A stretch of 35,288 bases of DNA from Gammaproteobacteria bacterium (GTDB lineage: Bacteria; Pseudomonadota; Gammaproteobacteria; SZUA-229): contig JAPHRO010000068.1 of the NCBI GenBank assembly GCA_026195895.1, positions 1-35,288 of the forward strand, written 5' to 3'. The position numbers and the translations under genes are program-made. Under the pieces are notes generated by a model that saw only the letters and a list, made by a program, of their open reading frames with translations, searched no databases and was not told the DNA's origin. Shown in pieces: positions 1 through 35,288 of this stretch; positions within the stretch are counted from its first letter, which is position 1, and every line of letters starts with the position of its first letter.

Positions 1-46
1 AGGGCACCAGCGGGATCAGCCAGACAGTGGCCAGAAGATTATGCAT
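1..46 (-). CDS. Start of a membrane protein, probably NuoL-like DabB (partial)
   Basis: Only the first 15 codons are inside the window (MHNLLATVWLIPLVP). They read as a hydrophobic first segment of the kind that opens NuoL/NuoM-type proteins. A clear ribosome-binding site (GGAGG, 6 bases before the ATG) lies inside the end of dabA, and the ATG overlaps the dabA stop by 8 bases, so the two genes are probably translationally coupled. In known DAB systems DabA works with DabB, an integral membrane protein of the NuoL/proton-pumping family thought to supply the cation-coupled driving force. The identity is inferred from position and the short hydrophobic start; the rest lies beyond the window edge. 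Confidence 0.5.
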   Translation of the reverse strand, partial: MHNLLATVWLIPLVP

Positions 47-3000
47 GGCTGGCCTCCTGCCTGATCAACGCGGGTTCCAGTGGTAGATGATGGCCGTCAT
101 ACCAGGCGGTGGAATTGTCCACCATGGGCAGATCACTGCGCTGGCCATCCCAGGGAACAAAGCCTTTTTCCGGCACGAATACCTGGATCTGGTCGGAGTC
201 AGGGTCTTTGGCACTTAATAACAGCCAGCCCTTGCCCACCAGTTCCTGCAATGCCGGCTGGCGCATATAGATTTTGTTCAGTACTTCTATTTTGGCTTCG
301 ACAAGCACCTGCAGCCGCATGGCTTCGTGTATTTCAATCATCTGTTTGGGCAGGCCAGTACGCAAATCAGAATTGGCGCCATCCATTACCCCGAACAGAC
401 CGGTAACGTTGTGGGTGATTTTGGAGCCACTGCCATATTCAGCGTTATTTACCGTGGAAAAATAATATTCCAGGTTGATGCCCGCCCCGACCGGGCCGGC
501 GGCCAGCAGGATGGCCTCGATGATATGGCCTTCCTCATTGTCCTGGCTCGGATCATAGGAAATCAGGAACACGCGGCGATCAAAAAATGCACCCTGACTG
601 ATGGAGCGGCGACCGATGAAAGCCGCGGCGTTAGTGGCATGGCCCAGTTCTGGGCGTGCCTGTGATATATCGTAGGAACGGCCAGTGATATGTTTGATGG
701 CTGTTTTTAATGATGGCTTCCTGGGTGCCGAGGCCAGTCTGCGGCAGCGTTCATGGGCCGATTTTTGAGTGGCCAGATCGATTTCAGCGCGCAGTTTTTC
801 AAAACTCGGCAGCATGTCCTGCGGAATTTGTTCCTGATCGTACCAGAGGATGGCTTCATCCGCGGTATTGTGCTCGGCGCCGATAAACCAGGTGTCTGCC
901 GGGATGTTAACGCCGCGATCACCTAAGATCGCACGTATTTCCGGGCGATTAGCGATGGCGGCAAAAATCCGTGCATTGGGTCCACCATGCCGACCCGAGC
1001 AGGCGCCACAGTCATAAGCTGCCAGATGGGGATTGTTAACACTGAAGGAGCCATGACCCATCATAATCACGAACGGAGCCAGTGGCTTGTTCAGGCCCAC
1101 GGTGCGCAGGAAGCCCTGGATACGGTCGGCCTGTTCTGCATCGGTATAGCCAAACTGATTATCGTCAGGCGTGGCATCGGTTTTGGGCTGCTGGGTATTG
1201 ATCTCGACATGGGTGTGGACGGGTATATCGTAGGCGGTGCATATTTTTTCGGTGATCGTATGTAGCTGGCGGAAAGCGAAGGTTTTGGCTAACAGAGCAA
1301 ATAAACTGAACGGTGCGCTAAGTGCGATCAGTAAAGGCGTTAGCAAACTGCGTCGGGTTTCCTGCTGCACAATATCCTTGATTTTAATGCGCCGGGAGCG
1401 ACGGGATTTATGTTTGGTTAATTTGGTCTGTTCGTCTTCATCGGCCACTTCGCACAGGGTGTGTACCGGGTTGGCTACAACCGGACATAAAGGCGTGGTT
1501 TTCTCATCATCCAGTCCTTTCCAGTTAATCGGTACACCGAAAAATCCCGCTGCCCCCAGGGTTTCAATAGCCGGGTTGTGTTCTTCAAGGTGGCGTCGAA
1601 TGGATTCTTCACGATCATCCATACAGAAGGTGATTTGTGCCTCGGGGCGGCCATTAGCCTGTTTCCAGCGGCCACGATTTTCATTGGCGACCACGGCATT
1701 GAACAGCTTGTCACGGTAATTGCGTTCATAAGCCTGTAGCCAGATGAAGCCGGAGGTTTCCGCATCCAGCACATCTATGCAGTTGAAAATCTGGGCTATC
1801 TGATCGTCGGTCAGGCTTTCGACATCATTAGCGCATAGTCCCAGATGCTGCGCCAGACGGAACAGGGGCCAGGCATGGTCAAATACCGAATAGCCTTTAA
1901 CCTGATCGGACATGGGCGTGTTGCGCCAGGTCATGATCATATCCGCCAGTTGCCGCCAGGGTTGATAATGATCGTGATCCAGCAGGGAGCGTTGAATCTG
2001 TCGCTGTGCCAGTGTGACCAGATATTCGGGCAGGCGATTGTTGAACATCACGTAGCGGACGAAAAATTCCGACTGGCGACGACGGAAATACCAGCGTAAT
2101 ACGTCGAGATTGGCTTCGATTTGCCACTGTTCGCGGCACAGGCGCTGGGCAAATAAACGTTCCAGCACCAGCCTGACGGCGAGAAAATCCAGCATCTCAA
2201 TGGGCTGGGTTTCCCCTTCGTACTGGGGGTTTTGCTGGCGCCATAAAAACATGCCAGACCAGCCGGGAGTTTCCAGCGCCAGTCGTTCCAGATAATGGGC
2301 CCAGTGGGTTTCCGAAATGCCCAGTTGATTCAGCTCGACAATGATCGTGTCCAGCGCGTTATCGGGCAGACTGTCAATGCTGTCCTGCCAGTCGGGTAAC
2401 TGGTCGAAAATCCAGATCAGGTCGTTTTTCGCGCTGTTACGCCAGGCCGCGTAAAACCCCTGCTGACGTTGATGGTGATGCCAGGCCGACATGCCCTGGT
2501 CGAGGTAGTTGGCCAGATGCTGCTGCAGCATGGGCCGAATATCATCAAGAATGTCCTGACCGGTGAGGGATTGCAGAAAACCGCGCAGGGTAAGATCGTG
2601 ACCCACTTTACGAATAAGCTGGCCGAGCTGATTTTTAGCTTCTTTTTCTACCTGGCGATGGAGTAGAGATGATTCGGTCTGACCCTCGGATTCTTCCGGA
2701 ATGATGTTGCGCAGCAGGCTTTCGGCGGCTTCCGGGTCCAGCTCCATCAGTTCTTCCGGATGCACCAGGTAATGTTCCAGATGCATACTCTGCAGGCAGC
2801 TAAACCAGAGTGCGTTAATGGCTTCGGCTTCCGAGTCTTCACCATGGATTTTTGCAGCAGCAAGCAGTTTTTTGCGATTCTGTGCTTCAATATCCTGCTG
2901 GAAGCGGTTCAGCTCGTCGAGTTCTTCCACATGCCAGGTGAACTGGCAGCCGGTGACAGACTTTAACGGATAGCGTAACGCCGTTAGATAGATGTCGCGG

Positions 3001-3320
3001 CGAGTCAGTTTGTCACCAATCGCCTCATCGGCCTGCAGGTCGTCGCGATCATTCACTACCGCATTAAGGTCATCTAACGAAATGCGGCCGTTGTTAAAAT
3101 ATTCGCGATAACGTTCGGCGGTTTCGTAGCCATAGGCGCCGGTCAGTTCATGGGCTGCTTTCAGGGCATCCGGAAAAGACATGTGCTGGTAGCCATGCAG
3201 GGTATTGTGATGAACAAAGTTCCTGATGGGGGCCTGACCCGGCAACACATGTTCAAGATGTGCAATCACATCCTGTAATTGCTGGCGTATATCGATGGAT
3301 GGATTTTCAGTTTCAGCCAT
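39..3320 (-). CDS. dabA: DabA-type inorganic carbon transporter subunit (DUF2309/UPF0753)
   Basis: This is the large cytoplasmic subunit of the DAB inorganic-carbon accumulation system. It carries a beta-carbonic-anhydrase-like zinc site proposed to hydrate CO2 in one direction, energised by the membrane partner DabB. The protein has 1093 residues, on the long side for the family. The expected zinc ligands are visible: C566 and D568 in FCMDDREES, with R570 beside them, then H756 in MMGHGSFS and C771 in AAYDCGAC. The 15-residue spacing between H756 and C771 matches the ligand pair described for Halothiobacillus DabA. A basic stretch (about 636-648) and a hydrophobic stretch (about 658-680) sit between the two halves of the site. 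The ATG directly abuts the stop of the NuoM-like gene and has a strong GGGAGG site 6 bases upstream, so the start is secure. No internal break is seen. Confidence 0.93.
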   Translation of the reverse strand: MAETENPSIDIRQQLQDVIAHLEHVLPGQAPIRNFVHHNTLHGYQHMSFPDALKAAHELTGAYGYETAERYREYFNNGRISLDDLNAVVNDRDDLQADEAIGDKLTRRDIYLTALRYPLKSVTGCQFTWHVEELDELNRFQQDIEAQNRKKLLAAAKIHGEDSEAEAINALWFSCLQSMHLEHYLVHPEELMELDPEAAESLLRNIIPEESEGQTESSLLHRQVEKEAKNQLGQLIRKVGHDLTLRGFLQSLTGQDILDDIRPMLQQHLANYLDQGMSAWHHHQRQQGFYAAWRNSAKNDLIWIFDQLPDWQDSIDSLPDNALDTIIVELNQLGISETHWAHYLERLALETPGWSGMFLWRQQNPQYEGETQPIEMLDFLAVRLVLERLFAQRLCREQWQIEANLDVLRWYFRRRQSEFFVRYVMFNNRLPEYLVTLAQRQIQRSLLDHDHYQPWRQLADMIMTWRNTPMSDQVKGYSVFDHAWPLFRLAQHLGLCANDVESLTDDQIAQIFNCIDVLDAETSGFIWLQAYERNYRDKLFNAVVANENRGRWKQANGRPEAQITFCMDDREESIRRHLEEHNPAIETLGAAGFFGVPINWKGLDDEKTTPLCPVVANPVHTLCEVADEDEQTKLTKHKSRRSRRIKIKDIVQQETRRSLLTPLLIALSAPFSLFALLAKTFAFRQLHTITEKICTAYDIPVHTHVEINTQQPKTDATPDDNQFGYTDAEQADRIQGFLRTVGLNKPLAPFVIMMGHGSFSVNNPHLAAYDCGACSGRHGGPNARIFAAIANRPEIRAILGDRGVNIPADTWFIGAEHNTADEAILWYDQEQIPQDMLPSFEKLRAEIDLATQKSAHERCRRLASAPRKPSLKTAIKHITGRSYDISQARPELGHATNAAAFIGRRSISQGAFFDRRVFLISYDPSQDNEEGHIIEAILLAAGPVGAGINLEYYFSTVNNAEYGSGSKITHNVTGLFGVMDGANSDLRTGLPKQMIEIHEAMRLQVLVEAKIEVLNKIYMRQPALQELVGKGWLLLSAKDPDSDQIQVFVPEKGFVPWDGQRSDLPMVDNSTAWYDGHHLPLEPALIRQEASHA

Positions 3321-4787
3321 TTATAGCCTCCCCGCAAATACAGCGCTAAGTTCGCTTATCGAGGCGCTCATAAGTTCCAGCACTGGCGCCGGGAAAAAGC
3401 CAATACTCACAAAGCCGATAGTTAAGAAACTGGCGGCGAGCATTTCGTGGTTGCGCAAATCCTTGATGGATTGCATTTCCTTTTTGACTGGCCCGGTAAA
3501 CAGGCGACCCACGGTACGAATAGCGTAGGCGCTGGAAATGAGTACGCCCAGGCTGAGGATGATCATGATCCAGCCCCAGCGTTCGAAGCCACCGATCAAA
3601 GCATGCAGTTCAGCGACAAAACCGGCGGTGCCCGGCATGCCGACGGCAGCAATGAAAGCCAGGGTAGTGAAAAAGGCAAACCTGGGCGTGACACGCACCA
3701 GTGAGCTGTAGTGGTTTACATCCCGTGTATGGGTACGCTCATAAAGCAGGCCGATGAGCAGGAACATGGCGCCGGCCACCAGGCCGTGGGCCACCATCTG
3801 TAATACGGCACCGGTGAGGCCCGTGATATTCAGTGCGGCAATGCCCAGCAGTACGACGCCCATATGGCTAACGGAAGAATAGGCAATCATGCTTTTCAGA
3901 TCCGACTGGCGCCAGGCCAGTAGACCGCCGTAAATCAGGCTAAACAGGGCCAGGGTCGCCAGCATGGGTTGCAGTGCGATTACCGCTTCGGGCAGCATCG
4001 AACTGGCTCGAATCAGTCCATAAGAACCCATTTTAAGCAAAATGCCGGAGAGCAATATACTCACCGGGCTTGGCGCTTCTACATGGGCTAGCGGTAGCCA
4101 GCCATGGATGGGGAAGATTGGCATCTTGACGCCAAAACCAATCAGAAAACCCAGAAAAATCCAGAACTGGGTATCGGGCGATAAACTGCGTGCACTGGCC
4201 AGCATATCGGCCATGGCAAATGAATGTTCGGGTGTGCTATCAAACAGGGCCAGGATACTTAACAGCATGAACACCGAGCCGCCCATGGTGTAAAGCACAA
4301 AATTCAGTGCTGCGGTATGACGGCGTTTTCCACCCCAGCGGTCAATCAGGAAAAACAGTGGAATCAGGGTGAGTTCCCAGAATAGATAGAACAGAGTCCA
4401 GTCCTGTGCCATGAAAACGCCGAGCATGGCAGTTTCCAGTAGCAGGATTAAAAAATAATAAGCTTTGATGCCTTGTTTAATGCTGGACGATGCCATGATG
4501 GCAATCACGCATAGCAGCGTCGCCAGCAGGATCATGGGCAGGGAAATGCCGTCGACACCCATCGCATAAGACGTCCCCAGTCGGGTATTCCAGGCCGTTT
4601 GCTCACTGAATTGCAGCAGCGCAGTGGAAGAGTCGAATGCGTAAAGCAAATACCAGGACTGTATTAGTGCCGCAAGCGCAGCGAGAATGGCCAGATTACG
4701 GATCAATTTAGGCTGATCTGATGGTAGAACAGTGATAATAGCTGCGCCGATTAGCGGCAGTAGCAACAGCAGAGTAAGGTCGTGCAT
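3321..4787 (-). CDS. NuoM-like proton-translocating membrane subunit of the Dab operon
   Basis: A 488-residue multi-spanning protein of the NuoL/M/N (Mrp antiporter-like, proton_antipo_M) family. The charged residues that line the ion path in these proteins are all present: E138 in FWELTLIP, K221 in GVKMPIFPIHGW, K252 in ILLKMGSYG and K298 in DLKSMIAYSS. This organisation resembles complex I subunit NuoM more than NuoL. No other complex I genes are present, so it is unlikely to be part of a nuo operon. It is the first gene of a leftward operon and ends directly against the dabA ATG, which suggests that it belongs to the inorganic-carbon transporter as a second proton- or sodium-coupled membrane subunit. 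That role is inference. The ATG has only a weak GGA-type ribosome-binding site. Confidence 0.85.
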   Translation of the reverse strand: MHDLTLLLLLPLIGAAIITVLPSDQPKLIRNLAILAALAALIQSWYLLYAFDSSTALLQFSEQTAWNTRLGTSYAMGVDGISLPMILLATLLCVIAIMASSSIKQGIKAYYFLILLLETAMLGVFMAQDWTLFYLFWELTLIPLFFLIDRWGGKRRHTAALNFVLYTMGGSVFMLLSILALFDSTPEHSFAMADMLASARSLSPDTQFWIFLGFLIGFGVKMPIFPIHGWLPLAHVEAPSPVSILLSGILLKMGSYGLIRASSMLPEAVIALQPMLATLALFSLIYGGLLAWRQSDLKSMIAYSSVSHMGVVLLGIAALNITGLTGAVLQMVAHGLVAGAMFLLIGLLYERTHTRDVNHYSSLVRVTPRFAFFTTLAFIAAVGMPGTAGFVAELHALIGGFERWGWIMIILSLGVLISSAYAIRTVGRLFTGPVKKEMQSIKDLRNHEMLAASFLTIGFVSIGFFPAPVLELMSASISELSAVFAGRL

Positions 4788-4887
4788 TCTGATCCGGGCC
4801 AGGAATTAAACCATGGATTCCCGGCATTTATTTATTGTGATTTAAAGGGAAAAAAACAGGCGTCGAAGACTAGCATGATATATCCAT

Positions 4888-4906
4888 TAAGTCACTTGTA
4901 AGTCAC
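4888..4906 (-). promoter_or_regulatory. Tandem direct repeat overlapping a candidate Dab operon -35
   Basis: The 8-base word GTGACTTA (minus strand) occurs twice with 3 bases between, a period of 11. The upstream copy supplies GTGACT as a possible -35 box, followed 17 bases later by ATATAT as a possible -10. Direct repeats spaced by one helical turn over a -35 are typical of OmpR/PhoB-family activators. The assignment to a regulator class is inference. Confidence 0.4.
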
Positions 4907-4984
4907 CTGGCTTTCGAGGGAGGCCATTGCGTGATTGACGGTGTCATTGCTTATGTCTCAATCGCCAGTCCGACGCGTATGTTT

Positions 4985-5004
4985 TCAGGTTAAAAATAAC
5001 CTGA
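4985..5004. promoter_or_regulatory. Perfect 8-bp palindrome (candidate operator)
   Basis: TCAGGTTA and its exact reverse complement TAACCTGA are separated by AAAA. There is no T-tract and no gene end nearby, so a terminator is unlikely. The even symmetry does not fit the usual LysR T-N11-A motif. It lies in the divergent gap between the Dab operon and sulP, consistent with an operator for a dimeric repressor, but no regulator is identified. Confidence 0.4.
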
Positions 5005-5007
5005 TAT

Positions 5008-5025
5008 TGACCCACATCTGGGTCA
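5008..5025. promoter_or_regulatory. Second palindrome, TGACCC-N6-GGGTCA
   Basis: A perfect 6-bp inverted repeat with a 6-base spacer begins 3 bases after the preceding palindrome. The arms are unrelated in sequence to those of the first one, so a different protein may bind, or the pair may form one composite site. Confidence 0.35.
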
Positions 5026-5247
5026 CGATACTTGCGGCGTAGCCCGCTGCTATAACCGGTACCCATTTGAGATGGCCGAAGAACGTATAATTATCCTGAG
5101 CCATGCCCATCAGTGCAACACCAGCGGCTGGATATATATGTGTGTCATCTTCACACGCAAGAACGGTTTGGATTTAGCTCAATGCAGAAACTTTTCGGCC
5201 ATTACGCAGGATTTAAGCCACAACAAAAAACGGCGATGGCAGCATAG

Positions 5248-5278
5248 CTGTCAGTGTGTTGTGTCAAATCTATATAAT
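5248..5278 (+). promoter_or_regulatory. Candidate sulP promoter
   Basis: A perfect TATAAT lies at 5273-5278, about 90 bases before the sulP ATG. The best -35 match is CTGTCA at 5248-5253, but its 19-base spacing is long, so activation by a regulator is possible. An alternative weaker promoter could lie nearer the gene. Confidence 0.35.
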
Positions 5279-5370
5279 TTGTTTTAGGGCAAATGAAGAG
5301 GCAGTGTAAGTATGTTAAGATATTTCGATTTTCTGGCTTACTAAACCGACTAAACTGATCCGAGGAACCC

Positions 5371-7143
5371 ATGGCGTCTGACAAAGCTACCAACATTCTA
5401 TACAAAGTTTTCCCGTTTCTTGTCTGGGCACCCATGCTTAAAGATTCCAGTGTATTAAAAGCCGATTTGATTGCGGGCTTAACCGTCGCACTGGTACTGA
5501 TACCACAGTCTATGGCGTATGCAAATCTGGCCGGGCTGCCCGCGTATTTTGGTTTGTATATTTCATTTTTACCGGTAATGGTGGCGGCTCTTTGGGGATC
5601 ATCTAAACAATTAGGTACGGGACCGGTCGCGGTCGTTTCCCTGATGACGGCAACGGCTATTGCCACAGTGGTTGGTGGTACAGCACTGGATAACCCGGAG
5701 TTAGCAGAAATATATATTCCACTGGCTATGTTTATGGCGTTGCTGGTCGGGTTATTCCAGTTTTCCCTGGGTTTGTTCCGTTTAGGTGTCGTGGTCAACT
5801 TCCTTTCGCATCCGGTTATCGTTGGATTTACCAATGCGGCTGCGCTGGTGATTGGTTTATCCCAGTTATCAAAAATCTTCGGCGTGTCTATGCCCGGTGG
5901 CCCTAATGATCCGTTTATTACTGTCCGGGTATGGGGTGTATTGCAGCAACTGGGAGATACGCATTTAGCGACCTTTGTTATGGGCATGGGCGCATTTGCA
6001 GTGATGTTGTTAATGAAAAAACATGCACCGAAATTACCCGGTGTGCTGGTCGCAGTAGTGGGTACCATTCTTATCAGCTACATGATTGATTATGAGGGCA
6101 TGGGTGGTAGTGTTGTTGGTCAAATTCCGGAGGGGCTGCCGACGATTTCTGTTCCGGATTTTAATCTGGAGTTGATGGGTAGTTTATTGCCGAGTGCTAT
6201 GATTATTGCTCTGGTCGGTTTTATGGAAGCCATATCCATCGCGAAAGCGATGGCGGCAAAAACCAAAGATCGAATTGATCCAAACCAGGAATTGATAGGG
6301 CAGGGTCTTGCCAATATCGTCGGTAGTTTTTCTCAGTCCTACCCCGCCTCCGGATCGTTCTCGCGTTCTGCAGTGAATCTAAATGCGGGCGCTAAAACCG
6401 GCTTTTCTTCTGTAGTCACTGCAATTGTTGTGCTGATTACGCTGTTATTCCTGACGCCTCTGTTGTATCACTTGCCCAATGCAGTGCTGGCGGCGGTTAT
6501 TATGATGGCGGTATTTGGCCTGATTAATTTCAAAGCCGTGAAACATGCATGGCGTACCAGTAAGCATGACGGTATTGCTGCTGTCGTTACTTTTGTGGCA
6601 ACTCTGGCATTTGCACCTCATCTGGATAAGGGCATTTTAATTGGCGCGGGTCTGGCTTTAGGTTTGTATCTGTACCGCACGATGAAGCCAAGGGTTGCCT
6701 TGCTTGGTCGATATCCTGATGGCACTTTGCGCGATCTGGCAGTAAATCCTGATCTGGCCAGAGATGATGAAATAGTCGTGTTGCGCTTTGATGGTTCGTT
6801 GTACTTTGCCAATGTTTCATATTTTGAAGATACTATTCTGGAGGCAGTGAGCGAACACCAGGACGTTAAATACATTCTTGTTGTTGGAGATGGCGTTAAT
6901 CAGCTAGATGCGTCCGGTGAAGAAGTTGTGCATCATTTAATCGAGCGATTACGTGATAACGATATTACGCTGGTGTTCAGTGGACTGAAAAAGCAGATTC
7001 TGGATGTGATGCGTAATTCACATTTATTTGAGGTGCTTGGGGAAGAAAATTTCTTTGCCACCGAAGATATGGCGCTGGTTGATATATATAAGCGTCTTGG
7101 CAAGGAAGGTGAAGATGCGGTGTTATTGCCGCAATCGGCCTAA
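5371..7143 (+). CDS. SulP family anion transporter with STAS domain
   Basis: A 590-residue inner-membrane transporter of the SLC26/SulP family, which moves sulfate, bicarbonate or other anions. The membrane domain spans about residues 25-435 and includes the family signatures PQSMAYANLAGLPAYFGLY near residue 50 and YPASGSFSRSAVN near residue 325. A cytoplasmic STAS domain follows at about 465-565 (DEIVVLRFDGSLYFANVSYF and onward). The start is supported by GAGGAA 5 bases upstream. Sulfate and bicarbonate transporters of this family cannot be told apart by eye. Its position opposite a DabA operon makes bicarbonate uptake, as in cyanobacterial BicA and some sulfur oxidisers, an attractive inference. 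A strong terminator follows. Confidence 0.9.
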   Translation: MASDKATNILYKVFPFLVWAPMLKDSSVLKADLIAGLTVALVLIPQSMAYANLAGLPAYFGLYISFLPVMVAALWGSSKQLGTGPVAVVSLMTATAIATVVGGTALDNPELAEIYIPLAMFMALLVGLFQFSLGLFRLGVVVNFLSHPVIVGFTNAAALVIGLSQLSKIFGVSMPGGPNDPFITVRVWGVLQQLGDTHLATFVMGMGAFAVMLLMKKHAPKLPGVLVAVVGTILISYMIDYEGMGGSVVGQIPEGLPTISVPDFNLELMGSLLPSAMIIALVGFMEAISIAKAMAAKTKDRIDPNQELIGQGLANIVGSFSQSYPASGSFSRSAVNLNAGAKTGFSSVVTAIVVLITLLFLTPLLYHLPNAVLAAVIMMAVFGLINFKAVKHAWRTSKHDGIAAVVTFVATLAFAPHLDKGILIGAGLALGLYLYRTMKPRVALLGRYPDGTLRDLAVNPDLARDDEIVVLRFDGSLYFANVSYFEDTILEAVSEHQDVKYILVVGDGVNQLDASGEEVVHHLIERLRDNDITLVFSGLKKQILDVMRNSHLFEVLGEENFFATEDMALVDIYKRLGKEGEDAVLLPQSA

Positions 7144-7167
7144 GTTCAGCTTATAAATTAAAAATAC

Positions 7168-7202
7168 AAATCCGCTGTAATTATTATTGCAGCGGATTTT
7201 TT
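7168..7202 (+). terminator. Intrinsic terminator after sulP
   Basis: AAATCCGCTG and CAGCGGATTT form a perfect 10-bp stem around a 12-base AT-rich loop that can itself pair partly, followed by a run of T. It ends 6 bases before the trmB stop and may serve both converging genes. Confidence 0.85.
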
Positions 7203-7207
7203 ATGGA

Positions 7208-7891
7208 TTAGATTTTTTTAAACAGTAAATCCCAGACGCCGTGGCCCAGGCGGTGCCCACGTTTTTCAAATTTTGTAGTGGGACGTTGTTCAGGTTTTGG
7301 AACATAAGTGTTGTCAGGTGACATGTTGCAAAAGTTTTTATTGCGATTTAAAACTGCCAGCATATGTTCGGCGTAATCTTCCCAGTCGGTGGCCAGATGA
7401 AACATGCCATCTTTTTTAAGTTTATGCGCCAGCATAGTCACAAAATCGTCCTGCACAATGCGGCGTTTGTGATGTTTCTTTTTGTGCCAGGGGTCCGGGA
7501 AAAACAACTGAAACCGGGTGATGCTTTGTTCAGCTATTTGATCGCGAATAACATCAACGGCATCATGATTGGAAATCCGAATATTTTCCAGACCGGCTTC
7601 ATCAATCAGCTGTAATAAATGGCCGATACCGGGGCGATGAACTTCGATGCCTAAATAATTCCTGTCAGGATTTGCCTGCGCCATTTGAAACAGGGAGGCG
7701 CCATTGCCAAAGCCGATTTCCATAACAACAGGAGCTGATCGCGCGAATAATTTTTCCAGGTCAATTGCCTGATCAGTGTATTCAACACCAAATTTTGGCC
7801 AGAGTTCATCCAGGGCTTTTTGCTGGCCGGGTGTCAGGCGACCTTCGCGTTTAACAAAGCTGCGGATGGTGCGTAAGTATTTTGGTTCCAT
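7208..7891 (-). CDS. trmB: tRNA (guanine-N7)-methyltransferase
   Basis: TrmB transfers a methyl group from S-adenosylmethionine to N7 of G46 in the variable loop of tRNAs. The 227-residue length is normal. The SAM-binding motif VMEIGFGNGASL lies near residues 55-67, the acidic residue of LGIEVHRPG follows near 90, and the substrate-binding signature FFPDPWHKKKHHKRR is near 128-142. The C-terminus includes the usual TKFEKRG motif. It lies downstream of thiG on the same strand with a 64-base gap and may share its transcript. Confidence 0.95.
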   Translation of the reverse strand: MEPKYLRTIRSFVKREGRLTPGQQKALDELWPKFGVEYTDQAIDLEKLFARSAPVVMEIGFGNGASLFQMAQANPDRNYLGIEVHRPGIGHLLQLIDEAGLENIRISNHDAVDVIRDQIAEQSITRFQLFFPDPWHKKKHHKRRIVQDDFVTMLAHKLKKDGMFHLATDWEDYAEHMLAVLNRNKNFCNMSPDNTYVPKPEQRPTTKFEKRGHRLGHGVWDLLFKKI

Positions 7892-7955
7892 AAATATAGC
7901 GGGCCGAATTGCGCTGGTGGAATCACCAGACGCGTTCCGTTATTACTTGATTAAC

Positions 7956-8744
7956 TTAGAAGAAGGTGCCGTCAATTGGTGATGAAGCTGATGCAAAACG
8001 TTTGCGCGGCATACGCCCTGCCAGGAATGCTTCGCGACCCGCCTCAACGGCTTTTTTCATAGCCGATGCCATAAGCACCGGGTTTTGCGCGGCGGCAATG
8101 GCGGTGTTCATCAGGATACCATCACAACCGAGTTCCATTGCGATTGCCGCATCAGATGCTGTACCTACGCCGGCATCTACCAGGATGGGTACATTGGCAT
8201 TTTCAACAATGGTTAAAATATTGTAGGGGTTGCGAATGCCCAGGCCAGATCCGATGGGGGCCGCCAGTGGCATCACTGCGACGCAGCCAATTTCTTCCAG
8301 GCGCCTGGCAATGATGGGGTCGTCATTGGTGTAGACCATGACTTTGAAATTATCTTTGACCAGTATTTCGGCTGCTTCCAGAGTTGCGGTAATGTCTGGA
8401 AACAGCGTTTTTTCATCGCCGAGTACTTCCAGTTTGACCAGATCATGGCCATCGAGCAATTCACGGGCCAGACGGCAGGTGCGCACGGCATCTTCCGTGG
8501 TATAGCAGCCGGCTGTGTTGGGCAGGATGGTATATTTTTCTGGTGGTAGCGCATCGAGTAAATTAGGCTCATCGGGATTCTGGCCGATATTGGTACGACG
8601 TATCGCCACGGTGACTATTTCGGCACCACTGGCTTCGGTCGCTGCTCGGGTTTCGTCCAGATCTTTATATTTGCCCGAACCCGTGAGCAGTCGTGAATTA
8701 TAAGCTTTATCGGCGATGATGAGTTGGTCAGTTGTGTTTGTCAT
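7956..8744 (-). CDS. thiG: Thiazole synthase
   Basis: ThiG builds the thiazole phosphate of thiamine from deoxyxylulose phosphate, dehydroglycine and the ThiS thiocarboxylate. The 262-residue protein is full length. The Schiff-base lysine is K104 in LVKLEVLGD, and the phosphate-binding PIGSGLGI and [12 protein letters not shown] segments are present. No good ribosome-binding site precedes the ATG at 8744. The 116-base gap to thiS is filled by two palindromes. Dehydroglycine would come from the nearby ThiO, which fits an aerobic ThiO-type pathway rather than ThiH. Confidence 0.96.
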
Positions 8745-8798
8745 GTGTAATTGGCTTTAGTTAGGGTATGGCGGAAACCATCATGGTGTAAATTTCCT

Positions 8799-8818
8799 GC
8801 CCAGCATCCCTGCTGGGC
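8799..8818. repeat. Palindrome 1 between thiS and thiG
   Basis: GCCCAGCA and TGCTGGGC form a perfect 8-bp stem around a 4-base loop. With the neighbouring palindrome it makes a compact double-hairpin resembling REP/BIME-type intergenic elements. No second copy exists in this window, so repetitiveness is unproven. Confidence 0.5.
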
Positions 8819-8822
8819 GTTC

Positions 8823-8860
8823 GACGCGCTGCGAATGTCCACTGGACATTCGGTCGCGTC
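8823..8860. repeat. Palindrome 2 (nested stems), REP-like, touching the thiS stop
   Basis: An inner 9-bp stem (CGAATGTCC with GGACATTCG, 3-base loop) sits inside an outer 6-bp stem (GACGCG with CGCGTC), with a small internal loop between them. It ends exactly at the base before the thiS stop codon and begins 4 bases after palindrome 1. There is no T-tract in either direction, so a simple terminator is unlikely. It could stabilise or attenuate the thiS-thiG transcript. Confidence 0.55.
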
Positions 8861-9061
8861 TCACCCACCGCCAATGGCGTGGACGATTTCAATTTTGTCG
8901 TTTGGTTTTATTTCATATTTTGCATGCTGGCTTTTGGGAACGATTTCCTGGTTGATTTCTATCGCCAGGCGTCGATGGCTGAGATCAAGCATGTCGATGA
9001 GTTCGCTTAATTTAATACCCTCAGCCAGTTCTTTTTGTTCCCCATTCAGTGAAACGAGCAT
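8861..9061 (-). CDS. thiS: Sulfur carrier protein ThiS
   Basis: A 66-residue ubiquitin-like protein whose C-terminal Gly-Gly (HAIGGG) is adenylated and converted to a thiocarboxylate, the sulfur donor for the ThiG reaction. The start is placed at the ATG at 9061 because MLVSLNGEQ aligns with the first beta strand of ThiS proteins. An in-frame GTG four codons upstream (9073) is less likely. No ThiF or ThiE lies nearby, so the activating enzyme must be encoded elsewhere. Confidence 0.92.
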   Translation of the reverse strand: MLVSLNGEQKELAEGIKLSELIDMLDLSHRRLAIEINQEIVPKSQHAKYEIKPNDKIEIVHAIGGG

Positions 9062-9284
9062 GATCCAGACCACAAATTATGAAAACGAGGAATTGTACAC
9101 GATTTGGGGATTGAATTGCCGCAATCCTGAGGTTCTTGTGCTATATCTAGCCCTGGTGCTGGCGAAATACTGAATTTGCATCTAAAATCTATTTAATTTA
9201 CCGTGGCTTACGAGCCAAATATAAAAATTATTTTAAGAGTTATGGGCCTGTTGGATATCTTATCTGGCCGTTTATGAGGTTGTT

Positions 9285-10304
9285 ATGCCAAAATTTTTAG
9301 CAATGGTTATTGCCTGTATGAGTCTGTTCAGCGGAAGTTATTCTGTGGTTGCGGGGCCCAATCCATTCAAAAAGACCAAAAACTACAATTTTAATGACAG
9401 TATTGCCTGGTACTTGAAAGAGAGTGCTGCAGTAAAGTCCGGCGATGTGCGTGAGGGTAGTGATGCGCTGTACTATCACCTGAATATCAATAAGGATCGC
9501 CTGCGATTGCGTCTGGGGAAAAATGATCCTAGTGGCGAACTGGAAAATACAATTAATTTAAGCAAAATGGAAATTTCGGATGTGTTGATCGATGGTCGGC
9601 GCATGGCACGTTTTCAGTGGTGCCTGGATAATCAGGAACGCCCCGGGAAGAAACTGAAGCAAAATGCGGTCGTTATCAACGATACATGTGTGAACGCCGG
9701 TGGTGGCGGTGATTTTATAATCAACCTGGATAAGGCGTCTCTGTCCAGCCTGAAACAGGCGAAGAAAGTTGAATTTATCGTTGAGCCCTACGGGCGTCCG
9801 GTGAAATTGTCATATAGCATGGCAGGATTCGCGGATATCATGGCCCAAATCGAAAAACCTGCGCCTCCAGTGATAGTTAAAAAACCGGCACCGAAGCCAC
9901 AGATAGTCGCCAAACCAAAACCCAGGCCCAAACCCAAACCTAAAAAAGTTGTGATTGAAATGTGTCAGGCCCAGCCGCCAGCAGATTTTAAAAATGCAAT
10001 TAAGGCGGAAACTTATCCATGTAAAGATACAGTCAAAAAAGCCGCTGCCGAGAAACGCATGGCCAGTAATGTGGCAAAAGAAAAACAGAAAATGGCTGCG
10101 GAAATGGAAAAGTTACGTAAAGAGCAGGAAATTAAACAGGCTTCTGCCGAAAGCATCCAGCGTGAGAAAGAATGGGAGCAGAAGCAGGCGGCGATGTGGA
10201 TTAGTCGTTGTCAGAAACATTGGGCGAAAGGTGTGAGTCCGTGTTATTGCGAAAAATATATGGATCAGGCCCCCTCTAATGTAAGCAACACATGTGGGCG
10301 TTAA
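9285..10304 (+). CDS. Exported hypothetical protein with Pro/Lys linker and Cys-rich C-terminus
   Basis: I do not recognise this 339-residue protein. A signal peptide of about 23 residues (cleavage likely after SVVA) is followed by a globular region to about residue 185, with Cys residues in QWCLDNQ and NDTCVNAGGGG. A Pro/Lys-rich stretch at about 190-224, with repeated KP pairs, resembles the periplasm-spanning linker of TonB. A charged, probably coiled-coil segment covers about 245-300. The C-terminal tail has four cysteines (RCQKHW, PCYCEKY, NTCGR). It starts at ATG 9285 with GAGG 6 bases upstream and ends at its own terminator, so it is a single-gene unit. A periplasmic or envelope-anchored role is inference. 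Confidence 0.8.
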   Translation: MPKFLAMVIACMSLFSGSYSVVAGPNPFKKTKNYNFNDSIAWYLKESAAVKSGDVREGSDALYYHLNINKDRLRLRLGKNDPSGELENTINLSKMEISDVLIDGRRMARFQWCLDNQERPGKKLKQNAVVINDTCVNAGGGGDFIINLDKASLSSLKQAKKVEFIVEPYGRPVKLSYSMAGFADIMAQIEKPAPPVIVKKPAPKPQIVAKPKPRPKPKPKKVVIEMCQAQPPADFKNAIKAETYPCKDTVKKAAAEKRMASNVAKEKQKMAAEMEKLRKEQEIKQASAESIQREKEWEQKQAAMWISRCQKHWAKGVSPCYCEKYMDQAPSNVSNTCGR

Positions 10305-10343
10305 TCTGATCCAGTAAATTAAATATAGATTGTTAGTATCTGG

Positions 10344-10373
10344 GAACGGCGGTTTATCCGCCGTTCTTTTTTT
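10344..10373 (+). terminator. Intrinsic terminator after the exported-protein gene
   Basis: GAACGGCGG and CCGCCGTTC form a perfect 9-bp GC-rich stem with loop TTTAT, followed by seven T. It separates this gene from thiO. Confidence 0.93.
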
Positions 10374-10425
10374 ATCGGTGAGCAGTGGCTCCTGAGTTAA
10401 TGAGCAGGCAGTACAACCAGTTTTT

Positions 10426-11517
10426 ATGAGTGATTGCATTATTGTTGGCGGTGGCCTGATTGGTATGTTGACAGCACGAGAGCTGCAACAGGCAGGGGCA
10501 GATGTCATGCTCCTGGAGCGCGGAACCCTGGGCGGCGAATCAACCTGGGCAGGCGGTGGTATTCTGTCGCCACTTTATCCATGGCGATATACTGATTCGG
10601 TAAATGTTCTGGCAAAAGCTGGGCAACAAATGTATCCCGGTATTGCTGAGCAGCTTCGCAATGAAACTGGCATAGATCCAGAATATACCACTAGTGGATT
10701 GCTGGTACTGGATAGTGAACAGGCGCAGGCTGCAAACGACTGGGCGGATAAATGGCATATGCACATGCAGTATTTGCAATCTGTCGATGCCGTGCAGCAG
10801 TGTGGGCCAGGATTAAACGCGGAATATTCGTCCGGTTTGTGGTTTCCAGATATTGCACAGATGCGAAATCCACGTCTGATAAAAGCCCTTAGAGGCAGCC
10901 TTGATTATCGAAAAATTACCTGTCTGGAAAATGCCCCGGTAGAACGGCTCAATGTATCAAATGCTCAGATTAAAGGGCTTAGGGCAAACGGGAAAACCTA
11001 TGCTGCTGATCAGGTGATTATTGCCGGTGGCGCCTGGAGTGCCGAGATTATTGAAAAATATATCAGACCGCCCGAGGTTGAACCGGTTAAAGGCCAGATG
11101 ATTATATTTAAAGCTTCGCCGGGTCTGTTAAAACCCATCGTATTGTCAGCCGGTCGATATTTAATTCCGCGGCGAGATGGACGAATTCTTGCGGGCAGTA
11201 CTCTTGAATATGTTGGTTTTAATAAAGATATTTCTGACGCAGCCAGAGAAGATCTGCAGGCGGCGGCCATCCGACTAGTTCCGGGGTTGGCACAGTTGCC
11301 GGTTGAGCATCACTGGGCCGGATTGAGACCGGGTAGTGTTAACGGTATACCTTATATATGCGAGCATCCGGAAATAAAGGGGCTATTCATTAACAGTGGG
11401 CATTTCCGCAATGGCGTTATTTTAGGTGCAGCCAGTGCACGACTAATGGCTGAACTGGTATTAAAGCGGCCGACGGCAATTGATTCTGCTCCTTACCGGT
11501 TGGACGCCAATCATTAA
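10426..11517 (+). CDS. thiO: Glycine oxidase ThiO (FAD-dependent)
   Basis: A 363-residue amine oxidase of the DAO family. ThiO oxidises glycine to dehydroglycine, the nitrogen-carbon unit needed by ThiG. The N-terminal FAD-binding motif is IIVGGGLIGMLTARE, followed by the family segment ESTWAGGGILSPLYPW. A second FAD/substrate region appears near 275-340, including HHWAGLRPGS and the NSGHFRNGVILGAASA motif that closes the FAD site. Sarcosine or D-amino-acid oxidase are alternatives, but the nearby thiS and thiG and its placement before the pilin cluster, as in Pseudomonas, favour ThiO. No clear ribosome-binding site precedes the ATG. Confidence 0.87.
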   Translation: MSDCIIVGGGLIGMLTARELQQAGADVMLLERGTLGGESTWAGGGILSPLYPWRYTDSVNVLAKAGQQMYPGIAEQLRNETGIDPEYTTSGLLVLDSEQAQAANDWADKWHMHMQYLQSVDAVQQCGPGLNAEYSSGLWFPDIAQMRNPRLIKALRGSLDYRKITCLENAPVERLNVSNAQIKGLRANGKTYAADQVIIAGGAWSAEIIEKYIRPPEVEPVKGQMIIFKASPGLLKPIVLSAGRYLIPRRDGRILAGSTLEYVGFNKDISDAAREDLQAAAIRLVPGLAQLPVEHHWAGLRPGSVNGIPYICEHPEIKGLFINSGHFRNGVILGAASARLMAELVLKRPTAIDSAPYRLDANH

Positions 11518-11730
11518 AGCGTTGGTGATGCTGCCAGCGCTAACCGGTTATCAGTCAATAACTACCGCCATTCGCAGAGTCTGCCAACAAAGATGAAGGC
11601 GGCTGCAGATGTTGCTAGAGTCCGGATTTGAAAGAGAATAAAGTCGATGGGTTTCCCGTGGCCGCTCATCTGAGATTAAAACGGTTCCATCACTAATCAC
11701 ATGACAACACTGAGTCGCTGGTCTTAAATT

Positions 11731-12300
11731 ATGAGCATGAAAAGAATTCATTCCAAAGGTTTCACGATTTTAGAGTTGATGGTCGTCATCGCCATCACCG
11801 GGGTAGTGTCAGCGATTGGTATTCCCTCTATGAAGGCGTTTCTGATTCAAAATGAATTAAGCGAGGTTGCGCAGGAATTAAGACTGTCTATGAAACTGGC
11901 GCGAAGTGAAGCAATCGCCAGAGGTGTGGATGCGATTGTCTGTAGCTCTATAACAGCAGCCGGACCAGTCAGTACCTGTAGCAATGTGGCCGGGAACTGG
12001 AATAAAGGCTGGCTGGTTGGTGTTGATATCAATAACAATGGTCAGCTAGATGAAGCCAGTGGCGAGCTTATCAAAGCCTATGATATTAACGACAACACTC
12101 AGATTACCATCACGCCCACGGCCCCTGCTTTCGATCATACGGTCTCTTATTTGTACACCGGCTGGATAAGTGCGGGCACCGTGCTGGGCTTTGATATATG
12201 CAGTGGTTATGGCGCGGCTGATGGCTATCCGCGTAGAGAGTTACGTTCCAGCATTGCTGGAGCGCCTCAATTAACTAAGAACACGGTTACAAGATGCTAG
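11731..12300 (+). CDS. fimT: FimT/GspH-family minor pilin
   Basis: A type IV pseudopilin of 189 residues with a short leader ending in KG before FTILELMVVIAITGV, the class III signal cleaved and methylated by PilD. The conserved E5 of the mature protein is present. The C-terminal GspH-like domain includes the GNWNKGWLVGVDINNNG segment typical of the FimT/FimU family. Members prime pilus assembly, and some FimT proteins bind DNA during uptake. ATG 11731 and ATG 11737 are both possible starts, and neither has a strong ribosome-binding site. It is the first gene of the pilin cluster. FimU is an alternative name. Confidence 0.87.
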   Translation: MSMKRIHSKGFTILELMVVIAITGVVSAIGIPSMKAFLIQNELSEVAQELRLSMKLARSEAIARGVDAIVCSSITAAGPVSTCSNVAGNWNKGWLVGVDINNNGQLDEASGELIKAYDINDNTQITITPTAPAFDHTVSYLYTGWISAGTVLGFDICSGYGAADGYPRRELRSSIAGAPQLTKNTVTRC

Positions 12301-12788
12301 TAAAAATACATGCTCAAAAAGGTTTTACCCTGATGGAAGTAATGATTGCGGCCTTTGTTTTATCGGTCGGATTATTAGGTTCTACGGCCATGATGCTCAG
12401 GGGTCAGCAGGAAGCCAGTAAAATAAATTATGAAGCCATTGCGTTTCAGCTCGCGACAAATATGGCTGAGCGCATGCGCGGTAATATTACCGGTGTAGAT
12501 TCCGGCGTTTATAACGGGCTGACGGCCGATGCTGCGGCCACCATGGATTGTTCAACGTTGTGTGCCAATCCGGCTGATGTTGCCAGCTACCATGCCTATA
12601 TCTGGGGGCAGGAGTTAGAAGATTTAATGCCGTCTCATACGAGTCCGACAGGTCGGGTTGATGTTGTAGGCGCGGGGGGGGCGGATTCGGTATATAACAT
12701 TACGGTGAGCTGGACGGGTGCGGTAAGAACCAGCACCGATACCCAGAGCCAAACCACAAAAAGCTATGTGATGATGTTTCAGCCATGA
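12294..12788 (+). CDS. pilV: Minor pilin PilV
   Basis: A 164-residue prepilin with leader MLVKIHAQKG and the hydrophobic helix FTLMEVMIAAFVLSVGLLG. The segment after it (QLATNMAERMRGN) matches the PilV family. PilV forms part of the minor-pilin priming complex at the pilus tip with PilW, PilX, FimT/U and PilY1. It overlaps the fimT end by 7 bases and pilW by 4 bases, indicating translational coupling. Confidence 0.9.
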   Translation: MLVKIHAQKGFTLMEVMIAAFVLSVGLLGSTAMMLRGQQEASKINYEAIAFQLATNMAERMRGNITGVDSGVYNGLTADAAATMDCSTLCANPADVASYHAYIWGQELEDLMPSHTSPTGRVDVVGAGGADSVYNITVSWTGAVRTSTDTQSQTTKSYVMMFQP

Positions 12789-13987
12789 ATAAATTACTTT
12801 CTCGCAAGAATGTATTAAAAAAACAAACGGGTTTCACCCTGCTTGAAATTCTCGTTGCCCTGTTGCTGGGTTCGGCCATTTTAGCGGCGACAATCAATAT
12901 GCAAATTCGGCATCGAAAAGGATTCACTTTATCTACGAATCAACTTGAAATGCAGAGCAATGCCAAGTTTGCTTTTGAATTTATCAGCCAGTATTTGCGT
13001 TCAGCGGGAACTCTGGGTTGTCGAAATTCACAAAGTTTGAAAGGCGATGCAGAAACCTGGGCTTTACCTGATAATTGCATGTCTGCGGTCTGTCTGTCAT
13101 TTAATGATCGAACAGCAGCAACTGCGGATTTTCGTCCGGGCCGTGAAGTTCTGGGTTACGAATATACGGGTGGCGGCATGGTGCCTGCATTACCTGGAGC
13201 TTTTAGCTTTGTAGCCGGTGGTTATTACAATACCGATAGCGATATTATTACTGTGACCGGTGGTATTGGTGAAGTATATGGCCTTGATGAGGCACAGAGT
13301 GTTGCTATAGGCGATACGCAGTTCCAGCTCGACATGACGGATATTGACGACGTGATTTTAGATCAATATCAATATGGCATGCTATCAGGTTGTGGCGCTG
13401 CGCAGATATTCAAGGTAACCAGCACCAATGGTCAAATTTCTACCGGTTTAATTGCGCTTGCACCAGGTGGTGCTGGTGATGACAATAATGGCAATGGCCT
13501 GGTTGGTAGTGTGGAAAGCATATATGTAGGGGGGCTAGGGGTTTCAGAGTTTCGTCGCGCGGCAGTTACTACTTTTTATGTGGGGCAGAATCCTTTAAAT
13601 GATCCCAATGGTGTGCCTACCCTGTATCAGGATGTGGATGGAGTTTCCAGCCAGCTGGTTGAAGGTGTAGAAGAAATGCATATTCTTTATGGGCTGTCCG
13701 ACCACCCGACAGCTCGAAATGTTGCCAATAGATATGTAACCGCCGATGTCATTGCAGGTGAAACGACAGCCACTACAAACAGATGGGAAGATGTGGTCAG
13801 TGTGCGTATTGGTTTGATTATGCGTTCCAGCGACGAAGTTTATGAAACTAATCAGTCTCAGACTAAAACACTGGATTGCGTAAATTATACCCAGAATCCC
13901 AAAAATGATCGTTACTCCAGAAAAACCTATTGTACAGAAATTGCGGTGCGGAATCGTTTGCTGGGTACTCGTGTAGGAAACAAATAG
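12785..13987 (+). CDS. pilW: Minor pilin PilW
   Basis: A 400-residue prepilin with cleavage site TG/FTLLEILVALLLGSAIL and the family segment NAKFAFEFISQYLRSAGTLGC. The large C-terminal domain carries the PilW features, including VSVRIGLIMRSSDE near residue 340. It is a core component of the minor-pilin initiation complex. The ATG overlaps the pilV stop as ATGA. Confidence 0.9.
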   Translation: MNKLLSRKNVLKKQTGFTLLEILVALLLGSAILAATINMQIRHRKGFTLSTNQLEMQSNAKFAFEFISQYLRSAGTLGCRNSQSLKGDAETWALPDNCMSAVCLSFNDRTAATADFRPGREVLGYEYTGGGMVPALPGAFSFVAGGYYNTDSDIITVTGGIGEVYGLDEAQSVAIGDTQFQLDMTDIDDVILDQYQYGMLSGCGAAQIFKVTSTNGQISTGLIALAPGGAGDDNNGNGLVGSVESIYVGGLGVSEFRRAAVTTFYVGQNPLNDPNGVPTLYQDVDGVSSQLVEGVEEMHILYGLSDHPTARNVANRYVTADVIAGETTATTNRWEDVVSVRIGLIMRSSDEVYETNQSQTKTLDCVNYTQNPKNDRYSRKTYCTEIAVRNRLLGTRVGNK

Positions 13988-14016
13988 AAGTAGGTAGTTT
14001 AATACTGGTTTTTATT

Positions 14017-14589
14017 ATGAATAAATATATTCAAAACTTCAATCGTCAACAGGGCGCAGTGCTCATTACCTCGCTGGTGTTTATGGCGATATTGACCCTC
14101 ATGGGTATTTCCGCTATGCGTGCAAATTTGATGGATGTGCGGATTCATAATTCTATGAAAGACCGCGGCAATGCTTTTCAATGTGCAGAAGCCGCGATAA
14201 GGCAGGGTGAGAATCATATTTTTAATGCCAATGCCAAACCTGATGATACTAGTGCAACGCCGAATAGAAGTGCCGGCGATGTCTGGGTAGTCAATGCTTC
14301 CACATTAAAGAAATTCCTGTCCAAAGACAGCGCCTGGTGGGCAGCTAATACCTGGAGTGATTTTGTCTTGTCGGATCCGAATGCCCAGATTGGTTGTGCA
14401 AATGCGGCTAATTTTGTAGTTGAAGATATGGGTATTCTTGGCAATGATGCCGATGAATCACGTGATCTAAGTTTTACCAAACAGATGGAGTCGCAGATGA
14501 GTGGTTATCGGATTACCAGTCGCAGTGAAGGCGTATCTGACAAAGCAAAAGTTATATTACAAACGACATTTTATAGACGGTTTCAATAA
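14017..14589 (+). CDS. pilX: Minor pilin PilX
   Basis: A 190-residue protein starting MNKYIQNFNRQQG, with the PilX N-terminal helix AVLITSLVFMAILTLMGISA. As in other PilX proteins, the cleavage context is QQGA and the usual Glu at mature position 5 is absent. The segment NAFQCAEAAIRQGE is typical of the family. The start at 14017 is chosen because this residue aligns with PilX leaders; a frame-open extension back to 13930 overlaps pilW and is not a leader. No strong ribosome-binding site is seen. PilX helps to link pilin subunits to PilY1. Confidence 0.88.
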   Translation: MNKYIQNFNRQQGAVLITSLVFMAILTLMGISAMRANLMDVRIHNSMKDRGNAFQCAEAAIRQGENHIFNANAKPDDTSATPNRSAGDVWVVNASTLKKFLSKDSAWWAANTWSDFVLSDPNAQIGCANAANFVVEDMGILGNDADESRDLSFTKQMESQMSGYRITSRSEGVSDKAKVILQTTFYRRFQ

Positions 14590-14652
14590 AGTAAATTTTG
14601 CGCAACTAATTTTTTACCATTCAATTGGTTTAGAGATGTAACGGAGTTAATT

Positions 14653-17600
14653 ATGAAAGACAAAGCATTTAATACGATAAAAGTTTTCGCTTTGTCCGCG
14701 GTAATTTTTATTACCGGGAACTCAAATGTTTATGCAGTAGATTTGGGTGTGGCTCAAACACCGTTATTTTTAGGCTCTACTGTACAGCCTAATGTTTTTA
14801 TTGTGAGCGATGATTCCGGTTCGATGGACTGGGAAACCATGATGCCCGGTTACTGGCGTTATGATTCATATGATCCGGATCCATTACGCGCAGGTGCTTT
14901 TTATGACAGTAGTGCCGCCTGGGAAGATGATGGCACCTGGCGAGCGGCTGTGTTTGCCGGCACCGATGCCCTGGATGGTTCATACGGTTATATTTATGAC
15001 AATAGTGATAATGTTTATGGGAATAATTGTGACGGCTCATATTATCTTGGCCGTGCAGAAATTTGCGGTGATGCGACGAATTCCCCTCTGGATGTCGACT
15101 GGCGCGTACGTTCTGCCAGCTTGAACAGGGTTTTTTACAATGCTGATATTGACTACGAGCCCTGGGCTGGTCCCTGTGGCTACGGCGATTGCGCAGATGC
15201 AAGTTTTACCGCTGCCAGAAGTGATTCACACAATGCGCAAACCGGTTATACCCTGATTCGTAATCTGGAAACGAATGGTGATGCCCAGGGTGGTCCCTTT
15301 GTTTATGAGGTATGGATAGATGATTCCGGTTTCACGGGAACCTATCCTGATGATGCCGATGATTTTAATGAAACCGGTGTGGCAGCCGGTGCAGCTCCTG
15401 CACCTAATGGTATCGTCGACTTATGGGATACCCATATCCGTTTTATTGTCGGCGCTGATGGTGGTGGTAATCCACAGATTGAAGTGTTAAGAGTCACTTA
15501 TGATCCACAAACTTCTGTTGAAGCAAGTCCTGGTTTAAATGAAACTGTTACTTCAGTACAAACTTTGTCTGGTGGCGCCTGTTACGATGTGCTGGGCACA
15601 AATGCAATGGTCGCTGCTGTGCATGCGACGTCAAACTGGACGGCTGTGGGCAGTGATGGTTGTCGCACCATTGCAGAGGTGCGTCAGGGTGCTGCCAACT
15701 GGTACCAGTATTATCGTCGTCGTGCCTTTCCGGTTAAAAATGCGGTGGCTGCTGTTATCAATGCGCAACCATCATTTCGCTATGGTATGACTTTGTTAAA
15801 CCGCGATGGTGCTACGGGTAATAATATTTTTACTGATATTCCACCGGTTTCTATGACCAATGTAACGGCGCATAACACGGCTATCAAAGAAGATTATTTT
15901 CAATTTGACCAGCCGGCTGTGGGCACGCCCCTGCGTATGGCGTTACAAAAAGCAGGTGAATATTATTCCAACAATATTACGGGCCATGCAGACCCGATAG
16001 CCTATTCATGCCAGAAAAACTTTTCCATTCTATTTACCGATGGTTACTGGAACGGTAGCTCGCCCGGTGTGGGTAACCCGGATGGCGATGGTGTTTCAGA
16101 AACTGTCGCTGACGTGGCCTATAGATATTATGTGAATGATTTGAGTGGCCTGGATGACAATGTAAAGCTTGATGCCGGTGAAGATGATTTAAAAAGTCTG
16201 CCAACTTATGATTCGGACCAAAATACCACGCATCAACATATGGTGACATTTACCGTGGCCTTTGGTGTGACCGGCGCGATGGTCGATGCAGATGGTAACG
16301 GCGACCCGGACGTGGACTATGCCGGTGCAAACTGGAGTACGCCTGGTATACCGGATAAAAATGGTAACTGGGGTCCAGCGAGTTCCGGGCCAGATAAAAT
16401 AGACGACCTGTGGCATGCTGCTTACAACAGTTCCGGTACCTTTGCGTCGGCATCTACACCCGATGAGATTGCTGAAAAATTAATTGATGCCATCAGTAAC
16501 ATTGCATCACGCATCAGTTCGGCCGCGGCGGTAGCGCTGAACTCGGGTACCCTGAATGCAAACAGTCGGGTTTATCAGGCTAGTTTTGACAGTAATGACT
16601 GGTCGGGCACGTTAAGGTCGGTGCCGATTCAGGATGGCCCTGTTGATATACTGCCTGTGGGTGCACCTGATGGTCTTGATGATTCACCTCCAGAGTGCTC
16701 TGCACATCCGGCGCTCGGTGAATTGTGTGATGAAGAATGGGATGCGGCGGCAAAACTGGCGGCCAGGTCGGCAGCTAGTAGAAATATATTTACCTACAAT
16801 ACAGATACCAATACAGGTGTTGAATTTAGAACACTTGCAGACCTTGGTGCGACTCAGCAAACGGCGTTAAGAATTCATCCGGATACCCTGGCTGTTGAAA
16901 CAGCAGCAATCGGCCAGCAACGACTGGATTATATTCGTGGCGATGATGCAAATGAAGGTTCCTCGGCATCTGATTTCCGTGTGCGTAAAGTTATTGGAAC
17001 GGGCAATACAAAACTGGGTGACATTATCCATTCGGCACCCGCTTATGTGGCGAATCCCGATTTCTTTATTCCTAATAATCTGGAAGGTGCAAGTTATAAC
17101 GCATATAAAATAGCGCAAAAAAATAGAACGCCTATGGTTTACGTGGGTGCGAACGATGGTATGTTGCATGCGTTTAATGCATCCAATAACAATGCGCTTA
17201 AAGGTGAAGAAATGTTTGCCTATGTACCAGGCAAACTGGTCGAAAAATTACCTCTGTTAACATCCCAAAATTACAATACCAGTCATAGTTATTTTGTCGA
17301 TGGTAGTCCAAAGATATTTGATGCTTATGGTGCTGGCTGGAAGACGCTGTTAGCCGGTTCCGTTGGTGCAGGTGGTCAGTTGGTGTATGCATTAGATATT
17401 ACCAGTCCAGACTCGTTTGATGCGAATGACATCCTGTGGGAATTTACCGATGTTAACGATGCTGATTTGGGTTACACCATAGGCGATGTCACCTATGGCC
17501 GTATGGCGAATGGTCGATGGGCTGTTATATTCGGCAATGGTTTTAATAATACCCAGGCTGATGGCAATATAAGTACTACCGGTAATGCGGCCATCTATGT

Positions 17601-18606
17601 GGTAGATGCATTTACCGGTGTACTGATTAAAAAGTTCGACACAGAAGTGGGCATGGCGGAAGATCCTACCGGCCAGTCTCGTCCGAACGGTATAGCATCA
17701 GTTACGCCTATAGATGTGAATGGCGATTACAAAGTTGATTATCTCTATGCGGGTGATTTATTTGGTAATGTCTGGAAAATGGATGTTAGAGCGTCTAATA
17801 CATCGTCCTGGGAATCTGTCTGGACGCAGGCGGGTGGTGATCCTAAACCTTTCTATATCGCGAAAGACAGCAATGGTGATGTTCAGCCAATTACCACGCA
17901 GGTTGCGGTAAAACGTCACCCTGAAAAAGCCAAAGAAACATTGGTGCTGTTCGGTACAGGCTCTTATTTTCAGGTGAATGATGCAACAACGGTGCAAACC
18001 CAAACTTTCTATTCCATCTGGGATGATGGAACTGCAGCTCAATATGATCGCGGCGACCTGTTAGAGCAGGAGATCCTCGGCGTAAGTACGGTCACCGGTG
18101 TTGATGGTATAGATCGTGAATTCAGATTGACCTCCAGTGCTAATATTGATCCCGCCAGTTATAAAATTGACTGGGCTACCCATAAGGGCTGGTACATGGA
18201 TCTTACCGAGAGTGGTGAACGGGTAAATGTAGAGCCGATTTTACGTGGCAAGCGTATTATCTTTGTTACTTTGACGCCGGATCCAGACCCCTGTCGGGCA
18301 GGTGGTACCAGCTGGATCATGGAAGTCAATGCGAATGATGGCAGTCGTATGCAGCAGTCACCCTTTGATGTGAATGGTGATGGCATAATTAATGATCTTG
18401 ATATTGTTACATTTGCGGGTGATTCAGAAACTATCGTATCAGGTGTTAGATCCAAAGAGGGTATAGTCGCCAAGCCCGGCATTCTAAATACCAAAGACAA
18501 AAAAGAGCTGAAGTATTTTAGTGGTACCACGGGTAATATTGATATGGTGACAGAATCCGTTAACGAAAATAATCGTGGTCGTCAGTCCTGGCGCCAACTG
18601 AGATAG
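14653..18606 (+). CDS. pilY1: Type IV pilus tip adhesin/mechanosensor PilY1
   Basis: A 1317-residue exported protein, larger than the Pseudomonas PilY1 of about 1160. A signal peptide of about 28 residues (NVYA/VD) precedes a von Willebrand A-like region whose metal site D-x-S-G-S is D53, S55, S57. The C-terminal PilC/PilY1 beta-propeller begins near residue 780 (DIIHSAPAYV, VYVGANDGMLHAFNA). The calcium loop D1021-x-N1023-x-D1025-xxx-D1029 matches the site that controls pilus retraction in Pseudomonas, and three further DxDxDG-like loops are visible. An RGD occurs at 762-764. The start has CGGAG 7 bases upstream. It is the adhesive tip component of the minor-pilin complex. Confidence 0.93.
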   Translation: MKDKAFNTIKVFALSAVIFITGNSNVYAVDLGVAQTPLFLGSTVQPNVFIVSDDSGSMDWETMMPGYWRYDSYDPDPLRAGAFYDSSAAWEDDGTWRAAVFAGTDALDGSYGYIYDNSDNVYGNNCDGSYYLGRAEICGDATNSPLDVDWRVRSASLNRVFYNADIDYEPWAGPCGYGDCADASFTAARSDSHNAQTGYTLIRNLETNGDAQGGPFVYEVWIDDSGFTGTYPDDADDFNETGVAAGAAPAPNGIVDLWDTHIRFIVGADGGGNPQIEVLRVTYDPQTSVEASPGLNETVTSVQTLSGGACYDVLGTNAMVAAVHATSNWTAVGSDGCRTIAEVRQGAANWYQYYRRRAFPVKNAVAAVINAQPSFRYGMTLLNRDGATGNNIFTDIPPVSMTNVTAHNTAIKEDYFQFDQPAVGTPLRMALQKAGEYYSNNITGHADPIAYSCQKNFSILFTDGYWNGSSPGVGNPDGDGVSETVADVAYRYYVNDLSGLDDNVKLDAGEDDLKSLPTYDSDQNTTHQHMVTFTVAFGVTGAMVDADGNGDPDVDYAGANWSTPGIPDKNGNWGPASSGPDKIDDLWHAAYNSSGTFASASTPDEIAEKLIDAISNIASRISSAAAVALNSGTLNANSRVYQASFDSNDWSGTLRSVPIQDGPVDILPVGAPDGLDDSPPECSAHPALGELCDEEWDAAAKLAARSAASRNIFTYNTDTNTGVEFRTLADLGATQQTALRIHPDTLAVETAAIGQQRLDYIRGDDANEGSSASDFRVRKVIGTGNTKLGDIIHSAPAYVANPDFFIPNNLEGASYNAYKIAQKNRTPMVYVGANDGMLHAFNASNNNALKGEEMFAYVPGKLVEKLPLLTSQNYNTSHSYFVDGSPKIFDAYGAGWKTLLAGSVGAGGQLVYALDITSPDSFDANDILWEFTDVNDADLGYTIGDVTYGRMANGRWAVIFGNGFNNTQADGNISTTGNAAIYVVDAFTGVLIKKFDTEVGMAEDPTGQSRPNGIASVTPIDVNGDYKVDYLYAGDLFGNVWKMDVRASNTSSWESVWTQAGGDPKPFYIAKDSNGDVQPITTQVAVKRHPEKAKETLVLFGTGSYFQVNDATTVQTQTFYSIWDDGTAAQYDRGDLLEQEILGVSTVTGVDGIDREFRLTSSANIDPASYKIDWATHKGWYMDLTESGERVNVEPILRGKRIIFVTLTPDPDPCRAGGTSWIMEVNANDGSRMQQSPFDVNGDGIINDLDIVTFAGDSETIVSGVRSKEGIVAKPGILNTKDKKELKYFSGTTGNIDMVTESVNENNRGRQSWRQLR

Positions 18607-18616
18607 GGGTGGTTAG

Positions 18617-18937
18617 ATGAAGCCTATAGTTAAACAAGTAATATCAGTTGTTTTGATAATAATGTCGGGATTGCTGTTTATTCAGACTGCACAGGCCAAC
18701 GAAGGCTATGGGTCTGCAACGATTGTTAGTGTTGATATGAAGAAAAATATAATTGATTTAGGTGAGCTTAAATTCAAATTTGATAGCAAAACAGTTGTAT
18801 ATGATCTGTTTGGCAATCAGGTTGATATAAGTGTTTTGAAATCAGGTATGTCGGCCAATGTGGCGATAGATGCTACACAACGGTATGTGGGCTACCCGAT
18901 ACTTAAAGGTTTATATTTGAAATCGGTCATCGAGTAA
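18617..18937 (+). CDS. Small exported protein, PilY2-like by position
   Basis: A 106-residue protein with a signal peptide of about 27 residues (cleavage likely at AQA/NE), followed by a small all-beta-looking domain (ATIVSVDMKKNIIDLG, FDSKTVVYDLFG). It sits between pilY1 and the pilE-like gene, the place of pilY2 in Pseudomonas, and its size and beta pattern are compatible with PilY2. The match is by position and general design rather than by a diagnostic motif. The gap from pilY1 is 10 bases, with a GGGGTGG ribosome-binding site. Confidence 0.65.
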   Translation: MKPIVKQVISVVLIIMSGLLFIQTAQANEGYGSATIVSVDMKKNIIDLGELKFKFDSKTVVYDLFGNQVDISVLKSGMSANVAIDATQRYVGYPILKGLYLKSVIE

Positions 18938-18967
18938 AGAATAGAGAGCGGTTAAAGGTTAGTTATC

Positions 18968-19378
18968 ATGAATAAACAAACTGGTTTTACATTAGTAGAG
19001 CTGATGATCGTGATCGCGATTATCGGCGTTCTGTCGGCAATTTCATTGCCGTTTGTTAAAACTTATACAGAGCGAACAAACAGGGCGGCGGCCTGTAAAG
19101 GACCGTTGGCAGAAATAACGGTGTTGATGCAGGAATATCATGATGTGAATCAGACCTATCCGCCAGTCGGCGCATTAAGTGCTGCTGGCATTCCCTATGA
19201 TGATACGAAAGAGGGCTATACGTTCAGCATTAGTGCCACAGGCGCGACCAGCTATACTCTGCAATGTGCACCGTCGGCAGGTGCTGATACAGATTGCGGC
19301 GCTTTAACATTGGATAATTTTGGTCGCCGGGGTAAAACCGCTGTAACCAGTCGTACCGTTGAAGAATGCTGGCGTTAA
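18968..19378 (+). CDS. pilE: PilE-like type IV (minor) pilin
   Basis: A 136-residue prepilin with leader MNKQTG and the classical helix [20 protein letters not shown], with E5 present. The pilin domain has a cysteine pair near the end (DTDCGAL and EECWR) that could close the D-region loop, and TYPP near residue 60. It is last in the minor-pilin operon, as pilE is in Pseudomonas, and is more likely a minor than the major pilin. Its TAA stop lies in the same TTAA as the stop of the converging ispH. Confidence 0.9.
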
Positions 19379-20313
19379 TTGTTGCGTAATTCTTTCGGCA
19401 GTTGAAAAACAATCTGTTCCCTGGGGCCGCTGTCTTCACTAAGAGTGGCCCCAAACCATTCTACAAGTTGATTAACTACATCTTTGACTAAAATCTCAGG
19501 TGCGGATGCGCCAGCGCTGATTCCAACGCTAGTAATATTTTTAAACCAGGATTTATCAAGATCATCGACACTATCGATCAGATAACTGGGTGTATCATTT
19601 CTTTCGGCCAGTTCTTTTAATCTGTTTGAATTTGAACTGTTAGGTGATCCCACAACTAAAATAATTTCACTTTCGGTGGCCAGTTTTTTTATCGCATCCT
19701 GCCGGTTTTGTGTGGCATAACAAATATCATCTTTTTTAGGGCCCTGAATCTGCGGGTAGCGTTTTTTCAGGGCGCTGATAATTGAAATAGTATCGTCAAC
19801 AGATAATGTAGTTTGAGTAACATAAGCCAGTTGACTGTTTTTATTGATGTTTAATTTTTCCACATCGTTTTCTGTTTCAATTAAATGGATTTTGCCATCA
19901 TATTCTGGGCCGTATTGACCCATGGTGCCTTCTACTTCCGGGTGGCCGGCATGACCAATTAATATAACTTCATCGCCCGCTTTACCATGGCGTGCCACTT
20001 CAAGGTGAACTTTCGTTACCAGGGGACAGGTGGCATCAAAGACTTTAAACTTGCGTCGTTTGGCTTCCTGCTGGACGACCTGAGATACTCCATGGGCGCT
20101 GAATATGACAGTGGCATCTTCCGGGATTTCATCCAGTTCTTCAACAAATATGGCGCCCTTTTGTTTTAAGTCATTCACCACAAAAGTATTGTGAACAACT
20201 TCGTGGCGTACATAAATTGGTGCGCCAAATACATTTAATGCCTGCTCGACGATTTCTATGGCGCGGTCAACACCGGCGCAAAAACCTCTGGGATTGGCAA
20301 GAATAATTTGCAT
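19375..20313 (-). CDS. ispH: 4-hydroxy-3-methylbut-2-enyl diphosphate reductase
   Basis: IspH is the iron-sulfur enzyme of the last step of the MEP isoprenoid pathway, making IPP and DMAPP. The protein has 312 residues. The cluster cysteines are C12 ([12 protein letters not shown]), C96 (DATCPLV) and C198 ([11 protein letters not shown]). H41, H124 and E126 (GHPEVEGT) of the active site are present. It starts 2 bases after the fkpB stop and is the last gene of the murJ-side leftward block. Products feed ispB, located later in the window. Confidence 0.97.
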
Positions 20314-20315
20314 AG

Positions 20316-20756
20316 TTAATTTGCTGCCGATGTTACTTCAAGTGTATTGGCCTTAAATATTAATGTGCGTCCGGCCAGTGGGTGGCTAAAGTCAACAGTG
20401 ACTTCGTCGCCATTAATTTCAAGTATGGTGCCGATTATTTCTTCATCATCCGGCCCATCAAAAGCAATCACCTGGCCGGGTTCAGGCTGCAAATCATCCG
20501 GGAAGTCATTGAGTGGCATGCTATGAATTTTATTTTCATCCGGATAACCGTAAGCCTGTTCGGGGGCGATAGTGACCGAGATGGATTCATTTTCGGTGAG
20601 TCCCAGCAAAGCCAGTTCCATACCTTCGGTCAAGGTGCCGTCGCCCAGGGTGAAAACTAAAGGCTCTGCATCAAAACTGTTTTCCACTTCGGTGCCGTCT
20701 TCCAGGGACAACTGATAGTGGAGGCTGACCGTGCTATTGTCCTGAATTTTGTTCAT
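20316..20756 (-). CDS. fkpB: FKBP-type peptidyl-prolyl isomerase (FkpB/SlpA)
   Basis: A 146-residue cytoplasmic prolyl isomerase of the SlyD/FkpB type. The FKBP half-motifs [19 protein letters not shown] and [19 protein letters not shown] are followed by the insert-in-flap chaperone domain (about residues 66-122) and the closing strand [17 protein letters not shown]. It lacks the His-rich tail of SlyD, and its position between lspA and ispH identifies it as fkpB. It overlaps lspA by 23 bases. Confidence 0.94.
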
Positions 20757-21231
20757 GATTTTTAAAACTATCGATAATTAATAAAATGGCGCCGATGGTG
20801 ATTGCCGAGTCGGCAATATTAAATGCGGGCCAATGATGCTGTTGATAAAATACGTCAATAAAGTCTATAACATAACCGTAAATGCTGCGATCAATCAGGT
20901 TGCCAATAGCACCACCCAGTATTAATGCGATGGATGTGGTTTGCAGTTTCTGGCTGGTTTTGAGCTTGCTTAACCAGACGATGAGCACAATGCTTATGGT
21001 TAAAGAAACAACGATAAAAAACCAGCGTTGCCAGCCACCGGCGTTGCTTAAAAAACTGAAAGCAGCACCCTTGTTATACATCAGGGTTAAATTGAACATG
21101 GGAATGATAGAAACTGGCTGATGATAATTCAGATATGCATCGGCCGCTAACTTGCTGGCCTGGTCGAGTAAAATGACCAGCAGGCTTATCCATGCCCATT
21201 GTTTAATGGTATTGGTTTGTTGCTCAGGCAT
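20734..21231 (-). CDS. lspA: Lipoprotein signal peptidase
   Basis: An inner-membrane aspartic protease of 165 residues that removes signal peptides from prolipoproteins. Four hydrophobic segments are visible, with the catalytic aspartates D123 (YVIDFIDVF) and D141 ([11 protein letters not shown]). The family motif NKGAAFSF is near residue 53. The start is set at 21231, where ATG overlaps the ileS stop by 8 bases and the mature start [14 protein letters not shown] fits homologues. An open extension to 21300 lies wholly inside ileS and is rejected. Confidence 0.95.
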
Positions 21232-24052
21232 ATTTTCGTTGCTCACCTTCGCCTTCAACATTTTCAACGCAACGGCCGCAAAGCTCTGGGTGATTATCAT
21301 GGTTGCCTACATCTTCACGATGATGCCAGCAACGCACGCATTTTTTATGAACAGATGCTGCGGCAGACACCTGTAATTTTTCACCATTCTCAAGTTTGCA
21401 TTCAACTGCCGTGTCAGGGGCGTCGCTTAATGGATGAACCCGTGCATAAGAAGTTATCAGCACAAATCGAAGCTCATCTTCAAGTGAAGATAATGTGGTA
21501 TACAGATTCTCGCTACAGTACAAATCCAATTCTGCATCAAGTGAGGAGCCAATTTTTCCATCAATCCGCAGTTGTTCGAGCTGTTTGCTCACCAGTGTGC
21601 GAGTTTCCTGTACCTGGTCCCAGAAATTGAAGTTCATCACTGCAGATTCATCGGATGAAAAAAGTTTGTCATACCAGAATTCTGTTAGTACGGTTTCGCC
21701 ATGCTTACCAGGTATGGCTTGCCAGATTTCTTCTGCAGTAAAACTTAAGATGGGTGCCAGCCAGCGAGTCATAGCTTCGACGATATGGTACATGGCTGTT
21801 TGAGCAGAACGACGTGCCACACTATCTTCATGTGTTGTGTACTGTCGATCTTTAATAACATCCAGGTAAAAACTACCCATTTCGACGGAACAGAAGTTAT
21901 GCAGTTTTTGATAAATCAAATGGAAATTATAGTTTTTATAAGCTTCGACAATATCGTTCTGTAACTGGTCTGTTTTGGCAACGGCCCATTGATCCAGTTG
22001 TAACATACTGTTTTTGTCCAACATGTCTTTTGCTGGATCAAAACCGTTCAGGTTGGCTAACAGAAAACGGGCGGTGTTGCGAATACGGCGATAAGAATCG
22101 GCTATACGTTTAAGTATTTCAGTTGAATAGCTCATCTCTGCACTGTAATCAGATGCAGCAACCCAGAGGCGCAATATATCGGCACCCAGGTTGTTGCAGA
22201 CTTTAACGGGTTCAACGCCATTACCGGAACTTTTAGACATTTTTTTGCCGTGTTCATCAACGGTAAAGCCGTGGGTTAAAGCGGCTTTATAGGATGCTGA
22301 TCCATTCATTGCAGTTGATGTCAGTAGCGATGACTGGAACCAGCCGCGATGTTGATCAGACCCTTCCAGGTACAAATCTGCAGGCGTCTGTAGCTGCTCT
22401 CGCTGTTCCAGAACACATGCATGGGTAACACCGGAATCAAACCATACATCAAGTGTATCAGTTACTTTATCATACTGGTCTGCCTGTTCACCGAGGATGT
22501 CCTGAGCGTCTAAACTAAACCAGGCATCAATGCCTTCATTCTCAATACGAACGGCAATTTTTTCTATAAGTTTGGGCGTGTCTGGATGTAAATCACCGGT
22601 TTCTTTATTTACAAAAAGTGTAATGGGTGTACCCCAGGTGCGTTGTCTTGAAATACACCAGTCAGGCCGGTTTTCTACCATGCTTTCAATACGTGCCTTG
22701 CCCCAGTCGGGCATCCACTGTGTTTCGTTTATGGCCTTCATCGCAGAATCACGCAAACCGTTTTGATCCATGCTGATGAACCATTGTGGAGTGGCGCGGA
22801 AAATAATAGGTGTATTATGTCGCCAGCAATGTGGATAACTATGTTTAAGTGTGGTGAATTTAAGTAGCGTACGGTTTTCTTCAAGAACTTTGAGAACTTC
22901 ATCATTAGCTTTGTTTACATGCAAGCCGCCAAATAATTCCGTGTCCGGTAAAAATACGCCATTGCTGCCTACCGGATTATATACTTCCAGGCCATATTTC
23001 TGGCCTACAATAAAGTCATCCTGGCCATGGCCGGGTGCTGTATGAACAGCACCAGTACCTGCTTCGGTTGTCACATGATCGCCTAAAATGACAGGTACCT
23101 GGCGCCCATAAAATGGATGCTGCAGAAACTGGTTTTCCAGGGCCTGTCCCTGGCATTGGCCAATGATTTTAAATTCATCTATGCCATAACGCTCTAATGC
23201 CTGTTCATGTAAAGCATCGGCAAGTAATAAATTTATTTTGCCTAATGACGTGTCAGCGCTAACTAAAACGTATTTAAATTCTGGATGTAAAGAAACAGCC
23301 ATATTTGCTGGCAGTGTCCAGGGTGTAGTGGTCCAGATCACCGTTGCCACTGGATGTTTATTGGGTTCAGCATCGCATGCATTGAAGAACGCAGTTGCAT
23401 CTGTTGCTTTAAAAATCACATCGATAGCTGGTGATGTTTTATCTTCATATTCAACTTCGGCTTCGGCCAGTGCTGAACCACAATCCAGGCACCAGTGCAC
23501 TGGTTTGCTGCCTTTATGTAAGTGACCGTTGGCAATTATTTTTCCTAATGATCGGACGATGTTGGCTTCAAATTTGTAGTCCATGGTGAGATAGGGATTA
23601 TCCCAGTCACCTAGTACGCCTAATCGTTTAAAATCTTCACGTTGACCGTCAACCTGTGCTTGTGCGTAGCTGCGGCATTTATCACGAAAAGTTTTAGCGT
23701 CTATCTTTACACCAGGCTTGCCAACCTTTTTTTCTACATTGAGCTCAATGGGTAGGCCATGGCAGTCCCAGCCTGGAATGTAAGGTGCATCGAAGCCATC
23801 GATGCTGCGGCTTTTTATAATGATGTCTTTTAGAATTTTATTAACTGCATGTCCAAGGTGAATGTTGCCATTGGCATAAGGAGGTCCATCATGCAGGATG
23901 AATTTTGGTCGGCCTTTACTGGCCTCTCGAATTTTTTGATACAGATTTTTTTCTTGCCATTGTTTCAGCATCTCTGGTTCGCGTTTGGCAAGGTTGCCGC
24001 GCATGGGAAAAGAAGTTTCTGGCAGGTTTAATGTGGGTTTATAGTCGGTCAC
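21224..24052 (-). CDS. ileS: Isoleucyl-tRNA synthetase
   Basis: A class I aminoacyl-tRNA synthetase of 942 residues that charges tRNA-Ile. The HIGH motif is HLGH at 65-68 ([12 protein letters not shown]), and the KMSKS loop is at 604-608. The CP1 editing domain lies between them, with [13 protein letters not shown] near residue 240. The C-terminal zinc ribbon has CVRCW and a later CGRC. The start codon is GTG, 11 bases after the ribF stop, with a modest GGA-type ribosome-binding site. Confidence 0.98.
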
Positions 24053-24063
24053 TATTTTTTCCG

Positions 24064-24996
24064 TTAACTCTGTTGGGCGAAATAGCTTTTCGCCTGTTTG
24101 CTATCTTTAATAATTTGTTCTTTCAATGCGTCAAAAGATTCAAAGCGTTTTTCATCACGCAGTTTGTGTTTAAATTTCACACAAACCTGTTCGCCATAAA
24201 TACTTTTATCGAAATCAAATAAATGTACTTCCAGTTGCAGATTATGGCCATCCACCGTCGGCCGTTTACCAATATTGGCAACGCCGGTGATTTCATCTTC
24301 TGTAACACCTGACATGGTAACGGCATAGACGCCACTTAAAGGCGTGGCATGCCGATGCAATTTAATATTGGCTGTCGGGAAACCAATAGTGCGTCCCCGT
24401 TTGTCACCATGGGCAACGCGGCCGCATATCTTGTAAGACCGCCCTAGCATTTTATTGGCGTGTTCCAGTTCATTATTAGCCAGTGCTTTTCGAATGGCAG
24501 TGCTGCTAATGCGTTCACCATCCAGGCAGTGGCTATGTGAATTGACAACTTCAAAGCCATATTTTTCGCCGGCAGATTTCAGCATTTCAAAATTCCCGAC
24601 TCGGCCTTTGCCAAAACGAAAATCATCGCCGATGACCAGATAGCGTACATGCAGTTGTTCGACCAGTATATGTTTTATGAATTCGTCTGCCGTTAAATCA
24701 GCCAGCCAGTGGTTGAATTTAATGCACAGAAACTGATCCATGCCGGTGTTTTCCAGGGCGCACCATTTTTCTCGCAGGCGTGTCAGTCGGGCCGGGGCTT
24801 TTTCAGGAGTAAAGTATTCCTGTGGCAGCGGTTCAAAACTCATAATGCAGGCATCCACATCCAGCTCGCGGGATTTTTCCAGCAGCATTTTCAGGATGGC
24901 CTGATGCCCCAGGTGCACGCCATCGAAATTGCCGATGGTGAGTGCGCAGGCCCGGTGGCGATCGCGCAGATTATGAAGTCCCCGAATGAGTTCCAT
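24064..24996 (-). CDS. ribF: Bifunctional riboflavin kinase/FAD synthetase
   Basis: A 310-residue enzyme that phosphorylates riboflavin to FMN and adenylylates FMN to FAD. The N-terminal nucleotidyltransferase domain shows [16 protein letters not shown] near residue 20 and the [10 protein letters not shown] motif near residue 165. The C-terminal kinase domain shows [15 protein letters not shown] near residue 198. It is probably the first gene of a ribF-ileS-lspA-fkpB-ispH transcript, with a TATAAT box in the 82-base gap before it. Confidence 0.97.
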
Positions 24997-25027
24997 TAGA
25001 TGAATCAGTAGTGTTCAAAAAACCGGG

Positions 25028-25033
25028 ATTATA
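25028..25033 (-). promoter_or_regulatory. Candidate -10 box for the ribF-ispH operon
   Basis: A perfect TATAAT on the minus strand lies 32 bases before the ribF ATG, in the only gap of this block outside a coding region. The -35 region is poor (TCTAAG at 17 bases), so the call rests on the -10 and its position. Confidence 0.45.
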
Positions 25034-25078
25034 CCCTATTCGTCGGGGTTCTTAGAGTGCTGGATGTGATTTGCCGAC

Positions 25079-26632
25079 TTAATGACGTAAATGTCGGGGC
25101 CGGAATCCGCTAATAAACAATGATAAGCTGAAAAGTGCTATCGAGATGACGACAAAGCCCAGCAAATATGGAATTCTTTCCATTAGCTGCCACTGGTTCC
25201 AGATCTCCAGTGAAGGTGAAAAATAGAGCAGAAATCCAGTCATTGTCAGATTGGCAATGAGCATTTGTAAGTTTAATTTACCCCAGCCGGGAAGGGGAGA
25301 ATAAATACCCTGCTGACGTAAACCTCGATAAAGCAGGCCGGCGTTTAAATAAGCCGATGCCGAGGTGGCCAGCGCCAGACCGGTATGGGGGCCATCAATA
25401 CTCCATACCACCATGGGCACCACGAACAATACGTTGAGGAACATATTGGCGATCATGGCCTTGATGGCAATTTTCACCGGTGTTTTTGTATCCTGCCGAG
25501 CGTAATAACCGGGCGCCAGTATTTTAATCGCGACAAAGGCCGGCAGGCCCAGCGCATAGGCCATCAGACTCATACTGGCCATTTGCGCGTCGCGCAAGTC
25601 GAATTCGCCGTAATTAAACAGGGTGGCCAGTAAAGGAGCTGCCAGCAATAGCAGACCCAGAGCGGCAGGCAGAGCAATCAGCAGCACCAGCTTTAGCGCC
25701 CAGTCCAGAGTTTGATTAAATTGTTCGGCAGATTGACGTGCATGTTGTTTTGACAGGCTGGGCAAAATGACCGTGGCCAGCGCAATACCAAACACCCCGA
25801 GCGGGAACTCCACCAGTCGGTCGGAGTAATAGAGCCAGCTAACGCTGCCCGCGACCAGAAAGGAGGCGATGATAGTATCGAATAGCAGGTTTATCTGGGC
25901 GACCGATGAGCCGATGATGGCAGGGATCATTAATTTAATGATTTTACTGACGCCTTCATGATTGCGCTGGTATTTGGGCCGGGGCATAAGCCCCAGTTTC
26001 AGCAGAAAGGGAAACTGAAAAACCAGTTGGGTTATTCCGGCCAGAGCGACACCCCAGGCCAGTGCCATCACCGGCTGTTCAAAAAGCGGTGAGGCCCATA
26101 CAGCGGCGCCGATCAGGCATAGATTCAAAAGTACCGGGGTAAAAGCCGGTACAGAAAACTGATTGTAGCTATTGAGTATGCCTCCCGCAAAGGCTGTCAG
26201 GGCAATAAAGAAAATGTAAGGAAAGGTAATGCGCAGCATCTCAGAGGTTAGTGCATAGCGATTCGCTTCATCCCAGAAGCCGGGGGCAAACAGCATGACC
26301 AGCAGAGGTGAGGCAAGCGAGCCAATGATGCTGATGATTAATAATAAGCCGCCCAGGGAACCGGCCACATGATTGATTAAATCTTTGAGGGCTTCGCGAC
26401 TGCGGGTTTCCCTGTATTCAGAAAACACCGGCACAAATGCCTGGGAAAAGGCGCCCTCGGCAAACAGGCGGCGCATAAAATTAGGGATTTTAAAGGCGAC
26501 AAAAAAAGCATCGGTGCCACCCGAGGCACCGAATAGAGTGGCGAAGATGATGTCTCTTGCCAGTCCCAGAATGCGGGACATAAAGGTCATAACGCCAACA
26601 ATTGCGGTGGATTTGAGGAGTTTGCGGCTCAG
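25079..26632 (-). CDS. murJ: Lipid II flippase MurJ, apparently starting at CTG
   Basis: MurJ flips lipid II across the inner membrane for peptidoglycan synthesis. The protein is of the MOP superfamily with about 14 membrane segments. The family opening DAFFVAFKIPNFMRRLFAEGAFSQAFVP is split between residues near 41 and 68. The first in-frame ATG is at 26590, but 14 upstream codons encode SRKLLKSTAIVGV, which is the expected first helix of MurJ. The only plausible initiator for them is CTG at 26632, with GGAAGA 6 bases upstream and the pilZ stop 2 bases before it. I therefore extend the gene to 517 residues. If only canonical starts are allowed, it is 25079-26590 (503 residues) and lacks half of helix 1. 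Confidence 0.9.
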   Translation of the reverse strand: MSRKLLKSTAIVGVMTFMSRILGLARDIIFATLFGASGGTDAFFVAFKIPNFMRRLFAEGAFSQAFVPVFSEYRETRSREALKDLINHVAGSLGGLLLIISIIGSLASPLLVMLFAPGFWDEANRYALTSEMLRITFPYIFFIALTAFAGGILNSYNQFSVPAFTPVLLNLCLIGAAVWASPLFEQPVMALAWGVALAGITQLVFQFPFLLKLGLMPRPKYQRNHEGVSKIIKLMIPAIIGSSVAQINLLFDTIIASFLVAGSVSWLYYSDRLVEFPLGVFGIALATVILPSLSKQHARQSAEQFNQTLDWALKLVLLIALPAALGLLLLAAPLLATLFNYGEFDLRDAQMASMSLMAYALGLPAFVAIKILAPGYYARQDTKTPVKIAIKAMIANMFLNVLFVVPMVVWSIDGPHTGLALATSASAYLNAGLLYRGLRQQGIYSPLPGWGKLNLQMLIANLTMTGFLLYFSPSLEIWNQWQLMERIPYLLGFVVISIALFSLSLFISGFRPRHLRH

Positions 26633-26634
26633 GG

Positions 26635-27318
26635 CTAGTCTTCCAGTTGCATGACGATTTGTTCGTGAACATAGGCGGTGATCACCAGTTTTTGCTCATC
26701 TGTCAGTTCGGCAAACTGTATACCGAAGCGGTAAGTGTCAGTATCGCCGTCCGGGTCCGTATCTTCGCGGTCTTCAGGGGTCGATACATTTCGAATCGTC
26801 GCAGAAATGCGTAAATATTTCTTAATGCCGCTGATATCTAATTCGGCTGAAATCTGTAACTGGTCACCCAGTGTGCCGAGATTTTTGGTGGTCTGTAGCA
26901 AAGCACCAGTAGCGCTGGTGTTGCGCATAGTGACCGAAACGGGCTTGCCGCTGGTATCGTCTTTCGATTGTGCCGATACGATGATTTCCGTGTTTACTCT
27001 GCGAGAGCCACGGACCACAATACTTTCGATTTCTTTTGGCTGGCTTAGATGTACATGGGGATAGGGCAGGGTGTAGTACTTGAGGACTTCAGATTCAAAA
27101 CCATATACCCGGTTTCCCTGTAGCATGCGCATGACGAAACGCTGGTTTTCACGCAATATCGGAAGTCTGCCGCCAACACTGGGGGCGCTGATAATTAAAC
27201 TGCGATTAGGTGCGTGCCCGATAACTTTGGCATTGAGCCGTTCCCGGTTGTCTTCCGGGATGAATTGCATCTGGACTATATCCCCCAGCTTTACTCTAAA
27301 ATCTGCTTTTTCAGACAT
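26635..27318 (-). CDS. PilZ-domain c-di-GMP receptor, YcgR-like
   Basis: A 227-residue cytoplasmic protein with a YcgR-N-like beta domain (about residues 8-100) followed by a PilZ domain. The c-di-GMP contacts are intact: RxxxR as R103-R107 (RGSRR) and N133-x-S135-x-x-G138 (NTSATG). YcgR proteins slow flagellar motors when c-di-GMP is high. No flagellar gene is nearby, and a role in pilus or surface behaviour is equally possible. Its stop is 2 bases from the proposed murJ start, so it is coupled to cell-wall synthesis at least in expression. Confidence 0.87.
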   Translation of the reverse strand: MSEKADFRVKLGDIVQMQFIPEDNRERLNAKVIGHAPNRSLIISAPSVGGRLPILRENQRFVMRMLQGNRVYGFESEVLKYYTLPYPHVHLSQPKEIESIVVRGSRRVNTEIIVSAQSKDDTSGKPVSVTMRNTSATGALLQTTKNLGTLGDQLQISAELDISGIKKYLRISATIRNVSTPEDREDTDPDGDTDTYRFGIQFAELTDEQKLVITAYVHEQIVMQLED

Positions 27319-27385
27319 CTTGTATTTTTATCGTTTCTTATATTGTAAGGATGGCCCATTTGCACTGGATTTTAGCCTATTTTTA

Positions 27386-27414
27386 TTGACAAAGCAGAGT
27401 AAAACTGGCATTTT
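27386..27414 (+). promoter_or_regulatory. Candidate rpsT promoter
   Basis: A perfect TTGACA at 27386-27391 is followed 17 bases later by CATTTT, a poor -10. Transcription would start about 30 bases before the rpsT start codon. Confidence 0.45.
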
Positions 27415-27452
27415 ACGCACCCCTTAGATTTATTGATACAGGAACTGGTACA

Positions 27453-27716
27453 TTGGCTAATTCACCACAAGCAAAAAAACGCGCCCGTCAGGCGGTTAAA
27501 CGCAATGCTCGTAATGCAAGTGCGCGTTCTATGTTCCGTACTTATGTTAAAAAAGTTGTATACGCAATCGAAACCGGTGACAAAGCTGCAGCAGAAACTG
27601 CTTACAAAGAAGCCGTACCTGTTATCGATCGCACTTGCAGCAAAGGTCTGATTCATGCGAATAAAGCTGCGCGTCATAAGAGCCGCTTAAATAGTCGCAT
27701 CCATGCCATGGCATAA
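27453..27716 (+). CDS. rpsT: 30S ribosomal protein S20, TTG start
   Basis: An 87-residue basic protein that binds the 5' domain of 16S rRNA during 30S assembly. [19 protein letters not shown] and the C-terminal [13 protein letters not shown] region are typical. The start codon is TTG at 27453 with AGGAA upstream. E. coli rpsT also uses UUG, where the weak start takes part in translational autoregulation; similar control here is inference. It stands alone between its promoter and a strong terminator. Confidence 0.97.
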
Positions 27717-27737
27717 GGCGGACTCGCTAGCGAACAT

Positions 27738-27768
27738 AAAAAAACCGACCTGAAGGTCGGTTTTTTTT
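27738..27768. terminator. Bidirectional terminator between rpsT and proB
   Basis: CCGACC and GGTCGG form a 6-bp core stem around TGAA, flanked by seven A on the left and eight T on the right. The symmetry gives a U-tract on both strands, so it can end both rpsT and the converging obgE-proB transcript. Confidence 0.92.
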
Positions 27769-27830
27769 ATATTCAGAGAATATGCTCGCCAGAGAGCTCT
27801 GTGCTGGTGCTGAGCTGCTATGGCGGATGT

Positions 27831-29988
<2,158 letters not shown>

Positions 29989-30156
29989 TTATACCTGAAT
30001 CACAGAGCAGTAAAGTGTGTTGCGCTGTCTATTTTCATTGGTACTTAATGTAGCAATTCTGTGCTGTTATGTCTCTTTGTACCAGTGCCTGAAGTATAAT
30101 TTTATGGCTGATATTTATCTTCCATGAGGTCATGGTACGGCGTTCTCCCTGAACAT

Positions 30157-30190
30157 AAAAAAAGCCCCGTCTAATGGACGAGGCTTTTTT
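30157..30190 (-). terminator. Intrinsic terminator of rplU-rpmA
   Basis: On the minus strand an AAGCCTCGTC arm pairs with GACGGGGCTT with one mismatch and is followed by seven T. It lies 22 bases after the rpmA stop. The opposite flank also has T, so some bidirectional function is possible. Confidence 0.88.
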
Positions 30191-30211
30191 AAACAAGCAA
30201 AGCCTGTGGGC

Positions 30212-30469
30212 TTATTCAGCAACAATGCTCACAGTTTTACGATTGTTGGCGCCTTTGGTTTCAAAAACCACACGGCCCTCGGCAGTGGCGAACAATGTGT
30301 GATCGCGGCCCATGCCAACATTGGTGCCGGCGTGGAATTTAGTGCCACGTTGACGCACGATGATGTTGCCAGCAAGAACCTGCTGTCCACCGAACTTTTT
30401 CACGCCAAGGCGCTTGCTTTGCGACTCGCGACCGTTGCGAGTACTACCCGCAGCTTTCTTATGTGCCAT
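30212..30469 (-). CDS. rpmA: 50S ribosomal protein L27
   Basis: An 85-residue protein whose N-terminal tail reaches the peptidyl-transferase centre. [20 protein letters not shown] is the canonical start without the cleavable extension found in Firmicutes, and [16 protein letters not shown]-type segments follow (here [20 protein letters not shown]). GGAGC lies 8 bases upstream of the ATG. It is co-transcribed with rplU, 27 bases apart. Confidence 0.98.
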
Positions 30470-30496
30470 TAGATTATGCTCCTAAACTGACAGGTC

Positions 30497-30808
30497 TTAA
30501 CCGTTGATGCCGGTGATTTCAATCTCAGTATAGGATTGACGATGACCTGTTCTTTTCTGATGATGCTTACGGCGGCGGAATTTCATGATTTCAACTTTCT
30601 TACCACGGCCGTGAGATTTAATAGTGGCAGTTACTTTGCCGCCGTCGACCAGAGGCGTACCAATTTTAAGATTATCGCCATCAGCGATCATCAGTACATC
30701 ATTCAGCTCGACAGTATCACCCTCGGCACCTTCCAGTTTCTCAACTTTAAGATATTCGCCCTGGGCAACTCTGTACTGTTTACCACCGGTTTTGACTACA
30801 GCGTACAT
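30497..30808 (-). CDS. rplU: 50S ribosomal protein L21
   Basis: A 103-residue 23S rRNA-binding protein: [20 protein letters not shown] at the start and [20 protein letters not shown] near the end. The start is taken at 30808, which matches the universal MYAV opening; an in-frame ATG five codons upstream is not used by homologues. GGAG lies 9 bases upstream. It heads the rplU-rpmA operon, divergent from ispB. Confidence 0.97.
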
Positions 30809-30850
30809 ACCGGAATACTCCAAAAAAATCTGTTCACGGAAAGGGCGGGA

Positions 30851-30879
30851 ATTTTAGCGACTTGGAGCCTGTGTAGCAA
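30851..30879 (-). promoter_or_regulatory. Candidate rplU-rpmA promoter
   Basis: On the minus strand TTGCTA (-35, at 30874-30879) and TAAAAT (-10, at 30851-30856) are separated by exactly 17 bases. The leader before rplU would be about 36 bases. Confidence 0.6.
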
Positions 30880-31004
30880 GGGCTAAAACAGCTTTTTATG
30901 CTTATTCAGCAGTAAAATTGCCAAATTCAGGGGTTTAAGCGCGCTACAGTTGATACATGTGCTTGAGACTTGCCGAATGATACCCGATAATCACGCCCCT
31001 TAAC

Positions 31005-31010
31005 TATACT
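31005..31010 (+). promoter_or_regulatory. Candidate -10 box of ispB
   Basis: TATACT lies 17 bases before the ispB ATG. The -35 region is weak. The transcript would have a very short leader with no ribosome-binding site, so translation may be close to leaderless. Confidence 0.35.
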
Positions 31011-31027
31011 GGATTCACCCGATTATA

Positions 31028-31996
31028 ATGAATATTGAGCAGATCAAAGCCCTGATAGCCGATGATATGGCAACTGTTGATGCCCTGATTCAAAAACGTC
31101 TGGCCTCAGATGTGGTGCTGGTGAATCAGCTCAGTCATTATATAGTGAATTCTGGCGGTAAGCGTTTACGCCCCCTGCTGAGTCTGATTGCCTCCCGGGC
31201 CTATAGCTACCAGGGGGAACATCATTTCACTCTGGCCGCCATTATCGAATTCATACATACCGCGACTCTGTTGCATGACGATGTGGTTGACGAGTCCGAT
31301 TTGCGCCGTGGCCGTGAAACCGCCAACGCCCTGTTTGGTAATGCGGCCAGCGTACTGGTGGGGGATTTCCTGTATTCACGCGCATTTGAAATGATGGTGG
31401 AGGTGGAAAGCATGAAGGTCATGCAGATCCTGGCAGAAACCACCAATATCATCGCCGAAGGTGAGGTGATGCAGCTAATGAATTGCCATGATGCCGATAC
31501 CACCGAGCAACGCTATCTGGATGTGATCCACGCCAAAACCGCCAAGCTGTTTGAAGCGGCTACTCGACTGGGCGCGGTTATTACAGGTCGGCCCGAGGCC
31601 GAAGAAAAAGCCATGGCCAATTATGGTATGCATCTGGGTACGGCTTTTCAGTTAGTGGATGATGTGCTGGATTACAGCTCTAATTCAGAAGAAATGGGCA
31701 AAAATGTGGGTGATGACCTGGCCGAAGGCAAGCCGACACTGCCTCTGATATATGCCATGCGCAATGGCACCCAGGAGCAATCGGCCATTGTGCGCAAAGC
31801 CATTGAACAGGGTGGTCTGGATTATATCGATGAAGTTATGGCCGCAATTAAATCCACCGGTGCCATCGAATATACGGAGCAAACGGCGAGACAGGAAGCG
31901 GACCTGGCGATGCAGCAACTTGAGCATTTGCCCGATTCGCCCTATAAAGATGCTTTAACAGGATTAGCAAAATTTTCAGTTGATCGTTCTTTTTAG
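31028..31996 (+). CDS. ispB: Octaprenyl (polyprenyl) diphosphate synthase
   Basis: A 322-residue trans-prenyltransferase that extends farnesyl diphosphate to the side chain of ubiquinone. The first aspartate-rich motif is D84-D85-x-x-D88 (LLHDDVVDESDLRRG) and the second is D211-D212-x-x-D215 (FQLVDDVLDY), with GKNVGDDLAEGKPTLP after it. Chain length cannot be read by eye; the ispB position after rplU-rpmA supports the octaprenyl/long-chain type. No ribosome-binding site is visible before the ATG. A tRNA gene begins 3 bases after the stop. Confidence 0.95.
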   Translation: MNIEQIKALIADDMATVDALIQKRLASDVVLVNQLSHYIVNSGGKRLRPLLSLIASRAYSYQGEHHFTLAAIIEFIHTATLLHDDVVDESDLRRGRETANALFGNAASVLVGDFLYSRAFEMMVEVESMKVMQILAETTNIIAEGEVMQLMNCHDADTTEQRYLDVIHAKTAKLFEAATRLGAVITGRPEAEEKAMANYGMHLGTAFQLVDDVLDYSSNSEEMGKNVGDDLAEGKPTLPLIYAMRNGTQEQSAIVRKAIEQGGLDYIDEVMAAIKSTGAIEYTEQTARQEADLAMQQLEHLPDSPYKDALTGLAKFSVDRSF

Positions 31997-31999
31997 TAT

Positions 32000-32076
32000 C
32001 GGAGTGTAGCTCAGCCTGGTAGAGCACTGCCTTCGGGAGGCAGGGGTCGGAGGTTCGAATCCTCTCACTCCGACCA
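32000..32076 (+). tRNA. tRNA-Pro (anticodon CGG)
   Basis: A complete 77-base cloverleaf. The acceptor stem is CGGAGTG with CACTCCG, and the CCA end is encoded. The anticodon stem CTGCC/GGCAG holds the loop TTCGGGA with anticodon CGG, reading CCG. The T-loop is TTCGAAT. It resembles E. coli proK. It has no obvious promoter of its own and begins 3 bases after the ispB TAG, so it is probably cut out of the ispB transcript. Confidence 0.97.
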
Positions 32077-32119
32077 GGTTTTTTAAAAGGCCAAAAAACT
32101 TAAGGCGATCTGTGTGCCT
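32052..32119 (+). repeat. 68-bp direct repeat, copy 1 (att-like, inside tRNA-Pro)
   Basis: This copy begins in the T-arm of tRNA-Pro at GGTTCGAATCC and runs through the CCA end and 43 bases beyond. It is identical over 68 bases to the copy at 32161-32228. Tyrosine integrases commonly recombine at the T-arm and 3' end of tRNA genes, which would make this the tRNA-side attachment site. Confidence 0.85.
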
Positions 32120-32160
32120 GTGGCACGGTATGATTTGCGAGTTCCCACACCCGCAAGTGC

Positions 32161-32228
32161 GGTTCGAATCCTCTCACTCCGACCAGGTTTTTTAAAAGGC
32201 CAAAAAACTTAAGGCGATCTGTGTGCCT
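32161..32228 (+). repeat. 68-bp direct repeat, copy 2 (att-like, tRNA 3' fragment)
   Basis: An exact copy of 32052-32119, offset by 109 bases. It contains only the last 25 bases of the tRNA (T-loop to CCA) and lacks the rest, so it cannot fold as a tRNA. The sequence just upstream differs from the tRNA, as expected for the far attachment site of an integrated element. Confidence 0.85.
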
Positions 32229-32379
32229 TCGGCTATGCTCTGGTCACGACATATCTCAGCGACGTGGCTCATGCACTTTAAGGGTGTTGATTATCTGTTC
32301 TTCCGCAAAATGTTTTGTTTTCATTGTTGATTTTCCGTTACTGGATTAACGAGAAATCTCACCTATGTCATGGTTCTAA

Positions 32380-32493
32380 TTTCGGGGGAAAGATCAAGAT
32401 TATGACAATTTTGTTCGTTCGAGCTTGCAGGAAGATGACGTCACCATGATTGAATTAAACTGTAAAAAATTACCGCCAGTGGAAGAGTGGTGA
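32380..32493 (+). pseudogene. Possible 3' remnant of an unidentified gene
   Basis: A frame of 37 codons follows a TAA and ends at TGA, 6 bases before the converging amrA stop. Its translation, which includes DYDNFVRSSLQEDD and MIELNCKKLPPVEEW, looks protein-like in composition and codon use but has no start near the beginning. I do not recognise the family. It may be a chance frame. Confidence 0.25.
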
Positions 32494-32499
32494 AAGTGC

Positions 32500-33075
32500 T
32501 CAGGGTATTGATACAGTATGGTATCGATATATCTTAATGTCATTGCTCCAGAAATTAGCGGGCAGCCCGGCTTTTTGTTTTAAGTGTCGTAAAAACTGTT
32601 CGGCATCGGGAAGGCTTTCCCATACCGAAGGCAGGAATGTGCCTTTATGGTATCCGGATTCCAGAATTAGTCCATCGGTGCCGGGCTGTATTTGTCTCAG
32701 TAAATCGGTTTCGTCAGAAAATTCAATGGCTGTTGCAGGCGTTAAAATAGAAATATGTATCTCTAGCTCAGGTTCTTCGCCAGGCGTAACCGGGGAAAAT
32801 CTTGGGTCGTTAAAAGCCGCAGCATATGCATGCTCGGCGACATCACATACCAGCGGTTGATAGGCCTGCAAGGTGCCGATGCAGCCGCGCAACTGCTGAT
32901 GTAAATTGAGCGTTACAAATGTCGCTCTTTGCTGTTGCAGGGCAGCACTATAATCGCTGGCTTTTACCGGCAGGGCAGTATGGTGTTGCAGGCCATATTG
33001 AATAGATTGCCTGGCGATATCAAGTAACAGGTCTTTATCTGCCTGGCCAGGTTCAGTGGAAGACATAGGCGCCAT
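32500..33075 (-). CDS. amrA: AmmeMemoRadiSam system protein A (AMMECR1 domain)
   Basis: An AMMECR1-family protein of 191 residues with the signature QLRGCIGTLQAYQPL, followed by FNDPRFSPVTPGEEPELEIHISIL-type segments (read near residues 95-120) and WESLPDAEQFLRHLKQKAG near the end. The molecular function of the family is not established to my knowledge. The start is placed at ATG 33075, which has GGTGG 6 bases upstream; ATG 33066 is an alternative. Either overlaps the amrB end (by 23 or 14 bases), so the two genes are coupled. A longer open frame to 33279 lies inside amrB and is rejected. Confidence 0.9.
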   Translation of the reverse strand: MAPMSSTEPGQADKDLLLDIARQSIQYGLQHHTALPVKASDYSAALQQQRATFVTLNLHQQLRGCIGTLQAYQPLVCDVAEHAYAAAFNDPRFSPVTPGEEPELEIHISILTPATAIEFSDETDLLRQIQPGTDGLILESGYHKGTFLPSVWESLPDAEQFLRHLKQKAGLPANFWSNDIKIYRYHTVSIP

Positions 33076-33838
33076 AACCGACCACCCGATCTTTCGTGCC
33101 GGCGGTGTCACCGGAATTGCGTAAATCCAGTGTTTTTGCGTGCATGCCTTTTTGTTTGGCAAGGGTGAGTAAGCCATTAACAGGATTACGTCCACAGGCC
33201 ATATCGTAATGCACATGCTCAGGTTGTAATTTTTCAATCGCCAGGGATGTTGAGCGATCCATTTTTTGTGCTGTGGCATAGTCCTGGTAATGGCTCAGGT
33301 CTGAGCTGATAACAATCAATGTTTCATCATCCCCCCAGAGCAAATCAAGCACTTCGGCAACTTCATCGCTTTTGGCATCACCCACAACCAGTGGCACCAG
33401 ATCAAAATTGTCCAGTATCATCTGTAAAAATGGCAACTGGACTTCCAGGCTATGCTCCTGTTCGTGGGCCATATCCATGCGCGTGACCTGTGGCAGGTGA
33501 ATGATTTTATCAATGGCTTTTTGGTCAACGGCAATGGTTCCCAGTGGTGTAGCGAAGCCGTCGGAAGAAGGTGCCGCCAGGCCGGCAAAGGGCACTCTAT
33601 GTGCCGGGCCGAGCAATATGACTTTATGGATTTTGTGCCGCGCAGCCTGCAGGCAGGCATAGGCGCTGGCCGCGATCGGTCCCGAATACATATAGCCCGC
33701 ATGGGGTACAATAATGGCCTTGGGTAATATCTCGATGGAATCAGCGTCTGCCAGGTACGATGTTATATCACGCTGTAGCTGGCCAGGGTCGCCAGGATAA
33801 AACATTCCAGCCACAGCAGCTTGACGAACTTTGCTCAT
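33053..33838 (-). CDS. amrB: AmmeMemoRadiSam system protein B (MEMO1 family)
   Basis: A 261-residue MEMO-family protein, related in fold to LigB-type non-haem iron dioxygenases. Conserved segments are AAVAGMFYPGDP at the start, PHAGYMYSGPIAASAY, LLGPAHRVP, EQEHSLEVQLPFLQ, SSDLSHYQDYATA and the terminal VGYGAYVF. The histidines of the first three segments correspond to the metal-binding region described for human MEMO1. The start is set at 33838 because GGAGG lies 5 bases upstream, while an ATG at 33853 has no such site and overlaps the ribosome-binding region. It is transcribed divergently from amrS. Confidence 0.93.
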   Translation of the reverse strand: MSKVRQAAVAGMFYPGDPGQLQRDITSYLADADSIEILPKAIIVPHAGYMYSGPIAASAYACLQAARHKIHKVILLGPAHRVPFAGLAAPSSDGFATPLGTIAVDQKAIDKIIHLPQVTRMDMAHEQEHSLEVQLPFLQMILDNFDLVPLVVGDAKSDEVAEVLDLLWGDDETLIVISSDLSHYQDYATAQKMDRSTSLAIEKLQPEHVHYDMACGRNPVNGLLTLAKQKGMHAKTLDLRNSGDTAGTKDRVVGYGAYVFH

Positions 33839-33908
33839 TTCGACCTCCGTCATTACTTGTTTTAAATCAGAGAAGTCCTGATTAACAATATAAGGGCTTT
33901 TTCAGATC

Positions 33909-33938
33909 TTGCAAATATTGGGTCTAGCGCCATATTTA
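33909..33938 (+). promoter_or_regulatory. Candidate amrS promoter
   Basis: TTGCAA and TATTTA are separated by 18 bases, about 20 bases before the amrS ATG. The match is moderate. The 120-base divergent gap must also hold the amrB promoter. Confidence 0.35.
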
Positions 33939-33958
33939 TACAGTAAGGGGTTCATCCT

Positions 33959-35038
33959 ATGGATAAAAACACTGTAGCAACAAAGTACTGGCATAAACTT
34001 GATGATGATCGTATTCAGTGCGATTTATGTCCGAGATATTGCAAACTAAAAAAAGGCCAGCGCGGATTATGCTTTGTGCGGGCTAATGAGAATGACAGTA
34101 TTGTGTTGACGACCTATGGTCGCTCCAGTGGTTTTTGTGTCGATCCTGTTGAAAAGAAACCGTTGAATCATTTTCTACCGGGTACACCGGTGCTGTCGTT
34201 TGGTACGGCGGGCTGTAATCTGGCCTGCAAATTTTGCCAGAACTGGGATATTAGCAAGTCGAGGGAAATTGATACCCTTGCTGACGAAGCCTCGCCTGAA
34301 AAAATAGCCCGAGTGGCGGAACAGCTAAATTGCCGCAGTGTGGCCTTTACCTACAACGATCCGGTTATTTTTCATGAGTACGCTATCGACGTCGCGGCCG
34401 CCTGCCGAGCGCGTGACATTAAAACTGTTGCAGTGACCGCCGGTTATATATGTGAGGCGCCCAGAGAAGAGTTCTTTGCGGCCATGGATGCGGTAAATGT
34501 CGATCTGAAAGCGTTTACTGAGGATTTTTATCACCAACTGACCGGCGGCCATTTGCAGCCGGTGCTGGATAATTTGATTTATCTGAAACATGAAACCGAT
34601 GTCTGGGTTGAGCTTACGACTTTGTTAATTCCGGGTAAAAATGATTCCGACGAGGAATTGCAGCAAATGACCCGGTGGGTGGTTGAAAAGCTGGGGCCGG
34701 ATGTCCCCATGCACTTCACCGCTTTTCACCCGGACTGGAAAATGCAGGATATCCCGGCGACGCCATTCAGTAGTTTGCAGCGGGCACGACAAATAGCGCT
34801 GGAAAACGGCGTGCGCTATGCCTATACCGGCAATGTCCACGATGAAGAAGGTGAAAGTACCTACTGTCACAGTTGCGGCCAGAAGCTGATTGGTCGTGAC
34901 TGGTATGTGCTGAGTGACTGGAATCTTGATGATAAAGGTTGCTGTACAAAATGTGGTGAGCCTCTGGCGGGTCAATTTGAGCCGCGTCCAGGTGTCTGGG
35001 GTTCCAGACGTATGCCAGTTCAGATGTCTGCTATGTAA
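33959..35038 (+). CDS. amrS: AmmeMemoRadiSam system radical SAM protein
   Basis: A 359-residue radical SAM enzyme related to pyruvate formate-lyase activating enzymes. The cluster motif CxxxCxxC is C86, C90, C93 (TAGCNLACKFCQNWD). An N-terminal cysteine set (C21, C24, C28, C38) and a C-terminal pair of CxxC motifs (YCHSCG and CCTKCG) could bind zinc or further clusters. The segment VNVDLKAFTEDFY and the LIPGKNDSDEEL loop are typical of the AmrS family. AAGGGG lies 8 bases before the ATG. Its substrate is unknown; co-occurrence with amrA and amrB suggests that the three act together. Confidence 0.94.
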   Translation: MDKNTVATKYWHKLDDDRIQCDLCPRYCKLKKGQRGLCFVRANENDSIVLTTYGRSSGFCVDPVEKKPLNHFLPGTPVLSFGTAGCNLACKFCQNWDISKSREIDTLADEASPEKIARVAEQLNCRSVAFTYNDPVIFHEYAIDVAAACRARDIKTVAVTAGYICEAPREEFFAAMDAVNVDLKAFTEDFYHQLTGGHLQPVLDNLIYLKHETDVWVELTTLLIPGKNDSDEELQQMTRWVVEKLGPDVPMHFTAFHPDWKMQDIPATPFSSLQRARQIALENGVRYAYTGNVHDEEGESTYCHSCGQKLIGRDWYVLSDWNLDDKGCCTKCGEPLAGQFEPRPGVWGSRRMPVQMSAM

Positions 35039-35055
35039 GGCATTGAAAAAGATAA

Positions 35056-35288
<233 letters not shown>

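Follow-up and report, generated by a model that had tools for sequence, protein, structure and literature searches.

Introduction

Integrative elements that target tRNA genes leave a duplicate of the tRNA 3' end, as attL and attR, on either side of the inserted DNA. A repeated tRNA tail is also found at E. coli tyrT, and we know of no agreed explanation for the origin of the repeats there. Two papers describe the rtT product as released from the tyrT transcript, as resembling dispersed BIME-type elements and as possibly linked to the stringent response (PMC2965389, PMC4986893). REP/BIME and other tagged palindromic repeats are short dispersed intergenic hairpins that sometimes cluster with flanking DNA (PMC3733652).

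Here we analyse a tRNA-Pro gene in a 35,288-nucleotide gammaproteobacterial contig (JAPHRO010000068.1, all of which we call the window) whose 3' end recurs a short distance downstream. A sequence-only reading had described this duplication and explained it as an eroded integration site. Our analysis confirms the observation and partly supports the interpretation. The conclusion that we hold most firmly is that the spacer between the two copies belongs to a dispersed structured element, which we call E, and that the right end of E is trailed by a copy of local upstream sequence far above chance.

Results

The intact tRNA-Pro(CGG) gene occupies 32000..32076 of the plus strand (ARAGORN; Rfam tRNA, 66 bits), flanked by the polyprenyl synthetase gene ispB (31028-31996) and an AMMECR1 gene (32500-33279, other strand). 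The first repeat copy, S (32052..32119, plus strand), begins in the T arm and comprises the last 25 nt of the tRNA and 43 nt of trailer; this left copy leaves the tRNA intact. The second copy, S' (32161..32228, plus strand), is identical to it at 68/68 positions, with 109 from start to start and 41 bases between, just as first reported, and the match extends to 73 bases if two mismatches are allowed. Because an exact 68-mer is repeated 109 bases on, chance is excluded. The 261-nt stretch from the tRNA to S' folds with a z of -1.62, and a promoter and terminator scan of the site gave nothing convincing.

The 41 bases between the exact copies (32120..32160, plus strand) had been called unrelated. 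They are instead part of E, a two-hairpin element at 32107..32162 of the plus strand that is recognized by two covariance models described below (R1, 70.9 bits; R2, 58 bits; the window copy belonged to the training set of both), by its fold and by compensatory changes. Hairpin 1 lies at about 32113-32127 and hairpin 2 at about 32135-32156, both on the plus strand; the 3' end of the element reads CAAGTGCGG, and S' starts there. Because GG, the first two letters of S', also match the consensus of the E end, CAAGNACGG, it is uncertain to within about 2 nt where the copied tRNA tail begins. The window has one more copy of E, a weaker one, at 5108..5166 on the plus strand (R2, 28.4 bits; E 1.3e-6 and 7.8e-8 in two runs), and no flanking duplication was detected around it (direct-repeat score 15).

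A genome search with the spacer, one of the checks originally proposed, recovered the same sequence elsewhere in the window's own genome and in relatives. BLAST with the spacer region found copies on contig C45 of the own genome, between prolyl-hydroxylase-like and GNAT-like genes (names read from the sequence by eye); at the orthologous place in relative G002; beside a tRNA tail in G009; and abutting the tRNA-Leu(CAG) end in G014. Since a DNA search with a 71-base query gave matches in 4 of 54 family genomes, we built covariance models from five copies of E (R1) and from 33 copies (R2), whose E-values are only rough. R1 gave 10 hits in the own genome at E<=1, and 19 of the 54 family genomes had hits at E<=0.01. 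With R2 the own genome had 11 hits at E<=0.001, and 14 of 20 chosen family genomes had hits at the same threshold. In a sample of the class, R2 reached 4 of 274 genomes at E<=1e-4, namely the own genome and three marginal cases outside the family (E about 1e-4); such large-sample runs undercount E because fewer candidates are scored per genome. The genomes compared are assemblies that, with few exceptions, are split into many contigs, and contig ends cut off several of the arrays. Among the matches listed for 32095-32240 in phage (50,697) and plasmid (72,556) records, there were only tRNA-tail letters or weak chance-like hits, and viral contigs gave zero matches to one exact consensus pattern of hairpin 2.

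E is about 55 nt long and carries two unlike hairpins in a fixed order: hairpin 1 has the form GTGC(C)-loop-(G)GCAC, hairpin 2 has a stem such as TTGCGAG-loop-CTCGCAA, and the end CAAGNACGG follows. In an alignment of 33 copies, 90.9% of the cells in 12 pairs are paired. Changes on both sides of a pair occupy 29 cells, where shuffles gave 7.8 +/- 2.2 and slid controls 2-10, and compensatory changes are present in both stems; some bias is possible in these values because the structure was drawn by hand from a sequence-based (MAFFT) alignment. The single-sequence fold of the window copy shows both hairpins but is not clearly more stable than shuffles (z 0.11), and neither are single-sequence folds of E in general. 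No GTAG or CGTC tag was seen by eye at the foot of either stem in the 33-copy alignment. E is a dispersed, lineage-specific, non-coding family with a conserved structure. At L218 (contig C67 of the own genome), L238, L229, L240 and L242, the loop of hairpin 2 holds an insertion of about 45 bp, apparently another dispersed repeat.

We then asked how often E is followed by a copy of what precedes it, comparing the 44 nt at and after its right end with the 500 nt upstream at a score cut-off of >=30. Removing 8 exact duplicates from 78 R2 hits left 70 copies, of which 4 were without flanks and 66 were testable. Nineteen of the 66 scored >=30, and in 18 of these, at 15 loci, the duplicate starts exactly at the E boundary; the 18 are not all independent, since some belong together in a single array and others represent one gene in two genomes. 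The nineteenth, L239, is ordinary tRNA-tRNA similarity. The controls gave 0/66 for inverted sequence, 2/1001 for random positions and 62/4338 for the upstream sequence of other loci. The majority of copies (47/66) have no duplicate at this score, and we assume that in these it would have decayed. The right end of E is fixed at CAAGNACGG, and in many copies it is followed at once by a direct repeat of sequence from upstream, in most cases the end of a gene.

The better-preserved pairs have duplicates 61 to 85 bp long (about 60-85 bp where we refer to them below). Their joins share 1-4 letters with the E end (GG, AC, ACGG); the unit measures 109-125 bp at many loci, and the interior between duplicates 28-127 nt at nearly all. 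In the window and G011, part of hairpin 1 falls within the duplicate, so that the inserted part there is only 28-41 nt and the left end of E is ill-defined.

The copied sequence is the tail of tRNA-Pro(CGG) in the window, of tRNA-Arg(CCG) in G011 and G031, and of tRNA-Arg(CCT) in G011 and G020. In G022 it is the 5S tail with its terminator, and also the 3' end of argH; the 3' end of bcp is copied both in G022 and in the own genome. In G014 a terminator arm between polA and a GTPase gene is copied, and terminator regions are copied close to groEL in both the own genome and G005 and close to a radical-SAM gene in G009. Not all targets are transcript 3' ends: the L168 copy in G031 is of the 5' end of aroE, on the opposite strand. 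L122, in the own genome, is a weak case, and a degenerate tRNA-Pro(GGG) tail in G002 (score 19) was left out of the count. At L152, L153 and L218, a motif in the copied piece is also present at other loci, and the piece may belong to a composite repeat.

Some E units have grown into tandem arrays. In G011, tRNA-Arg(CCG) has an array of 3 x 113 bp, each unit including the final 19 nt of that tRNA, and tRNA-Arg(CCT) has at least two units of 117 bp, running to the contig ends. The final copy breaks off ahead of E or within it in the tRNA-Arg arrays, the window and G014.

Intact tRNA genes lie <=150 nt away from 24 of the 70 copies. In several, E shares 2-3 nt with the 5' end of a sense tRNA-Met or tRNA-Lys, or with the CCA end of an antisense tRNA-Leu or tRNA-His; in others the tRNA is 30-42 nt upstream of E and its tail is copied after E. 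Four copies (on contig C58 of the own genome and in G005, G022 and G002) are followed directly by 14-36 nt of antisense tRNA-Leu(CAG), and BLAST of the DNA and of the longest open frames found no other sequence common to these four loci. In G014 this end of E directly adjoins an intact tRNA-Leu; the tRNA-Leu(CAG) gene of the own genome has no E adjoining. Judged from these flanks, it looks as though E moves together with some right-hand flank, as E-tRNA-Leu composites.

Other tRNA tails in the own genome are copied as well. On contig C69 (L211), a 26-bp direct copy of the tRNA-Pro(TGG) 3' end, from A58, lies within about 246 nt downstream; it flanks a different hairpin-rich repeat, 'GACCCGCAGGGT...TAATAATC', which by eye resembles the end of an E. 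coli rtT unit, and the linker also has an inverted T-arm copy. On contig C13 (L179), a 16-nt copy of the tRNA-Phe 3' end occurs about 180 nt downstream, again with an inverted T-arm copy between. The tRNA-Gln(CTG) 3' end and trailer on contig C8 (L202) are followed immediately by a 31-bp perfect inverted copy, a foldback that recurs about 180 nt on, near the contig end, and contig C81 (L200) has a diverged tRNA-Met(CAT) 3' half about 100 nt downstream of the gene. In E. coli K-12 tyrV (L299), the T arm of tRNA-Tyr likewise recurs in inverted orientation within the rtT linker (score 29, 0/200 shuffles as high). An inverted copy of the start of S within the linker was considered as a general feature: it is seen at bcp in both genomes, at E. 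coli tyrV and at the own tRNA-Pro(TGG) and tRNA-Phe. Because it is missing at the E/tRNA loci, it was left out of the general model.

The nearest relative with a readable site, G005, has a single tRNA-Pro trailer, homologous to that in S, and no element. Compared with the window, the 43-nt trailer matches (0/300 shuffles as high), the E spacer does not (291/300) and the sequence beyond the trailer is not alignable (277/300), so that the right edge of this empty site is unproven.

At bcp, E and its duplication are present in the own genome and in G022. A set of 30 genomes yielded 29 orthologous loci (the thirtieth genome, G027, gave only a distant bcp homologue), and the other 28 of these lack E; they include the loci of G014 and G002, both in G022's genus. 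The S copies at bcp are identical at 72/72 positions in the own genome and at 68/71 in G022, although the gene differs between the two, and both insertions have the same start base and a common inverted copy of the junction. They may represent one old event, lost or exchanged elsewhere and kept alike by gene conversion; insertions in the same gene across genera (bcp, tRNA-Arg) are not surely independent. Because copies may be homogenised in this way, the perfect identity in the window does not prove youth, and it was unsafe to read it as the mark of a recent event.

The expectation that the site would be an insertion hotspot in relatives has weak and separate support from the ispB-amrA interval. 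In G009, on contig C7 (L051), a 45-nt tRNA-Pro 3' half (2425-2469) borders foreign-looking genes adjoining amrA; it starts at the anticodon loop, not the T arm, and is likely an island boundary with a different start. In G002 and G033 other genes sit between ispB and amrA, and inspection of these by eye revealed no integrase-like gene.

Finally, we looked for the machinery that might move E. The genes flanking E loci are housekeeping genes, and no integrase, transposase or reverse transcriptase was found among the 30 ORFs scanned of 40 that flank duplicated loci, or in 6 ORFs around the window site. Reverse transcriptase genes (RVT_1) occur in 6 of 30 genomes and in 3 of 14 E-bearing genomes; none was found in the own genome. 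Y1_Tnp genes are present in 25 of the 30 genomes. In the 20-genome R2 set, all 6 genomes negative for E have Y1 and 4 of the 14 E-positive ones do not, and at 12 Y1 loci there is no E within about 1.5 kb on either side of the gene. Both enzymes were rejected as partners of E, their occurrence being uncorrelated with it.

Discussion

Overall, we think it probable that the feature behind tRNA-Pro is one copy of a lineage-specific hairpin repeat, E, together with a duplicate of local sequence, and that E is mobile and forms an rtT-like tRNA-tail repeat. According to this model, E would insert beside RNA hairpin boundaries (tRNA ends, the T arm, terminator arms), and its right end would be joined via 1-4 matching letters. 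The joining reaction, or its repair, would re-copy about 60-85 bp of flank to give S-E-S', and recombination between S copies could then make or lose units of 109-117 bp and keep the copies alike.

The original proposal, that the 68-mers are attL and attR of a tRNA-Pro integrase element whose interior has been deleted, now appears very unlikely. A repeat that starts in the T arm while the left copy keeps the tRNA intact is what such an element would leave, and foreign-looking DNA in G009 is bordered by a tRNA-Pro 3' half in this very interval; but the DNA between the 68-mers belongs to a conserved element with many targets, and the sequences duplicated around it at 15 loci are unrelated and have no common core, an outcome that one tRNA-specific integrase would not give. 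The scanned ORFs hold no integrase, tandem arrays of the E unit exist, and neither the listed phage and plasmid matches nor the one hairpin 2 pattern sought in viral contigs points to such an element. The accompanying suggestion of a very small element fared better, since the spacer does lie within a dispersed element of about 55 nt and the G005 site has one trailer and no element. More plausible, if still rather unlikely, is simple slippage, in which E came first and its hairpins later made the replication fork slip back about 110 nt via 1-4 nt of homology, E itself being passive. The microhomology at the joins (GG, AC, ACGG), the hairpins placed there, the tandem arrays and the similar 109-125 bp unit at many loci all agree with slippage. 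A plain tandem duplication, however, should end with E, whereas in the window, G011 and G014 the final unit stops short of E or partway through it, and the E-tRNA-Leu composites suggest that E itself moves.

Two further explanations would also make E mobile, and we regard each as improbable. A retrotransposition-like, target-primed insertion of a SINE-like E would account for the fixed right end and variable left end, for duplications of about 60-85 bp in well-preserved pairs and for the carriage of 3' flank to new loci, but RVT_1 was found in only 3 of 14 E-bearing genomes and not in the own genome. Movement of E as a REP/BIME element by a Y1 (RAYT-type) transposase would suit its size, hairpins and intergenic sites and the wide occurrence of Y1_Tnp genes; against it stand the 12 Y1 loci free of E, the presence of Y1 in every E-negative genome of the R2 set and its absence from several E-positive ones, and stem feet at which no GTAG/CGTC tag is seen. 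A bolder synthesis, which we offer as a speculation with the odds against it, is that E could be a SINE-like mobile element of bacteria, structured and non-coding, whose 3' end is fixed; such an element would go in next to RNA hairpins, and it is one that makes 60-85-bp target duplications, carries its 3' flank along and builds arrays of gene tails, rtT-type repeats being the same kind of process with a different element. To our knowledge, the target duplications of known bacterial transposons are far shorter than 60-85 bp.

These results have consequences beyond the locus. A duplicated tRNA 3' end alone is not evidence of an integrase or an island. E repeatedly separates a gene tail from its copy, at the ends of tRNA, 5S and protein genes and at terminators, and this makes the origin of tRNA-tail repeats testable in strains that have E and strains that lack it. 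If the SINE-like reading were true, gene tails would have been turned into tandem arrays by E.

A literature search found no description of E or of such a duplication. The tRNA-targeting integrative elements share with the window a tRNA 3' end duplicate (68/68) that flanks an insert; E differs from them in its many targets, its lack of a common core, its interior of 28-127 nt and the absence of an integrase in the nearby ORFs scanned. A SINE would have the fixed 3' end and variable-length target duplications that E has, and a host reverse transcriptase; RVT_1 occurs in 6 of 30 genomes and was not found in the own genome. REP/BIME elements are, like E, short dispersed intergenic hairpins, but E has two unlike hairpins in fixed order and often a host duplicate at its flank; no tetranucleotide tag was seen by eye in its 33-copy alignment, and no E lies near the 12 Y1 loci.

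The closest likeness is to rtT (RF00391) at E. coli tyrT and tyrV, with tandem units after a tRNA, each beginning from the tRNA tail and ending hairpin-rich. At tyrV the tRNA-Tyr tail (its last 19 nt, A58 to A76) recurs three more times at a period of 178, with RtT elements between and a partial last unit; the tRNA-Arg(CCG) units of E start at A58 as well. This architecture of tRNA-tail repeats with a hairpin linker is found in the window and at tRNA-Arg(CCG) and tRNA-Arg(CCT), and in degenerate form at tRNA-Pro(GGG). The E. coli gatY, rbfA and cvpA regions, considered as further rtT cases, gave no RtT above cut-off and no match to the pattern. Unlike rtT with its period of 178, E units behind tRNAs measure 109-117 bp, and E is found, with duplications to match, at the ends of 5S genes, terminators and protein genes as well. 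R2 finds no match in the E. coli tyrT region; conversely, the RtT covariance model, which gives 4 matches in E. coli as a control, finds none at gathering at the E loci tested, and at E<=1 in the window stretch it gave only tRNA. By these tests E is a member of neither family, being rtT-like in its layout and REP-like in its hairpins.
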